Positions 1 through 64,000 of a DNA stretch of 64,000 nucleotides are shown in pieces. The stretch spans positions 1 through 64,000 of the forward strand of contig JAKAGZ010000001.1 in the NCBI GenBank assembly GCA_021815365.1, in the 5' to 3' direction. The position numbers and the translations under genes are program-made. Under the pieces are notes generated by a model. The model ran no database searches. It had not been told where the DNA came from and saw only the letters and a list, made by a program, of their open reading frames with translations. The DNA is from Bacteroidota bacterium. Lineage in GTDB: Bacteria; Bacteroidota; Ignavibacteria; Ignavibacteriales; Ignavibacteriaceae. The stretch's first letter is position 1, and each line of letters begins with the position of its first letter.

Positions 1-57
1 CAGGCAGGTAAATTGCAAAGCGATGAAGGCAATAAAGATTATTAATTTTGATTTCAT
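1..57 (-). CDS. 5' end of an exported protein or lipoprotein (partial)
   Basis: Only the first 19 codons are inside the window. They read as a basic start (MKSK) followed by a hydrophobic stretch and the end QFTCL, which looks like a type II (lipoprotein) signal peptide with Cys at residue 18. The gene runs off the left edge. No strong Shine-Dalgarno is seen upstream. The function cannot be told from this fragment. Confidence 0.5.
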   Translation of the reverse strand, partial: MKSKLIIFIAFIALQFTCL

Positions 58-171
58 AACCCGAAAACATTTTAAGCGCACAGGGAAATCTAATAAATAA
101 AAATTCAAATGGCATATTCAACAAACCCAAAAATAAAGTTTTTTTAACTTGCCGGCACATTACTGTCAACA

Positions 172-208
172 GGCTCTTCTCTTAGTAAGAGCCGCCAGCC
201 TTTGGCGG
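172..208. repeat. Two overlapping hairpins in the intergenic region
   Basis: A 7-bp perfect stem GGCTCTT/AAGAGCC (172-178 with 187-193) shares two bases with a second stem CCGCCA/TGGCGG (192-197 with 203-208). Both cannot form fully at once. The rest of positions 58-414 shows only AT-rich sequence and no convincing gene. The role is unknown; it could be a terminator or a dispersed repeat. Confidence 0.4.
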
Positions 209-414
209 GAAAGGGTTGGGATAAATTCAAGTTACCAACTTCCCATTAAACCCTTTTTCAGTTTTGTATTCGTGGGTATGTATGTTTTGTTGTTATGGGT
301 GGGGTTGTTCATAGATACTTTTTTACATTATTTAAAAATTTTTTATATTGTTTTTAATTTATTTTTGTACCACTCCAATTTATCTGGAAGTGGATTAATC
401 TGCAGGTGGATATT

Positions 415-783
415 ATGAAAAGGATAATGTGTATATTTTTATGCGTGCTGCCTTTTTTAATTGTTTCCTGTTCTAATCCAGTAGGAATTAGCAATAAGGA
501 TCTCACAGTGCTGGTGGAAAATTCTGCGTTAAAGATCAGTAACCATAGCACTCAGAAAGTATACTATTTTACCGTTGAACAAAATGCCGCAGCTAAAATT
601 AATTGGGTAGCAGGATTTAATGGACCTTACATTTCCGTAGGACAAACTGCGGAAGTTCAGTTTGATAAGATTTATTCAGATAATCAGCCGATCAGAAAAG
701 GTGACAAAGTAATACTATATTACTGGAGCAAACCTGAGCCAGGAAACGATCTGGTTATTAAAAATTTATTAGTAGTGATTTAA
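415..783 (+). CDS. Small lipoprotein of unknown function
   Basis: This encodes 122 residues. The start chosen is ATG 415, behind an AGGTGG ribosome-binding site at 405-410; an in-frame GTG at 406 lies inside that site. The N-terminus has a lipoprotein signal peptide ending in LIVSC, with the acylated Cys about 19 residues in. The mature part looks like a small beta-rich domain (VYYFTVEQNAAAKINW, then two further strands). No named family is recognised. Its stop codon overlaps the end of the VOC remnant on the opposite strand. Confidence 0.7.
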   Translation: MKRIMCIFLCVLPFLIVSCSNPVGISNKDLTVLVENSALKISNHSTQKVYYFTVEQNAAAKINWVAGFNGPYISVGQTAEVQFDKIYSDNQPIRKGDKVILYYWSKPEPGNDLVIKNLLVVI

Positions 784-907
784 TTTTTCTGATACAACCC
801 GATAATATTTCCTTCGGGGTCTTTTATTAAAGCATAATAACCATATTAGGAATGATGGTCTTTCCTATGGAAATCTCCCCACCCATTTCTTTGTATATAT
901 AGTTCTC
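780..907 (-). pseudogene. C-terminal remnant of a VOC/glyoxalase-family protein
   Basis: Read on the minus strand, one frame gives YKEMGGEISIGKTIIPNM and, after loss of one G around 843-845, the next frame gives GYYALIKDPEGNIIGLYQ and a stop. This is the typical C-terminus of VOC (glyoxalase/bleomycin-resistance fold) proteins, including the DPEGN motif. No N-terminal half is seen upstream. The AbiEii-like gene reads into this sequence in another frame, so the toxin-like module probably interrupted the VOC gene. Confidence 0.6.
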
Positions 908-1563
908 ATAATGTCTATTAAAGCCTTAAAGAAGTGTTTTACCTGCTCTTCAAAAAACACTCTTATGTCATCCAGTGCTGCGTTATACTTAGGGTTTAAG
1001 TGAACGATACTTTCATCATCAATGTCTTCCATATAAATTATCTGCGTGGCAAATATTTTTTTTGTCATGCCGGGTAAATATTTCATTGATATTTCCAGCA
1101 TCTTACGGATATCAAACATTTCTTTTGCAATTATATAAAGGTCATAATAATCTCTGTATTTAGCTCTGAGGGAGAGAGTATTGACTTTCATTGCGGTCAA
1201 CAATTCCATCTTTGCAATAAAAGAATTGTTAATGAATCTCTCCCTGTTTTTCAATTCATCCCAGCCGTTGGAAAAAAATGTGGCCTTTACATTATCAACC
1301 ACAACATCAATCCCGTTCAGATAACTATTTATAATCTTTAATGAGTGTAGTTTGGGTATCTTGTCAAATAAAACTTCAATATGGACATCACTTAATTCAG
1401 GAAGCCAGGTAAAAAAATCCAGGTCTTCGGAAAAACGATGCTGAAGGTAAAGCGACAGCGCTGATCCCCTCACTAAAGTAAAGTTAGAAAGTTCGTTTAT
1501 CTCAGATAAAGCGTTAAGAACCGAAGATGTTTGCGGTGTTAACGATTTACTAAGGTCTTTCAA
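865..1563 (-). CDS. AbiEii/AbiGii-like nucleotidyltransferase (toxin-type)
   Basis: The protein has the family motif GSALSLYLQHRFSEDLDFF, which combines the glycine-serine loop with the acidic DLD metal ligands of the nucleotidyltransferase fold. The later K-rich stretch MKVNTLSLRAKYRDYYDLY is also typical of this family. AbiEii proteins are toxins of type IV toxin-antitoxin or phage-abortive systems. The start is uncertain: the frame is open to 1641, but TTG 1563 overlaps the end of the upstream partner by 14 bases, a common arrangement. The last residues (WVGRFP) read into the VOC remnant and are probably not native, so the C-terminus may be altered. Confidence 0.65.
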   Translation of the reverse strand: MKDLSKSLTPQTSSVLNALSEINELSNFTLVRGSALSLYLQHRFSEDLDFFTWLPELSDVHIEVLFDKIPKLHSLKIINSYLNGIDVVVDNVKATFFSNGWDELKNRERFINNSFIAKMELLTAMKVNTLSLRAKYRDYYDLYIIAKEMFDIRKMLEISMKYLPGMTKKIFATQIIYMEDIDDESIVHLNPKYNAALDDIRVFFEEQVKHFFKALIDIMRTIYTKKWVGRFP

Positions 1564-1834
1564 ATCTGTTCCTTTTATGAGCCTGTAAAAATTCCAGGAT
1601 TTGCGTTCTCTCAGCAGAAATGTTAAATACAAATCTTGCAAGAAAATAGTTCAACCGTTCAAATCTTTTATCGGGAATTATTCTTTGAATCCATATATTC
1701 CGGCAGAAATCAAACCCCGTTTCCCTGATGACATCTGAAATTTCATCCAGGTCACCGTATTTTCAAACGTGTTCAACCTTAACAGGAAGATCAACACTGT
1801 CTTTTTGATAACTCCATGTATAATTGTTTATCAT
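1550..1834 (-). pseudogene. Partner gene of the AbiEii-like protein, with an in-frame stop
   Basis: From ATG 1834 the frame reads MINNYTWSYQKDSVDLPVKV, then VEHV, a TGA at 1763-1765, then KYGDLDEISDVIRETG and on to a normal stop at 1550. One T-to-G change from TTA (Leu) explains the TGA, and the frame is intact on both sides. The C-terminal part (IIPDKRFERLNYFLARFVF) resembles the small helical proteins encoded just upstream of AbiEii-like genes, probably the antitoxin-position partner. The family assignment is from memory of such pairs and is tentative. Confidence 0.55.
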
Positions 1835-1943
1835 TTAACAGATACAGGTTTATTCTTTTTCTTGCAATTTGTACGGTGATAACGTACAGGATTTTTACAA
1901 CTTTAACAATGTTGAAATGACTTTCTGTGATAAAATGGGAAGA

Positions 1944-2879
1944 CTATAATTTCCCTTCTATCGCCTTCTTTACAAAACCATCAGCCTTTCTCAATCTTTC
2001 TCTCGCTTCTTCTGCAGAGATTTTGGCTTTAATCATTACAAGTGCTGTTTTTACGTTCCCTCCGGCTTTTTTCAGATAATCTGCAGCTTGTTCGTAACTT
2101 ACACCAGTAATTGTCATCACAATTCTTTTCGAGCGTTCGATTAGCTTTTTATTAGTCATCTGTAGGTCAATCATCATGTTTTCATAAACCTTACCAAGCC
2201 TGATCATTGAGGCTGTCGTCAGCATATTTAAAACTAATTTCTGTGCGGTACCACTTTTCATTCTTGTAGAACCCATTATTACTTCTGGTCCGACATAAGG
2301 ACAAATAGCGACATCGGCTTCTTTAATATTAAACTCTTCTCTTGGATTACAGGTTATGTAGATGGTCTTTGCACCGAGCTGTTTTGCTTTTTTTACTGCG
2401 CCAATTACATACGGAGTCCTCCTGCTTGCAGCGATTCCACAGACTACATCTTTTGAGTTTACTTTAGCTGCAGCCACATCCTTTGCACCGTTCTCTTCAA
2501 GATCCTCTGCGCCTTCCTGAGCTTTGAACATCGCCTCTTTTCCTCCTGCAATAAAAGCCTGAATTAATTCCGGGGTTGTACCGAATGTTGGGGGACATTC
2601 AGCTGCATCAATCACTCCGAGCCTGCCGCTTGTTCCCGCTCCAAAGTATAAAAGTCTTCCTCCGTTTTTTAATGACGATACTACTAACTCAACTGCTTGC
2701 TCAATGTATGGAAGTTCTTTTTCCACGGCAAGCGGAACCGTTTTATCTTCATCATTAATTATCTTTAAAATTTCAGATATGGAACGCACATCAATATCCA
2801 TAGAATTTTTATTGCGCTGCTCTGTGTGTAGTTTGCTTATTTCTGCAAAGAGATCCTTCGCATCATCAGCAGAACTCAT
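1944..2879 (-). CDS. murQ: N-acetylmuramic acid 6-phosphate etherase
   Basis: MurQ cleaves the lactyl ether of MurNAc-6-phosphate to give GlcNAc-6-phosphate and lactate in cytoplasmic peptidoglycan recycling. The 311-residue length fits. Visible family signatures are the SIS-fold sugar-phosphate loop FGAGTSGRLGVIDAAECPPT (with the catalytic-region Glu) and GSTRMKSGTAQKLVLNMLTT. The C-terminus has the usual UBA-like helical tail (VSYEQAADYLKKAGGNVKTA). Its ATG overlaps the rsmG stop by 4 bases, so it is translationally coupled as the last gene of mnmE-mnmG-rsmG-murQ. Confidence 0.95.
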   Translation of the reverse strand: MSSADDAKDLFAEISKLHTEQRNKNSMDIDVRSISEILKIINDEDKTVPLAVEKELPYIEQAVELVVSSLKNGGRLLYFGAGTSGRLGVIDAAECPPTFGTTPELIQAFIAGGKEAMFKAQEGAEDLEENGAKDVAAAKVNSKDVVCGIAASRRTPYVIGAVKKAKQLGAKTIYITCNPREEFNIKEADVAICPYVGPEVIMGSTRMKSGTAQKLVLNMLTTASMIRLGKVYENMMIDLQMTNKKLIERSKRIVMTITGVSYEQAADYLKKAGGNVKTALVMIKAKISAEEARERLRKADGFVKKAIEGKL

Positions 2880-3559
2880 TTATTCAACTCCAGCAAGATG
2901 AGCTTTTTCCCTTTTTGATTTCTTACATTGGACGGTTTGTAAGAAAGGTCGAAGATAGTAGATTTTTTTATGTACGCTTTATATTTCAACTCCGCTTTCT
3001 TCAATTCATCTGTAAGGTCGCCACCTTTGAGCGCAGCAATATATGCTTTTTCTTTTATCAGCGGCAAAGCATATCTGAATAAAATTATCAGCGGAACTGT
3101 CGCTCTGCTTACCACGAGATCGAAGGTGTCAGAATAGTGATCAATAAATTCGGGACTTTCTACTCTGTCATTTTCTGCCACAACATTACTAAGCTTCAGC
3201 TTGTCAATAAATTCTTCGACAGCCTGAATTTTTTTTCCGGTTGAATCAATCAGAATTCCTTTTATTTCGGGGCGCATAATAGCAAGCGGAATTCCAGGAA
3301 AACCTCCGCCGGTTCCAATGTCCAGAAAATTATAACACTTTTCAGGAATAAATTTGCTTATGTAAGAAGAAAGGAAAACGTGATTCTCAATTATGTTGTT
3401 TGCATCTCGGCGGGAAATAAGATTTATACTTTCATTTTTTTCAACTACAAGGTCAGCAAAATAAGCAAGCTGCTGAGCCTTCATAGTATCGAGTTTAAGC
3501 CCGTTTTCCCAGTAGAAAGAGAGTAATTCTTTCTGGAATTCGCTCTGGACGTCGATCAT
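2876..3559 (-). CDS. rsmG: 16S rRNA (guanine-527-N7)-methyltransferase
   Basis: RsmG (GidB) methylates N7 of G527 in 16S rRNA using SAM. The SAM-binding loop is clear: FLDIGTGGGFPGIPLAIMRP at about residues 70-90, followed by the acidic LIDSTGKK. DLVVSRATVPL and the Lys-Gly strand AALKGG match the family. The 227-residue length is usual. It lies 15 bases downstream of mnmG and overlaps murQ by 4 bases, in the conserved mnmE-mnmG-rsmG block. Confidence 0.95.
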   Translation of the reverse strand: MIDVQSEFQKELLSFYWENGLKLDTMKAQQLAYFADLVVEKNESINLISRRDANNIIENHVFLSSYISKFIPEKCYNFLDIGTGGGFPGIPLAIMRPEIKGILIDSTGKKIQAVEEFIDKLKLSNVVAENDRVESPEFIDHYSDTFDLVVSRATVPLIILFRYALPLIKEKAYIAALKGGDLTDELKKAELKYKAYIKKSTIFDLSYKPSNVRNQKGKKLILLELNK

Positions 3560-3574
3560 TAAACCCTCTTAAAA

Positions 3575-5452
3575 TTAGTTTTTCAAATATACCAATAAAA
3601 TAGAAATATCTGAAGGCGTAACTCCTGATATTCTGGAGGCTTGACCAATAGAACGGGGTTTTACTTTATTTAACTTTTCTCTTCCTTCTGCAGACAATGC
3701 TTTTAATTTTGAATAGTTTAATGTTAAAGGAATTTTTTCTTCCTCATATCTCTCTAACCTTTCAATCATCTCCTGCTGCCGTTTAAGATAGCCTTCATAC
3801 TTAAGTTGTATCTCGACCTGTTCGATCGCAGTATCATTCTTAAGTAATTCGCCAATAACAGGGTTATCCGAATTATGGTCGAGGGAAATTAATTCTTTAA
3901 GGTTAAGTTCAGGACGTTTGCAAAGTTTTGAAATTGTTTCGGTCGAATCAATACTGGAAAGATTTTTATTTTCAAGGAATGAATTAATATCGCGGGAATG
4001 CAATTTCATATTGTCGAATAACTCAATCGATCTTGAAATTAATTTTTCATTCGCAACTACTTTTTCAAAATTTTCTTTCTGCTGCAGCCCATAGTCATAA
4101 CCGTATTTCATTAACCTTCGATCAGCATTATCCTGCCTGAGCAGTAAACGATACTCTGCTCTTGAAGTAAACATTCTGTACGGCTCATCAGTAGATTTAT
4201 TTACAAGATCATCAATCAGCACACCTATGTAAGCCTCGCTTCTTCTCAAAACTAATTCTTTCCGACCTGTAATTTTCGCAGCAGCATTTATCCCGGCAAC
4301 CAAACCCTGTGCTGCTGCTTCTTCGTAACCTGATGTGCCATTAATTTGTCCAGCAAAATAAAGTCCTTTAATTAATTTTGTTTCGAGAGTAAGGTCAACC
4401 TGGTGTGGAGGAAAGAAATCATACTCAACTGCATAGCCGGGACGAACCATTTCACATTCTTCAAGCCCCTTAATTTTATGAAGCGCTTCGTATTGAATTT
4501 CAGCAGGAAGTGAAGAAGAAAATCCATTTACATATATCAGGTCAGAATCCAGTCCTTCCGGTTCAAGAAAAAGCTGATGTTTTTCTTTATCTGCAAAGCG
4601 AACTATTTTATCTTCAATCGAAGGGCAGTAACGGGGACCTACTCCTTTGATCAAACCTGTGAACATAGGTGATTGCGCAAAGCCTTTTGCAAGAATTTCG
4701 TGTACTTGCTTATTAGTATATGTAACATAACAACTGAGCTGCGGAAGTACTGGAAAACTATTTCTATCAGTCGAAAAGGAAAATGGCTGCGGGTACTGGT
4801 CCCCTGGCTGAATTTCGAGTATATCCAAATTGATTGAGTTTTTCTTCAATCTCGGTGGTGTACCTGTCTTTAGTCTGCCCGAGATAAAGCCTAATTTCAA
4901 TAAGGATTCTGTAATTCCTGTCGCAGGCTTTTCACCAAACCTTCCGCCTTTTGTAGATCTGAGTCCTGTATGCATTAATCCATTTAAGAAAGTTCCTGAT
5001 GAAAGCACTAAAGCTTTACATAAAATTTCGTCATCGTTTTCAGTGCGTACACCAACAACCTTTCTATTTTCTGAAAGAATTTCTACAACAGAGGCTTCTA
5101 CAGTCTCGATGTTTCGTATCGAATTAACAACACGATAAGCTTCTTCTGAATATAATTTCCTGTCTGATTGGCATCTCGGCGACCAAACTGCCGGACCCTT
5201 TGACTTATTCAGCATCCTGAATTGAATGCCTGTTCTATCTGCAATTTTGCCCATCATTCCCCCAAGGGCGTCAATTTCTCTGACAAGGTGTCCTTTTGCC
5301 GTTCCTCCGATTGCTGGGTTGCAAGACATTCTGCCTATGGCAAACCTATCCATAGTAAGAAGTCCAACAGAACATCCCATATTAGCTGCAGCGCAAGAAG
5401 CCTCTATTCCGGCATGTCCTCCGCCAATGACTATAATATCAAATTTTGTCAT
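3575..5452 (-). CDS. mnmG: tRNA 5-carboxymethylaminomethyluridine synthase subunit MnmG
   Basis: MnmG (GidA) is the FAD-dependent partner of MnmE in making (c)mnm5U34 in the tRNA wobble position. The N-terminal dinucleotide fold IIVIGGGHAGIEASCAAANMG starts at residue 5. The catalytic-region signature NPAIGGTAKGHLVREIDALGG follows at about 46-66, and GQINGTSGYEEAAAQGLVAG closes the FAD domain at about 370-390. The C-terminal helical domain ends in ASRISGVTPSDISILLVYL. The 625-residue length is normal. It follows mnmE across a short gap that holds two parS sites. Confidence 0.97.
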   Translation of the reverse strand: MTKFDIIVIGGGHAGIEASCAAANMGCSVGLLTMDRFAIGRMSCNPAIGGTAKGHLVREIDALGGMMGKIADRTGIQFRMLNKSKGPAVWSPRCQSDRKLYSEEAYRVVNSIRNIETVEASVVEILSENRKVVGVRTENDDEILCKALVLSSGTFLNGLMHTGLRSTKGGRFGEKPATGITESLLKLGFISGRLKTGTPPRLKKNSINLDILEIQPGDQYPQPFSFSTDRNSFPVLPQLSCYVTYTNKQVHEILAKGFAQSPMFTGLIKGVGPRYCPSIEDKIVRFADKEKHQLFLEPEGLDSDLIYVNGFSSSLPAEIQYEALHKIKGLEECEMVRPGYAVEYDFFPPHQVDLTLETKLIKGLYFAGQINGTSGYEEAAAQGLVAGINAAAKITGRKELVLRRSEAYIGVLIDDLVNKSTDEPYRMFTSRAEYRLLLRQDNADRRLMKYGYDYGLQQKENFEKVVANEKLISRSIELFDNMKLHSRDINSFLENKNLSSIDSTETISKLCKRPELNLKELISLDHNSDNPVIGELLKNDTAIEQVEIQLKYEGYLKRQQEMIERLERYEEEKIPLTLNYSKLKALSAEGREKLNKVKPRSIGQASRISGVTPSDISILLVYLKN

Positions 5453-5470
5453 AAATTTAATGTCTTAGTT

Positions 5471-5486
5471 GATTTCACGTGAAACT
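5471..5486. promoter_or_regulatory. parS chromosome-partition site 1
   Basis: The sequence GATTTCACGTGAAACT contains the 12-bp palindromic core TTTCACGTGAAA (5473-5484) of the ParB-binding consensus TGTTTCACGTGAAACA. It differs from perfect symmetry at one outer position. It lies just upstream of mnmG, centred 46 bp from a second, perfect copy. parA and parB are not in this window. Confidence 0.85.
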
Positions 5487-5516
5487 GAAACAAGATAGAT
5501 ATTTACCTGAAAATCT

Positions 5517-5532
5517 AGTTTCACGTGAAACT
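5517..5532. promoter_or_regulatory. parS chromosome-partition site 2 (perfect palindrome)
   Basis: AGTTTCACGTGAAACT is a perfect 16-bp palindrome that matches the parS consensus over the inner 14 bases. It ends 2 bases before the mnmE stop codon. Two close copies beside mnmE/mnmG fit the usual location of parS near oriC. Confidence 0.9.
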
Positions 5533-5534
5533 GG

Positions 5535-6896
5535 CTACTTTCCTATACAGAATTTTGTAAAAATATTGTTAAGTATATCATCTGAAGTTACAACGCCAAT
5601 TATTTCGCTCAGGCTGTTTTCTGCATTTCTTAAGTCTAATGCAACAAACTCACCGCTTAATTTATTTTTCAAGGACTCCTTCGCATTGAGTAAATATTCT
5701 TTGGTTTTTTTCAGACATTGATAATGTCTGAAATTAGCAATAATAGCTGATTTCTCTGTATAATTTGAGTTTATAAAAACTTTTTGTTTAAGCGCCTTAA
5801 ATAAAGCATCAATTCCCTGCCCGGTTTTAGCGGAAATTGGAATCCCTTCCTTTAAGTTATTTTTTAAGCCTTTATCTATTTTATTTAGAATCAGAATAAT
5901 TCTATCACTATTGGTAAGATTTTTTAATTCCGAATAAATTTCGTTAGAAAAACCCTGTTCGACATCATTAATAAACAGTACTATATCAGCATTTTTTACC
6001 GCTTCCCTGCTTCTTGTAACACCTTCTCTTTCAATTTCATTTTCAGAATTTCTGATTCCGGCAGTATCATAAAGCCTGAACAACACCCCGTCTATCGAAA
6101 CTTCTTCCCTTATTACATCTCTGGTTGTTCCAGGAATATGGCTTACAATTGCACGAGATTCCTTCAAAATATAATTTAAGAGAGAAGACTTCCCTACATT
6201 TGGCTTACCCACCAATGCAACATTAACTCCATCCCTGATAACTCTTCCGAATGAATAAGTTGATAAAAGATCGTTGATTTCAGTAAGGATTCTATCTATC
6301 TTTTGCTGCAGTTCCTCATAGCCTATAAACACCAGGTTCTCTTCAGCAAAATCTAGTTCCAGTTCTACAAAAGAAGAAGCATTAATAAGCATAGAACGGA
6401 GTCCTTCTATTTTTTGTGAAAGGAGCCCGTCAAGCTGATTTCTCGCCCCTAACAGCGAGGCTTCAGTTCTTGAATTAATCACATCAGCAACAGCCTCAGC
6501 CTGGATGAGGTCAATTTTGTTATTTAAAAAAGCTCTTTTTGTAAATTCTCCCGGCTCAGCTTGTCTTACTTCTTTTTGAAGCAGAAGCTGCAGTATTTTT
6601 TTTGCAATAAAGGGATTTCCGTGTGTACTAATTTCAACGCAGTCCTCACCAGTATATGAATGCGGACTTCTGAAAAGAGAAACGAGAACATCATCAATTT
6701 TATTTTCTTTTTCGTCAACTATCTTTCCATAATGAACAGTATGGGATTTTGAGTTTGCAATTTTTCCCTTTCCAACAAAAATTGAATCTGTCGCTTGAAA
6801 TGAGCCGGCTCCGCTTACCCTGATTACAGAAACAGCACCCACACCCAGAGGCGTAATGATAGCTGCAATAGTATCTTCCCTATGTCTGTTTATCAT
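5535..6896 (-). CDS. mnmE: tRNA modification GTPase MnmE
   Basis: MnmE (TrmE) is the GTPase and tetrahydrofolate-binding partner of MnmG. The N-terminal folate domain runs to about residue 118. The inserted G domain shows G1 GKPNVGKSS at 230-238, the switch region IPGTTRDV, DTAGI (G3) and NKID (G4). The C-terminus ends FCIGK, the invariant CxGK motif. The 453-residue length is usual. It is the first gene of the minus-strand block. The 338-base gap upstream (6897-7234) holds no other gene. Confidence 0.97.
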   Translation of the reverse strand: MINRHREDTIAAIITPLGVGAVSVIRVSGAGSFQATDSIFVGKGKIANSKSHTVHYGKIVDEKENKIDDVLVSLFRSPHSYTGEDCVEISTHGNPFIAKKILQLLLQKEVRQAEPGEFTKRAFLNNKIDLIQAEAVADVINSRTEASLLGARNQLDGLLSQKIEGLRSMLINASSFVELELDFAEENLVFIGYEELQQKIDRILTEINDLLSTYSFGRVIRDGVNVALVGKPNVGKSSLLNYILKESRAIVSHIPGTTRDVIREEVSIDGVLFRLYDTAGIRNSENEIEREGVTRSREAVKNADIVLFINDVEQGFSNEIYSELKNLTNSDRIILILNKIDKGLKNNLKEGIPISAKTGQGIDALFKALKQKVFINSNYTEKSAIIANFRHYQCLKKTKEYLLNAKESLKNKLSGEFVALDLRNAENSLSEIIGVVTSDDILNNIFTKFCIGK

Positions 6897-7152
6897 AAAA
6901 AGATAGACTTGTAAAGCTGGTAAAAATAATTAATTTCAGTCCGATTAACAATCCATTAATCTCTTGTTTATTTTGATGATTAACATAAAAACTGTAAAAA
7001 TGAAAATCTGAACTTCTGACAGACACTATGCCAAGATAATCTTAACAATTTCAAATTACTGACGAAGTATGTGACATTATGGCAAAATTAATTCTTTCAC
7101 ATTTCCCCCCATAACTCTTTTGTTTATAATTGATTATCTAAAAACTATTCTC

Positions 7153-7168
7153 TGGCATATAACTTGTA
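7153..7168 (+). promoter_or_regulatory. Possible sigma-54 type promoter for hsp20
   Basis: TGGCAT-N5-TTGTA has the GG and spacing of the -24/-12 consensus TGGCAC-N5-TTGCA, with a T in place of C at two positions. It lies 67 bases upstream of hsp20. An alternative reading uses TTGTAT (7164) and TATAAT (7189-7194) with 19-base spacing as a sigma-70 type promoter. No CIRCE inverted repeat is seen in 6897-7234. Confidence 0.35.
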
Positions 7169-7234
7169 TTTTATGACAGGTCTGATACTATAATAATTTA
7201 ATATTAAACGATTTTATTAAAAGGAGGCATAACT

Positions 7235-7699
7235 ATGACACTCGTAAGATGGAATCCCGAAAGGGAGTTGTTAAATGTTGAACGTGAGTTTAACAAATTA
7301 TTTAATGTGTTCAACAGAAGGTTTGGTTTTGATGTTCACGACTACAAAGGCGAGGAAATTGAAAATGCTGTGTGGACACCTTTGACCGATATTTCCGAAG
7401 ATAAAGACCAATATACTTTGAAGATGGATCTGCCAGGAATAAAAAAAGAAGATGTCAAACTGTCTTTGGTTGATGGTGAGCTGATTATTAGTGGTGAACG
7501 CAAACAGGAACACGAAGAAAAAGATTCTAAGTACCACAGAATTGAAAGATCGTTTGGAAAATATTACAGGTCTTTTTCTCTTCCGCAGAAGATCGAGGCA
7601 GACAAAATTAACGCCGAGTTCAGGGATGGTCAGTTGACAATTACCGTTCCAAAAGCTGAAGAAGCCAAACCGAAAGAATTAGAAATAAAAATAAAATAA
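7235..7699 (+). CDS. Small heat shock protein, Hsp20/alpha-crystallin family
   Basis: This ATP-independent holdase binds unfolding proteins. The 154-residue protein has the alpha-crystallin domain at about 45-140, seen in YTLKMDLPGIKKEDVKLSL, GELIISGERKQE and FRDGQLTITVPK. The C-terminal IKIK supplies the I-x-I oligomerisation motif. The start has a very strong AAGGAGG ribosome-binding site at 7221-7227. It opens a plus-strand chaperone cluster (hsp20, dnaJ-like, htpG, clpB). A hairpin follows it, so it may be expressed above the rest. Confidence 0.93.
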   Translation: MTLVRWNPERELLNVEREFNKLFNVFNRRFGFDVHDYKGEEIENAVWTPLTDISEDKDQYTLKMDLPGIKKEDVKLSLVDGELIISGERKQEHEEKDSKYHRIERSFGKYYRSFSLPQKIEADKINAEFRDGQLTITVPKAEEAKPKELEIKIK

Positions 7700-7720
7700 T
7701 TTGTTGAATTCAGAATTAGG

Positions 7721-7747
7721 AAGGGTAACTAATCTAAGGTTACCCTT
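7721..7747 (+). terminator. Hairpin after hsp20
   Basis: A perfect 9-bp stem, AAGGGTAAC (7721-7729) with GTTACCCTT (7739-7747), has a 9-base loop. The T-tract after it is short (TTTCCTGTTT). It is a likely partial terminator or mRNA-stabilising hairpin between hsp20 and the dnaJ-like gene. Confidence 0.55.
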
Positions 7748-7790
7748 TCCTGTTTAAGCAGAATAAGCCGCGGAAGAATTAAAAAAAAAT

Positions 7791-8732
7791 ATGGAATTTA
7801 AAGATTACTACAAAATATTAGGCGTTGATAAAAACGCAACCGCAGAAGAAATTAAAAAAGCTTACCGCCGGCTGGCAATGAAATATCACCCGGATAAAAA
7901 TCCGAACAATAAATCTGCAGAAGAAAAATTTAAAGAAATTACAGAAGCGAACGAAGTGCTGAGCGATCCGGAAAAAAGAAAAAAATATGATACACTCGGT
8001 GCTAACTGGAAACAATATCAGCACGCCGGAAGGGGATCAGCAGAAGAATTTTTCAGAAACTTTACCGGCAGAGGCAGCGGCGGAAGTTATCATTTCACCG
8101 GTGACTTTTCCGATATTTTCGGAAATGCGGGAGGATTTTCAGATTTCTTCGAAAGTTTCTTCGGCGGCGGATTCAGATCTACAAAAGGGGATTCCCCTTT
8201 CGGTACACAACAGCCTCATAAGGGAAACGACTTCGAATCTACTTTAAATATCACCCTGGAAGAAGCCCATAGGGGAACTGAGAGACAAATAAGTGTTGAC
8301 GGACAAAGGTTAAAAATAAAAATTACTCCAGGCATACAGGAGGGGAAAAAATTAAGGCTAAAGGGACGCGGTGAATACAGTAAAACCGGCGGAGACAGGG
8401 GCGATCTTTATTTAACGATCCATATTACCGATCATCCATGGTTTGAAAGAAAAGGAGACGATCTGTATTACAATTTAAATGTTGATCTTTACACTGCGGT
8501 GCTAGGCGGCAAGGAAAAAATAGAAACGATCGATGGAAAAAGACTGATGGTAACTATTAATAAAGGTACAGACAGCGGAACAATTTTAAGGCTTAAAGGA
8601 ATGGGAATGACGAAAACAGATAACCAGAATTCAAGAGGAGATTTGCTGGTAAAAGTTTTGGTGAATGTTCCCAAGAAATTATCAAAACAAGAAGTTGAGC
8701 TATTTGAGAAATTGAAAGAGTTAAGAAAATAA
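7791..8732 (+). CDS. DnaJ-like co-chaperone of the CbpA type (no zinc finger)
   Basis: This co-chaperone stimulates Hsp70 ATPase and delivers substrates. The J domain occupies residues 1-70 with HPD at 33-35. A Gly/Phe-rich linker follows at about 80-130 ([25 protein letters not shown]). Two C-terminal substrate domains then start at about 145 with no CxxCxGxG repeats, so it is a class B (CbpA) protein, not canonical DnaJ. The 313-residue length fits. No dnaK is in this window, so its partner is encoded elsewhere. Confidence 0.92.
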
Positions 8733-8740
8733 CGGCTCGC

Positions 8741-8763
8741 TGTCATTACGATTAACAATGACA
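8741..8763 (+). terminator. Hairpin between dnaJ-like gene and htpG
   Basis: A 7-bp perfect stem, TGTCATT (8741-8747) with AATGACA (8757-8763), is followed after 7 bases by a T6 run (8771-8776). It could be a weak intrinsic terminator. Confidence 0.4.
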
Positions 8764-8803
8764 AACAAAATTTTTTAGTAACAAAAAGCACGGAGAAAAT
8801 CCA

Positions 8804-10714
8804 ATGGGTTCAGAACAGGCAACAACAATTAAATATGAATTTAAAGCAGAAGTAAAACAGCTTCTCGATATCCTTGTACATTCACTCTACACAAGCAGGG
8901 AAATATTCCTGCGTGAATTAATCTCCAACTCTTCTGATGCATTGGATAAATTGAGATTCCAATCTACTAAAGGAACTGAAATTTCAGACAGTGATTTACC
9001 ACTCGAAATCAGGATTAACTTCGATGAAAAGAAAAAGCTGTTAACTGTTTCTGATACAGGAATAGGTATGACAAAAGATGAGCTGATCAGCAATATTGGT
9101 ACGATTGCAAAATCAGGTTCTGCAGACTTTATAAAATCCTTGCAGGAAAATAGAGCCGATGCAAACAATATCATTGGAAAGTTTGGCGTTGGTTTTTATT
9201 CGGTTTTTATGGTTGCAGAAAAGGTTGTCATAAAATCAAAATCATATCAGAAAGAAGCTGAACCGGTTGTGTGGAGTTCTGACGGATTGGGAAGTTATGA
9301 AATAACTGAAACAAATGAAAAATTAAAACGCGGAACAATAATAGAAATCCATCTGAAGGAAGATGCGAAAGAATTTGCTGAAAAATACAGACTGGAAACA
9401 ACGATTAAAAAACATTCAAACTTCATACAGTTCCCAATCTATTTAGAAAAGGAAAGGGTGAATACCATCTCGGCAATCTGGAGGGAGCCGAAGAGTAATG
9501 TTAAAAAAGACCAGTACATTGAGTTCTATAAATTCCTGACTTATGACAATGAAGAACCGATGGATATTATCCATAAATCTGTTGACGCACCAATACAGTT
9601 CCACAGCCTGCTGTTTATTCCGAAAAAGAATTTTGATTTCTTTGGGTTGAACAGAGAAGACTATGGGTTAGATCTTTATGTAAGGAGAGTTTTAATTCAG
9701 CACAAAAATAAAAAGCTGCTGCCGGAATATTTAAGCTTTGTTAAAGGTGTTGTTGATTCAGAAGATCTGCCGCTGAATATTTCAAGAGAAACATTGCAGG
9801 AGAATATAATCTTTACAAAGATTGCTAACACTGTTACAAGCCAGGTCCTTTCATACTTATCAGATAAGGCAAAAGACAAGCCGGAAGAATATGCTGAATT
9901 CTGGAAAGAGCACGGAAGGTATTTCAAACTCGGTTACACAGATTTTACGAATGCAGATAAATATCAGCAGCTCCTGAGGTTTAATTCCTCCAACGATAAA
10001 GATGATAAAGGCTTGACTTCGATTGAAGATTATGTTTCAAGATTTAAGAAAGATCAGAAAGAAATTTACTACGCATTCGGTAACAGCAGGGAAGCGATCG
10101 AGCAGGACCCGCATCTTGAAATTTTTAAAAAGAAAGGATTAGAAGTCCTTTATCTTTACGACCCCCTCGATGAATTTGTGCTAAGCTCAATAAGAAAATT
10201 TAAAGACTACGAATTTAAATCAGTCGACACAGTTGATTTAAGCAAACTCGACAAGTTTAAAGACAGCGGAGAGAAAAAAGATAAATTAGAAGAACTGAGC
10301 AAAGATGATACGAAACATTTTGACAGTCTGCTTTCGAGAATAAAAGATATTCTCGGCGACAGAGTAACAGAAGTTAAAGAATCAAAGAGATTAAGTGAAA
10401 GCCCTTGTGTGCTTGTGAACCAGGACGAAACAATGTCATCTCAGATGCAGAAAATCATAAGAATGACTACAAAAGATATGAGTATTCAGAAAAAGACTTT
10501 CGAAATAAACAGGGATCACAAACTCATAAGAAACCTTTTAAAAGTGTTTAAAACGAATTCAAAAGATAATTATATAACAGACACTGTTGAGGAATTGTTT
10601 GAAGCCGCACAACTGCTCACCGGCGATCTTACAGATCCTCACAGGCTTGTGAACAGAATAAACAAAACGCTCGAACATGCAAGTGAAATGTACGTAGATC
10701 GGATAAAGGGATAA
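8804..10714 (+). CDS. htpG: Chaperone HtpG (bacterial Hsp90)
   Basis: This ATP-dependent dimeric chaperone has the GHKL ATPase motifs in order: NSSDALDKLRFQS, DTGIGMT, GTIAKSGSADF and GKFGVGFYSVFMVA within the first 150 residues. The middle domain carries the catalytic-Arg loop LNISRETLQEN near residue 325, and the C-terminal dimerisation domain ends the 636-residue chain. A GGAG ribosome-binding site precedes the ATG. It lies in the chaperone cluster upstream of clpB with a 27-base gap. Confidence 0.96.
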   Translation: MGSEQATTIKYEFKAEVKQLLDILVHSLYTSREIFLRELISNSSDALDKLRFQSTKGTEISDSDLPLEIRINFDEKKKLLTVSDTGIGMTKDELISNIGTIAKSGSADFIKSLQENRADANNIIGKFGVGFYSVFMVAEKVVIKSKSYQKEAEPVVWSSDGLGSYEITETNEKLKRGTIIEIHLKEDAKEFAEKYRLETTIKKHSNFIQFPIYLEKERVNTISAIWREPKSNVKKDQYIEFYKFLTYDNEEPMDIIHKSVDAPIQFHSLLFIPKKNFDFFGLNREDYGLDLYVRRVLIQHKNKKLLPEYLSFVKGVVDSEDLPLNISRETLQENIIFTKIANTVTSQVLSYLSDKAKDKPEEYAEFWKEHGRYFKLGYTDFTNADKYQQLLRFNSSNDKDDKGLTSIEDYVSRFKKDQKEIYYAFGNSREAIEQDPHLEIFKKKGLEVLYLYDPLDEFVLSSIRKFKDYEFKSVDTVDLSKLDKFKDSGEKKDKLEELSKDDTKHFDSLLSRIKDILGDRVTEVKESKRLSESPCVLVNQDETMSSQMQKIIRMTTKDMSIQKKTFEINRDHKLIRNLLKVFKTNSKDNYITDTVEELFEAAQLLTGDLTDPHRLVNRINKTLEHASEMYVDRIKG

Positions 10715-10741
10715 GAAAATTTCAGAAGGAAAAGTTATTTT

Positions 10742-13360
10742 ATGCAATTTAACCCAAGTAAATTAACAGTAAAAGCACAAGAAATTGTTCAAACAGCTAT
10801 TGAGATTGCCCAGAACTATAACAACCAGATTTTAGAACCTGAACATATTCTTGCTGCTCTTGTCCAGGAAAGCGGAAACGTTGCCGAGACTATTATTCAA
10901 AAGACAGGCGGCAATGTCGGCAGACTGAAACTTAAGGTAAATGAGGTGCTCGAAAGCCTGCCCAAAATCAGCGGCGCCGGCATTGGCAATCAACAGATGT
11001 CTAATCAAACTGCAAAGCTGTTTGATTCCGCTGCAGAAGAAGCACGCAATCTTAAAGATGAGTATGTCTCTACAGAACATTTGCTGCTTGCTCTGTCTAA
11101 TTATGAAGGAAAAGCAGGAAGAATTCTAAGAGAGAACGGAATTTCCCGTGATGAAATTCTAACTGCTTTGAAAGATGTCCGCGGCACTCAAAGAGTTACG
11201 ACCCAGAACCCTGAGGATACTTATCAGGCGCTGGAAAAATATGGAAGAGATCTGAATGACCTTGCCCGCGCCGGTAAGCTGGATCCTGTTATCGGTCGTG
11301 ATGAAGAAATAAGAAGAGTGCTTCAGGTTCTTTCGAGAAGAACAAAAAATAATCCTGTTTTAATCGGTGAACCAGGTGTCGGCAAAACAGCGATCGCAGA
11401 GGGGATTGCTCACCGGATTATAGTTGGAGATGTTCCGGAAAATTTAAAAACAAAAAAAATAGTCGCTCTTGATATGGGTGCGCTTGTCGCCGGCACACAA
11501 TTCCGCGGACAGTTCGAAGAGAGAATGAAAGCAGTGCTTAAAGAAGTTCAGGAATCCAACGGCGAGATTATTCTTTTCATTGACGAGCTTCATACTCTTG
11601 TTGGTGCCGGTTCGGTTCAAGGTTCTATGGACGCAGCAAATATTCTGAAGCCCGCGCTCGCAAAAGGCGAACTGCATGCAATTGGCGCTACCACACTTGA
11701 TGAGTACAAAAAATACATTGAAAAGGATGCTGCTCTTGAAAGAAGATTTCAGCCTGTTCTTGTAAGCGAACCGAGCGAGGAAGATACTATTTCTATCCTG
11801 CGCGGACTGCGAGAAAGATACGAAGTTCATCACGGCGTAAGAATTACAGATGCTGCAATAGTTGCTGCCGCACAGCTTTCACACCGATACATCGCCGACA
11901 GGTTTTTACCCGACAAAGCTATTGATCTTGTTGATGAGGCTGCGTCTAAATTAAGAATTGAAATTGATTCGATGCCCGAAGAGCTGGATACACTCGAAAG
12001 AAAAATAAAACAGCTTGAGATCGAAAGAGAAGCATTGAAGCGTGAGAAAGACGAAGCTTCTGCAAAACGGCTGGAAGAGTTGAAAAAAGAACTGGGCGAT
12101 CTCGAAGAGAACAGGAATAAATACCGAATGCACTGGAATCTTGAAAAAGAAAAAATACAGAAGATCCGTGCAATGAAAAGTGAGATTGATAATGCAAGAA
12201 CACTGTCTGATAAATATGAGCGGGAAGGAAATCTTGGTAAAGTTGCTGAGCTTCGTTACGGCAAAATTGCCGAGCTTGAAAAAAACCTGAAGATAGAAAC
12301 TGCTGAGCTTGCAAAAATTCAAAAGAACAGAAAAATGCTGAAGGAAGAAGTTGATGCTGAAGATATTGCTGAAGTTGTTGCAAAATGGACTGGTATCCCC
12401 GTCAGCAAAATGCTTGAAAGCGAGAGAAGTAAACTGCTCAGGCTTGAAGATGAGCTTCATCACAGGGTAGTGGGACAGGATGATGCTGTTGCCGCTGTAG
12501 CAAACGCTGTCCGCAGATCACGCGCTGGCTTGCATGATGTAAAAAAGCCAATCGGCTCTTTCATATTTTTAGGTACTACAGGTGTTGGTAAAACAGAGCT
12601 TGCACGCGCACTCGCAGAATTTCTTTTTGATGACGAGCACGCAATGGTGAGAATTGATATGTCGGAGTATATGGAAAAATTTTCCGTATCAAGATTGATA
12701 GGCGCACCGCCGGGATACATTGGCTACGAAGAGGGCGGGCAATTAACAGAAGCTGTCCGCAGGCGTCCATACTCCGTTGTGCTGCTGGATGAAATTGAAA
12801 AAGCTCACCCCGATGTTTTCAATATTCTTCTGCAGGTTTTAGATGACGGAAGACTTACCGATAACCAGGGAAGGACTGTGAACTTCAAGAACACAATAAT
12901 TATAATGACGTCGAATCTCGGCTCACATTTAATTCAGGAAAGAACTGAAGGCGTGAGCGATGAAGAAATGGAAAATGTGCTGGGTAACTTAAGACATACA
13001 TTGATAGACCTGCTGCGAAAAACGATCCGCCCTGAATTTTTAAACAGGATTGACGAAGTTGTGCTCTTCAAACCATTGACGAGAAGCGAGATAAGAAAAA
13101 TTGTTGATATACAAATCAGGTCTGTACAAAAAATGCTGACACAGAAAGAAATAGCTCTTGATGTTGATGACGAAGCAAAAGACTGGCTTGCAAAACTCGG
13201 TTATAATGTTACGTTTGGCGCACGACCTCTGAAAAGAACAATACAAAAATATCTCACCAACCCCCTCTCGCAGGAACTGCTGATGGGCAGCTTTTCAGAC
13301 GGCGATAATATCAAAGTTACGCTGAGCGAAAACGGAACGCTGGTGTTCAGGAAAAAGTAA
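10742..13360 (+). CDS. clpB: Disaggregase ClpB
   Basis: This Hsp100 disaggregase works with the DnaK system. The 872-residue protein has the double Clp-N repeat (1-145), a first AAA+ domain with Walker [14 protein letters not shown] near 205, and the coiled-coil M domain that separates ClpB from ClpA/C (about 400-530). The second AAA+ domain has [11 protein letters not shown] near 610 and Walker [14 protein letters not shown]. The pore loop [12 protein letters not shown] is also present. It ends the chaperone cluster; the accessory island starts 137 bases downstream. Confidence 0.96.
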
Positions 13361-13386
13361 CAAAAAAATATTTATGAAAAAAAATT

Positions 13387-13425
13387 ATTGCGTCTATACA
13401 GCCTGTTTGGTATAATATACGCAAT
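13387..13425 (+). terminator. Imperfect inverted repeat after clpB
   Basis: ATTGCGT (13387-13393) pairs with ACGCAAT (13419-13425), extended by TATAC/GTATA. There is no T-tract after it. It could terminate clpB or be part of a worn recombination site at the edge of the accessory island. Confidence 0.35.
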
Positions 13426-13496
13426 GGAAATTATAAATTGGGTTGTTAAAGGAGTTATACGCCACATTTTCTTTCACAACATAAGGAGTTTTCAAA

Positions 13497-14078
13497 ATGG
13501 AAACCAGTAATATTCGAGTAAAATTTTCACACGGCGATATTATGATTGAGTTAGAGGGAGATGCGTCAACTGTTTTGTCTGAACTCCGCTCACTCAAAAA
13601 GGATGGAACTGGTAAACTTTTAGAATTTTTTGGAATACTTCCTGCTCATTCGAGTACCACCATCCAACCACACCATGATGGGAAAGTTACACATCCACCA
13701 GCACAACATATTGACCTTAAAAACTTTCCTCCTCTTAATGATATTGTTCTGAGAAATCTCCCAAAGAGTGAAGCCGAATGGATTGCAATCTACGGATATT
13801 TTGCTTCCAATGGTGGTAAAAAGACATTCACCCGTGATGAACTTTGGAACCAATATAAAACTTCTCAACGAAACACAAAGGGACGACGTGATAACCTCAC
13901 CAACAATATAAAACAAGCTGTCTCGAAAAGTTGGATTTCAAACATTAGTGAAGATACATTCAGTCTTTTGGATGAAGGCATTGCCAAAGCAAAGGAAATC
14001 GTTTCCAGAGAAAAAGCCCCTAAGAAACGAATTATCAAATCAAGAAACAAAAAAACAGCTAAGGAGAGTAAAGCATAA
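13497..14078 (+). CDS. Unknown protein with winged-helix-like middle and basic tail
   Basis: No named family is recognised in these 193 residues. The N-terminal 50 residues (IRVKFSHGDIMIELEGDAST then VLSELRSL) look like a beta-hairpin plus helix. Residues 90-165 (EAEWIAIYGYFASNGGKKTF then DELWNQY) look like a helix-turn-helix or winged helix. The last 25 residues are Lys/Arg-rich, fitting nucleic-acid binding. An AAGGAG ribosome-binding site precedes the ATG. Its TAA shares a base with the ATG of the next gene, so the two are coupled and probably act together. It lies in the integron-like cassette. Confidence 0.75.
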   Translation: METSNIRVKFSHGDIMIELEGDASTVLSELRSLKKDGTGKLLEFFGILPAHSSTTIQPHHDGKVTHPPAQHIDLKNFPPLNDIVLRNLPKSEAEWIAIYGYFASNGGKKTFTRDELWNQYKTSQRNTKGRRDNLTNNIKQAVSKSWISNISEDTFSLLDEGIAKAKEIVSREKAPKKRIIKSRNKKTAKESKA

Positions 14079-14857
14079 TGGCTGATTCTTCCGAGCTTTC
14101 TGTTGATCTTGTTAAAGCATTTGGCAAAACACTCGGGCAGGTTTATGCAACAGCGATGTTATCTCATTTTGCTGGAATGCGTCTCGCTTACTTTGCGAGA
14201 GATTGGGAATCTTGTAGTACTAAGGGTGGAAAATTTGTCGAGGCATTGCTAAAAGGAATTCACTTCTTTACCACAGGAAATAGACCGAAAAGAATCAATG
14301 TCGGGGCTGAGATTGACAGGCTTGCAAATCTTCCAAAAGATTCTTTCAATGATTCTATTCGTTTACTAATCCCTCGTGTATCTCGATCGCTTTATCATAT
14401 AGCAAGCGATCGGGGTGCGCGCCATGATATTACTGGTTTCGACCCGAGTCGGATGGACGCACAAATGACTATTGCATCTGCATCATTCATCTTAGCAGAA
14501 CTTGTTCGCTTATTCCACCCTGGTAATCTGTCTTCTGATGAAGCCCAAACAATTGCTGATGGACTTGTTCAACGGAGAATCCCACTCGTTACTGCGGTTT
14601 TTGATGTTAAACGTGTCCTAAATCCGAAGCTGGAATATAGTGACAAAGCAATGTTGTTGTTATATGACTCTTATCCTAAACCTGTGCGAGTAACTGACCT
14701 TTTCAATTGGTCTGAACATAGAAATATTACTGACTTCAAACGTAAAATTTTGCAAAAACTTCATGATCAAAAATTAATTGAATATCGTGATAATCTTTGC
14801 GTATTACTCGAGCCCGGACTTAGATATGTTGATCAGAATTTTATTCCTAATAAATGA
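14078..14857 (+). CDS. Unknown protein, possible HEPN-like helical domain plus winged helix
   Basis: The 259-residue protein is mostly helical. The central stretch IPRVSRSLYHIASDRGARHD (98-117) followed by MDAQMTIASASFILAELVRL (126-145) resembles small abortive-infection-type proteins with RNKRGxxH-like motifs. R100-x6-H107 nominally fits an Rx4-6H spacing, but the Arg expected just before RGARH is replaced by Ala, so nuclease activity is doubtful. The C-terminal 60 residues look like a winged helix. The function is not known. Coupled start (TAATG) with the upstream gene; the attC-like site begins 13 bases after its stop. Confidence 0.75.
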   Translation: MADSSELSVDLVKAFGKTLGQVYATAMLSHFAGMRLAYFARDWESCSTKGGKFVEALLKGIHFFTTGNRPKRINVGAEIDRLANLPKDSFNDSIRLLIPRVSRSLYHIASDRGARHDITGFDPSRMDAQMTIASASFILAELVRLFHPGNLSSDEAQTIADGLVQRRIPLVTAVFDVKRVLNPKLEYSDKAMLLLYDSYPKPVRVTDLFNWSEHRNITDFKRKILQKLHDQKLIEYRDNLCVLLEPGLRYVDQNFIPNK

Positions 14858-14870
14858 AGAAGAAAATGCG

Positions 14871-15009
14871 GCGTATAACAGCGAAAAACAATGACGCTCA
14901 CACATTTTACGATTGATTATAGAGTTCGCTCCATCCCCCCCCCGCCACATTAAATGAATCTTTTTTGAGCGGCTGGCGGGACGGCATTGTTTTCGCACAC
15001 GTTACGTGC
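14871..15009 (+). repeat. attC-like recombination site
   Basis: The 139-base site folds as one long hairpin. R''-like GCGTATAAC (14871-14879) opposes R'-like GTTACGTGC (15001-15009). GCGAAAAACAATG (14881-14893) pairs with CATTGTTTTCGC (14985-14996) except for one extra A, like the extrahelical bases of attC sites. An inner stem CCCGCCA/TGGCGGG (14941-14947 with 14974-14980) continues the fold. The terminal R arms are only partly complementary, as expected when the right R' belongs to the next cassette or integration site. Confidence 0.65.
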
Positions 15010-15070
15010 AATAGTGCCAATTAGCCTGAAATTTCTTACATTTGAAGTGAACTCTATGTAAGGATAAATA

Positions 15071-16033
15071 ATGCCTGAAGTATTCGCAAGGAAAAAAGAA
15101 AAAACAACTTTCTTCGGTCAAACGGAAAATCACGGTGAGATTCTGCCAATTAATATGGCTTCATACAAATCAGAAATACCCGTGCTTTATTACAAACACA
15201 AGAACGGCAAGATTTGGGCTGGTGATTCTATTGCTTGGCTCAAATCATTGAATGAATCTTCTGTTGACTTAGTTTTTGCTGATCCACCTTACAATTTAAA
15301 TAAGGCAGAATGGGATAGCTTTGAATCACATCAAGAGTATATTGAGTGGTCTATTTCCTGGATAGAATTAGCTGCTAAAGCTTTAAAGCCCAATGGTACT
15401 CTTTACATTTGCGGTTTTTCGGAAATCCTTGCTGACATCAAAGCTCCGGCAATGAAGTTCTTCAAAGGATGCCGCTGGATTGTTTGGCATTACAAGAACA
15501 AAGCAAATCTTGGAAACGATTGGGGACGATCACACGAAAGCATTCTTCATTTTCGGAAGAGCAAGGAATTCAAACTAAATGTTAATGACATAAGAATTCC
15601 ATACTCCAATCACACATTAAAATATCCGAGTCATCCACAAGCTGTAACAAGCCAATACGGGAATGGAGACAAAGAGCATATTTGGGAACCAAATCCGAAA
15701 GGTGCTAAACCAAAAGATGTAATTGAGATTCCAACGACTTGCAATGGTATGCACGAAAAGACAACACATCCTACTCAGAAACCGGAAGAGCTTCTAAGGA
15801 AGATCATCCTTGCTTCATCTAACATTGGCGATCTGATTGTTGATCCGTTTCTTGGCTCCGGCACAACTGCCGTTTGTGCAGAACAACTAAAAAGGAAATG
15901 GATGGGTTGTGACATTTCTCCTGAGTATTGCGGCTTTGCTGTAAAGCGATTAGAGTTGGTAGAACCCTGGAGCATTGAGAAATGGATTCAGTATGACATT
16001 GAAAACCAAAAACGAAGAATGTCTATCAGATGA
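15071..16033 (+). CDS. Type II DNA methyltransferase, adenine-specific (beta class)
   Basis: It transfers methyl from SAM to an adenine in its recognition site. The catalytic motif DPPYNL (71-76) comes before the SAM-binding motif DPFLGSGTT (258-266), which is the beta-class order. HPTQKP (233-238), usual for this class, is present. The 320-residue length fits. The ATG follows AAGGA. The stop overlaps the endonuclease ATG (ATGA), so it forms a coupled R-M pair. The recognition site cannot be read from the sequence. Confidence 0.9.
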   Translation: MPEVFARKKEKTTFFGQTENHGEILPINMASYKSEIPVLYYKHKNGKIWAGDSIAWLKSLNESSVDLVFADPPYNLNKAEWDSFESHQEYIEWSISWIELAAKALKPNGTLYICGFSEILADIKAPAMKFFKGCRWIVWHYKNKANLGNDWGRSHESILHFRKSKEFKLNVNDIRIPYSNHTLKYPSHPQAVTSQYGNGDKEHIWEPNPKGAKPKDVIEIPTTCNGMHEKTTHPTQKPEELLRKIILASSNIGDLIVDPFLGSGTTAVCAEQLKRKWMGCDISPEYCGFAVKRLELVEPWSIEKWIQYDIENQKRRMSIR

Positions 16034-16986
16034 AAAAATATACGCTTGAAGACCTGCAGGAGAGTATCAGAGACAAAACAGCTTTTAGACAAATTGATGA
16101 CTATGCAAAACTTGCTATAGCTTTCCTTAACCTCATTCCCAGACTGAAGCCAACAAGAATCGTTTCCCCGAACACTAAGAATTATATCTTCTTTCAATAC
16201 GGGGCAAAATATTCTCATCGTATTTCACGACCGCTTAATACAAACCTTTTCATTGAAGACCCGCATAAATTAAACAAAAGTTTCGAGCGGCTCCTTAATT
16301 TTTTAAATGATGTCCGAAAATTGGAACGCAACGTTCTTGATAAAAAATCTTATCGTTCGTTTCTCGATTCCCAAGAGATTAACAAAGTAGTTTACACTGT
16401 GCAGCAATCCATCGGCTGCATAACTGATTCATTCGATAATCCGAACACTGCGAGAAAGCGGGTAGGACAACTTTTTGAGAACCTGATTAAACTAACAATA
16501 CAACAGGTTGGCATTGTTTGCGAGCCACGCACGATTACAATTCCAATTCCCGGATACGAAGATTACGAAATGTCTTATGAACTTGATTTGGTTTTCTCAA
16601 GAAACAAAGCAGTCATCGCATCTGAAACAAAATACATTCACGACTCTGAAATAGTCGGTTCTGTGAAAACAACAAGTAAAGATAGAATCGACAAGATTTT
16701 TCTAGACAAGTATCTTCTCACCAAACTTCTCGGTAGAAACATTCCAGTCATTGCCATTTTTCTTCACGATGTCCAGAGGGCTACAAAAGGTGATAGCATT
16801 TTCGGTATAAACTCGACTTTCAAAAGTAATCATTTTCTCGGATACACTATCGCTCTCAATCGTCTTGACGGTGTCTATTATGTTGACCCACGACCAGAGA
16901 TGGTAACAAACGAACGACTTAAAGAACAAATTAAAGATTTTCAAAAATTTATTGTGACTGAGCTTTGGGAATTATCGAAAAGGTAA
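16030..16986 (+). CDS. Probable type II restriction endonuclease (PD-(D/E)XK)
   Basis: The 318-residue protein overlaps the upstream methyltransferase by 4 bases, the typical place for its cognate nuclease. A PD-(D/E)XK core is visible: QLFENLIK (E150), then YELDLVF (D186) and, 13 residues later, the pair E199-T-K201 in IASETKYIHD. The rest is not matched to a named enzyme. The function is inferred from the motif plus operon context. Confidence 0.75.
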   Translation: MKKYTLEDLQESIRDKTAFRQIDDYAKLAIAFLNLIPRLKPTRIVSPNTKNYIFFQYGAKYSHRISRPLNTNLFIEDPHKLNKSFERLLNFLNDVRKLERNVLDKKSYRSFLDSQEINKVVYTVQQSIGCITDSFDNPNTARKRVGQLFENLIKLTIQQVGIVCEPRTITIPIPGYEDYEMSYELDLVFSRNKAVIASETKYIHDSEIVGSVKTTSKDRIDKIFLDKYLLTKLLGRNIPVIAIFLHDVQRATKGDSIFGINSTFKSNHFLGYTIALNRLDGVYYVDPRPEMVTNERLKEQIKDFQKFIVTELWELSKR

Positions 16987-17034
16987 AGAATTGACACTAC
17001 TGCAAATAACATCAAGCAAAAATGGCTGCTGACT

Positions 17035-17754
17035 ATGACCGACAAACACGATGATATAAAAAAATTTTTAGATACCCTTCCTGACACATTCGACATTTTA
17101 GAAGTGGGCATTGACATTCAAACACAAAAGGAATACCTCGATTACTCCCATTCGTTTGACCGTGGCGAACTTACCGAGACAGAGACTATCAATCTGGGCA
17201 ACATCCTTCTTGACACCAGGACAGAAATAGAAGCAAAGAAAAAAGTACTGACCTTGTTAGCTCATCTGGAGTCAATTACAGCGTTTCGACAAATTGAAAA
17301 ATATTTGAAAAATCCCGACAAGGACTTAAAAGGATGGGCAGCTTTGGCGTTGCAAGAGTGCAAAATGTTCCTCGAGAGCACATTGACAGAACAGAGTACA
17401 GGCTTTATCTCAAGCGGACTCGGGGGACTTAAGGACAAGCTGCGGTACTTTTTTCTTGTTTTATCATCATCGGACAGACCATTTACCACGACACAAAAGA
17501 GCATAATAAAAGAGGAATTTATTCTTGCAGCCAAAGACTTAAATTGTGTTGTAGAAGCCGTTGAACATTCAGACATATTTGTCGGGCTGACAGTTTTGGT
17601 ACCAATGGGCGTTGCCGTGGGAACATTCATCGAGACAGGAATAAAAATGTGCAATGATTTGGGCGACTTTGTGTTTGAACATTATTACGTGACAAATCAA
17701 GAAATTCCAGACAAATCAGAAATTCTGGACATCATTAAAATAGTAAAAGGATAA
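17035..17754 (+). CDS. HEAT-like repeat protein of unknown function
   Basis: Residues 65-115 (KKVLTLLAHLESITAFRQIE, then GWAALALQECKMFLES) resemble HEAT-type helical pairs. The C-terminal half is a distinct domain with LRYFFLVLSSSDRPFTTTQK and VGTFIETGIKMCNDLGDFVF. Proteins of this shape are common as accessory genes in Bacteroidota, but I know no tested function. It is 49 bases after the endonuclease and may be cotranscribed. It could be part of the R-M locus or an independent passenger. Confidence 0.7.
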   Translation: MTDKHDDIKKFLDTLPDTFDILEVGIDIQTQKEYLDYSHSFDRGELTETETINLGNILLDTRTEIEAKKKVLTLLAHLESITAFRQIEKYLKNPDKDLKGWAALALQECKMFLESTLTEQSTGFISSGLGGLKDKLRYFFLVLSSSDRPFTTTQKSIIKEEFILAAKDLNCVVEAVEHSDIFVGLTVLVPMGVAVGTFIETGIKMCNDLGDFVFEHYYVTNQEIPDKSEILDIIKIVKG

Positions 17755-17772
17755 AAATTGACGGTGCATAAT

Positions 17773-17801
17773 AGCACTTACCGCTAAAAGAGGTTAGTGC
17801 T
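17773..17801 (+). terminator. Hairpin at the right end of the accessory island
   Basis: AGCACTTACC (17773-17782) pairs with GGTTAGTGCT (17792-17801) with one mismatch. It follows the HEAT-like gene by 19 bases. It may end the island transcript. No clear attC-like fold was found in 17755-17955. Confidence 0.4.
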
Positions 17802-17955
17802 TCTCAGGACAGGAAAAAAGACTTGCTCACCCAGTCAGCCATACCTGCCTTTAGCCGACCCTAATTGCTTTTTGTAGAATTTATGGTGAAACTTTAACAG
17901 CAAAAGCCAAGATTTCCATCGAAACTATTTTCAAAACACAATTATTTCACAGATT

Positions 17956-18858
17956 ATGAAGGCACCAGCTTTAGTGTGTGCGCTTTTATTCTTATTTGTA
18001 GGACAGTTAGTCTATCCTTTCCCAACGGGATCAGTTCTGACAGAGGGCAGCAGTGTGCATCAGAAGAAAATCAGTCCTGACTACCGTCAGGCAAGTTACA
18101 ATATTCACCTGAACAGTGCTGTTGATGATTATGCCTCGTTCATCAGCTCGTTAAATCCTAATAATCTTTTTTCGATCGGCACTGCCGAAAAAAAATACAA
18201 AGAGATGTTTGACAAAAGTCCAAACAATATTGCTGATCAGGCTTTCGTTAAGTTCTGGAATTTTTATCTTGCAGCCGCTGACTCTGCCGCTGAAAGGCTT
18301 GTACATAACAACAGGTACAAATACCTGATAAGCATAAAAAATTATAATACAAATCCTGCTGATTATAAAAACCTGAAATTCGATCTGACGCTGAACAAGA
18401 AAATTCTGAACGAAAATGATTTCAGGCTTTTAAGTCTGCTGAACAGTTACGGGCTAATGTTCGCAGTTAAAGATGGGTTAATGATAATTAATTTTGGCTC
18501 AACTGATTTCCTGCTGAATAATTTTGGAAATAGTCTTTCAGAAGCGATGAGGGCTTACCTTTCAGAAACGTTTAAGGAAGCAAACGAAAGTTTAATAGAA
18601 AATGACAAAATTGTTTTACCTGCTGAGAAGATCGCGGAAAGAACTATCTGGTGGGAAAATTTCATAAACAGTAATCAAGATTTTGTTTTGCTGCCGGAGT
18701 GTAAACTGACTTACAATTTTTATTTGTCAACACTGATGCATGGGATCGCAGACTCAACTGCATCCTTCTCTGTTGAACCTCGTACTGAAAAAGAATTCCG
18801 AAAGGCATACCGGCTGATCATTCAAAAATACAGCAGTACAAAAACGGCAGATAAATAA
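17956..18858 (+). CDS. Exported protein of unknown function
   Basis: The 300-residue protein has an N-terminal signal peptide (ALVCALLFLFVGQLVYPFP), so it is probably periplasmic or secreted. The mature part is mixed helical (for example DQAFVKFWNFYLAAADSAAE and LSEAMRAYLSETFKEANESL) and has no motif I recognise. It stands alone on the plus strand, about 100 bases to the right of the island-edge region. No function is proposed. Confidence 0.65.
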   Translation: MKAPALVCALLFLFVGQLVYPFPTGSVLTEGSSVHQKKISPDYRQASYNIHLNSAVDDYASFISSLNPNNLFSIGTAEKKYKEMFDKSPNNIADQAFVKFWNFYLAAADSAAERLVHNNRYKYLISIKNYNTNPADYKNLKFDLTLNKKILNENDFRLLSLLNSYGLMFAVKDGLMIINFGSTDFLLNNFGNSLSEAMRAYLSETFKEANESLIENDKIVLPAEKIAERTIWWENFINSNQDFVLLPECKLTYNFYLSTLMHGIADSTASFSVEPRTEKEFRKAYRLIIQKYSSTKTADK

Positions 18859-19220
18859 CAGCAATTTCAAATTAAGCTAACCTAAAATAATCACAGTAGT
18901 CAGACAGATTATATAGGAAAGTCAGGGCTGCTCGTGCAAAATTTGAGCAGTTTGAATTATCCTTCTGCTAGCAGTTGTTTAACTTATGAAGAGTTCTTAT
19001 TTTTCTTCACAATTATACGCCTAAGTTTTAAAAGATACTTAAAAATAATTAAAGCTGATATTTTTTATTTCCCAGAATTTTGCTGCGATTGCCCGTCGTT
19101 GCAAATGAACAGAAGGAAGAAAAAATAATTCCCCTTTTTCAGATAAAGCTTCCTCTGATCCTCCGGCAATTGCCGTGAGAGAAATAATCACTTCAAACAA
19201 AACAGAAAGGAGAAACAGTT
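18859..19220. other. Intergenic region without a supported gene
   Basis: These 362 bases separate the unknown exported protein from the haemoglobin gene. A 12-bp perfect palindrome CGGCAATTGCCG lies at 19164-19175, about 45 bases before the haemoglobin start. A 64-codon open frame at 18934 has poor coding character and no ribosome-binding site. AAAGGAG at 19206-19212 serves the downstream gene. Confidence 0.5.
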
Positions 19221-19706
19221 ATGCAAACAAAAGTAAAACGGTCAGCTCTTCTTATTATTGTTGCAATTATCCTGCTGGTGAGTTTTACCTCGGTATTCGC
19301 ACAGGGGCAGAAAGAAAAATCACTTTACGACCGCCTTGGCGGTGTCTATGCCATTGCAACTGTCGTGGATGATTTTATAGAACGCCTGCTGGTGAACAAT
19401 ACCCTCAATGCAAATCCTGCGATCAAAGAAGCTCGTATCCGCGTACCGAAAGCAGGGCTTAAGTATCATGTTACAGAGCTGGTTTGCCAGGTAACCGGAG
19501 GTCCGCAGAAGTACACGGGTCGTTCGATGAAAAATGCCCATAAACATCTCGACATTACTGAAAAGGAGTGGGACGCGATGGTGGCAGATTTCAAAATAAC
19601 ATTGAACAAATTCAAAGTCCCGGAGAAAGAACAAAAAGAACTGATCGGAATTATAGCTACTACAAAGAAGGATATTGTTATGGTTCCGGCATCAGGAAAG
19701 AAATAG
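19221..19706 (+). CDS. Truncated haemoglobin, group 1, with signal peptide
   Basis: The 161-residue protein starts with a signal peptide (SALLIIVAIILLVSFTSVFA, cut before Q). The globin follows: SLYDRLGGVYAIATVVDDFI, then VTELVCQVTGGPQKYTGRSM and KNAHKHLDIT, whose His is the expected proximal haem ligand. Group 1 truncated globins bind O2 or NO. Most are cytoplasmic, so an exported form points to a periplasmic role such as NO detoxification. A strong AAAGGAG precedes the start. It is monocistronic between intergenic regions. Confidence 0.85.
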   Translation: MQTKVKRSALLIIVAIILLVSFTSVFAQGQKEKSLYDRLGGVYAIATVVDDFIERLLVNNTLNANPAIKEARIRVPKAGLKYHVTELVCQVTGGPQKYTGRSMKNAHKHLDITEKEWDAMVADFKITLNKFKVPEKEQKELIGIIATTKKDIVMVPASGKK

Positions 19707-19833
19707 AGTTCATAGGTCAGATCAAAGCACTGCAATTGACGGGCAATTTCAGCAAATAACAGCATGCTCTTTTTGTGTTTTATACTGATTTATTCTTTAT
19801 CTCTAATAAAATTTACTGCCTTAATTATTTTCA

Positions 19834-19864
19834 TTTGAATTGTTCACTTTTTTATTTATGTTTG
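19834..19864 (+). promoter_or_regulatory. Bacteroidota-type promoter of the his operon
   Basis: TTTG (19834-19837), 19 bases, then TATGTTTG (19857-19864) matches TTTG-N19-TAnnTTTG exactly. Transcription would start around 19870, a few bases before the leader peptide ATG. Confidence 0.75.
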
Positions 19865-19875
19865 GATAAGTAAAA

Positions 19876-19944
19876 ATGACAACTAAAAGAACACATATCG
19901 CACATCACCATCACAACAGGATTTCTTCCGCCGGTATGTGCTGA
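19876..19944 (+). CDS. hisL: Histidine operon leader peptide
   Basis: This 22-codon open frame reads MTTKRTHIAHHHH then NRISSAGMC and a TGA. Five of its codons are His, four in a row. Such a run just before a terminator and hisG is the hallmark of ribosome-mediated attenuation. When charged tRNA-His is scarce, a ribosome stalls at the His run; otherwise it reaches the stop and covers the 3' part of the leader. The near absence of a 5' UTR may affect its initiation. Confidence 0.88.
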   Translation: MTTKRTHIAHHHHNRISSAGMC

Positions 19945-19969
19945 AAAATTTTAAATTATGATCAATACA

Positions 19970-19992
19970 CCCCGGCACTGTCGGGGTTTTTT
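19970..19992 (+). terminator. his attenuator terminator
   Basis: CCCCG (19970-19974) pairs with CGGGG (19982-19986) around a 7-base loop and is followed by T6 (19987-19992). An alternative pairing exists: GCCGG (19930-19934), inside the end of the leader ORF, can pair with CCGGC (19972-19976) and would block the terminator. A ribosome at the leader stop would cover GCCGG; a ribosome stalled at the His codons would not. Confidence 0.85.
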
Positions 19993-20009
19993 AGTTTAAA
20001 GGAAACAGT

Positions 20010-20876
20010 ATGAACAGAAATTTGAAACTCGCTCTGCAAAAAAAGGGAAGGCTAACCGATAAATCTTTAGAGCTGCTGAAGCTTTGCGGTATAGATATTG
20101 AGAATCATTCGGAAAGATTAACTGTCACCTCCAGAAATTTTCCGCTTGAAATTCTTTTCCTGCGCGATGATGACATACCTGAATACGTCCAGGACGGCGT
20201 AGCAGACATTGGTATTGTGGGTTTAAATGTTGTTGTTGAAAAACAAACGAAGACTACTGTGCTTGAAAATTTAGGTTTCGGCAGATGCAACGTAATGCTT
20301 GCAACGCCCGATAACAAAGCATTGAAAAACTTAGAAGAATTAAACGGGAAAACAATAGCAACTTCCTACCCGAATATTTTAAATGATTTTCTGAAAAAAA
20401 ATAATATCGAAGCAAAAGTAATTGAACTCAGCGGCTCTGTAGAAATTGCACCTTCGTTAGGCGTTGCCGATCTTATCTGCGATATCGTTTCAACGGGCAA
20501 TACCTTAATGATGAACAAATTAAAAAAATCATTCAATGTCTTTGATTCCGAAGCTGTACTGATCAGATCGAAGGAAAGAAAAATAAGCGATACGCTAAAC
20601 AAAACTCTCAATGACCTGCTGCGCAGGATCGGCTCTGTTCAGAAGGCGAGAGAATCCAAATACCTGATGATGAATATTCCAAAAACATCCCTGAAAAAAA
20701 TCATTAATATTATTCCTTCATTAAAAAGCCCGACTGTATTGCATTTAGCAGATGAAAATATGCTTGCCGTTCACGCAGTAATTCCGTCAGATCAGTTCTG
20801 GAAAATAATTGACGAACTGAAAACTGCTGGTGCTTCGGGAATTCTTTTACTACCAATTGAGAATATGATATTATGA
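20010..20876 (+). CDS. hisG: ATP phosphoribosyltransferase, long form
   Basis: HisG catalyses the first step of histidine synthesis, ATP + PRPP to PR-ATP. The 288-residue length and C-terminal ACT-like regulatory region (YLMMNIPKTSLKKIINIIPS onward) mark the long, His-inhibited form, which needs no HisZ. The catalytic part has DVVADIGIVGLN-type features (GVADIGIVGLNVVVE) and the PRPP loop region DLICDIVSTGNTL. AAAGGA precedes ATG. It overlaps hisD by 4 bases. Confidence 0.96.
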   Translation: MNRNLKLALQKKGRLTDKSLELLKLCGIDIENHSERLTVTSRNFPLEILFLRDDDIPEYVQDGVADIGIVGLNVVVEKQTKTTVLENLGFGRCNVMLATPDNKALKNLEELNGKTIATSYPNILNDFLKKNNIEAKVIELSGSVEIAPSLGVADLICDIVSTGNTLMMNKLKKSFNVFDSEAVLIRSKERKISDTLNKTLNDLLRRIGSVQKARESKYLMMNIPKTSLKKIINIIPSLKSPTVLHLADENMLAVHAVIPSDQFWKIIDELKTAGASGILLLPIENMIL

Positions 20877-22159
20877 AAAAATATTATTACAACAACCTGA
20901 AAAGACAGGAGTTAACATCTCTTGTGCGAAGACCGTCAATTGATCTGAACAAAGCTTTTGAAACAGTTAAGCCAATTTTGAATGACATAAAATTAAACGG
21001 GTTGAAAGCTGTTTTAAAATATGCAAAACAGTTCGATAGTTTTGAACCGGAAGAAATATCAGTAACAGAAGAAGAGTTTGCTGAAGCAGAAAAAAAATTA
21101 GAACCGAAAATTAAACAAGCATTGGAGACGGCTCACAAAAACATCCACAAGTTTCACAAAAAGCAGAAGCCAAAAGATTATTTTGTAGAAACAATACCGG
21201 GAGTAAGTTGTGCGCGGGAGTACCGGGCAATTGAAAATGTCGGGCTTTATGTTCCCGGAGGCAGCGCAATTCTTCCTTCAACAATGCTGATGCTCGGCAT
21301 ACCTGCAAAGATAGCCGGTTGTAAAAGAGTAGTTGTTTGTTCGCCGGTTAAGAACGGCAAAATAAATTATCCTCTCCTTTATGCGGCAAGGCTTTGCGGC
21401 ATAAAAGAGTTTTATAAAATTGGCGGTGCTCAGGCTATTGGAATGATGGCTTACGGGACAGAAGAAATATCTAAAGCCGACAAAATTTTCGGACCGGGAA
21501 ATCAGTATGTTACAGCGGCAAAACTTTTAGTCAGTACAGATCCCGATGCCTGCACAATTGATATGCCTGCAGGTCCGAGTGAAGTACTGATTATTGCTGA
21601 TGAAAGTGCTGATCCATCTTTCGCAGCGGCAGATCTTTTAGCACAGGCAGAGCATGGGATTGACTCACAGGTTATACTGGTTACAAATTCTGAAAATTTT
21701 TCAATTAAGATTGAAGAAGAAATCAACAGACAGATTATGAGTCTGCCCAGAAAAGAAATCATATTAAAATCACTTACGAACTCTTTCGTTGTGATAACTG
21801 CAAATATTAATGAAGCAATTAATTTCAGTAATCTTTATGCGCCAGAGCATTTAATACTGAATATCAAAAATCCTGACAGGGTTAAATCTCTCGTTCAAAA
21901 CGCAGGCTCTGTTTTTCTCGGCGGTTACTCTCCGGAATCTGCAGGCGATTATGCTTCTGGTACAAATCATTCGCTGCCGACTTACGGCTATGCACGGTCA
22001 TTCAGCGGCGTAACCGTAGAATCATTTATGAAATCAATCTCTTTTCAGTCCCTCTCAAAAAACGGACTGAAAAAGATTTCCAAAACGGTTGAAACATTAG
22101 CGGAAGCTGAGGGACTTCAGGCTCATAAAAATGCTGTTACTATAAGATTCAAAAAATAA
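20873..22159 (+). CDS. hisD: Histidinol dehydrogenase
   Basis: HisD performs the last two oxidations, histidinol to histidine, with NAD and zinc. Recognisable stretches are VGLYVPGGSAILPSTMLMLG, GGAQAIGMMAYGTE, FGPGNQYVTAAK, DMPAGPSEVLIIAD and LLAQAEHG, with the catalytic-region NHSLPTYGYARSFSG near residue 365. The 428-residue length is normal. It starts inside the hisG stop (ATGA) and is followed by hisC. Confidence 0.97.
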   Translation: MKKYYYNNLKRQELTSLVRRPSIDLNKAFETVKPILNDIKLNGLKAVLKYAKQFDSFEPEEISVTEEEFAEAEKKLEPKIKQALETAHKNIHKFHKKQKPKDYFVETIPGVSCAREYRAIENVGLYVPGGSAILPSTMLMLGIPAKIAGCKRVVVCSPVKNGKINYPLLYAARLCGIKEFYKIGGAQAIGMMAYGTEEISKADKIFGPGNQYVTAAKLLVSTDPDACTIDMPAGPSEVLIIADESADPSFAAADLLAQAEHGIDSQVILVTNSENFSIKIEEEINRQIMSLPRKEIILKSLTNSFVVITANINEAINFSNLYAPEHLILNIKNPDRVKSLVQNAGSVFLGGYSPESAGDYASGTNHSLPTYGYARSFSGVTVESFMKSISFQSLSKNGLKKISKTVETLAEAEGLQAHKNAVTIRFKK

Positions 22160-22183
22160 AGTTTATTGCTGATTGAGAAAACG

Positions 22184-23233
22184 ATGGACATAAAAAAACT
22201 AATAAGAAAAAATATTCTTGATCTGAAACCGTACACATCAGCCAGGGATATTTATAATAACCCCTCTGGTATTTTGCTTGATGCAAATGAAAATAATCTC
22301 GGCTCAACTTTTGATGAAATTGACGGACTGAATTTAAACCGTTATCCCGATCCGCACCAGAATGATTTAAGAAAGCTTGCTGAGCTTAATTTCGGGATCA
22401 AAAAAGAAAACCTGTTCTTCGGCGTCGGCTCGGATGAAATAATTGATTTGCTGGTCAGAATTTTTTGTGAGCCGGAGAAAAACAACGTAATAATCCCTGA
22501 GCCCACTTACGGAATGTATAAAGTTTCGTGCGATATAAACAATGTTGAAACCCGCAGCGTTCTTTTAACAGATGAGTTTCAGATTGACGAAAAAGCTATC
22601 GGAAAAGCCTGCGATGAAAAAACAAAAATAATTTTCCTTTGTTCGCCAAATAACCCGACAGGGAATCTTCTGAAAAAAAATGATGTGCTTTCGCTGTGCG
22701 AAAACTTTAACACAATCATTATTGTTGATGAGGCATACATAGATTTTTCCGAAGCAGAAAGTCTTGCAAATGAAATTAGTGCACACCCCAATCTTATTGT
22801 CCTGAGGACATTTTCAAAAGCGTGGGGTTTAGCCGGCGCAAGACTCGGTTTTTGTGCAGCAAATGAGGAGATAATAAATTACCTGTTCAAAGTGAAAGCG
22901 CCGTACAACATAAGCGCACTCAGCCGGTATGCACTTAAAAAAGCGCTGGATAATGTTGACAAAAGACAGGAATATGTTTCAAAAATAAAAAAGGAAAGAA
23001 CCAGGCTCAAAAATCAGTTTGAGAGTTCAGCAGGAATTATCAAAGTATTTGATTCCGATGCAAATTTTTTGCTTGTTAAAGTCCGGGATGCAAAAGATTT
23101 TCAGAGAAAATTATTCGATGAAGGAATAATTGTCCGCGACAGAAGCTCGCAGCCTAAGCTTGAAGGCTGCGTAAGAATTTCTATCGGCACAGAAGAGGAA
23201 AATGATTTGCTTTGGAGCGCCGTTCAGAATTGA
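22184..23233 (+). CDS. hisC: Histidinol-phosphate aminotransferase
   Basis: This PLP enzyme converts imidazole acetol phosphate to histidinol phosphate. The fold-type I features are clear: LDANENNLGS near residue 27, FLCSPNNPTGN near 155, VDEAYIDF near 180, and the PLP Lys in RTFSKAWGLAGARLGF near 215. I chose ATG 22184 (349 residues, MDIKKLIRKN); the frame is open to a weak start at 22166. It lies 24 bases after hisD. Confidence 0.95.
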   Translation: MDIKKLIRKNILDLKPYTSARDIYNNPSGILLDANENNLGSTFDEIDGLNLNRYPDPHQNDLRKLAELNFGIKKENLFFGVGSDEIIDLLVRIFCEPEKNNVIIPEPTYGMYKVSCDINNVETRSVLLTDEFQIDEKAIGKACDEKTKIIFLCSPNNPTGNLLKKNDVLSLCENFNTIIIVDEAYIDFSEAESLANEISAHPNLIVLRTFSKAWGLAGARLGFCAANEEIINYLFKVKAPYNISALSRYALKKALDNVDKRQEYVSKIKKERTRLKNQFESSAGIIKVFDSDANFLLVKVRDAKDFQRKLFDEGIIVRDRSSQPKLEGCVRISIGTEEENDLLWSAVQN

Positions 23234-23291
23234 TCGCTATGCGAAAGGAAAATAAGTAATTGATGAACGAAAAAACAAAACAGAAAATGGT

Positions 23292-24179
23292 ATGAGAAAA
23301 ATAGAAGTAGATAATGCCTTCCTTAAATTAAACTCGCCGGTCTGCTCTGGTTTGATAACCGGGTTAAAAAAATTATCATTGAATGGTTATGAAATAGAAT
23401 TCAAAGGAAAGTTTTCAGAATCTTCTCCTGTTTTAAAAATTATTAATCTTGAGAAAATAAAACTCTCAAAAGGAAATAAATCTCTGCCTGCATTTATTAT
23501 AACCACAGGCAGCAGAAAGTCTGCAAATATTGTGAGAGTATCCGGGGAAGGTAAAATCAAAAATTTTGGCGAGGCGGCGGATGAGATAATAAGAAGAACC
23601 CGCTCCGCTGTCCATAACAGAACCACAAAAGAAACTGATATACGGGTCTATACTGCAATTGACGGCAGGGGAAAAAGCAAGATAAAAACCGGCATTGGAT
23701 TTTTTGATCACATGCTTGAACAAATCGCAAAACACGCCAACATAGATCTGTCAGTCAGCGTAAAGGGAGATTTGCATATTGATGAACATCATACAGTTGA
23801 AGACGTGGGCATTACACTTGGCTTAGCCCTGAATGAAGCACTCGGCAGCAAAACCGGAATAAAAAGATACGGCTACTTTTTACCGATGGATGATTCGATT
23901 GCAAATTGTACAATAGACCTCGGCGGAAGAAGTTACCTTAATTTTAATTGTGACTTCAACAGGGAGATGGTTGGCGGATTTCCAACAGAATTAACAGAAG
24001 AATTTTTTAAATCAGTTGCTTCGGGATTAAAAGCAAATATTTATATAAGCGCAAAAGGGAAGAATGATCATCACAAGATAGAGGCAATATTCAAAGCCTT
24101 TGCCAAAGCCCTGAACGAAGCCTGCAGGCTTGATGAAAGAAGCACCGGTTCTCTTCCTTCAACAAAGGGAGTGTTATGA
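23292..24179 (+). CDS. hisB: Imidazoleglycerol-phosphate dehydratase with an unusual N-terminal extension
   Basis: The dehydratase core begins near residue 105 and is complete: NRTTKETDIRV, GIGFFDHMLEQIAKHA, DEHHTVEDVGITLG, and the late KGKNDHHKIEAIFKAFAKAL with the Mn-binding His residues. About 105 residues precede it. They lack DxDGT and other HAD phosphatase motifs, so this is not the bifunctional E. coli-type HisB. Weak likeness (SGLITGLKKLSLNGYEIEF) to the first HAD helices could mean a decayed phosphatase. The start and TGA overlap fit the operon (ATGA with hisH). Confidence 0.93.
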   Translation: MRKIEVDNAFLKLNSPVCSGLITGLKKLSLNGYEIEFKGKFSESSPVLKIINLEKIKLSKGNKSLPAFIITTGSRKSANIVRVSGEGKIKNFGEAADEIIRRTRSAVHNRTTKETDIRVYTAIDGRGKSKIKTGIGFFDHMLEQIAKHANIDLSVSVKGDLHIDEHHTVEDVGITLGLALNEALGSKTGIKRYGYFLPMDDSIANCTIDLGGRSYLNFNCDFNREMVGGFPTELTEEFFKSVASGLKANIYISAKGKNDHHKIEAIFKAFAKALNEACRLDERSTGSLPSTKGVL

Positions 24180-24763
24180 TCGCATTAATTGATTATGGCT
24201 CCGGTAATGTTGCATCAGTAGCAAATGTTTTAACCGCGTTGAAGCAGGAATTTATTATTACAAAATCTGAGGGAGAAATTATAAGATCGGACAAAGTAAT
24301 TTTCCCCGGCGTAGGTGAAGCCTCTTTTGCCGTGCGGCAGTTACATTTGACAAATCTTTTTACCGTACTTAGAATTTGCAGGAAACCTATGCTTGGAATT
24401 TGTCTCGGTATGCAGCTAATGGCAGAATGTTCAAAAGAAGGGAATATAAAATGCCTGGGAATATTTCCAGGCACAGCGGAAAAATTTAATAATGAAAATA
24501 CAAAGGTCCCGCACATGGGGTGGAACGATATTAACATCAAAAAAGAAAGTAAAATATTTAACGGGATTAATAACGGCGAGAAATTTTATTTTGCACACTC
24601 ATATTATCTGCCGGTAAATGAATTTACCACCTCGGTCTGTAATAACTTTATTGACTTTGCCGCATCAATGGAAAAAGAAAACTTTTACGGCGTGCAGTTC
24701 CACCCGGAAAAATCAGGGCAGGCAGGAGTGAAAATAATTAAAAATTTTATTGAGTTATGTTAA
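24176..24763 (+). CDS. hisH: Imidazole glycerol phosphate synthase, glutamine amidotransferase subunit
   Basis: HisH releases ammonia from Gln for HisF. It is a class I amidotransferase: DYGSGN at the start, the nucleophile elbow MLGICLGMQLM with catalytic Cys near residue 80, the VPHMGWND loop, and the His/Glu of YGVQFHPEKSG near residue 175. The 195-residue length is usual. It overlaps hisB by 4 and hisA by 7 bases. Confidence 0.96.
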   Translation: MIALIDYGSGNVASVANVLTALKQEFIITKSEGEIIRSDKVIFPGVGEASFAVRQLHLTNLFTVLRICRKPMLGICLGMQLMAECSKEGNIKCLGIFPGTAEKFNNENTKVPHMGWNDINIKKESKIFNGINNGEKFYFAHSYYLPVNEFTTSVCNNFIDFAASMEKENFYGVQFHPEKSGQAGVKIIKNFIELC

Positions 24764-25476
24764 TTATCCCGGCAATAGATATTTACGAAAATAAAATTGT
24801 CCGCTTGCAAAAAGGAGATTTCGGAAACATTACTTTTTATAAAAATTCTCCGCTTGAGCAGGCAAAACTTTATGAAAATCTTGGATTTAAAATAATCCAC
24901 ATAGTTGACCTTGCGGGTTCAAAAAGCGGAAAGCTGACAATAGCCGGAGTTGTTGAGGAGATAAAAAAACAGACAAATCTGAAAATTGAGTTCGGCGGCG
25001 GAGTGCGTGATATTAAATCTGCACACTCTTTATTTTCTATCGGCATTGATTACCTTGTCATCGGATCATTGTCGTTAAAAAACAAAAGAGAATTCGAGAT
25101 AATTATTAATAATTTTTCCGGCGAAAAAATTATCGCTGCTATTGACTCCGAGAACGAACTGGTTAAGGTAAGCGGCTGGACGGAAAAAACCCCGACGACT
25201 GTTTATGAACATATTGATTACTGCAGATCAGCAGGTGTTGAAAAATATCTCTGTACCGATATTTCGAAAGATGGGACGCTTGAGGGAACAAACATAGAAC
25301 TGTACAAAAAAATAATGAAAGCATTTCCTGGCATAAACCTGATCGCCAGCGGCGGAATAAAAGATATAGACGATATTGAAAAATTAAGAAAGATAAACCC
25401 CTACGGAGTGGTTGTTGGTAAAGCAATTTATGAAAACAAAATAAACATGAAGGAGCTTGCTGAACTTGCTGTGTAA
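24757..25476 (+). CDS. hisA: ProFAR isomerase
   Basis: HisA opens the ribose ring of ProFAR to PRFAR. It is a (beta/alpha)8 barrel with the two half-barrel phosphate sites EFGGGVRD and SGGIKDIDDI. The catalytic Asp in IPAIDIY (start) and the Asp in CTDISKDGTLEGTN are in place. The 239-residue length is typical. The start overlaps the hisH stop and hisF starts inside its 3' end. Confidence 0.96.
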   Translation: MLIIPAIDIYENKIVRLQKGDFGNITFYKNSPLEQAKLYENLGFKIIHIVDLAGSKSGKLTIAGVVEEIKKQTNLKIEFGGGVRDIKSAHSLFSIGIDYLVIGSLSLKNKREFEIIINNFSGEKIIAAIDSENELVKVSGWTEKTPTTVYEHIDYCRSAGVEKYLCTDISKDGTLEGTNIELYKKIMKAFPGINLIASGGIKDIDDIEKLRKINPYGVVVGKAIYENKINMKELAELAV

Positions 25477-26221
25477 AAGGATCATTCCCTGTCTCGATGT
25501 AAAAGACGGGCGCGTGGTTAAAGGCACAAACTTCGTTAATTTAATTGATGCCGGTTCACCCGCCGAACTTGCAGAAAGATATTCAGACGAAGGTGCTGAC
25601 GAATTAGTTTTTCTCGACATAACAGCTTCGGTTGAAAAAAGAAAAACTCTTCTAACATTGGTTAAAGATGTTGCCAAAGCAGTCAGAATTCCATTTACAG
25701 TCGGAGGCGGAATATCCGAACTAAGCGATATTGAAGCGCTGCTGAAATCCGGAGCCGATAAAGTTTCACTAAATACTTCAATCGTAAAAAACCCTGAGCT
25801 TATTAGCCAGGCTTCAAAAAGATTCGGAAGTCAGGCAATTGTTGCTGCATTAGATACGAAATTAAAAGACAATGGTCATAAAATTTTTATCAAAGGCGGA
25901 AGGGAAGAAACAGAGCTGAATGCACTTGATTGGTGCAAGCGCGTAACTGATCTTGGTGCCGGAGAAATTCTCCTGACATCTATGGACAGGGATGGAACAA
26001 AAGCAGGTTATGAAATTGATTTTCTGAAAGAGGTTGCTTCTGCTGTTACCGTTCCTGTAATAGCTTCCGGCGGCGCAGGAAATATGGAACACTTCCTCGA
26101 AGCTTTTCAAAAAGCAAATGTTGACGCCTGCCTGGCAGCGAGCCTGTTTCACTTTAACATTATAAAAATTAAAGAACTGAAAGAATTTTTAAACTCAGCA
26201 GGAATAAGGGTACGATTATAA
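25466..26221 (+). CDS. hisF: Imidazole glycerol phosphate synthase, cyclase subunit
   Basis: HisF uses HisH-derived ammonia to form IGP and AICAR. The start RIIPCLDVKDGRVVKG holds the catalytic Asp; the second Asp is in LTSMDRDGTKAGY. Phosphate sites GGGIS and SGGAGN are present. I chose TTG 25466, which gives MLCKRIIPCLD and sits 10 bases after AGGAG (25451-25455); TTG 25457 is too close to that site. It overlaps hisA by 11 bases. Confidence 0.95.
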   Translation: MLCKRIIPCLDVKDGRVVKGTNFVNLIDAGSPAELAERYSDEGADELVFLDITASVEKRKTLLTLVKDVAKAVRIPFTVGGGISELSDIEALLKSGADKVSLNTSIVKNPELISQASKRFGSQAIVAALDTKLKDNGHKIFIKGGREETELNALDWCKRVTDLGAGEILLTSMDRDGTKAGYEIDFLKEVASAVTVPVIASGGAGNMEHFLEAFQKANVDACLAASLFHFNIIKIKELKEFLNSAGIRVRL

Positions 26222-26246
26222 ATCGTTTGACAAAGAGGATGGAACA

Positions 26247-26861
26247 ATGACAAAACAAAATATTAACAACCTGGACTTCAGCAAATTGAATGGTCTGCTG
26301 CCTGCAGTTGTCGTTGACAACAATAACAACCAGGTTCTAATGCTTGGATTTATGAATCGTGATGCGCTGGAAAAAACTCTTGAAACTAAGCTTGTAACTT
26401 TTTTTAGCCGCACAAAAAATAAATTGTGGACAAAAGGTGAAACGTCGGGCAATTATCTGAAGCTGATTAATATTAAGTCAGACTGTGATAACGATTCACT
26501 TTTAATTTTTGCCGAGCCGGCAGGAAATACCTGCCACACAGGGAACTACTCCTGTTTTGGAGTTGAAAATTTCCATTCAATAAATTTTTTAAACAACCTT
26601 TTTAATCTGATAAAACAACGAAAAAAAAATCTGCCGGAAAATTCTTATACTACAAAGTTATTTAAAGAAGGCGCCAACAGGATTATTCAAAAAGTAGGAG
26701 AAGAAGCTGTCGAAGTTCTCATAGCAGCTAAGAACAGGGACAAAAAAGAAATTATAAATGAAGCGTCAGATTTAATTTATCATCTGTTAGTTATGCTCGC
26801 TGAACAGGAAATTGAATTTTCTGAAATAGTGCAGAACCTGGAAAGCAGGCATAAAGAATAA
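26247..26861 (+). CDS. hisI: Phosphoribosyl-AMP cyclohydrolase / phosphoribosyl-ATP pyrophosphatase
   Basis: This bifunctional HisIE performs steps 2 and 3. The N-terminal cyclohydrolase has MLGFMNRDALEKTL, TFFSRTKNKLWTKGETSG, and the metal ligands in KSDCDND and GNTCHTGNYSCF. The C-terminal helical MazG-like pyrophosphatase has GEEAVEVLIAAKN and EASDLIYHLLVML. The 204-residue length is usual for the fusion. It is the last his gene, 25 bases after hisF. Confidence 0.95.
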   Translation: MTKQNINNLDFSKLNGLLPAVVVDNNNNQVLMLGFMNRDALEKTLETKLVTFFSRTKNKLWTKGETSGNYLKLINIKSDCDNDSLLIFAEPAGNTCHTGNYSCFGVENFHSINFLNNLFNLIKQRKKNLPENSYTTKLFKEGANRIIQKVGEEAVEVLIAAKNRDKKEIINEASDLIYHLLVMLAEQEIEFSEIVQNLESRHKE

Positions 26862-26897
26862 AATCGTTATATTTAATCAACAAAATATTTCAAGGAA

Positions 26898-27305
26898 ATG
26901 AATTCTATATTCGAATCAGAAATAAAAATCCGTCCTGACGATATTGATTTAAACAACCACGTTCACAACACAAAATTTTTGGATTACGTTCTTGCGGCAA
27001 GATATGATCAGATGGTCAAAGATTACAAAATGTCAATGAACGATTTCTATAAGCTTGGTTATAACTGGGTGGTAAGTATAACATACATTGAATATAAACG
27101 AGCGCTCAAGCTTGATGATAAAATTGCAGTTCGTACGCAATTTGATTCAGCAAACGGCGCACAATGCAAAGTTAACTTCTGGATAGTAAAAAAAGACGGG
27201 AAAAAAATCGCGGCGCAGGGATATTTAACTTACACAATGATCTCAATAGAAAGCGGAAGGCCCGTAAGAATACCCGATGAAATTATTCAGAGATATACTA
27301 TTTAA
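26898..27305 (+). CDS. Acyl-CoA thioesterase, 4HBT hotdog family
   Basis: It likely hydrolyses acyl thioesters in the cytoplasm. The 135-residue hotdog protein carries RPDDIDLNNHVHNTKFLDYV, the 4HBT active-site segment with Asp and the HVxN turn. VSITYIEYKRALKLDD fits the central strands. AAGGA precedes ATG. It follows the his operon by 36 bases and may be cotranscribed, though its role is not linked to histidine. Its stop lies 4 bases from that of the convergent sucrose synthase gene. Confidence 0.85.
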   Translation: MNSIFESEIKIRPDDIDLNNHVHNTKFLDYVLAARYDQMVKDYKMSMNDFYKLGYNWVVSITYIEYKRALKLDDKIAVRTQFDSANGAQCKVNFWIVKKDGKKIAAQGYLTYTMISIESGRPVRIPDEIIQRYTI

Positions 27306-27309
27306 GTTT

Positions 27310-29703
27310 TTATCTCTGGCTGTGTTTTTCCAATAACTGTTTTGCCCTTGGCAGATAAAGCAGATGATAAATCACATCGAGGTATGCGTTCATTTCTTCC
27401 ATTTCAATATTTGTAGTGTAGCGCCAGAAGCCGTATATCTTTGCAAGAGAAAGCAGGCTCTTTGAATAGAGTTCCCAGTTAAATGCCGTATCTACGCGTT
27501 TAATCGCTCTCTCTGAAATTTTATCCCAGTACTTCGGATCTTTTTTACATCTATCGAAAAAGCTTAAAATAATTTCCTGGCATTCTTTTTCATTCACAGG
27601 ATTTATGTGAAAACCTGAAATGTGATCCTGGATAATTTCTGAAGGTCCGCCATACATTGTTGCAAAGACCGGCAGACCGGATCTCATAGCTTCGAGAACA
27701 GTTAATCCAAATCCTTCGAAGAGAGCCGGCTGCACAAAGATCCCTTTTCGGTCTGCAATTATTCTGTAAACCTCACCAGTCTGATCCTTTCTGAAAAGTT
27801 TACCTATCCATCTTATTTTATTATGCAGGTTGTAATGATTTATCAGCTCGTACATTAATCTTATCTGTTCTTTTTCTTCACCATCGGTTGATTTATTTTC
27901 ATCAATAACTCCGGCAACAATTATAAGGTTAGAAATTTCCTGAAGCTGCGGGCTTTCGCCGAACCATCTTACAAGTGAAGTAAGGTTTTTAATTTTGTCG
28001 AGCCGCGCCAATGAAAAAACGGGAAGCAGATCGGGGTTCTCCAGCTTCCCATAGACGTCGGGGTCATCAGCATTTTCAAATAAAAGTTTATTCAGCTCAT
28101 CTCTGATTTCTTTAAGCCGGTTTTCATTTTCTTTGTAGGAAAAATAAATTTTTGTATTTACTCCCGGCGGAACAATATTAAATTTCGGATGAAAAAGATT
28201 TATCCCGCCAACGACCCTGTAAAGATATGGCATTGTGAAATTAAGATATGATTCATATTGACCGACGCTTTCTTCTGTGCCGGCAATTTCCTGGTAGGTA
28301 GATGTAATAATAAAATTTGCTGAATTCATAGACAGCAAATCAGCAGTGTATTGAACAGAAAAATGATATTGGTCTTCAAGATTTTTCCAGTAAAGTGCGC
28401 TGTAAAGATATTTACTCTTCTCTAAAGCGTGAGCAATATTGCACTGTGTAACTCCGAATTTTTTAGAAAGAATAGAAGCAACCAGATTCCCATCAGAATA
28501 ATTGCCTATTATCAGATCGGGTCTTTCCTCAAACTCTGCCGATAATTCTTTAAAGGAATCTTCGGCAAATTCTTCGAGATAGGGCCATATTTCAAATCTT
28601 GAAATCCAGTTATCGGTAACGTTTTTATTATGTGTTCTGAAAGGCACACGCAGTATCCAGCAGTTTTCTGTTTCGTGAACTTTTTCCAGTCTTTGGTCAG
28701 ATTTAGTCCCTTCAGAATTAGGAATTAATCTTGTAAGTATGATGATCTTAGGAACCGCATCAACGCCGGTTGTCTTTAACGATAAGGTCATTTCTTTTTC
28801 AAGAGCCTTTACCTGGTCGAGAATATAAACAACCTGACCCCCGGTATCCGGCTTGCCGAGCACCCCTTCCTGACCAAAAAATCCGTGCGGGGAAATTACA
28901 GCAATATTAAATATCATCGGAACGCCCGACAGGAAATTTTTCAGGCTGTTGTGGTCAGGCGAGTGAAGAAGGTTATCGAGCTGTTCAAGACTTGCAATTA
29001 AATTTCCTACTTTGTTGCCAAGCCCCTGTTCAAATCCAAATTCCTGAAGCGTGTGCTTGACTTCTGTAAAAGGTTCTTCATCATCCCTTTTGCGGAGAAA
29101 AGTTAGAGCTTTATCTATATTCTTACTTAGCTGCTCTGTGTTTTTAATTCTGTCATTCAGTATTAACTGCTGGTTTTTATATTTATGTACAAAAAGAAAA
29201 TTAAAAAGCGCCAGCCTGAGCTTTTCAGGTTCGGTGAACATTTTGCTGGAAAGATACCTGTTCAAATATTCAACTCCTCTGCCAATGCTCTTGGGGTCGC
29301 GTACACTCGGAAATTTATCATAAAAAGTTTTGAAGTTCAGTGCCGGTACATTGTTTGTCTGCTCTTTAACAACCATTCCTTCCTTTGCTTTTAAGAATTC
29401 AAGAACGGTAATGCATTCAAAGCATCGGTCTTCCACATTAAAAAAATGAAATGAGGGTTCAGCTATCTTTTCCCTGCTGCTGATATAAATGTTGCTTCCG
29501 ATACAAACAGATTCGGTAATTGATCTTACAACTTCCTCGATTGCGTTGTGATCTCCGTCCTGATTTTCTTTCTTAAACTCTTTTAAGATTTCGAGAAGCT
29601 GCCCTTTGAGCAGAAGCCTACTTTCGTGCTGAGATACTTTGTGAAAATATCTGAAAAAATCATTTGGGTTTTCTGATACCAGCTTCTCAATATTCCTTTT
29701 CAC
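27310..29703 (-). CDS. Sucrose synthase
   Basis: It reversibly converts sucrose + NDP to NDP-glucose + fructose. The 797-residue length matches the family. The N-terminal ~260 residues are the SuS-specific helical domain. The GT-B catalytic part starts at MIFNIAVISPHGFFGQEGVL with the PDTGGQVVYILDQ loop. The E-x7-E motif EGFGLTVLEAMRSG lies near residue 675. Its ATG overlaps the stop of the sucrose-phosphate synthase gene, so it is the last gene of a three-gene sucrose operon. Confidence 0.93.
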   Translation of the reverse strand: MKRNIEKLVSENPNDFFRYFHKVSQHESRLLLKGQLLEILKEFKKENQDGDHNAIEEVVRSITESVCIGSNIYISSREKIAEPSFHFFNVEDRCFECITVLEFLKAKEGMVVKEQTNNVPALNFKTFYDKFPSVRDPKSIGRGVEYLNRYLSSKMFTEPEKLRLALFNFLFVHKYKNQQLILNDRIKNTEQLSKNIDKALTFLRKRDDEEPFTEVKHTLQEFGFEQGLGNKVGNLIASLEQLDNLLHSPDHNSLKNFLSGVPMIFNIAVISPHGFFGQEGVLGKPDTGGQVVYILDQVKALEKEMTLSLKTTGVDAVPKIIILTRLIPNSEGTKSDQRLEKVHETENCWILRVPFRTHNKNVTDNWISRFEIWPYLEEFAEDSFKELSAEFEERPDLIIGNYSDGNLVASILSKKFGVTQCNIAHALEKSKYLYSALYWKNLEDQYHFSVQYTADLLSMNSANFIITSTYQEIAGTEESVGQYESYLNFTMPYLYRVVGGINLFHPKFNIVPPGVNTKIYFSYKENENRLKEIRDELNKLLFENADDPDVYGKLENPDLLPVFSLARLDKIKNLTSLVRWFGESPQLQEISNLIIVAGVIDENKSTDGEEKEQIRLMYELINHYNLHNKIRWIGKLFRKDQTGEVYRIIADRKGIFVQPALFEGFGLTVLEAMRSGLPVFATMYGGPSEIIQDHISGFHINPVNEKECQEIILSFFDRCKKDPKYWDKISERAIKRVDTAFNWELYSKSLLSLAKIYGFWRYTTNIEMEEMNAYLDVIYHLLYLPRAKQLLEKHSQR

Positions 29704-31910
29704 AGTAAGTCCTCCGTTGAATTAATACTGTCAACAGGTTCCATGGCGAGAAAATTATAGTGTTTTATTCCATCAATAATTCCACCGGCATAAGGAGTTT
29801 TTGAAAAATAAACTCTCCTGCAGTCCCTGAGATGTTCAAGCTCTGAACTGTAATTGGAAACAACAACGCCTAACAATTCACCTTTCAGCATTTCTTCATC
29901 GTTGCCGGAGTCTCCCGCAACAAGAATTTTTTCATAAGGAATATTCCACCGGTAGGATATGTACCTGATTGCTTTTCCTTTCGAAGCACGGAAAGGGATA
30001 ATATCAAGAAACCTGTTGTGGCTGAAGATCACATTCGATTTAATTTTGCTGCTAATTAATTTTTCTTTTACTTTTTCAACAAATCCCCTGTCTTCCTCTA
30101 AATAGTAGCTTATCTTATATTTTCTCTGTGCCTCTTCTTCCTGGTAAGTAAGGAAATCAAATCCCTTCAGCAAACGAACTATTTTTTCCCTGTTCCATTG
30201 ATTTAAAATATGCGCCTCCCATCCTTTTGAATAAACAAACTCTCCTCCTGTATTATAATAAATTTCTGAGCCGACTGAAGAAATAATAACATCCGGCGCC
30301 GGAACACCATTTGCACTAAGTGTTTCTAATGCAGAGTGAAGAGTTCTGCCCGTTGCTACTACAAACCTGACATTTTCGTGTACGCTTTTTATAAGTTCAG
30401 AAAACTCTCTTGTATAATTTTTATCCCCAAGCAGTGTGTTGTCAATATCCGTAACGATTAATTTTTCAGCAGTGAATAATTTTTTTCCTACTTCAGCAAA
30501 AGTATTTTCTTTTTTAATATTCTTATTCAAAAGGGTGGTCAGTTCTTCGAAGTATTTTTTTGTGTGTGCTTTCCAGGTATAGATTTCTTTAACATTTTTA
30601 ATTCCGTTTTCAGAGAACTCATTCCATAAATTTTTGTCGTCAAGTGTTTTATTGAGAGCTGCTGAAATATTTTTGGGTTCAGAAACATCAATTAAAATCC
30701 CGTGCTTACAGTTTCTGAGAATATCTCTTGGCCCGCCGTCATCAGTTGCAACTACCGGAAGCCCTGAAGCTGCAGCTTCAATTAGAGTTAATCCGAATGG
30801 TTCGGTTAAAGCAGGGTTCACAAAAATACCTCCCGTTTCTGCGGCGATCCTGTAGAGTTCGGGTACTTCGAATTGTGTGTCGTGGCGTTTTGGTATAGCT
30901 ATTTTTCCATACAGGTTATATTTATCCATCAGCAAAAGAATTTCGGTCAGCACCTCTCTTTCATTATCAGGCATTGTTTGAATATCTTTTCTAATGCCGG
31001 CAAAAATTGCAAGGTTAGCCTTCTTCTGAAGTTCTCTGTCTTCACCGTAGGCAGTTATCAGCCCGGAAATATTTTTACGCGCGTCGGGGCGGCACAGTGC
31101 AAGTATGAGAGGCTTGTCAACATCCACAAAAAATCTCAACAGCTTTTCACTGATCATTCCCTTTAATCTTTTTATTTCTTCGCTTCGTTTGTTCTCTTCA
31201 TAATATGGATAAAATTTTTCGAGGTCTACTCCGGGGGGAATTACCCTGAACTTTTCTTCATTAGCATTTTTATAATCGCCGTATTGTTTTTTTATTTCCT
31301 GGCTTGTACTCGTTATAATGAGATCGGCAAAATAAATTGTGTTCTCTTCGGCTTCGATCCTGCGGCTTATTTTATATCTTTTTTCTATTTCTTCAGCAGA
31401 CATTCCCTGGCTTTCCAGTTTTCTTAGTTTGTCTTTACCGAGTGAATGCCCGGTATGAATAAACGGGATCCCAAAAAATTTTGTAAGCTCTGTACAAACA
31501 TAACCGGCATCTGCATAATGGCTATGAATTACATCCGGCAGCCTCCCCACAGATTTAATATGTTTAATGCTTTTATCAACAAACTCTTCAAGATGATCCC
31601 AGAGCAATTCTTTACGGATATATTTTCTGCCGCCGCATCTGAACCTGATTATACTGAATTTATCATTTATTTTTTCTTCCTGTACCGAATAATCACTGGA
31701 AACGGTTTTGTCTTTTATCTTCCTGGTTATCAGCTCAACTTTGTCAACGCGAGAATCTTCGGAGAGTGTCTGGGCAAGTTCCATTACATATTTTGTCTGC
31801 CCTCCCGTATCAGCATCTCTTCCAAGTTCAAGGTCGTGACCCCTGAAAAGTCCGTGAATACTATAGAGTTGTATATATAATTTTCTCTGAGAGTTATTAT
31901 TTGTTTTCAT
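29700..31910 (-). CDS. Sucrose-phosphate synthase with fused sucrose-phosphatase domain
   Basis: The N-terminal ~460 residues are a GT-B glucosyltransferase: HGLFRGHDLELGRDADTGGQ near residue 20, CRPDARKN, and NPALTEPFGLTLIEAAASG with the E-x7-E motif. From about residue 485 a HAD domain follows, with VTDIDNTLLG (nucleophile and acid Asp), VVATGRT, and GDSGNDEEML. The two together would make sucrose from UDP-glucose and fructose-6-P. The gene overlaps the fructokinase end by 14 bases and the sucrose synthase start by 4. Confidence 0.93.
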   Translation of the reverse strand: MKTNNNSQRKLYIQLYSIHGLFRGHDLELGRDADTGGQTKYVMELAQTLSEDSRVDKVELITRKIKDKTVSSDYSVQEEKINDKFSIIRFRCGGRKYIRKELLWDHLEEFVDKSIKHIKSVGRLPDVIHSHYADAGYVCTELTKFFGIPFIHTGHSLGKDKLRKLESQGMSAEEIEKRYKISRRIEAEENTIYFADLIITSTSQEIKKQYGDYKNANEEKFRVIPPGVDLEKFYPYYEENKRSEEIKRLKGMISEKLLRFFVDVDKPLILALCRPDARKNISGLITAYGEDRELQKKANLAIFAGIRKDIQTMPDNEREVLTEILLLMDKYNLYGKIAIPKRHDTQFEVPELYRIAAETGGIFVNPALTEPFGLTLIEAAASGLPVVATDDGGPRDILRNCKHGILIDVSEPKNISAALNKTLDDKNLWNEFSENGIKNVKEIYTWKAHTKKYFEELTTLLNKNIKKENTFAEVGKKLFTAEKLIVTDIDNTLLGDKNYTREFSELIKSVHENVRFVVATGRTLHSALETLSANGVPAPDVIISSVGSEIYYNTGGEFVYSKGWEAHILNQWNREKIVRLLKGFDFLTYQEEEAQRKYKISYYLEEDRGFVEKVKEKLISSKIKSNVIFSHNRFLDIIPFRASKGKAIRYISYRWNIPYEKILVAGDSGNDEEMLKGELLGVVVSNYSSELEHLRDCRRVYFSKTPYAGGIIDGIKHYNFLAMEPVDSINSTEDLL

Positions 31911-32799
31911 GGTTCAGTTTTTTCCTGTATGTGTCGTAGATTTTATCATCGCGGGGCAAAGCACCTTCAATTTTAACTATTTCATTTGCAAACTCTGTAG
32001 CGAGGCGATTTATCTTATTGATCTTCCAGTTATTCAAAAAACCAATGCACAATATTGATGCAAAGGCATCGCCTGCACCAACAGTGTCTTCAACAACATC
32101 GTTCTTGCTCTGAAAAAAATTTTCTTCTCTGCCGCGAAATAAAAATGCCCCTCCGCTCCCCATTGTTATACAAAGCATTTCTATACTGAATGCCTCCGCA
32201 ATCCTCTTTGCCGAATTATGAAGACTATATTCGGAACCAAGCAAAAGATCATTTATCAGCTTCAGTTCTTCTTCATTCAACTTTAAGACGTCTGCTGCTG
32301 TTAAAGATTTTTCAATCACGCTTTTAGAATAAAAATCTTGTCTTATATTTAAATCACAAAAATATTTCTGCACTCTATTATTGAATAATGATTGAATTGT
32401 ACTGCGGGATTTTTCGTTCCGCTGAGCAAGCGTTCCGAAATAAAGACAATCAGTTTTGTTTTCAATCAGATCATCAACTGCGGATGATTTTTCTATGAAA
32501 TCGTATGCGCTGTCCTTTTCAATTACAAAACCGGGAATTTTGTCTTTGCTTAAGTTCGTTTTTGCGGCTCCCGTTTTGTGAATCTCATCTGTTTGAATAT
32601 ATTCTGTGGAAATATTTTCCTTCTTTAAATAATCTAATATGTCTTTTCCCTGGTCATCATTCCCAATTCTGCTGATAAAATTTCCTTTCCCCGTCAGTTT
32701 TATTATGTGATAAATAAAATTGAAAGGCGCACCGCCAAGCTTTTTGCCTTTGGGATAAATATCAAATAATATTTCTCCAATTGATGTTATTCTCTTCAT
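31897..32799 (-). CDS. PfkB-family sugar kinase, probable fructokinase
   Basis: The 300-residue protein is a ribokinase/PfkB fold kinase. The N-terminal GEILFDIYPKGKKLGGAPFN is the fructokinase-like sugar site. The C-terminal DTVGAGDAFAS holds the anion hole and the catalytic Asp. As first gene of the operon with sucrose synthase and SPS it likely phosphorylates the fructose released from sucrose. Substrate specificity is inferred from context. Confidence 0.88.
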   Translation of the reverse strand: MKRITSIGEILFDIYPKGKKLGGAPFNFIYHIIKLTGKGNFISRIGNDDQGKDILDYLKKENISTEYIQTDEIHKTGAAKTNLSKDKIPGFVIEKDSAYDFIEKSSAVDDLIENKTDCLYFGTLAQRNEKSRSTIQSLFNNRVQKYFCDLNIRQDFYSKSVIEKSLTAADVLKLNEEELKLINDLLLGSEYSLHNSAKRIAEAFSIEMLCITMGSGGAFLFRGREENFFQSKNDVVEDTVGAGDAFASILCIGFLNNWKINKINRLATEFANEIVKIEGALPRDDKIYDTYRKKLNHENK

Positions 32800-32988
32800 T
32801 GAATACGCCCGATCCTCAAATTATTCTTACTATAATAAGATTTTTTGCTTTAATCGCAAGTAATAAAAACAGTTGCACTTCAATTTATTGATCATAAGTA
32901 CAGGCGGGATGTAGTGAATTGATTGACGATAAAGTAACAATACCCTATACGCTGAAAACCATACGCTCTTTAGTATAAGTTTTTTATT

Positions 32989-33483
32989 TTACTGTTTCGT
33001 CACTGCCCATGGATTCAGGTCTGTATTCCACATATCAGCTTTTATTTTCCAGCTTCCGTCTTTTTGCTTTTGATAAATAGTAATATACTTGCCGTGATCG
33101 TTCATAGGATCTTCCTGCCCCGGTATGGTCATTGATAATTCATAGGTACCGATTTCAAACATCATATCTCCGCTTATCCAGAAGTCTTTAGTTTTTAAAG
33201 CGAAGTGCTTCATTTTCATACCGGAGTTTTCGTTCATTCTCATTCCATCAGCGATCGCCTTTTTCCCGATTATCATCGGGCTGTAGCTTGGCAGTGAATA
33301 TGCATCGTCAGCATAAAAAGAAAGTATAGTTTTGTTGTCGCCGGCAACAGTTGCTGCGCTGAATTTCTTATTCCACTCTTCCAGCTTTTTCATCATTTGT
33401 GCTTTATTTGTCTGCGCAGATAAATTTGATAAAGAAAAGAGAAAGCAAACGAACAATACTGTTGTTGAAAAATATGATTTCAT
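32989..33483 (-). CDS. Exported SnoaL/DUF4440-like protein
   Basis: The 164-residue protein starts at ATG 33483 behind GGAG and has a signal peptide (TTVLFVCFLFSLSNLSAQ). The mature part is an NTF2-like cone: KFSAATVAGDNKTILSFYAD, YSPMIIGKKAIADGM, then DHGKYITIYQKQKDGSWKIK. Such DUF4440/SnoaL-fold proteins are often of unknown role. It stands alone between the sucrose operon and an acyltransferase. Confidence 0.75.
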   Translation of the reverse strand: MKSYFSTTVLFVCFLFSLSNLSAQTNKAQMMKKLEEWNKKFSAATVAGDNKTILSFYADDAYSLPSYSPMIIGKKAIADGMRMNENSGMKMKHFALKTKDFWISGDMMFEIGTYELSMTIPGQEDPMNDHGKYITIYQKQKDGSWKIKADMWNTDLNPWAVTKQ

Positions 33484-33536
33484 TTTATCTCCGGTTATAG
33501 TTAATAACAATTGTTTATCAGCCAGTAAAAATAAGT

Positions 33537-34610
33537 TTATTGCCTGCCGATTCTTCTTTTAAAACTTCCCCACAGCTTAGCAGTAAAAATCATTAAAACA
33601 ACAATTGCAATAGTCATCAAAATGCACTCAATCACTCCAAAGCGGTGGTCAACTATTGTATATAAACTTTTTCCGTTCAGGAACATTCCATATATCAATA
33701 CTAAATGAAGCCAATAAACAAATAGTGATTCACGGCTTACATCAAGCACAAAAGATTTTTGAGGCTGTCTGAACATCTCATACAACCAGCATAATACAAG
33801 CAAAAGTAAAACATAACCTGTGCGTAAAAATAAAAACAAGGGATTTGGGTTTTTGTATCTTGTATCAGGCGAAATAAAATCTAAAGATACAAAATGACCA
33901 ATCAGAAGAAAGAGAATCCCTATTACAGTGATATAGTAAATAAATTTTCTTTCTGCATCGTTGTTTCGGAAATAAAGAAAATATTTGCAGGCGGCGGCTC
34001 CCAGCAGCATAAATCCAAGCCACGGAAATAAAGGGAATAGCGAGCCGACATTTGTATTAAAATATGCAGCGATAAAAAGAGGCAGGTGGTTTGCAAAATT
34101 AATCTGCCAGATAACAGGTGAAATAAAAATTATTATTAAGCCAAGAATCAAAATTAAGTAATCATAAAGTTTATCGCTTTTAATTATTATTCTTGCAGCA
34201 AATAATATCAGCAAACCCACAGCAATGCATTGAAGAATATCAACATTATAAAACTGGTACCACTCGCTCTCCAATGGTTTGTGCTGTAAAACGAAGACCG
34301 ACCTGAAAGGAAAGTGAAGTGAATAGCCTGCGGCAAAAATTAAAATTATTCTCCCGATCTTTTTCCAGAAAATTTTACCGAAGCTTCTCAGCCCGTCTAA
34401 ATTTCTTTTTGAAGAAATAATAAATGCAAAACCTGAAATAAATAAAAACGACGGCGCAACAAGACCATTAATAAAATTTAAGATATAGAACCATTGCTGG
34501 GTTTTAAGCGAGGGAATAATCATAGAATTGAAAACGTGAACCTCGATCATAACGATCAAAGCCCACCCGCGCAGGTAATCTATAAATTTAAACCTGGGTT
34601 TAGTTTCCAC
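33537..34610 (-). CDS. Membrane acyltransferase of the HGSNAT/DUF1624-like type
   Basis: The 357-residue protein has about ten hydrophobic segments. The N-terminus FIDYLRGWALIVMIEVHVFN has the Arg-Gly and His pattern of membrane acyltransferases, and SFLFISGFAFI fits the second helix. The end is basic (SFKRRIGRQ). The substrate is not evident; modification of a cell-envelope sugar is possible. It is a single gene divergent from thioredoxin. Confidence 0.75.
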   Translation of the reverse strand: METKPRFKFIDYLRGWALIVMIEVHVFNSMIIPSLKTQQWFYILNFINGLVAPSFLFISGFAFIISSKRNLDGLRSFGKIFWKKIGRIILIFAAGYSLHFPFRSVFVLQHKPLESEWYQFYNVDILQCIAVGLLILFAARIIIKSDKLYDYLILILGLIIIFISPVIWQINFANHLPLFIAAYFNTNVGSLFPLFPWLGFMLLGAAACKYFLYFRNNDAERKFIYYITVIGILFLLIGHFVSLDFISPDTRYKNPNPLFLFLRTGYVLLLLVLCWLYEMFRQPQKSFVLDVSRESLFVYWLHLVLIYGMFLNGKSLYTIVDHRFGVIECILMTIAIVVLMIFTAKLWGSFKRRIGRQ

Positions 34611-34885
34611 TAAAAAATCCTGTTAAATGCCCGTGTTTAAATTAACATAATAACCCGAAGTTAAAAACAAGCACCGTTAAAACACTCTATTAACTTCTGG
34701 CGTGATGTTTTTCCGGCAGACTTTTATCTTTTTTAAATAAAGGAGTAATAGGTTTTGTATGAAAAAATATCTGCATTGATTATATTTATAAAAAAAATTG
34801 GCCCCCTCCGAATCCTTTTCTGCGAAAATGTATCAAATGGCTGTGAACAGAAAAACACTATATAATAAACACATTGGAGAATTAA

Positions 34886-35248
34886 ATGACTGAAGACCTG
34901 AATAAAGAAACCTTTTTTCAAAAAGTTTTTAACTATGAAAAAAATAAAGAATGGAAGTTTGAAGGCGAGCTGCCCTGTGTGATAGACTTCTGGGCGCCGT
35001 GGTGCGGTCCTTGCCGAATGGTTGCCCCTGTTATGGAAGAGCTTTCAGAAGAATACAAAGGAAAAGTAAATTTTTATAAAGTAAATACCGATGAAGAGCA
35101 GGAGCTTGGCGCAGCATTCGGAATAAGAAGCATACCTTCAATTTTGTTTGTGCCGAAAGAAGGACAGCCAAAGATGGCGGTTGGTGCACTGCCGAAACCT
35201 TCTCTGAAAGAAGCTATAAATAAAGAATTGCTGACTGTTGCTGCGTGA
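34886..35248 (+). CDS. Thioredoxin
   Basis: This 120-residue protein has the redox motif WAPWCGPCRM near residue 38 and the later cis-Pro loop IRSIPSILFV. It has no signal peptide, so it is a cytoplasmic thiol-disulfide reductant. An N-terminal ~25-residue extension precedes the usual start. The hairpin at 35261-35290 probably ends its transcript. The upstream 34611-34885 is AT-rich and shows no other gene. Confidence 0.93.
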   Translation: MTEDLNKETFFQKVFNYEKNKEWKFEGELPCVIDFWAPWCGPCRMVAPVMEELSEEYKGKVNFYKVNTDEEQELGAAFGIRSIPSILFVPKEGQPKMAVGALPKPSLKEAINKELLTVAA

Positions 35249-35260
35249 TATTACAATTAC

Positions 35261-35290
35261 TGATGCGTTGCGATAATCCGGAACGCATCA
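35261..35290 (+). terminator. Terminator-like hairpin after thioredoxin
   Basis: TGATGCGTT (35261-35269) pairs perfectly with AACGCATCA (35282-35290), followed by a T-rich stretch (CCCTTTCTTTT). Confidence 0.6.
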
Positions 35291-35410
35291 TATCCCTTTC
35301 TTTTACAACCCTTGCTTATGTGAATATTTTTAGCGTAGTTTGAAATGCATTTTCGTAACCGACAGTAAATTAGACAAATAATTTTCCTTCAAATTTTTTT
35401 GAGGTAAAAA

Positions 35411-36721
35411 ATGTCAACCCGCCGAGATTTTTTAAGAAGAGTTGCCGGCAGCAGCGCCGCATTTATGTTCTTCACAAGTGATTCATTTTCAAATGTACTT
35501 GACGCAATTTCAAAAATTCCCCCGAACACTACTCCCGAAAAATTATCCGAAGACGAATCATTCTGGTCGCAAATTCAATCAGCATTTGACGTAGACAGAA
35601 CAATTGCAAATTTTAATAACGGCGGATGTTCCCCAAGCCCTGACACCGTCCACCGCACATTGAAAAGATATCTTGATTACTCAAACCAGGCGCCTTCTTA
35701 TTTTATGTGGCGGGACCTTGAGCCAAATGTTGAAGCTGTGAGGGAACAGATTGCAAGAAATTTTGCGTGTGATAAAGAAGAAATTGCAATAACAAGAAAC
35801 GCAAGCGAATCTCTTTTAATAATTCAGCTTGGCATTGATTTACAACCCGGCGACGAAGTCCTGACAACAATTTATGATTACCCGAGAATGCTTACAACGT
35901 GGGATCAGCGTGCACGCAGGGACAAGATTGTTGTTAAGAAAGTCAGGTACCCCGTTCCGCTGATGAATCCAAAAGATTATATTAAAATTATCGAAGAGTC
36001 TATTACACCGAAGACAAAAGTTATTCTTTTGAGCCACGTTGTATTCTTAACCGGACAGATACTGCCTGTGAAAGAAATTTCCAGGATCGCACGCGAAAGG
36101 GGAATATTATTTATCTGTGACGGCGCACATTCGTTCAGCCATTTCCCTTTTACTGTTAAAGACCTCGAATGCGATTTCTTCGGCACAAGCCTGCACAAAT
36201 GGACTTATGCACCGATAGGCACGGGGTTTTTATATGTCAAAAAAGATTTAATACCAAAAGTTTGGCCAATGATGGCTGCGCCGGAATCTTTGGATGATAA
36301 TATCAGAAAATTTGAAGAGATCGGTACTCACCCGGCTGCAAATCATAATGCAATATCTGAAGCGCTGTCCTTTAATGAAGGACTAGGACTTGACAGAAAA
36401 GCCGCGCGGCTGCGATATTTGCACAAACGATGGATCAACAGATTAAAAAATTATCCGAATGTAAAATTTATGACAAACATCGAAGATGAAACCCAGTGGT
36501 GCGGAATTGTAAACGTAAACATTGAAGGAACCGACATAGTAAAACTTTCAAACTACATTATGAGCCAGCATAAAATTTACCAGATTCCGATAAAAACGGA
36601 TTACTTCCATGGTCTGCGGATTTCGCCAAATGTTTATACAAGGCTTTCTGAAATTGATTTGTTCGCGGACATAATGACAGAGGCTGCAAGCGGAAAAATA
36701 AAAGAAGTGATGGCTGGATAA
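35411..36721 (+). CDS. Class V aminotransferase-fold PLP enzyme with Tat signal
   Basis: The 436-residue protein starts MSTRRDFLRRVAGSSAA, a twin-arginine export signal. The rest is an isopenicillin-N-epimerase-like PLP fold: FNNGGCSPSPDTVHRTL, ITRNASESLLI, FICDGAHSFSHFPFTVKDLE with the PLP Asp, and GTSLHKWTYAPIGTGF with the Schiff-base Lys. It would act outside the cytoplasm after folding with its cofactor. The reaction is unknown; desulfurase, epimerase or lyase chemistry are all possible in this family. Confidence 0.85.
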   Translation: MSTRRDFLRRVAGSSAAFMFFTSDSFSNVLDAISKIPPNTTPEKLSEDESFWSQIQSAFDVDRTIANFNNGGCSPSPDTVHRTLKRYLDYSNQAPSYFMWRDLEPNVEAVREQIARNFACDKEEIAITRNASESLLIIQLGIDLQPGDEVLTTIYDYPRMLTTWDQRARRDKIVVKKVRYPVPLMNPKDYIKIIEESITPKTKVILLSHVVFLTGQILPVKEISRIARERGILFICDGAHSFSHFPFTVKDLECDFFGTSLHKWTYAPIGTGFLYVKKDLIPKVWPMMAAPESLDDNIRKFEEIGTHPAANHNAISEALSFNEGLGLDRKAARLRYLHKRWINRLKNYPNVKFMTNIEDETQWCGIVNVNIEGTDIVKLSNYIMSQHKIYQIPIKTDYFHGLRISPNVYTRLSEIDLFADIMTEAASGKIKEVMAG

Positions 36722-36753
36722 AATTTTCCCGCTCATTACTATTTACTGGTCAA

Positions 36754-37186
36754 ATGAAAAAAATCTTTAAAATATTTCTGATCACCATAATTTTTTTTTG
36801 CATTGGCTGATGCTCAGCAAATAATTAAAGACGACACTACTTCACTCACCGGAACAGGGATTTATGATCTGCTAAGAAAAATGGAGTTCTATCAGAGCAG
36901 AAGTTCATTCAGAATTTCACCTGAAAGCTTTCTACCGTTTGATGACTGGTTAAAAACAAACCATTCACTTTTTGTTCAATCAGAAAACGAATCCACATCA
37001 AAAGAACTAAACGATAAAATTGGACTGGAAAATAAACTCCCATCTGTCTTAATACGTCCGCTTACTCTAAAATATCAAAGAGAAGAAAAACTCAGTTTAA
37101 TTTGGGGTATACTCACAAAACTGAAAGACCTTTTTGCTTTATACCTGGGTTACAAACACATTCAAAAATACGGGCTGTTTCACTAA
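36754..37186 (+). pseudogene. Exported protein of unknown function, frameshifted in a T9 run
   Basis: From ATG 36754 the frame gives a signal peptide (MKKIFKIFLITII) and then stops after a T9 tract at 36791-36799. One T fewer would join it to the downstream frame (FFALADAQQIIKDD), which runs to 37186 as a 145-residue exported protein. The mature part (for example SSFRISPESFLPFDDWLKTN) is not recognised. The T-run could be a phase-variable switch, a sequencing error or true decay. Confidence 0.55.
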
Positions 37187-37231
37187 CCGTAAATTACGTA
37201 ACAAAGAATTTTTTTGCTGCAGTAAAAAAAA

Positions 37232-38287
37232 TTACTTCAGGTAAAACCCGGCAGAAACATACCCAACCCAGTGCTTAAGCGAGAACGGCGCAGTAAGCCC
37301 CAGGTTTGTATGCCAAACGGGAATCACTCCTTCTGTCCAGCTGTCTGAATATGCAAAAACTTTGCCTGTTAATTTTTTTGATGAGACTTCTTTCACTACT
37401 TTTTCTGCTGTCATTAATCCAAAAGGAACAGGATACCTTCCGCACCATAAGGGACAAACTGTATTCGCCTTCATTTCGGGCCATAAGTCTTGTGCAAGCT
37501 CTTCGATTTTATTTTCGTTCAACTCCCCGTTAAAAATAGTTCCAGCAATTTCTTTATCTCTATTCGTTGCTTTTGTGTGTGCTGACTCATCTTCGCCGTA
37601 TGGTGCGTTGTCAAAATCTTTTCCGTAATGATTTGCATCAGTTGAAATCAAAAAGAAAATATCTTTCCCCAACCGCAAATGATTTTCTTTTACATATTCT
37701 GAAATTATTTCTGCAAGCCGGCTTGTGACGTTTTCCATTCTCTCGTAAGGCATAGCAGTAACCATTATCGGTGTGATCTTTATATCCCTGTTGTAAAACT
37801 GAAGAAAGGGAACAAGCGCTTCTATCGAATGCTCAATATCCTGTGCTTTGTCGCTGGTTATAAAATAATTTTTATTGAGTTTGTTTTTTATATACTCTCT
37901 CAAAGGTGAAATTTTAACATTGCTGTAGGGTCCGTGCCACTCGTTGTAATCATCAAATATCAAAACGTTTTGGGGATCGTTCATCGCTTTGCGCACTGTC
38001 CCGTGAGTTACTCCGAATATTACCACCTCTTTTGTTTTAATTAATTGGTAGAGCGGGTAATAAACATTGCCGGCATACAGATAATCATCGTGGGGAGAAA
38101 TTGCTGCGACAAGATTCTTTGAGCTAAAATTTTCTTTTCTGTTATGGTCTTTCAAATAAGACATCAGCTTATTCATTTCGGAAGCTTTCCAGCAGAAGCC
38201 AATGTTATCGCGGATAGGTCTTACTGTTTGTGATACCGCTAAAGCTGAAAATAAAATTATAAACGAAAATATTTTTAGGAATTTCAT
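37232..38287 (-). CDS. Exported Memo-like (AmmeMemoRadiSam system B) protein
   Basis: I chose ATG 38287, which gives a signal peptide (FLKIFSFIILFSALAVSQ); the frame is open to 38320. The mature part has Memo-family features: AAISPHDDYLYAGNVY, DIEHSIEALVPFL and STDANHYGKDF, with metal-ligand-like His residues, and a late NTVCPLWCGRYPVPFG. Memo proteins resemble extradiol dioxygenases and their bacterial role is unclear. An exported form is less usual. It stands alone between an unknown gene and a transporter. Confidence 0.8.
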   Translation of the reverse strand: MKFLKIFSFIILFSALAVSQTVRPIRDNIGFCWKASEMNKLMSYLKDHNRKENFSSKNLVAAISPHDDYLYAGNVYYPLYQLIKTKEVVIFGVTHGTVRKAMNDPQNVLIFDDYNEWHGPYSNVKISPLREYIKNKLNKNYFITSDKAQDIEHSIEALVPFLQFYNRDIKITPIMVTAMPYERMENVTSRLAEIISEYVKENHLRLGKDIFFLISTDANHYGKDFDNAPYGEDESAHTKATNRDKEIAGTIFNGELNENKIEELAQDLWPEMKANTVCPLWCGRYPVPFGLMTAEKVVKEVSSKKLTGKVFAYSDSWTEGVIPVWHTNLGLTAPFSLKHWVGYVSAGFYLK

Positions 38288-38364
38288 TTTGTCTGCCTTT
38301 ATTTTTTTTACATACAGCAAACATAAATGAAATTTTCATACTTTTTCTTCTGACCGAAATTTTT

Positions 38365-39237
38365 TTATTTCCTGTTAACAAGCACAACGCCAAGCATTAT
38401 AATGAGTCCGCTGAAAATCATCAGTGCAGTGATGATCTCACTTAACAAAAGCCAGGCAACGAAAACAGTAACGAAAGGCTCAAGATAAAGAAAAGCGCCA
38501 ACGCTTGATGCGTTCATTGCCTTAAGTGACTGCGCCCACAGAACATATGCAACACCCGAACAGAAAATTCCAAGGAACAGAACTGCTATCCACCCGTAGG
38601 CAGATAAATTCAAAACTGCGTAAATATTTTCCGCCGTTAAAGTAAACGGAGAAATTATTACTGCCATCATCAAAAACAAAAAAAGAATAGTCATCATTGG
38701 CGGATAATTAATGGTAATCTTTTTATTCATCATTGAATAAACTGCCCAGGTAACTGAGCTTGCAAGGACCATAAAATCACCTTTGTGAGAAAGCAGACCG
38801 ACATTTTCAATTTTGCCGCGGCTTATTAAAAGAACGAGTCCGGCAAATGAAATAATAATCCCGGCTGTTTGTACCGGCAATAATTTTTCTTTAAAAACAA
38901 TTAATCCCAAAAGCGCCATAAAAACCGGAGTTATTCCGATTATCCATCCTGTGTTGGATGCAGTAGTGTACTGAAGTCCCGTTACCTGTATCCACAAATG
39001 AAAGGATGCGATTAAAGCAAGAACTAAAATCCATCCGTGATTTTTAAGGTTGATTGAAAAATCACGTTTAGTAATCACTGCAAAAAGGGTGAGTAAAATT
39101 ATCCCGAGTATCAGCCTGCAAAAGATTATCATCAGGGGAGATAATTCATTCAGTGCAATTTTTGTTGCAATAAAAGATGCACCCCAGAAGACAACAGCAA
39201 GAAGCGGCTTCCAGTACAGAAGTAATTTTTTTGTCAT
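38365..39237 (-). CDS. EamA-family (DMT) transporter
   Basis: The 290-residue integral membrane protein has ten hydrophobic helices in two EamA repeats (VVFWGASFIATKIALNELSP at the start; WAVYSMMNKK in the second half). The family exports metabolites such as amino acids; the substrate cannot be told. Its start overlaps the end of the dCMP deaminase gene by 4 bases, so it is translated from the same message. Confidence 0.9.
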   Translation of the reverse strand: MTKKLLLYWKPLLAVVFWGASFIATKIALNELSPLMIIFCRLILGIILLTLFAVITKRDFSINLKNHGWILVLALIASFHLWIQVTGLQYTTASNTGWIIGITPVFMALLGLIVFKEKLLPVQTAGIIISFAGLVLLISRGKIENVGLLSHKGDFMVLASSVTWAVYSMMNKKITINYPPMMTILFLFLMMAVIISPFTLTAENIYAVLNLSAYGWIAVLFLGIFCSGVAYVLWAQSLKAMNASSVGAFLYLEPFVTVFVAWLLLSEIITALMIFSGLIIMLGVVLVNRK

Positions 39238-39734
39238 CTGGATTTCTTAGTTTTCCTTGCCGATATATAATTTTTCAGGTCGTAGTTAATTTTAATTTCG
39301 GGCATTTTGAGCTTTACAATTTCCACTCCGCACTTTGTGTAGAAGTCAGTTGCAAGAGTGTCGTGAAAATCAGAAAAGACAATTACTCTTTTTATTCCCG
39401 CAGCAATTAAAGCTTTTGCACAGGTGGTGCAGGACATATTGGTTATATAAACATCAGCTCCTTTAATTGAAATACCATGTACCGCTGCCTGAACAAGAGC
39501 ATTTATCTCGGCGTGATTTGTCCTTGCACAATGATTATCTACGATAAGGCAGCCTGCCTCTTCGCAATGCGGCTGACCGGGGATCGAGCCGTTGTAGCCC
39601 GTCGCTAATACAAACCTGTCTTTTACAAGCACACACCCGCAGTGCATTCTCGGGCAGGTTGACCTCTCTGAAGCAAGCATTGCAAGCTTCAGAAAATATT
39701 CATCCCACGAAGGTCGGTTATTTTTCTTTTTCAT
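39234..39734 (-). CDS. Deoxycytidylate deaminase-type protein
   Basis: It likely deaminates dCMP to dUMP for dTTP synthesis. The 166-residue protein carries the zinc motifs: CARTNHAEINALVQAA (His-Ala-Glu catalytic) and MSCTTCAKALI (two Cys ligands). The early MHCGCVLVKDRFVLATGYNG fits the dCMP deaminase/ComEB family. It lies upstream of the EamA transporter with a 4-base overlap. Confidence 0.9.
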   Translation of the reverse strand: MKKKNNRPSWDEYFLKLAMLASERSTCPRMHCGCVLVKDRFVLATGYNGSIPGQPHCEEAGCLIVDNHCARTNHAEINALVQAAVHGISIKGADVYITNMSCTTCAKALIAAGIKRVIVFSDFHDTLATDFYTKCGVEIVKLKMPEIKINYDLKNYISARKTKKSR

Positions 39735-39774
39735 TAAGAGTGATTTATCTTTAAAAATTTTTATCTTTAATAAA

Positions 39775-40224
39775 TTATTTAAGCAGTCTCCTGTGATAAT
39801 TTACCTGTCCCAAATGATAATTCAGGTGTCCGTAAAGGTGAACCAGGAAAAATTCTGCAGTCATCCTTCCTTTGTATTTGAGAACTTCAAGGGGATATTC
39901 TTTTTCCAGGTCAGCATCGCTCATTTTGTTTAGAACTAAATGAATGATAGCTGATGTTTCATCAATGCTTTTTATAATTTCGTGGCGGGGAATATTTTTG
40001 TCTGTAAACTCTGCCTCGCGGTTTCTTACATAACCTGAGTCGCCAAGGACCACTCCGATAAAATGTTTCAGGTTACCTGCCAGGTGCAGTGCGAGATTTC
40101 CGGCTGAATTTTTAATTTCTTTATCTATCACCCAAAGTTTTGCTTCGTCGGCGTAGAGGTTAATTTCCTCCTTCAATTTTAAGAGGTCTCTCTGGAACAG
40201 TTCCGCTAAAATTTTTACTGTCAT
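39775..40224 (-). CDS. DinB-fold protein (DUF1572-like)
   Basis: The 149-residue protein is a four-helix bundle of the DinB/YfiT superfamily. Three spaced His are in place for a metal site: LALHLAGNLKHFIG near residue 47 and FLVHLYGHLNYHLGQVNYHR near 130. Substrates of this family include thiols, but this member has no known one. It is a single gene 40 bases from the deaminase. Confidence 0.8.
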   Translation of the reverse strand: MTVKILAELFQRDLLKLKEEINLYADEAKLWVIDKEIKNSAGNLALHLAGNLKHFIGVVLGDSGYVRNREAEFTDKNIPRHEIIKSIDETSAIIHLVLNKMSDADLEKEYPLEVLKYKGRMTAEFFLVHLYGHLNYHLGQVNYHRRLLK

Positions 40225-40473
40225 AAATTATAAACTCCTGTTTTATTAAAAACTTACGTCACTTTGTCACTATTCAAATTAAAATATTACTGGTACTACA
40301 GACAATTTAAATAAGTTTTTGATTATTTCTGTTGCTTTTAAAATAGCAATAAATACTACATATTTATCAATTAAAACATGACAAAAAATCACAAAATTTT
40401 TGTTTAAACTGTCGGGTGAAAATTCTTGTGAGCCGATGTATTATAAGAGGAAAAACATATAAGGAGGTTAAGA

Positions 40474-41280
40474 ATGAAAAAAACATTGTCCTGGGGAATA
40501 GGTCTAATTCTATTTGCATCGTTTTACTGGTTTGGCTGTAACAATGCAACTAATCCTGTTGGATCAAACCCTAATTCAATCGGCAAAGTCTCCATGTCTG
40601 CTGCGTATACTCCTAAGAGTGTTCAGGGTATGCAAAAAAGCAGTTCAGTGAGTGCTGTTGACTCGATAAAACTTACAAGAGTAAGAGTGGTATTAAGAAA
40701 CATCAGGCTCAAAGCTGAAGATGATGATCATGAAGTTGAAATGGAAACGGAAGATCACGGCGATAATAAATCAGGAGAAGACAGCGCAAAAGCAAAGCTG
40801 GCCCCTTTTGTTCTTGAACTGAATCTTAACGGTTCTACTCAACAAATATCAATCACTAATGTTCCTTTCGGTACCTACGATGAATTCAAGTTCCAGATCC
40901 ACAGGATAAATCAAAACGAAATAAGCGGACTTCCTCCTGCTGAACAGGCTAAGTTCGCAGATTTTCTCAGCGGGGAAAGATACAGCATAATAATTGAAGG
41001 TAACGTTTATAAGAATGGACAGGTAACACCATTTACCTTCAGGTCTAAGATTGATGCTGAATTCGAACTTAAACTATCTCCAAAGTTTGTTGTTAATCAG
41101 ACACAAATAACGTTTAACCTTACATTGGAGGTCAGCTCGGCAGGATGGTTTGTGGATGCCAATGGTGCTCTTGTTGACCCATCAGATCCGAACAACGCAA
41201 GCCTGATAAACAGCAATCTCAAGAGCTTCCTGCACGCATTTAAAGATAACGATAGAGACGGTAAGGAAGACAACGACTAA
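40474..41280 (+). CDS. Lipoprotein with DUF4382-like region
   Basis: The 268-residue protein starts behind a perfect AAGGAGG and has a lipoprotein signal ending FGCNN. The centre has an acidic stretch (AEDDDHEVEMETEDH) and a beta-rich part (LELNLNGSTQQISITNVPFG) resembling DUF4382-type lipoproteins. The C-terminus FKDNDRDGKEDND is acidic and could bind calcium. A strong terminator follows, so it is monocistronic. Confidence 0.75.
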   Translation: MKKTLSWGIGLILFASFYWFGCNNATNPVGSNPNSIGKVSMSAAYTPKSVQGMQKSSSVSAVDSIKLTRVRVVLRNIRLKAEDDDHEVEMETEDHGDNKSGEDSAKAKLAPFVLELNLNGSTQQISITNVPFGTYDEFKFQIHRINQNEISGLPPAEQAKFADFLSGERYSIIIEGNVYKNGQVTPFTFRSKIDAEFELKLSPKFVVNQTQITFNLTLEVSSAGWFVDANGALVDPSDPNNASLINSNLKSFLHAFKDNDRDGKEDND

Positions 41281-41309
41281 TAAAATATGCTTTGAGAACG
41301 AGTGAGAAT

Positions 41310-41341
41310 AAAAAGTCCTGCTGAAAAGCGGGACTTTTTTT
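41310..41341 (+). terminator. Strong intrinsic terminator after the lipoprotein
   Basis: AAAAGTCCTGC pairs with GCGGGACTTTT (one T-G pair) around a 6-base loop and is followed by a continuous T run to 41341. It is the clearest intrinsic terminator in this half of the window. Confidence 0.9.
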
Positions 41342-41403
41342 ATTTGTGTTGCCTGGAATTATTTTCAATCATAAATTTGTTACAAACAAATTTAATAACA
41401 AAA

Positions 41404-41853
41404 ATGAAATTATACTTTATTCAGCTTTTTAATTATCATAACTGGGCAAATAAAAAAGTTATTGACGGCATAAAAGCAGCAGGAATTACCGATGACAGCA
41501 TTATGAAAATCTTATCCCACATACTCCTTGGTGAAAAGGTCTGGCTGCAAAGACTGAAATCTGAAAAATATGATAACAAGTTCTGGCTGCCTCTGTCACT
41601 TGATGAGTGTTCAAAGCTGTCAATAGAAAATTCTTCAATGATATCTGGTTATCTTAATGCTCTCCAGGAAGAAGATCTTGAGAAGAAAGTAACGTATGTT
41701 AACAGCAAAGGAAATAAATACACAAACTCAGTTGAACAAATATTGACTCACCTTTCACATCATTCGTCGTATCACCGCGGACAAATTGCAAGAGAGATGA
41801 GGCGCCTGGGCAAAGAACCGGTTTACACTGACTATGTCGCTTATTTAAGATAA
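41404..41853 (+). CDS. DinB-family protein
   Basis: I start it at ATG 41404 (MKLYFIQLFNYHNWANKKVI), which is the usual DinB N-terminus; the longer frame reads through the terminator and is not credible. The 149-residue four-helix protein has the metal His pattern YHNWAN near residue 11, SHILLGEKVW near 41, and LSHHSSYHRGQIA near 120. It is a distant paralogue of the gene at 39775-40224. The substrate is unknown. Confidence 0.85.
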   Translation: MKLYFIQLFNYHNWANKKVIDGIKAAGITDDSIMKILSHILLGEKVWLQRLKSEKYDNKFWLPLSLDECSKLSIENSSMISGYLNALQEEDLEKKVTYVNSKGNKYTNSVEQILTHLSHHSSYHRGQIAREMRRLGKEPVYTDYVAYLR

Positions 41854-41892
41854 CGAAATTTTTTTTCGCTACTGATAAAAATGATCACAAAG

Positions 41893-42279
41893 TTATAACC
41901 GATCAATTACCCGCTTAAGTTTATCGCGCACTTCCAGAGCAACAGCACCAAGTTTCTCGTTCTTTATCGCCTGCATAGATGCAACAGGATCAACTGCAGA
42001 TACTTCAACTTTGCCATCGCTGTGTTCTTCAACAACAACATTGCAGGGAAGCATAATTCCTATTTTATCCTCCGACTGCAGCGCTTTATAAGCGAACGGT
42101 GGATTGCATGCACCCAGAATTTTATATTTCTTAAAATCAACATCGAGCTTTTTCTTCAAAGTTTCTTTTACATCAATCTCTGTTAAGACTCCAAAGCCTT
42201 CCTCTTTTAATTTTGCAGTGACTTTTTCAACCGCGCTGTCAAAATCTTCATTTACGATTTTGTTGAAATAATAACTCAT
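41893..42279 (-). CDS. DUF302 domain protein
   Basis: The start is ATG 42279, with GGAG 7 bases upstream. The 128-residue protein matches DUF302: VTAKLKEEGFGVLTEIDVKE, KYKILGACNPPFAYKAL and IGIMLPCNVVVEE. The two conserved Cys (in GACNPP and LPCNV) are present. The biochemical role is not established. It is a single gene. Confidence 0.85.
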   Translation of the reverse strand: MSYYFNKIVNEDFDSAVEKVTAKLKEEGFGVLTEIDVKETLKKKLDVDFKKYKILGACNPPFAYKALQSEDKIGIMLPCNVVVEEHSDGKVEVSAVDPVASMQAIKNEKLGAVALEVRDKLKRVIDRL

Positions 42280-42378
42280 CTTTTTCTCCAAAAGTTTTTA
42301 TTGTTGTTCAATGTGATGAGCAGAATGCGTTTTGGTTTCACTTTTTCTCTCAAACGCTCTGGCGAGTATGGCTGCAAA

Positions 42379-43071
42379 TCACATCAATTTTCCTATTTTT
42401 AAGATCAGGTTCGGGTTGGGGCAAATGCTCAAATAATAATCTTTATCCGATGGAATGCACACGCCGGGAAAATCACCTTTATTACCAAGCATATCCGTGA
42501 TCACCTGGAAATGCAAATGGGGAGGCCAGCCAACATTAATTGTGGGGTCGCCTAACTCACCTATTTTTTCTCCTCCCCGAAGTTCTTTCCCTTCAAACAA
42601 CCCTTGCAGTGAATTTAAGCTGAGATGCCCGTAAAGAGTAAAAAAAATTTCACCGCCAAGATTGTGCTCTAAAATTATTGTCGGTCCATAATCACCGAAT
42701 GAAGAATTATTTTGAAAGCTATGAACTTTTCCATCCATTGGTGCAAAAACTTCCGTTCCGGCTGCTGCAGTGATGTCAATTCCAAGATGAACAGACCGGT
42801 ATTCGTTCCCTGCTTTAAAAATTTCGCTTAGTTTATAAATCGCCCTGTTCTCCCCGTAACCCCCGACTCCAACAGGTGTATTGTTTTCTTTTAACTTGTT
42901 AAAACAATAGTCAGTGAATTTTTCTGTGCTGGAAAAATCTGCATTTTTTATTTCTTCATTCAAATCTGAAAAATCAAAAACATAAACATTTGGATCATTC
43001 AAATTAAACGGAACCACGCTTGCGGATTGACAGGATTTTATCTTTGCGATTAAGTTTTTGCTGAAAGCCAT
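42379..43071 (-). CDS. M23-family metallopeptidase
   Basis: The LytM zinc site is complete: HLGID (first His and Asp), then YGHLSL and HLHFQV. Such enzymes cut peptidoglycan cross-bridges or stem peptides. The 230-residue protein shows no signal peptide at this start, which is unusual for an envelope enzyme. The N-terminal 80 residues are specific. No catalytic residue is missing. Confidence 0.85.
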   Translation of the reverse strand: MAFSKNLIAKIKSCQSASVVPFNLNDPNVYVFDFSDLNEEIKNADFSSTEKFTDYCFNKLKENNTPVGVGGYGENRAIYKLSEIFKAGNEYRSVHLGIDITAAAGTEVFAPMDGKVHSFQNNSSFGDYGPTIILEHNLGGEIFFTLYGHLSLNSLQGLFEGKELRGGEKIGELGDPTINVGWPPHLHFQVITDMLGNKGDFPGVCIPSDKDYYLSICPNPNLILKIGKLM

Positions 43072-43093
43072 AACACACTTATTTCAAAAAATA

Positions 43094-43510
43094 TCAATTA
43101 TCTTCAGGTATTTTTACTTTGGCTTTGATCCTTATAGAGCCGGCATATTTAAAGTGAAGAATAAATTCTGCGGAGGCGCCTATTTTCAAATCTTTTTTTA
43201 AATTCAAAACCATTATATGAAAGCCTCCAGGTTTAAATTCAAAAACCGATTTTGCATCTACTGCAATCGCCTTCACCTGCCTCATCCCCATCATATCACC
43301 CTGCTTAAATGTTTCGTGCATCTGGACTAATTCCGCAGCAGAAGAACTTACTGAAAGCAGTGTATCTGCTCTATCGGAAGTATTTACTATTTTAAAATAA
43401 AGCGCTGTGTTCATTCCTTTTCCTGCGGGGCGAAGCCAGGCATCTTTAATTTCTAAATTTCCTTTATATGAAAAATTCAGCAGCGAAATGATGAGCAATA
43501 AAAAATACAT
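43094..43510 (-). CDS. PCuAC-type copper chaperone
   Basis: PCuAC proteins carry Cu(I) in the periplasm to the CuA site of cytochrome oxidase. The 138-residue protein has an N-terminal hydrophobic signal (YFLLLIISLLNFSYKG) and the copper motif: MHETFKQGDMMGMRQV then FKPGGFHIMVLNL. It lies 10 bases downstream of the SCO1 gene, a common functional pair. Confidence 0.9.
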   Translation of the reverse strand: MYFLLLIISLLNFSYKGNLEIKDAWLRPAGKGMNTALYFKIVNTSDRADTLLSVSSSAAELVQMHETFKQGDMMGMRQVKAIAVDAKSVFEFKPGGFHIMVLNLKKDLKIGASAEFILHFKYAGSIRIKAKVKIPEDN

Positions 43511-43520
43511 TTTGTTTTTC

Positions 43521-44111
43521 CTATCTGATCTTTTTAATGTCTTTAATTAATTCTTCCCTGTTTGCTGTGCTTCCTTTATACTCAGCCCTGATCCTGCCTT
43601 CCTTATCCATTATGCTTATCCTGTCAGTGTGAATAAAATAATAAGTTGTATAACCATCTATTACTGTGGTATCTCCCGGCATTGCATAAACATTACATTG
43701 CTTCAGTAACGATTTTGTCACGTCTTTGTTTCCCGTAAGAAAATGAAAATTATCTGTGTTAATTCCCCTTACATCGGCGTATTCTTTTAATACTGAAGGC
43801 GTGTCTCTTTCGGGATCAAAAGAAATATCAACATAAGTAACATCACCGATATTTTCTTTGATCAGTTCGTTCTCAACGAGACGGATATTGTTTGTGGTCA
43901 TTGGACAAATGTCGGGGCAGTGTGTGTAAATAAATCCAATCACAACTGTTTTGCCCCTGTAGTCTTTTGGAAAATGAACGACACTGCTGTCCTGATCAAT
44001 TAAAACATAATCAGCTTTGCTGAGATCGTGAATTACCGGCGGCTTTTGAGAACAGCCAGCAAGGGCAACAATGGTAAGGAAAACTATGTCGTAAAAAATT
44101 TTTTTCTTCAT
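43521..44111 (-). CDS. SCO1/SenC-type copper and redox protein
   Basis: SCO proteins help metallate the CuA centre of cytochrome c oxidase. I chose ATG 44111, which gives a lipoprotein signal (FLTIVALAGC); upstream codons lack coding character. The CxxxC copper motif is in YTHCPDICPM, and the distal His ligand is in YYFIHTDRIS. It lies 47 bases after metH and upstream of PCuAC. Confidence 0.92.
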   Translation of the reverse strand: MKKKIFYDIVFLTIVALAGCSQKPPVIHDLSKADYVLIDQDSSVVHFPKDYRGKTVVIGFIYTHCPDICPMTTNNIRLVENELIKENIGDVTYVDISFDPERDTPSVLKEYADVRGINTDNFHFLTGNKDVTKSLLKQCNVYAMPGDTTVIDGYTTYYFIHTDRISIMDKEGRIRAEYKGSTANREELIKDIKKIR

Positions 44112-44158
44112 TCTGTAAAACGTTTTCTTATGGAGACACATTTGGGGGAATTTAAAAA

Positions 44159-47100
44159 TTATTCTCCCGGCTCGTAATTTAAAATTGGTCCGAGCCATTT
44201 TTCTGTTTCTTCGAGACTTATCCCTTTTCTTTTATGATAATCCATTACCTGATCTTTTCCTATTTTACCTACAGTAAAATATTTCGATCTAGGATGAGAA
44301 AAATATAAACCACAGACAGACGCTGCCGGATACATTGCGTAACTTTCGGTCAGTTTTATCCCGGTATTTTTTTCTGCGCAAAGAAGATCAAAAATAATTG
44401 GCTTTTCAGTGTGATCGGGCTGTGCGGGATATCCGGGTGCAGGACGGATCCCTCTGTAATTTTCCTTTATCAGATCTTCATTTGTAAATTCTTCTTCAGG
44501 CGAATAGCCCCAGTATTTCTTTCTCACTAACTCGTGGAGGTATTCAGCAAATGCTTCGGCAAGTCTGTCTGCTAATACTTTTGCCATTATGCTGTTGTAA
44601 TCATCATGGTTTCTTTCAAATTTTTCTACCAGCTTTTCTATTCCGATTCCTGCAGTAACAGCGAATGCTCCGATATAATCTTTTACCCCGGTTTCTTTAG
44701 GCGCAATAAAATCTGCCAGGGCAAGATTTGGCAGCCCGTCGGTTTTTTTTGTTTGTGTTCTGATTGTGTGAAGAACTCTTTTAACTCCGCGCCTGGAATC
44801 GTCAGTATAAATCTCAATATCATCAAAGCCAACACTGTTTGCAGGAAACAGCCCGAACACTGCATTGGCTGTAAGAGAATTCTCCTCAATAATATTTTCC
44901 AAGAGTTTATCTGCATCATCAAACAGCTTTTTAGCTTCATCACCTGTCTTTTCTTTGCTGAATATTTCAGGATATTTTCCTTTCATCTCCCATGCCTGAA
45001 AGAAGGGTGTCCAGTCAATATATTTTTTCAGTGTAGCCAGAGAAACATTATTCAGAACTGTTACACCTGTCTTTTCAGGCTTTACAATCTGAATTTTCTT
45101 CCAGTCAGTTTTCAGCCTGTTGTTCCGGGCTTCATCAAGGGTCAGATATTTTTTTGTTTCTTTCCCTTTGAGATGATTCTCTCTCAGCCTTTTGTATTCT
45201 TTCTTTATTTCGTTTACAAAATTTGTCCGGATATTTTCATTATCATTAACAAGATTGCTGACAACAGGAACGCTGCGGGACGCATCGAGAACATGAATTG
45301 CTGCATTGCTGTAATTCGGTGCTATCTTCACGGCTGTATGGATACGGGATGTTGTTGCCCCGCCAATCAGTAAAGGAATTTTAAATTTTCTTCTCTCCAT
45401 TTCTTTTGCAACATGTGCCATTTCCTCGAGAGAGGGTGTTATTAATCCGCTCAAACCAATGATATCAACTTTTTCATCAATTGCAGACTGTAGGATCTTT
45501 TCAGCAGGAACCATTACACCGAGATCGATCACATTATAATTGTTGCAGCCGAGTACCACGCCGACTATATTTTTCCCGATATCGTGAACATCGCCTTTTA
45601 CTGTTGCGAGTAGAATTTTTCCAGCAGCTCTCGTTTCATTTGAAGCTGCTTTTTCTTTTTCGATGAATGGAGCGAGATAAGCAACCGCTTTCTTCATCAC
45701 TCTTGCACTTTTTACAACCTGGGGAAGAAACATTTTACCGGAGCCGAAAAGATCACCCACTATGTTCATTCCATCCATTAAAGGACCTTCGATAACTTCG
45801 AGAGGCTTTGCATATAATTTTCGTGCTTCTTCAGTGTCTTCTTCAATATAATCAACAATACCTTTTACGAGCGAATGTTTCAGCCTTTCCTGAACCGTTC
45901 CGTTTCTCCATTCGTCTTTTTTAGTTTCTACGCCAGCGCTGGATTTACCTTTCAACTTTACAGTTTCAGCAAAGTCAACAAGTCTTTCAGTTGCATCTTT
46001 TCTCCTGTTAAATAAAACGTCTTCAACTAATTCCAAAAGATCTTTCGGGATTTCTTCATAAACTTCCAGTTGACCTGCGTTTACAATTCCCATATCCATT
46101 CCGGCTTTTATCGCGTGAAAAAGGAAAGCTGAGTGCATAGCTTCGCGCACTGTATTATTACCACGGAAAGAAAATGAAATATTGCTCACGCCTCCGCTTA
46201 CTTTTGCAAGAGGCAGATTTTGTTTTATCCACCTTGCTGCTTCGATATAATCAACAGCGTAATTGTTATGCTCTTCAATTCCCGTTGCAATAGTTAAAAT
46301 ATTCGGATCAAAAATTATATCCTGTGCAGGAAAGCCAATCTCTTCCGTTAATATTTTGTACGCTCTTTTACAAACATCTATTCTTTTTTGAAATGTATCT
46401 GCCTGACCATTTTCATCAAAAGCCATCACAACTACAGCGGCGCCATACTGGAAAATTTTTCTCGCCCGTTCTTTAAAAATTTCTTCACCTTCTTTCAGGC
46501 TGATAGAGTTTACAATGCTTTTCCCCTGCAGGCATTTTAACCCGGCTTCAATCACAGACCACTTTGACGAGTCGATCATTATCGGAAGCTTCGCTATATC
46601 AGGCTCTGCCTGAAGCAGATTCAGAAATTTGGTCATGGCTTCTTCGGAATCCAAAAGACCTTCGTCCATATTTACATCGAGAACCTGCGCACCGCCTTCA
46701 ACCTGTTCGCGCGCAACGGCAAGAGCTGCTTCATAATCACCGGCAGTAATGAGTCTTTCGAATTTTTTGGAGCCGGTTATGTTGGTTCTTTCTCCAATAT
46801 TAACAAAATTTGAATCTGGTCTGATTACCATTGGTTCAAGCCCACTCAATTTTAAGTATGGTGGAACACTGGGGATTTCCCTTGGCTTAAATTCTTCAGC
46901 AATTTTTGAAATTGCAGCTATGTGGTCAGGCGTTGTTCCGCAGCAGCCACCGACTATATTAAAAAAGCCTGCATCGGCAAATTCTTTTAATAAAGACGAC
47001 ATCATTTCCGGAGTTTCATCATATTCACCCATTTCATTCGGAAGCCCTGCATTAGGATAAATACTTACAAAACAATCCGCAATATTTGAAAGCTCCTCAA

Positions 47101-47875
47101 TGAACGGGCGCATTTGTTTAGCACCGAGTGAGCAATTCAGTCCAACGCTTAATAAATTTTTTGTGTGCGCAACTGAAATCCAGAATGCCTCTGTGGTTTG
47201 TCCAGATAAAGTTCTTCCGCTCTGATCCACTATTGTTCCTGAAATCATTACCGGAAAACTTTTGCCAGAATCGTGCATAAATTCTTCTATTGCATAAATT
47301 GCTGATTTTGCATTTAGTGTATCAAAAACAGTTTCTATTAAAATAATATCAGCGCCGCCGTCTATTAAGCCTTTTACCTGTTCATAGTAGGCTTTTGACA
47401 TTTGTTCAAAATTTACTGAACGGAAACCAGGATCGTTTACTTTAGGAGAGAGAGAAAGAGTTTTGTTTGTCGGTCCGAGTGCGCCCGCAACAAACCTGGG
47501 CTTAGCAGAATTTTTTTCTGCGAATTCTTTCGCTGCTTCTTTTGCAATTTTTGCTGATTGGTAATTTATTTCATAAACATAGTTTTCGGTTTTATAATCT
47601 GCTTGTGCGATTGATGTCCCGCTGAAAGTGTTTGTCTCAATAATATCAGCGCCTGCTTCAAGATATGCCCGGTGAATATTTTTTATTATTTCGGGCTGTG
47701 TGATACTCAAAAGATCATTATTACCTTTCAGATCACAGGGATGATCTTTAAAATTATTTCCCCGAAAATCTTTCTCAGTAAGTTTGCAGCGTTGGATCAT
47801 TGTTCCCATAGCGCCGTCAAGAACGAGAATTCTTTTCTTCAAAATTTCAGATATTTTTTCGAAAGTAGTGTTCAC
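44159..47875 (-). CDS. metH: Cobalamin-dependent methionine synthase
   Basis: MetH moves the methyl group from methyl-THF to homocysteine via B12. The 1238-residue protein has all four modules: homocysteine domain with GGCCGTTP zinc Cys near residue 310, the pterin domain, the B12 domain with [11 protein letters not shown] (the base-off His), and the C-terminal SAM-reactivation domain (AAAP-like [15 protein letters not shown] and SAMYPAASV-like region). It starts at GTG 47875. A structured leader of about 140 bases precedes it. Confidence 0.97.
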
Positions 47876-47907
47876 TTAAATCTCAATTTAGCTGATAAAT
47901 ATTTTTG

Positions 47908-47989
47908 ACCTGAATCATAATCTTACTAGGGTTTGATGAATAAGTTTATGAACCTGTACCGAAAGAACTACCGGCAGATAAGATCAGGT
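47908..47989 (-). promoter_or_regulatory. Structured RNA leader upstream of metH
   Basis: On the minus strand ACCTGA plus TCTTA (47989-47979) pairs with TAAGA plus TCAGGT (47925-47921 and 47913-47908): 11 bp with a 7-base bulge. Inside, CCGGUA/UACAGG (one mismatch) and GGUU/AACC can form two more stems. The layout resembles a small multi-stem regulatory RNA, but it matches no SAM, SAH or cobalamin riboswitch consensus I know. Confidence 0.4.
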
Positions 47990-48021
47990 GTTTAAAAATT
48001 CCTTCTTTTTTGAAAGGAAAG

Positions 48022-48052
48022 CAAATATAATTAAATTGTACCCTATTATAAA
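48022..48052 (-). promoter_or_regulatory. Bacteroidota-type promoter of metH
   Basis: On the minus strand TTTA (48052-48049), 19 bases, then TATATTTG (48029-48022) matches TTTG-N19-TAnnTTTG with one mismatch in the upstream box. Transcription would start near 48015, leaving a 140-base 5' leader. Confidence 0.55.
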
Positions 48053-48080
48053 ATGACTGTTTTTTAACACAGGGACATAA

Positions 48081-49052
48081 ATGATTATAATTACAGGCGC
48101 CGCAGGATTTATAGGCAGTGCATTGGTTTGGCGTTTAAATCAGCTTGGTAAAAATGATATACTCATAGTAGATGAGCTGGGGAATGATGAAAAATGGAAA
48201 AACCTCGTCTGTTTGAATTTTGAAGACTTTATTAATAAAGATGTCTTCATTCAAAAAACAGAAGCGGGATTTGATTTTAATGCTGAAGCTATAATTCACA
48301 TGGGCGCAAATTCATCCACCACAGAAAAAGACGCAGACAGTCTTTTAAATAATAATTTTGAATACACGAAAAAGCTTGCCCTTTATTCAACTAGTAAAAA
48401 CATTCGGTTTATTTATGCTTCATCGGCAGCGACTTATGGTGACGGAAGCCTGGGATTTTCTGACGATGATCAAAATTGCAGAAACCTTCGCCCGCTGAAT
48501 ATGTACGGCTATTCCAAAAATCTTTTTGATGTATGGGCATTGAAAAAAAATCTGCTTGATAAAATAGTTGGCATAAAATATTTCAATGTGTTTGGTCCGA
48601 ACGAATACCATAAAGGAGATATGAGAAGTGTTGTCCACAAAGCGTTTGAGCAAATAAGAGATACGGGTAAAGTAAAATTATTCAAATCGAACAGGAAAGA
48701 ATATAAAGACGGTGAACAAAAAAGAGATTTCATTTATGTAAAAGATGCAGTTGACATGACTTTATTTTTCTTAGAAAAAAAAGATAAGAACGGCTTATAT
48801 AATGTCGGATCTGGAAAAGCGCGAACCTGGAATGACCTGGTCACAACATTATTTACAGCACTAAATAAAAAAGTTAACATCGAATACATAAACCTGCCTT
48901 CTCATCTTGCAGAAAAATATCAATACTTTACCGAAGCAGATTTAACAAAAATTAAAAAAGCCGGTTACACCAAAGAAATTTCTTCACTTGAAAAAGGCGT
49001 AACCGATTATGTCAAAAATTACCTGGTAACAAATAAGTTTTTAGGTATGTAA
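48081..49052 (+). CDS. hldD: ADP-L-glycero-D-manno-heptose-6-epimerase
   Basis: HldD makes the L,D-heptose donor of the LPS inner core, which implies an LPS-like outer membrane. The Rossmann start MIIITGAAGFIGSALVWRLN, the AYxxxK-type active site YGYSKNLFD, and NVFGPNEYHKGDMRSV are characteristic. The 323-residue length is usual. It is divergent from metH and single. Confidence 0.93.
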   Translation: MIIITGAAGFIGSALVWRLNQLGKNDILIVDELGNDEKWKNLVCLNFEDFINKDVFIQKTEAGFDFNAEAIIHMGANSSTTEKDADSLLNNNFEYTKKLALYSTSKNIRFIYASSAATYGDGSLGFSDDDQNCRNLRPLNMYGYSKNLFDVWALKKNLLDKIVGIKYFNVFGPNEYHKGDMRSVVHKAFEQIRDTGKVKLFKSNRKEYKDGEQKRDFIYVKDAVDMTLFFLEKKDKNGLYNVGSGKARTWNDLVTTLFTALNKKVNIEYINLPSHLAEKYQYFTEADLTKIKKAGYTKEISSLEKGVTDYVKNYLVTNKFLGM

Positions 49053-49099
49053 ATAACCTTCGGGCAACTCCGTATGGCTATTCAATGATTTGAAATTAT

Positions 49100-49408
49100 T
49101 TAATTGTAAGAAGGTTCATCGTCGTCATAAAGGTCTTCGTCGTCATCTTCGTCAAAATCGAAATCCTCATCATAAATTTCATCATCGTCCTGCGGTTCTT
49201 CGATTCCATTCTCATCTTCAAACTCATCATCGAAATCATCATCCTCGTCGCCGTAATCATCGTCATCATCTGCCGAACTCAGAAACATTTCGAGAGTTTC
49301 CTGGTCTTCGTGCCCGGTTATCGGTATACCTATATCGAGGCATTCCTCAATTAATTCTTCACGAGTTTTTATAATTGTCTTTTCAAATTCACTGTCTAAC
49401 CCCGTCAT
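49100..49408 (-). CDS. Very acidic small protein of unknown function
   Basis: ATG 49408 has a perfect AGGAGGT ribosome-binding site 8 bases upstream, so the longer frame to 49540 is rejected. The 102-residue protein has a short normal N-terminal part (EFEKTIIKTREELIEECLDI) and a C-terminal half made almost only of Asp and Glu. It could bind cations or basic proteins. Antisense open frames across it are artefacts of the GA-rich composition. Positions 49409-49682 show no further gene. Confidence 0.75.
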   Translation of the reverse strand: MTGLDSEFEKTIIKTREELIEECLDIGIPITGHEDQETLEMFLSSADDDDDYGDEDDDFDDEFEDENGIEEPQDDDEIYDEDFDFDEDDDEDLYDDDEPSYN

Positions 49409-49682
49409 TTTGGTGGACCTCCTGTAATAAGATATTATAAAGATTAATTTTTTAACTATTTTACTATAAAACAAAAAACGAAAGAAAACAACAAAATAAT
49501 ATTTACACCTGAAATTTTTTAAAAATATTGTAAAGTGCAAAGTAAATATATAATTTTCTTCTTAACACTAATCTGGAAATTAATATTAAGGCAAAAGGAA
49601 AAAGATTTTTTTTGCTGTAAAAAGTTAGTCTTGGGTTTATAGAATGTCAATAGATTTAGTAATCATTAAAATTTTTTAATAT

Positions 49683-50147
49683 ATGAAACTCGCAACACTC
49701 TGTTATGTAATTGATAATGAAAAAAAACAAACATTAATGCTTCACCGTGTAAAAAAAGAAAACGATATGCACAAAGGCAAATGGAATGGCCTAGGTGGAA
49801 AACTCGAAAAGGGCGAAACGCCTGAGGAATGCGTCATAAGAGAAGTTAAGGAAGAATCTGGTTTGATAATAAAAAAGCCCCGTATGCATGGCTTCATTAC
49901 ATTTCCGCTTTTTGACGGCACAAATGACTGGTATGTGTTTTTGTTCACCGCCAGCAATTATTCGGGAAAGCTGATTGATTCACGCGAAGGAAATCTTCAG
50001 TGGGTCCCAAACAAAAAAGTAAGTACGCTTGATTTGTGGGAAGGAGATAAAATTTTTCTCAAATGGCTTTATGAAGAAAAATTTTTCAGTGCAAAATTTG
50101 TATACAAAGATGGAAAGCTGATTTCTCACTCAGTAAATTTTTATTAG
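49683..50147 (+). CDS. NUDIX hydrolase (MutT-like)
   Basis: This 154-residue protein has the full Nudix box GGKLEKGETPEECVIREVKE followed by ESG, with the GX5EX7REUXEEXG spacing. Fold and length match 8-oxo-dGTP diphosphatases of the MutT/MTH1 group; the exact nucleotide is inferred. It stops next to a truncated fragment on the other strand. Confidence 0.9.
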   Translation: MKLATLCYVIDNEKKQTLMLHRVKKENDMHKGKWNGLGGKLEKGETPEECVIREVKEESGLIIKKPRMHGFITFPLFDGTNDWYVFLFTASNYSGKLIDSREGNLQWVPNKKVSTLDLWEGDKIFLKWLYEEKFFSAKFVYKDGKLISHSVNFY

Positions 50148-50226
50148 TCACCTTCAGGGAATAACGCCTTTACTTTTTGATAAAGCTCTTCCTCTATTTC
50201 GGGAAAAAACAATATCCTTTTATTAA

Positions 50227-50346
50227 TTATTTTGTCTCCCGGAAACTTTCAGTTACATCATAGACAAGTCCCTTATATGCTATATAACAGGGATTACCTT
50301 TCTTCCCGTCATATTTTGAAAGTTCACCTGCAGTAAATATTCTCAT
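50227..50346 (-). pseudogene. Truncated cytochrome b5-like haem-binding domain
   Basis: A 39-codon frame reads MRIFTAGELSKYDG, then NPCYIAYKGLVYDVTESF and a stop. This matches the first third of the cytochrome b5-like domain (LxxYDGxxGxPxYxAYxGxVYDVT). The haem His region (HPGG-like) is absent. Between it and the NUDIX stop another frame ends in EIEEELYQKVKALFPEGD, perhaps the tail of a second lost gene. Confidence 0.5.
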
Positions 50347-50409
50347 TTCATCAAAGCTGCGGGAAGCATGTAAAAATACTTCTGCAAAAAAGATTAAAGA
50401 AATTTACTG

Positions 50410-51071
50410 ACGTAAGGAGATTTAACTTCACCCTGTCTCTGGAAGTGACCGGATGGTCCTTCGCCGTCCAGACCGAATTGAAATAGTAAACCCCTCTGAA
50501 TCTGATGAAGTAAAAATGTTTATTAAAAAATTTTTCCTGAAGTTTTTTAATGATAACAATAAAAGAATTTTCATAATTGGGATTAATCCGGGAAGGTTTG
50601 GCGGAGGGCTGACGGGAATTTCGTTCACAGATCCTGTGGCATTAAAAGAGGATTGCGGAATCGAAAATGAACTTGGAAAGCAAAGGGAATTTTCAAGCAG
50701 ATTTGTTTATAGGTTTATATCCTGCTCAGGCGGAGTAAAAATTTTATTCAAAATATTTTATCAGTGCACTTTATCCACTTGCCATTCTGAAAAACGGGAA
50801 AAATTATAACTACTACAACAGCACGGAACTATTCAAAATAATTAAACCTCACATTACAGACTCGCTGCATAAGCAAATCAATTTCGGAGCTGACAGAAGT
50901 TTTGTTATCTGCCTCGGAAAGAAAAACGCCGAATATCTGAAAATAATTAATGGCGAGAATAATTTCTTCGATGAAATACGTGTTGTTGAGCATCCAAGAT
51001 ATATTATGCAGTACCGCTTAAAAAAAGTCAGCCATTTTATAGACAAGTATACGAATGCCTGCCGCAGCTAA
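50410..51071 (+). pseudogene. SMUG2-type uracil-DNA glycosylase (DUF4918-like), frameshifted
   Basis: One frame gives IEIVNPSESDEVKMFIKKFF and IIGINPGRFGGGLTGISFTD, the active-site region of the SMUG2/DUF4918 group. After an A5 run (50737-50741, one A too many) another frame continues with FYSKYFISALYPLAILKNGK, SFVICLGKKNAEYL and VEHPRYIMQY to a stop at 51071. A further break near 50450 is likely, since the FNFTLSLEV start is in a third frame. The protein would remove uracil from DNA if intact. Confidence 0.65.
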
Positions 51072-51162
51072 GAATAAATTTTACCAGTGGGATATTATCT
51101 TAAAATATCTCAATTGAAATAACTTTTTTCAAATTATTAATTTTTTGCTGTTGATTAAGAGT

Positions 51163-51960
51163 CTAAGCCGGCAGCTTATCCTTTAAAAATTTTTCAATTG
51201 CTTTATTTACAAAGTCACTATTTTCAACGGGGGAAAGATGAGCCGCTTCAGGTACCTCTAAAAAAATTGCTGTGCTTATTTTAGCAGACATAGCTTTCAT
51301 TACATCGGGCGGGGTTATTTTATCTTCAGAGCCGCAAATGATGAGAGCAGGAATTTTAATCTTCGGCAAATAATCCGTTGTATCTGTCCTTGCTGCCATA
51401 GCAAGCAAACATCCTTTAAGCCCTGCAGGATCAGATTTTAATGCACGATTTAAAATCTCTTCATATTTATGTCTGTTCAAATTAATAAATTCATTGGTAA
51501 AACATTTGGGTACAAAAGTGCCAACAAATTTTTGTACTCCTTCATCATTTATCTGTTTAATTCCGGCAAAGCGGTTAAGCTTTACTGCATTGGTATCCGC
51601 TTCAGATTTTGTATCACACAAAATAACAGCACGAAATTTTTTTTCTTCACGTTCGATTGCGCGGAGAGCAATGTATCCCCCCATAGATAACCCGCAAAGA
51701 ACAACTTTGTCAAGATTTAAAGTATCAACTATTTCAAAGAGATCATCAACAAAACTTTCCATCGTAAACTGTCCGTCTCCGGCCGGCGATCCCCCAAATC
51801 CACGGATATCATAAGTGACACAATGGTAATGTTCTTTAAAATATTCTACCTGCCCGGACCACATTTTGTGATCGAAAGGGAAGCCATGAATAAAAATCAT
51901 TGGTTGTAAATTTTTTCTGCCTTCAAGGTAAATTGCCAGGTTATTTTTTATTGCGTTCAT
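51163..51960 (-). CDS. Alpha/beta hydrolase
   Basis: The 265-residue protein has the alpha/beta hydrolase fold: oxyanion region FIHGFPFDHKMWSGQ, nucleophile elbow CGLSMGGYIALRA with catalytic Ser near residue 96, acid strand LIICGSEDKITPP, and the final His in EAAHLSPVEN. It is cytoplasmic. The substrate is not evident; enol-lactonase or esterase roles are common in this group. Confidence 0.9.
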   Translation of the reverse strand: MNAIKNNLAIYLEGRKNLQPMIFIHGFPFDHKMWSGQVEYFKEHYHCVTYDIRGFGGSPAGDGQFTMESFVDDLFEIVDTLNLDKVVLCGLSMGGYIALRAIEREEKKFRAVILCDTKSEADTNAVKLNRFAGIKQINDEGVQKFVGTFVPKCFTNEFINLNRHKYEEILNRALKSDPAGLKGCLLAMAARTDTTDYLPKIKIPALIICGSEDKITPPDVMKAMSAKISTAIFLEVPEAAHLSPVENSDFVNKAIEKFLKDKLPA

Positions 51961-52025
51961 TCTTTTTTGTTTTATCTTAACAGCTAAAATATCACAATAT
52001 TATATTATTTATAAAGGGACTGCCG

Positions 52026-52861
52026 ATGAAAAGAACATTGATTTTATTTACAGTATTTCTATTCCCTTCTGCTAATTTAATCTTTGCTCAACAAAATCAG
52101 GGTGGTTCCCATCCGGTGCAGCAGGCTTAAACATAAGCCAGATCGCACTGAATAACTGGGCACAGGGTGGAGATAATTCACTTACATGGACTCTCACCGG
52201 AAATTTTTCTGCAAAATATGTAAACGACAGCCTGATATTCAGGAACTCATTAAAATTAGCATACGGCAGAACAAAACTCGGCGGGCAGGATTTCAGAACC
52301 AACGATAACGAATTTTATCTTATTAACCTCGTGTCAATAAAAGTCGGGTGGGCAGTTGATCCTTATTTCAGCAATACCATACGCACTTCAATTACAAAAG
52401 GATATGATTATTCCAAGAACCCGCCTCTTGAAATAGCAGACCTTTTTGATCCGGGCTATGTAACACAAAGCATCGGGTTTACTTATGATAAGCTCAAACA
52501 TTTCAATACACGGCTTGGTTTAGCAGCACAGGAAGTCTTTACAAAAAATAATACTAAATACACAGATGACATTGCGACTGCAAAAATAGAAAAGTTTAAA
52601 TTTGAAACTGGACTTGAGTCTGTAAGCTCTGCAGAATTTTCTGCTGCTGAAAATATTTTGGTAAAAAGCAGCCTGAGATTATTTACAAGATTTGAAAACT
52701 TAAAGGTCTGGGATGTAAGGTGGGATAATGCGCTTGTAGCAAAGGTAAATGATTTTATAAATGTTAACCTGGCTTTTTTGCTTGTTTACCAGGAAGATCA
52801 ATCTAAACAGGCGCAAATCAAAGAAGCGCTTCAGTTGGGATTTGTTTATACGATATTCTAA
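52026..52861 (+). pseudogene. DUF3078-like outer-membrane protein, frameshifted after the signal peptide
   Basis: ATG 52026 opens a signal peptide (LILFTVFLFPSANLIFAQ). In the A4 run at 52093-52096 one A appears missing; the next frame continues GWFPSGAAGLNISQIALNNW and AQGGDNSLTWTL to the end. The body fits DUF3078-like beta-barrel-associated proteins, ending with a beta-strand and C-terminal Phe (LGFVYTIF). The remaining 255 codons are intact, so a sequencing error is plausible. Confidence 0.6.
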
Positions 52862-52901
52862 GAGTTGTTGAAACATATAAGGATCTGAACTTACACAGAT
52901 A

Positions 52902-53000
52902 GAGAGATGACATCTTTTGCTTCTAAAAAATATACCGATAAAAACAGCATTACTTCCGAAAAAATAAATATCTATTCTTTTATAAAAGATGTCATCTCTC
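52902..53000. repeat. 17-bp perfect inverted repeat around a 65-base spacer
   Basis: GAGAGATGACATCTTTT (52902-52918) is matched exactly by its reverse complement at 52984-53000. It sits between the DUF3078-like gene and the convergent pstB. It could be a bidirectional terminator or a small non-coding mobile element (MITE-like). No duplicated flanks were recognised. Confidence 0.6.
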
Positions 53001-53052
53001 GCTTCGTTATTGTTTGCGTAACTTCAGTAAGGATAAAGAAGCCTGAAAAATA

Positions 53053-53865
53053 TCACCCGAACCTTCCGCTGATATAATCTTCGGTTTGTTTTAGTTCCGG
53101 GTCTGTAAATATTTTAATCGTCTTATCCATCTCGATTAGTTTACCCATATAAAAAAATGCAGTATAATCACTTACTCTCGATGCCTGCTGCATGTTATGA
53201 GTAACAATAATAATTGTGTATTTCTTTTTTAGCTCAAAAATTAATTCTTCAATTTTTGCCGTCGAGATCGGATCAAGAGCGCTGGCAGGTTCATCCATAA
53301 GAATAACCTCCGGCTGCATCGCAATAGTACGTGCTATACAAAGACGCTGCTGCTGGCCTCCGGAAATATTTGCACCTGATTCGTGAAGTATGTCTTTCAC
53401 TTCGTCCCAGAGGGCTGCTTGTCTTAAACTTGTTTCAACTATTTCCTTCAACTTTTTCTTATCCCTGAATCCGTTCATCCTAAGTCCTGCAACAACATTA
53501 TTTGCGATCGACATCGTTGGAAAAGGATTCGGCTTTTGAAAAACCATACCGATTCTTCTCCTTAAATAAACAGGATCTAACTTCATAATGTCTTCATCAT
53601 CAAAAATAATTTTGCCTGTAAAATTCCCGCCCACTTCTTCATTCATACGGTTCAGGCTTCTGAGGAATGTTGATTTCCCGCAGCCGGATGGACCGATTAT
53701 CGCAAGAACCTTTCTTTCGAAAATATTAATATTTATATCACTCAGGACTTTTGTTTTTCCAAAAAAAACAGAAAGCTCTTTTACCGAAATTTTAAGGGAG
53801 CTTCCGGCAATATGGGGGCTTTTAGTTTTCTCCGTTGTAATATTAACTTGTTCGTTGACTACCAT
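53053..53865 (-). CDS. pstB: Phosphate ABC transporter ATP-binding protein
   Basis: PstB powers high-affinity phosphate import. Walker [20 protein letters not shown], the Q loop [10 protein letters not shown], signature [20 protein letters not shown] and Walker [14 protein letters not shown] are all intact. The NRMNE after Walker A is typical of PstB. A ~25-residue N-terminal extension precedes the usual start. It is the last gene of the porin-pstSCAB operon; no phoU follows in this window. Confidence 0.96.
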
Positions 53866-53870
53866 GAAAC

Positions 53871-54734
53871 TTATGCTTTATACTTTGACCGGGTTATAAT
53901 TCTAAAAACCAAACTCAAAACGGAAATCAGCAAAATAAGAGCCAGCGCGGCTGTCCACGCCTGATCATTCCAATCTTTAAATGGTGCTGTGGAATATTGA
54001 TAAATATAAACTGTAAGAGAAGCAATCGGCTGAAAAATATCTGTAGACCAGAACCTGTTCCCAAGTGAAGTAAATAATAAAGGAGCTGTTTCACCTGCTG
54101 CTCGCGAAAGTCCAAGCAATATTCCTGTTGCAATACCTTTCCACGCTGTTTTTAAAACGATCATTACAGTAATTTTCCATTTAGGAATTCCCAGGGCGAG
54201 ACCAGCTTCCCTGTAAGATTGCGGTACAAGCTTTATCATCTCCTCTGTTGTCCTTGTAATTGTTGGTATCATTAATATTGCAAGCGCTATGCCTCCTGCC
54301 AGAGCTGAAAAATGTTTCATTGGAATGACAACAAGTGTGTAAGCTACAACCCCAACCACGATAGAAGGTATGCCGCTCAGCACATCTGTAAAAAAACGAA
54401 CCAGAATCCCAAATTTGTTTTTCCCGAATTCAGATAAGTATGTGCCGCTCATAATTCCAACGGGAATCCCAATGCCGCCGCCGATTGCAATCAGTATTAT
54501 TGTTCCTACAATAGCATTTACCATCCCTCCGCCTGTTTCTCCAACGGGGGTTGGCAGCTTGGTAAAAAAATCAATATTTAAATTTGAAATACCTTTTGAA
54601 ATTGTATAATAAAAAATAAAGACCAGTGGAACAATTGTTATCAAAGCAGCAAGCAGAGAAAGTGATAACATAACAAAGTTTGCTGTTCTTCGTTTATAGA
54701 AAATAAATTTTTTCATTGGAAATTTCATTTCCAT
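53871..54734 (-). CDS. pstA: Phosphate ABC transporter permease PstA
   Basis: The 287-residue inner-membrane protein has six hydrophobic helices and the ABC coupling loop [40 protein letters not shown] and GIPIGMSGTYL-like segments are typical of PstA. It overlaps pstC by 10 bases and lies 5 bases upstream of pstB. Confidence 0.95.
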
Positions 54735-55762
54735 TTACGTTCGGTACTCCACACAAGCAATCGTGCAAGAATATTGACCATAATCGTTATGATAAACAGA
54801 ATCAGCGCAAGTTCAATAAGGGCGCTTATGTATAAATCAGAAGTAGCTTCAGTAAATTCATTTGCAAGTACACTTGCCATAGTATAAGAAGGATTCAGGA
54901 GAGAGGCTGAAATTTCCGGGCGGTTCCCGATAACCATCGTTACTGCCATTGTCTCGCCTATTGCCCTTCCAAGCCCAAGCATTGTTGCACCAAGCAAACC
55001 TGATTTAGCATTGCTTAATACAACTTTAGTTACCTCCCATTTGGTTGCACCAAGCGCATAAGCGGCTTCTCTTTGTGTGTTAGGAACAGATTTTAAAACA
55101 TCACGGGAGATTGATGAAATTATTGGAAGCACCATTATAGAAAGAATAATTGCTGCTGCAAGCATTCCAAAACCATAGGGTGCACCCTGGAACAAGGGTG
55201 AATTGGGGAATTTGTTTTGAAAAAAGGGTTCAACAGAATCGCGAAGCCACGGAACTAAAACGAATATACCCCACAATCCATAAATAACACTCGGAATTCC
55301 CGCCAGCAATTCGGTCAGAAATGAAAGCGGTTTCTCAAGCCATCCTGGGGCAAGCTCGGCTAAAAAAACTGCAACCCCGATCCCAAGAGGAAAAGCAATC
55401 AACAAAGCCAGCAGCGAAGAAACGAAAGTACCGTATATAACTGGCAGTGCACCAAAAACCTCGGCGACAGGATCCCAAGTCGAAGTAATTAAAAATTTTA
55501 ATCCAAATGTTTTTATCGAAAGAGTGGAGTTGGAATACATTTCCCAGCCCATTAAAACCACCAAAAAAAAGACTAACATTGCAAATAGCAATGTTAGTCT
55601 TTCAAAAATCAGATCTCCTATATTTTTATTTCCTAAAATTTTAGTTAAGAATGTAACCCTTTTTTTTCCTTTACTCTTCTTAAAAAAATTTTGCAGTTTA
55701 TATTCTGATCTGCTGCCGGCAAAATCTCCGGCTGTTTTATTTAACACTAATCTTCTTTCCAT
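54725..55762 (-). CDS. pstC: Phosphate ABC transporter permease PstC
   Basis: The 345-residue permease has the PstC features: ELLAGIPSVIYGLWGIFVLV and the coupling loop REAAYALGATKWEVTKVVLS. A ~45-residue basic N-terminal tail comes before the first membrane helix. The ATG lies inside the pstS 3' end (26-base overlap), and its 3' end overlaps pstA. A later in-frame start cannot be excluded. Confidence 0.94.
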   Translation of the reverse strand: MERRLVLNKTAGDFAGSRSEYKLQNFFKKSKGKKRVTFLTKILGNKNIGDLIFERLTLLFAMLVFFLVVLMGWEMYSNSTLSIKTFGLKFLITSTWDPVAEVFGALPVIYGTFVSSLLALLIAFPLGIGVAVFLAELAPGWLEKPLSFLTELLAGIPSVIYGLWGIFVLVPWLRDSVEPFFQNKFPNSPLFQGAPYGFGMLAAAIILSIMVLPIISSISRDVLKSVPNTQREAAYALGATKWEVTKVVLSNAKSGLLGATMLGLGRAIGETMAVTMVIGNRPEISASLLNPSYTMASVLANEFTEATSDLYISALIELALILFIITIMVNILARLLVWSTERKWK

Positions 55763-56789
55763 TACTTGTTATCAAATTTATTTTTGCGAGGTCTAACTTC
55801 TGTACTTGTTTAGGAAGGGGAGAATAATAGAGACCCTGGGCGTCATCCTGACCTTTTGTTACTGCCCATTTTAAGAATTTCACAAGTGCAGATGCTTTTG
55901 TATAATCTTTAATATCCTTAGGAACAACGATCCAGGAAAACCCTGATATGGGGTAAGCATTTTTCCCATCAGCATTAGTAATAATTGCACGGAGGTCTTT
56001 AGGCATATTTTTAACAGCTCCTGCAGCAGCCTCGGTCACCGTATTGAAATTTGCGTCTACAAAATTTCCTGCTTTGTTTTTCATTAATGCGTAGGGAAGC
56101 TTATTTTGAACAGCATAAGCTAACTCAACATAACCGATAGCCCCTTCGGTTTGAGAAATTAACCCTGAAACGCCTTCACTTCCTTTTCCGCCAAGACCTA
56201 CTGGCCAATTGACAGAGGTGCTGTTTCCTATTTTTTTAGCCCACTCTGAGCTTACTTTGCTTAGATAATTTGTAAAGATAAATGTAGTCCCGCTTCCATC
56301 TGAACGGTGAGTAACAAGGATAGCTTTATTAGGAAGATTTTTTCCTGCGTTCAGCTTTACTATGCGCGGATCGTTCCATTTAGTGATCTTGCCAAGATAA
56401 ATGTCTGATAAGATTTCTCCGTCAAGTTTTAATCCCTGTCCAACTGAAGGAAGATTGTAAGTAACAGCAACACCGCCCATGATTATAGGAAGGTGAATGA
56501 TCTCTGTTCCTCTTTTGCTTGTAAAAGTATTCATCTGTTGTTCTGTCATTGGTGCGTCAGATGCGCCGAAATCTACAGTCCCTTCTGTTACCTGCTGAAT
56601 CCCGGCTCCGCTTCCAATTGACTGATAATTAATTTGTACGCCTGTCGTTTTATTGTAAAAATCGAACCACTTTGAAAAGATCGGATAATCAAACGATGAG
56701 CCCGACCCATTTAGCCTCACCTGTGCAAATGGTGCTGCCGTAAAAGCTGCGGCTGTTATCACGGTTAAGAAAAGAATTCTGAACTTCAT
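55737..56789 (-). CDS. pstS: Phosphate-binding protein PstS
   Basis: PstS delivers phosphate in the periplasm. The 350-residue protein has a signal peptide (ILFLTVITAAAFTAAPFAQ) and the phosphate-site loops LNGSGSSFDYPIF, TVDFGASDAPM and THRSDGSGTTFIFTNYLS. WPVGLGGKGSEGVSGLI is also typical. It follows the porin gene with a 56-base gap. Confidence 0.96.
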   Translation of the reverse strand: MKFRILFLTVITAAAFTAAPFAQVRLNGSGSSFDYPIFSKWFDFYNKTTGVQINYQSIGSGAGIQQVTEGTVDFGASDAPMTEQQMNTFTSKRGTEIIHLPIIMGGVAVTYNLPSVGQGLKLDGEILSDIYLGKITKWNDPRIVKLNAGKNLPNKAILVTHRSDGSGTTFIFTNYLSKVSSEWAKKIGNSTSVNWPVGLGGKGSEGVSGLISQTEGAIGYVELAYAVQNKLPYALMKNKAGNFVDANFNTVTEAAAGAVKNMPKDLRAIITNADGKNAYPISGFSWIVVPKDIKDYTKASALVKFLKWAVTKGQDDAQGLYYSPLPKQVQKLDLAKINLITSNGKKISVK

Positions 56790-56845
56790 TATTATCTCCT
56801 TATAAATATAATTAATTTTATAAAATCAAAGGAACATTTAATTAT

Positions 56846-57895
56846 TTAGAAACTGAAAAAGAACGTTCCCCTAAGTAAAACATCCGGATTAGAACCAGGC
56901 AAACCATAGGAGGTATATTCAACATTCGGCATTATGTGAACATTTTTTCTCACTGCAAAGTCAAGCGCTGCAAGTATAAGACCTTGTGTGCTGTTTGCGA
57001 TAGTTGAGTTTTTAGTTTTTGTGTCTGGTGTGTAATAATCATAGCGTGCAACAAGACGAATATTATCTGTAAGAGCTGCCCAGCCGTTCAGACTAATGCC
57101 GTTTCTATTTAAAGCCGAGCCATCCGGACTTGCTTTATCTACTGAATTTATGAACCCTTGTGCACCAAGACTGAATTTATCGTTTGCGTAGTTAACAATC
57201 GCATCAAATGTGCTGATGTTCTTACCACCTGGTGCGCCGGCATATTGACCATCGAGAAGCAGTGTAAATTCTTTAGCAGGCTTTATCTGCAAAAAGAGAT
57301 AACCGGATTTATATCTTGCTGCGCTTGTGTTTGGCTGATTAATAAGTGCACCGCCGTTACCTGTGTTGTTACCCAGCAAAAGTCCGGCAGAAAATGCTTC
57401 AGAGAATTTTTGAGTTAAAGAAATACCAAGATCTCGTGATGCGCTGATGCCGTGTAAATCCTGTATTGTTTTTTCAAGGGAGCGATAACCAAATATTCCC
57501 TCTGCTATGTTTATATTCCAGGTTCCCTGCAAACCTATTACCAAATCACCCTGACCAATGTTTTTGAAATCAAGAAAAGCATCCTTTACCATTGTAGATA
57601 ATTTCCCGTTGCTCAGGTTTGAGGCTGTAGGATCAGACTCCAGACGAAATCTTGCCCAGATGCCTTCAGCAATTGTATAGTCGGTAGTAAGGTATATTCT
57701 TCGATAATCGAAAGCCTGCATAAATTTTTGTGCCGGATCGTGCTGCTGGATGGTATAATAATAATCTCCGAACATTAATCCGCTGAACTTAACCTGCCCC
57801 ACCGTCCCTTCTGCGTTTTTGTCCTGTGCTGCCGCGCTAAGCACCAGGATTGTTGAAAAAAGAAATGCAAAAATTGTGAACAACTTTGTTCTCAT
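56846..57895 (-). CDS. Outer-membrane porin of the phosphate operon
   Basis: The 349-residue protein has a signal peptide (FAFLFSTILVLSAAAQ), many alternating beta-strands, and a C-terminal Phe after GTFFFSF, the outer-membrane assembly signal. It is the first gene after the Pho box and precedes pstS, so it probably lets phosphate or phosphate esters cross the outer membrane, as OprP does. Sequence likeness to OprP itself is not claimed. Confidence 0.8.
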   Translation of the reverse strand: MRTKLFTIFAFLFSTILVLSAAAQDKNAEGTVGQVKFSGLMFGDYYYTIQQHDPAQKFMQAFDYRRIYLTTDYTIAEGIWARFRLESDPTASNLSNGKLSTMVKDAFLDFKNIGQGDLVIGLQGTWNINIAEGIFGYRSLEKTIQDLHGISASRDLGISLTQKFSEAFSAGLLLGNNTGNGGALINQPNTSAARYKSGYLFLQIKPAKEFTLLLDGQYAGAPGGKNISTFDAIVNYANDKFSLGAQGFINSVDKASPDGSALNRNGISLNGWAALTDNIRLVARYDYYTPDTKTKNSTIANSTQGLILAALDFAVRKNVHIMPNVEYTSYGLPGSNPDVLLRGTFFFSF

Positions 57896-57947
57896 GTCTC
57901 GTCCTTTTTGTTTGTTAATGATGTGTTATTTATCTCAATCGTGTCCC

Positions 57948-58004
57948 CAAAATTAGAAAAAGGTTATTAAGAGACTATTAAGGAAATGTTATGAAATTGT
58001 TAAG
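57948..58004 (-). promoter_or_regulatory. Pho box and promoter of the porin-pst operon
   Basis: Four direct repeats with exact 11-base spacing occur on the minus strand: CTTAACA (58004-57998), CATAACA (57993-57987), CTTAATA (57982-57976) and CTTAATA (57971-57965). Nine bases further on is TAATTTTG (57955-57948), a TAnnTTTG core box. No TTTG is found 19 bases upstream of that box, as expected of an activator-dependent promoter where PhoB replaces the upstream element. Confidence 0.78.
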
Positions 58005-58070
58005 TGTGGTTGAAACTGTTTACAAATTATACAGTTTTTTTATTTTTGCCGCTATTTAACAGGAAAAAGT

Positions 58071-58253
58071 TTACACACTCCAGCCCTCGAGCCTCTGTGA
58101 GCCATATATTAATCTATATTCCTGCTGCCATTCATTTTCAGACGAAACCTCTTGAAAGATTTCTGTCTCTGTTTTTTTACCCGTCTCCTGTGTATTCTCT
58201 GTTTCGAGTGTAATATAATTTACAACCTCGTACTCTGCATTTTTCCTGTACAT
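58071..58253 (-). CDS. Small protein of unknown function
   Basis: The 60-residue frame (for example EYEVVNYITLETENTQETGK) has coding-like composition but no family is recognised and the ribosome-binding site is weak. It lies upstream of the Pho box. A hairpin at 58275-58298 precedes it. It may be a real small gene or a chance frame. Confidence 0.4.
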   Translation of the reverse strand: MYRKNAEYEVVNYITLETENTQETGKKTETEIFQEVSSENEWQQEYRLIYGSQRLEGWSV

Positions 58254-58274
58254 TTTGAACCTATTTAGATTAAA

Positions 58275-58298
58275 CGGGGCGCACTGATGAACGCCCCG
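58275..58298. repeat. GC-rich hairpin in an AT-rich intergenic region
   Basis: CGGGGCG (58275-58281) pairs perfectly with CGCCCCG (58292-58298). On the minus strand it is followed by TTTAATC, so it could act as a weak terminator upstream of the small 58071-58253 frame. The rest of 58254-58557 shows no gene. Confidence 0.5.
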
Positions 58299-58557
58299 CT
58301 ATACCACTAACTTTAGGAAAGTAAATAGCATGAATTTTCTGCTTCTTTCTTTTGAGTATAATCCAAAATTTTTTAGAAACAGTTTTCTCTCTTTTACTTT
58401 GCAACAAATATAATATTACAGCATCTCTCATATATTAACAAAAAGTTAAATAGATATTAAGTTTCTGTTAATGCAGGCAGTCACAGTAGAGTTTTTTTTG
58501 CATAAGTTTTTTTCTTATTTTCTGATACAGTTATAAAAGCTGAATTTCTAAAACTTT

Positions 58558-59097
58558 ATGGACTACACAAAAAAAGCAGAGCTTGAAAAACTATTCAGAA
58601 CATCAAACTCATCAAATGATTTATTTGATGGATTCAGAATAGCTATTGAGAATAAAGTTGCAGATATTGATCTCTATAAAACTTTGCTCTGGAACAAAGC
58701 TCTTTCCCCGGATGAAATTTCTATGTTTGCAGAAAAAATATGCCAGGACTTCCCTGATTATTCTTATAGTATATATATGTGGGTAGGAAAAATCTTCAGC
58801 ACCACTGCTTTGCTGAGCACACATTATGAAAAAGCCATGAATTTTTTTATGAAAGCTTCATCAAAAAATGAGCGGTCTGCCGAGCCGTTGCTTTCTCTTG
58901 CAGGGATATATAACAAAGAATTAAACATTCCGCCATTTGAAGATGTTGTAAAAGCTATCGAGAACGGGCTTCAGAAAGTTGATTCTAAAAGCAGCGTCTG
59001 CTTTGCACTTTCTGATTTATACAAATCTGCAGACAATATTACGGAAGCAAGAAAGTACAGGAGTCTTGGTGAAAAATATCAAAAGATGAATTTTTAA
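58558..59097 (+). CDS. Helical-repeat (TPR-like) cytoplasmic protein
   Basis: The 179-residue protein is almost all helical. [32 protein letters not shown] and [20 protein letters not shown] resemble TPR pairs, so it may be a protein-protein adaptor. No signal peptide is seen. Its stop overlaps that of the convergent patatin-barrel gene by 4 bases. Confidence 0.7.
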
Positions 59098-61802
59098 AAA
59101 TAATAACCGATAGAAAAATAAAATAATAAATTTCCCCAGGCTATCGGATTATTTGGAAGAGATCTTTTAAACTTAAAACTTCGCCCCACCGAGAATTCTG
59201 CTGGTCCAACAGGAGTATTAAACGATATTGTTGCACCTAAACCGTGACGAAGATCTTTAAATCTAATTTGTTCAGGCACCTCCCAGGTTGAACCAAGATC
59301 GTACCTAATCTTTAAATATGTATTAAAGAAAATATCAAAGGGAAGCTGATAGCGGTATTCGAGTGATGCAAGGAAAATTTGTCTCCCGCGGAATTCGTTG
59401 TTTCTCATTCCGAAAAAGGAATTTTGTCCGCCGAGAGAATACTGCTGCGTTAGCGGCATCGTATTGTCACCAAAACCCATTTCGAGCCTTGGTGAAATAG
59501 TGTTTCGCCCACCTAATGTTAAATAATTTTTGTAAATAAATCCTATCTTCTGAAAACCAATGTCTCCGCCGAAGATTGTTTGCCCCGTTTCATAAGATGC
59601 GTTAAAATAAACTCCTTTGGTTGGATATGGATATTTATCCTGTGTATCAATCGTTGTGCTTGCCTTAAAATTTGCAAGTTTAATTTTATAAGGCGAAACC
59701 GGCTGCTGTTCTAAATTTTTTACCTCGTCTATTTCGTAAGTCCCAGTAAAAATTAAATTACCAAATTTTTCTACCTGTGTACCTACAGAAACAGAAGCTC
59801 CAAAGTATGATTGCCTGTATTCACCGTTAATTGATCTCGAAAATCTTGTATCTGAAATAACAGGGTCATCCTTATAAGAGAAGATATTATTCTGCTTATA
59901 AAAAACATTAATGTTGTAGGTCAGATATGTATCAAACACCCTGTTTGCTTTATTTTCGAGAATTATTGCCTGGTTCCTTGTTCCGCCAAAAAGCAAAATA
60001 CCTAACTCACTCCCGCCGCCCAGAAAATTTTCATCTCTTAGGTCCATACTTATTTGTGCTTTATTTTCGTTATCTACCCTAAACCCAAACCTTAGTAAAC
60101 TTGATGCCTTTTCCTGAACCTTAACATCTAAATAATTCTTGCCATTGATTTTTTTTACACCGACGACAATGTCGTCAAAAAGATTTGTGCTGCGTAAATT
60201 TATCAACCCTTGTTCAATTTCTTCATAAGAAAAAAAGCCTTTCTGCACTTTTGGGAATTCTCTTGTAATTATTTCTGTTTCGGTATGAAAATTTCCTTCT
60301 ACAATAATCCCATATAATTTTCCCGGGTCAACATTAATTTTAAGATACCCGGTATTTTCATCGAAAGATACACTGCTTATATCTGCAGTTACATTCCCTT
60401 CCTGGCGGTAAGCTTTCATTAAGATAATTAATGCCTTCTCTATCTTTTTTGCGTTGTATGGCTTTTGCAGAATATTAGAGAATATTTTGCTTCTTGTCAG
60501 TTGTGTTATTGATGTATCTCCGAAAATATCAACTGTTTTTATTTCGGGGTTTGTGTCTAAAATAAATTTTACTGTAGAGTATTTTTCATACTGGTTAATT
60601 CTCAAAGAAACATTTTTATAATCGCCTGTAGAATATATTTTATCAAGATCAGATAAAATTTCATTGCTGGAAACTGAATCCATTGATGAATATTTAGTCA
60701 AATATGATTTTGCTATAGCGGGGGTATTCTCATCTAACAAAATATTTTTTATCCACATTTCTTTAATTCCGCTTCTGCTGGTCTCAACAGAGTCAATCTG
60801 TTTTTTAATTCTGCTAACCAGTGGCTCTGCTGCCCGGTATCCCTGCCGGATTAAAAAATTAATATTGCCGAAGTCATTTGGCTGGTGACCGCTCAGATCC
60901 GGAACAATAACTGTGTTTGCTTCTTTCGTCTGGTTCTCATTTAATATTCTCATTGGAATGCTAACCACCTGATCAGCGACATTCCAGGGATACTGCAGTT
61001 CATTTTTGTTGTGGAGACTGCTTGTTGTATTAACAGCGATAATAAAATCACTTCCGCTTTCTTTTGCTATTGCAACAGGGACATTAGCTACCAAACCGCC
61101 ATCAACAAGGATGAGTGAGTCTAAATCAACTGGAGAGAGGAAAAAAGAAACGCTGGAGCTTGCTCTCATTGCACTGCTTAATGGTCCCTTGCTTAAAACA
61201 ACCGGCTCGCCTGTAACAAGATTTGTACAGACAGCTCTGAATTTTGTTCTGAGGTTATCAAAATTATTCCGGGCATGAATTGGTGCCTCTAATGCAAGTA
61301 AATTGAGAAAATTCATTATCCTCATTCCATTGTTCAGCGCAGTAGGAAGAACAAGCCTCAGTCCTTTCAGCCTGAGTGCAAAAATAGCCTTGTCTTCAGA
61401 AATTTTTTGATCAACAAAAAGATCCCGTCTGTTTGTCTGCCTGTCAAAAGCCAAAAGGCTTTGCCAATCTGTGTTTACTGCAATTGAATCCAGTTCTTCT
61501 ATCGAATAGCCTGCTGCATAAAGCCCGCCGACAATACTGCCCATGCTTGTACCCACGATCAAATGCGGTTGAATGCCTGCTTCGATCAACGCTTTAAGAA
61601 CACCAACCTGCGCAAGCCCTCTCGACCCTCCACCGCTCAACGCTAATGCTATCACAGGCTTATTAACCGGAACCTCCTCGGTTAATCCAAAAGAAATTTT
61701 TTGTGTTTTATGCTTTACGGTTATATAAGTTGTCGTCTGAGGATAAGTAAAAGAAAAGCTCAGAATAAAAAGGCAGAAAATGATTTTTATTTTTTTATTC
61801 AT
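59094..61802 (-). CDS. Patatin-like phospholipase with POTRA and outer-membrane barrel
   Basis: The 902-residue protein has a signal peptide, then a patatin domain: [20 protein letters not shown] oxyanion loop, [11 protein letters not shown] with nucleophile Ser, and [11 protein letters not shown] with the catalytic Asp. A POTRA-like region ([20 protein letters not shown] near residue 540) and a BamA/surface-antigen barrel ending in FSIGYYF follow. This layout is that of type Vd autotransporters (PlpD-like), which place the lipase on or outside the surface. Confidence 0.88.
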
Positions 61803-61920
61803 TATTATAAAAAAGACTATGTCTTCGAAACAATAATCCAGCTCTCAAGACCACTCTCGTTAAACAAAGAGAGATGAGCAGATAAAAACAAAAGTTTAAA
61901 AAGATCCGACAACTTTTCTA

Positions 61921-63810
61921 TTATCTTTTCTTGCGTATCTTCTGCTGATTTTTTTGCTGCTGTTCTGCTGCCTCCATAAGTCTGGACATAAACCCTTTTT
62001 TCTTATTTGGATTTTTAACAGGAACTAATTCCATCCCGTCGTGTCTGTGGTTTATATAATACTGCTGAGCAATTGAAAAAAGATTAAAAAGGAAATAGTA
62101 AAGATTGAGTCCCGACGGGAAACTCATAAACATTATTGTCAGCATTATCGGCATAAGGTATATCAGCGCTTTTTGGTTCGGATCTTTAATAGTCATTTTC
62201 TGTTGGAAGTATTGCGTAATGCCCATCAATAAAGCCAACCCGCTTATTTCATTAATTCCAAAAATCGGGAGTTTAAATGGAAGAGTAAAAATCACGTCGG
62301 GTCTTGAAAGATCGTTTATCCACCAGACAAATGGCTGCTGCCTTAGTTCTATAGCCGTTTTAAACAGCCCCCAGAGAGCAATAAATACAGGCATCTGTAA
62401 AATAATAGGCAAACAACCTCCCGCTGGGTTAATACCATAAGTGGAATATAGTTTCATTGTTTCCTTGCTTACTTTCTCCCTGTCATCGCCGTATTTCTCT
62501 TTTATTTCAGCAATCTTGGGTTGAAGCAATTGCATTTTCTTCATTGACTGAAAGCTCTGCTTTGTAAGAGGATAAAGAACAACTTTTATTATCAGGGAGA
62601 AAATAACTATTACAAATCCGTAGTTTGGTATGAAATCATGAAGAAAATTAAACAGCGGCAAGAGGATGTATTCGGCTATAGGTCTGACAATAAATTTCAA
62701 TCCGAAGAAGCTGCCAAAATCTACTATTGCTTCCAGGTTGCCTTTATATGCTTTTAGTATATCATAATCTACCGGACCGATATATACGGTAAACTCGCTG
62801 GTTTCAAGAGCAGTATTTCTGAACGGAACATTTATTCTTGTGCTGTAAAACTCTCTTACTCCGTCCGGTGGAATATCTTCGCGGTACCCCTCAACATAAG
62901 CGCCATCCACCTTAGATGGATCTTTGGGAGCAATAATCGCTGCAAAATATTTATCTCTTACAGCAACCCAGTCAACTCTGCCGTTAAAATCTTTCTGAAC
63001 TTTCTCTCCCGGTTTCGAGGCATCAACCAGTACCTGTTCGCCTCCGTAATAAACGCTTGCATCAGAGTATGTTGCTTCATCCACAGAATTATCTTCAACG
63101 AATCTTATCCCGCTGCCCCAGACAAGATCATAAGCATTATTGCTGATCAGGTCATTCATCCTGATCATTTCTATTTTTGTGTCGATGCTGTATTTGTTAC
63201 CATAGAAGGTAAAAATCTTTTTTATTTCACCACCCTTTTTTGTATTATAAACGAATGCCAGGGTAAGTGAATCGTTCCCGCTAACTTTGTAATAACTTTT
63301 CTCATCGGATAAATTAAATTCCAGGTTCTTTGTATTTATTGCCTTTCCGTCTGTTGAAACGAAGGCAAGGTCAAGTGCGTTACCTTTTGAATAATTGATA
63401 AGTTGAACATGTGTTTCGTAAAATTTTTCACCATTTTTTTGTTTTGTTCCTGCTGAATACCAGTTATCATACTTCTTCAAAAAGTATTTTTTTATGTTTG
63501 CCCCCTTAGTAGAGAGTTCAAGCTTAACAAGGTTATTTTCTATGGTAATTATTTCACCTTTGCCGGGGTAATAATCAAAAAATTTTCCATACGTTGTGCT
63601 GTCATTACCGGTTTCATTTTTATTTTGCTTTTGCGGCAACGATAATGTTTGTTCCTTTTCCCTGGTTCTCACAGTATCTTTGACAACGGCAGTTGTATCT
63701 GTCCGTTTACCAGTTGGGAGCGTTGCTGGAGGCTTGGGCGAATTAAGATAAAGCCACAAAACCAGTATTCCGCCTATAAGTATAAATGCTATTGTTGTGT
63801 TTCTGTCCAT
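61921..63810 (-). CDS. yidC: Membrane protein insertase YidC
   Basis: YidC inserts and folds inner-membrane proteins. The 629-residue protein has the N-terminal helix IAFILIGGILVLWLYL, a large periplasmic beta domain (about 80-350), and the conserved core starting NYGFVIVIFSLIIKVVLYPL. It contains MQLLQPKIAEIKEKY and the final helices GLNLYYFLFNLFSIAQQYYI. The tail is Lys-rich, as in ribosome-binding YidC. I chose ATG 63810; TTG 63813 is also open. It follows yidD by 9 bases. Confidence 0.96.
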   Translation of the reverse strand: MDRNTTIAFILIGGILVLWLYLNSPKPPATLPTGKRTDTTAVVKDTVRTREKEQTLSLPQKQNKNETGNDSTTYGKFFDYYPGKGEIITIENNLVKLELSTKGANIKKYFLKKYDNWYSAGTKQKNGEKFYETHVQLINYSKGNALDLAFVSTDGKAINTKNLEFNLSDEKSYYKVSGNDSLTLAFVYNTKKGGEIKKIFTFYGNKYSIDTKIEMIRMNDLISNNAYDLVWGSGIRFVEDNSVDEATYSDASVYYGGEQVLVDASKPGEKVQKDFNGRVDWVAVRDKYFAAIIAPKDPSKVDGAYVEGYREDIPPDGVREFYSTRINVPFRNTALETSEFTVYIGPVDYDILKAYKGNLEAIVDFGSFFGLKFIVRPIAEYILLPLFNFLHDFIPNYGFVIVIFSLIIKVVLYPLTKQSFQSMKKMQLLQPKIAEIKEKYGDDREKVSKETMKLYSTYGINPAGGCLPIILQMPVFIALWGLFKTAIELRQQPFVWWINDLSRPDVIFTLPFKLPIFGINEISGLALLMGITQYFQQKMTIKDPNQKALIYLMPIMLTIMFMSFPSGLNLYYFLFNLFSIAQQYYINHRHDGMELVPVKNPNKKKGFMSRLMEAAEQQQKNQQKIRKKR

Positions 63811-63819
63811 CAAAAAAAC

Positions 63820-64000
63820 CTATTTTTCTATGGGGTCGTAACCCCCTTTATTAAATGGATTACATCTTAAAATCCGCCAGGCTGATTTTATTGTTCCCCT
63901 TAATACGCCATATTTTGTGAAAGCCTGCACTGCGTACTCTGAACAGGTGGGATAAAAACGGCAAGAAGAAGGAAACAGCGGCGAAATTATTTTCTGATAC
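63820..64000 (-). CDS. yidD: Membrane-protein insertion efficiency factor YidD (partial)
   Basis: The last 59 codons are inside the window: [20 protein letters not shown] then [25 protein letters not shown] and GGYDPIEK. These are diagnostic of YidD, including the three Cys. The 5' end lies beyond position 64000. The usual upstream neighbours are rnpA and rpmH, so an oriC-type region may lie just to the right. Confidence 0.93.

Follow-up and report, generated by a model that had tools for sequence, protein, structure and literature searches.

We analysed a 64,000-nucleotide stretch of DNA (hereafter the window; G000:C98:1-64000) from a draft genome of 3.09 Mb in 110 contigs. From its kinship to two identified members of its phylum, a Chitinophagaceae bacterium and Fodinibius, we take the host to belong to the Bacteroidota group, probably to an Ignavibacteria-like class. 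At an isolated position downstream of clpB, the window carries two plus-strand genes: gene A (13497..14078), an open reading frame for a small, poorly conserved partner protein of 193 aa, and gene B (14078..14857), which encodes a protein of 259 aa. These genes are followed on the same strand by a foldable, attC-type site of 139 nt (14871..15009). The left edge of the segment, GTTATACGCC at 13454-13463 on the plus strand, recurs as its exact reverse complement, GGCGTATAAC, at 14870-14879. A preliminary description of this DNA had reported that the left edge is mirrored at the 139-base site; the match was indeed exact and, at 10 bp, reached one bp beyond the earlier claim. Searching both strands of the whole 3.09-Mb genome, we found three copies of this 10-mer, two of which form the edge/site pair; the third lies within a coding region.

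An attC-type site and the limits of the cassette

Reading along the plus strand, the site consists of R'' (GCGTATAAC, 14871-14879), a 5' stem of GCGAAA-A-ACAATG with one extra A (14881-14893), a 3' stem of CATTGTTTTCGC (14985-14996) and R' (GTTACGTGC, 15001-15009). The stem thus comprises 12 bp with a single extrahelical A, just as first described. When we scanned the window for attC geometry, this site ranked top with a score of 13 (stem score 12, R-box pairing 6.0), and the runner-up scored 10.3. In 30 Markov-shuffled windows, scanned on one strand, no match reached the stem score of this site together with R-box pairing of at least 6.5, and few of these windows came close to it. The folding energy of the bottom strand, taken alone, was only modestly better than that of shuffled sequences (z -2.0).

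We then used a home-made covariance model, distinct from that of IntegronFinder, which was trained on four sites from G011 and G027 and from which the sites of the window's own genome were left out. Its one significant match in the 64 kb, at 84.8 bits and E 1.1e-20, coincided exactly with 14871-15009. Among seven related sites, 9 of the 12 stem pairs showed changes on both sides of the pair, and the values were far lower once the pairing partners were slid. An Rfam search of the window returned no match. The site therefore has both the R''-L''-L'-R' fold and the covariance-model match of an attC, and the original suggestion that it is of attC type now has an independent footing in this match and in the covariation. 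Placing the crossovers by the R'/R'' rule, at G13454^T13455 and G15001^T15002, delimits a plus-strand cassette of 1547 bp (13455..15001), which agrees with the limits proposed before. Its start is the reverse complement of its own R'' at 10 out of 10 positions.

A scattered gene pair in the cassette

Neither gene A nor gene B matched a Pfam, NCBIfam or PADLOC family significantly. Homologs of gene B, 23-36% identical to it, are scattered across Bradyrhizobium, Erythrobacter, Chitinophagaceae, Nitrospinota, Fodinibius, Pedobacter, Saccharibacteria and others. A smaller partner open reading frame lies 5' of gene B in most homolog-bearing genomes, which span several phyla. We detected no match to gene B in the plasmids or phages searched. 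An AlphaFold2 model (mean pLDDT 86) and a Foldseek search, in which winged-helix and HEPN structures matched weakly and never at E <= 0.001, suggest that the predicted gene B protein combines a HEPN-like helical N-terminal part with a C-terminal winged helix.

Gene B resembles HEPN/Abi_C proteins in its helical domain with RGxxH, its scattered distribution and the location of one relative near a restriction-like gene. It differs from them in that Pfam Abi_C was found only weakly among its relatives (3 out of 10, best E 0.15) and in that the window copy has a degenerate form of the conserved RNxRGxGH motif, with A109 replacing the conserved first Arg. Gene B thus has neither a significant match to that family nor an intact catalytic motif. 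The two genes form a scattered accessory pair; that its role is in defence would be a guess. Storage of defence genes in cassettes is a known use, according to references cited in PMC12444791. At one Fodinibius locus (L045 1032-2261), a relative of the gene pair is preceded by a restriction-like open reading frame, which hints at a defence neighbourhood.

Sites of the same type form arrays in related genomes

The preliminary description had proposed a search for further copies of the fold in the genome. BLAST with the site identified a second copy in the same genome, on contig C107 (85% identical); in all, the copies of the window type elsewhere in this genome lie on C107 (two) and C75, and relatives have them as well. 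Related sites were also identified by BLAST in G027 and G011, and those of G011:C58 form an array in which the start of each cassette is the reverse complement of its own R''. Using a wider covariance model, we detected window-type attC sites in 69 of the 393 genomes searched. The 24 sources that we fetched contained 104 window-type sites, mostly arranged as one-strand arrays. When we compared R' of each site with the reverse complement of R'' of the following site, 48 out of 64 consecutive pairs agreed at 8 or more of 9 positions, as against 25% of random pairs.

The pairing of R' and R'' that had first been taken as the mark of an excisable cassette thus extends to the related arrays. Given the model match, together with related sites and arrays in which a cassette start mirrors its own R'', we consider 13455-15001 almost certain, as judged from sequence, to be an integron-type gene cassette. 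The window site was not found in the plasmids searched. Its internal motif, TTATAGAGTTCGCTC, was absent from all the others of 395 phylum genomes drawn, and viral contigs with TTATAGAGTTCGCTC gave no match to the sites.

An intact IntI resides elsewhere in the genome, with attC sites of another kind

The cassette had been described as lacking an integrase. This holds at the locus, where none lies beside the cassette, but not for the genome as a whole: the search for intI that had been proposed revealed an intact IntI at G000:C35:1651-2589 (420 bits; cut-off of the IntI model, 265), with ordinary attC sites adjoining. The locus (L016, G000:C35 1615-6290) is a complete-looking integron in which IntI faces the array; behind IntI lie an N6/N4-type methylase and a second open reading frame, then two ordinary attC sites, after which the contig ends. 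Contig C19 (L076, ~8100-10720, minus strand) holds a cluster of two or more cassettes whose R'/R'' pairs are exact; one of these cassettes carries what, by eye, looks like a RelBE-type toxin-antitoxin pair. With IntI and attC on C35 and an attC cluster on C19, this lineage plainly uses integrons; complete integrons have been reported before in Chlorobi and Ignavibacteriae (PMC9024848).

The sites next to IntI and the window-type sites were separated in several respects. There were zero window-type attC sites in 339 kb around IntI genes. IntI, at E 1e-60, was missing from 16 of the 28 genomes with window-type attC, and these IntI-less genomes include assemblies of about 10, 20 and 30 contigs. 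Within the first 12 bp of each stem, the part scored for extrahelical bases, 65 of 82 window-type sites were unbulged and 32 of 33 IntI-adjacent sites had one extrahelical base. The window attC is, on this evidence, of a subfamily other than the IntI-adjacent sites, and sites of this subfamily appear behind a recombinase without the IntI-specific domain (see below). We advise against classing the locus as a classical integron, since no IntI with its additional domain lies beside the array and the attC type differs from the IntI-adjacent type here.

The window site and one C107 site have an extra A in the L stem. Indeed, both good-stem sites of this genome (14871-15009 and L075:6857-6993) carry it and most relatives do not; the host of these sites has IntI and no array-type recombinase. 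The extra A could be an adaptation to IntI or the result of slippage in the A run.

A tyrosine recombinase lies at the head of some arrays

We observed a tyrosine recombinase in 6 out of 26 array loci (L172, L176, L179, L185, L189 and L204; that of L185 is broken), several of the recombinase-less loci beginning at contig ends. All six lie on the strand of the array, 528-994 bp upstream of the first recognised attC, and never inside the array. L204 was chosen because the proximity of recombinase and attC had already been seen there; the other five loci were not so chosen. The five intact proteins align with IntI and keep the catalytic residues, and they are without the IntI-specific insertion. 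They scored 201-245 bits against the IntI model, under the cut-off of 265. Identity to the L176 protein, from G212, was 49-69% for the other array recombinases and 37% for IntI.

In a phylogenetic tree, the array recombinases grouped apart from IntI. Four of the five intact proteins formed a supported clade (95/95); L189 joined them in 96% of bootstrap trees, without a starred branch, and its placement is less certain. One of these systems, that of G028, occurs in a genome of the window's own family. Like recombinases of the XerA/XerC/XerD type (NF040815, TIGR02224 and TIGR02225), the array proteins belong to the same family and lack the IntI insertion, and two of them exceeded the NF040815 cut-off; unlike the Xer-type proteins, they sit at the heads of cassette arrays. 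The closest solved structure to the G212 recombinase, by sequence, was VchIntI (2A3V, 167 bits in two stretches). This recombinase had no match in the viral contigs searched and none above 60% identity in plasmids.

Some array-head recombinases, and also some that are not linked to arrays, have an N-terminal extension of about 80 residues; in those of L172, L189, L205 and L206, it seems to resemble a HARP-type domain. Two-piece IntI-like recombinases (L205-L209, L211, L212 and L217) were left uncounted, there being no window-type site nearby. A further such locus, L210, had only a weak window-type site (22.8 bits, E 0.036). The genome of the window has four Phage_integrase matches, none of which is an array-type recombinase; the one on C11 is fragmentary and broken, and its closest match is XerD.

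The window shares an array-head element

At three of the recombinase loci (L172, L189 and L204), a palindrome follows the stop codon of the recombinase gene and precedes the first G^TTA crossover. The palindrome is present at L176, where the first site is odd; the L179 head has no clear palindrome. The window has a comparable plus-strand element at 13387..13425, upstream of the cassette. This element is an inverted repeat, ATTGCGT...ACGCAAT, lying over a sigma70-like promoter predicted from sequence alone (TTGCGT at 13388-13393, a spacing of 17 nt and TATAAT at 13411-13416, plus strand).

The head pattern occurred in 2 out of 59 genomes, namely that of the window and G027, where it lies 30 bp upstream of the first cassette start; the viral contigs searched gave no match. 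Across all fetched loci, the paired heptamers were found only at the array heads of the window, G027, G471 and G212, and in G212 they stand directly behind the recombinase gene. The distance from head to crossover is 28-30 nt in the window and G027, compared with about 4-5 nt at most recombinase heads. Because of the shared ATTGCGT/ACGCAAT element, the window looks like the head of a window-type array from which the recombinase is missing.

On the other side of the cassette, the adjacent plus-strand segment (15002..16986) starts with the R' half-site and encodes a type II restriction-modification pair: a modification methylase at 15071-16033 (PADLOC MTase_II, 7.7e-68) and a restriction enzyme at 16030-16986 (PADLOC REase_II, 6e-62), both on the plus strand. 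This segment is probably a second cassette whose own attC is not recognised. Downstream of the pair, we found no convincing attC even with filters off, the best match being 10.5 bits (E 0.33) at 17774-17868. A candidate decayed R'', GCAAATAAC, lies at 17002-17010; it and the weak match at ~17774 flank a gene of 239 aa, and the array may end on the right at these candidate decayed att sequences (17002-17868).

Proposed system and competing explanations

Arrays of the window type resemble integrons in having sites with an R''/L''/L'/R' fold, cassettes on one strand, a tyrosine recombinase at the head and, judging by the cassette edges, a G^TT crossover. They differ from integrons in that the array recombinase is without the additional domain specific to IntI, an extrahelical base is absent from most attC stems, a palindrome stands at the array head behind the recombinase gene and the sites closest to that of the window share a conserved internal motif near TTATAGAGTTCGCTC.

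We consider it probable that the window is the orphan head of an integrase-less array and that its attC subfamily, which would be class-wide, is served by a non-IntI tyrosine recombinase; we call the locus an orphan because no array-type recombinase was found in its genome. As to the wider system, we lean slightly towards a second type of integron, consisting of a recombinase without the domain that is taken to define IntI and to be necessary to it, attC sites without extrahelical bases and a palindromic insertion site at the 3' end of the recombinase's own gene. A literature search of open-licence papers brought up no account of cassettes served by a recombinase of this kind.

In the arrays that retain a recombinase, its gene faces the array, and behind it, as described above, come the palindrome and the G^TTA crossover where the first cassette starts. 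Under this proposal, the recombinase would bind the palindromic array head, its putative attachment site, as the place of insertion, would recognise folded attC without the need for extrahelical bases, and would presumably carry out cassette recombination itself, inserting or excising between G and TT, as IntI does. At the window locus, the array-head element and a cassette remain, and their movement would depend on an enzyme supplied in trans. Since the additional domain defines IntI (PMC9668308), and since VchIntIA and IntI1 no longer excise between attC sites if neither site has extrahelical bases (PMC2727003), a domain-less enzyme and base-less sites would make a coherent pair.

A less likely explanation is that the window is an ordinary CALIN whose cassettes are moved in trans by a canonical IntI, the domain-less recombinase near some arrays serving some unrelated function. 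CALINs occur commonly, and IntI is able to act in trans (PMC9668308; PMC12444791). The window resembles a CALIN in having an attC with no integrase adjoining, its genome has an intact IntI and no array-type recombinase, and its site carries an extrahelical A, which IntI could favour. However, a CALIN comprises at least two attC sites without an integrase under the IntegronFinder 2 default (PMC9024848), and the window has one recognised attC (C107, in the same genome, has two of the window type). Furthermore, none of the IntI loci examined had a window-type site nearby, and IntI was missing from 16 of 28 genomes; the recombinase was always on the same strand and at the head of the array, never inside it; and the extrahelical base on which IntI depends in attC x attC excision is missing from most window-type sites. 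IntI-based tools would also class as CALINs some related arrays that have a recombinase of their own.

We judge it improbable that the resident IntI put a circular cassette into a chromosomal attG downstream of clpB. Insertion into attG is established for other integrons according to Loot et al. 2024, as cited in PMC12901181 and PMC12444791, and the isolated location after clpB, away from the integron of this genome, would fit such an event. By contrast, the left flank has an element shared with the array heads of G027, G471 and G212 and otherwise absent from the 59 genomes and the fetched loci, and thus the insertion site is not a random genomic GTT; the right segment, too, begins with another R' and carries restriction-modification genes. 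Among the genomes searched for an empty counterpart of the locus, none was of the same genus. Coincidence of a chance inverted repeat with an unrelated stem-loop or repeat element is exceedingly unlikely: the folding energy alone, which is unremarkable (z -2.0), would fit it, but an independent model match at E 1e-20, covariation and a cassette rule kept in 48 of 64 pairs all stand against it.

The second type of integron that we propose suggests an overlooked route by which genes are shuffled as cassettes. Both the definition of IntI and the detection of integrons rely on the additional domain, and arrays with another recombinase would therefore be filed as CALINs; if our reading is true, many apparent CALINs in this class would be complete systems that current detection misses. 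Were the domain-less enzyme to recombine folded attC, the additional domain would be matched with the extrahelical bases, and the two could be absent together, which bears directly on the evolution by which a double-strand recombinase came to work on single-stranded sites. Such systems would also widen the known bacterial means of sharing and shuffling genes, including restriction and possible defence genes.

Unusually large cassettes were seen at one G027 locus (L139, G027:C100 1260-9163, minus strand). By eye, these contain a PfkB-like gene and a pair consisting of a kinase-like gene and a response-regulator/cyclase gene.
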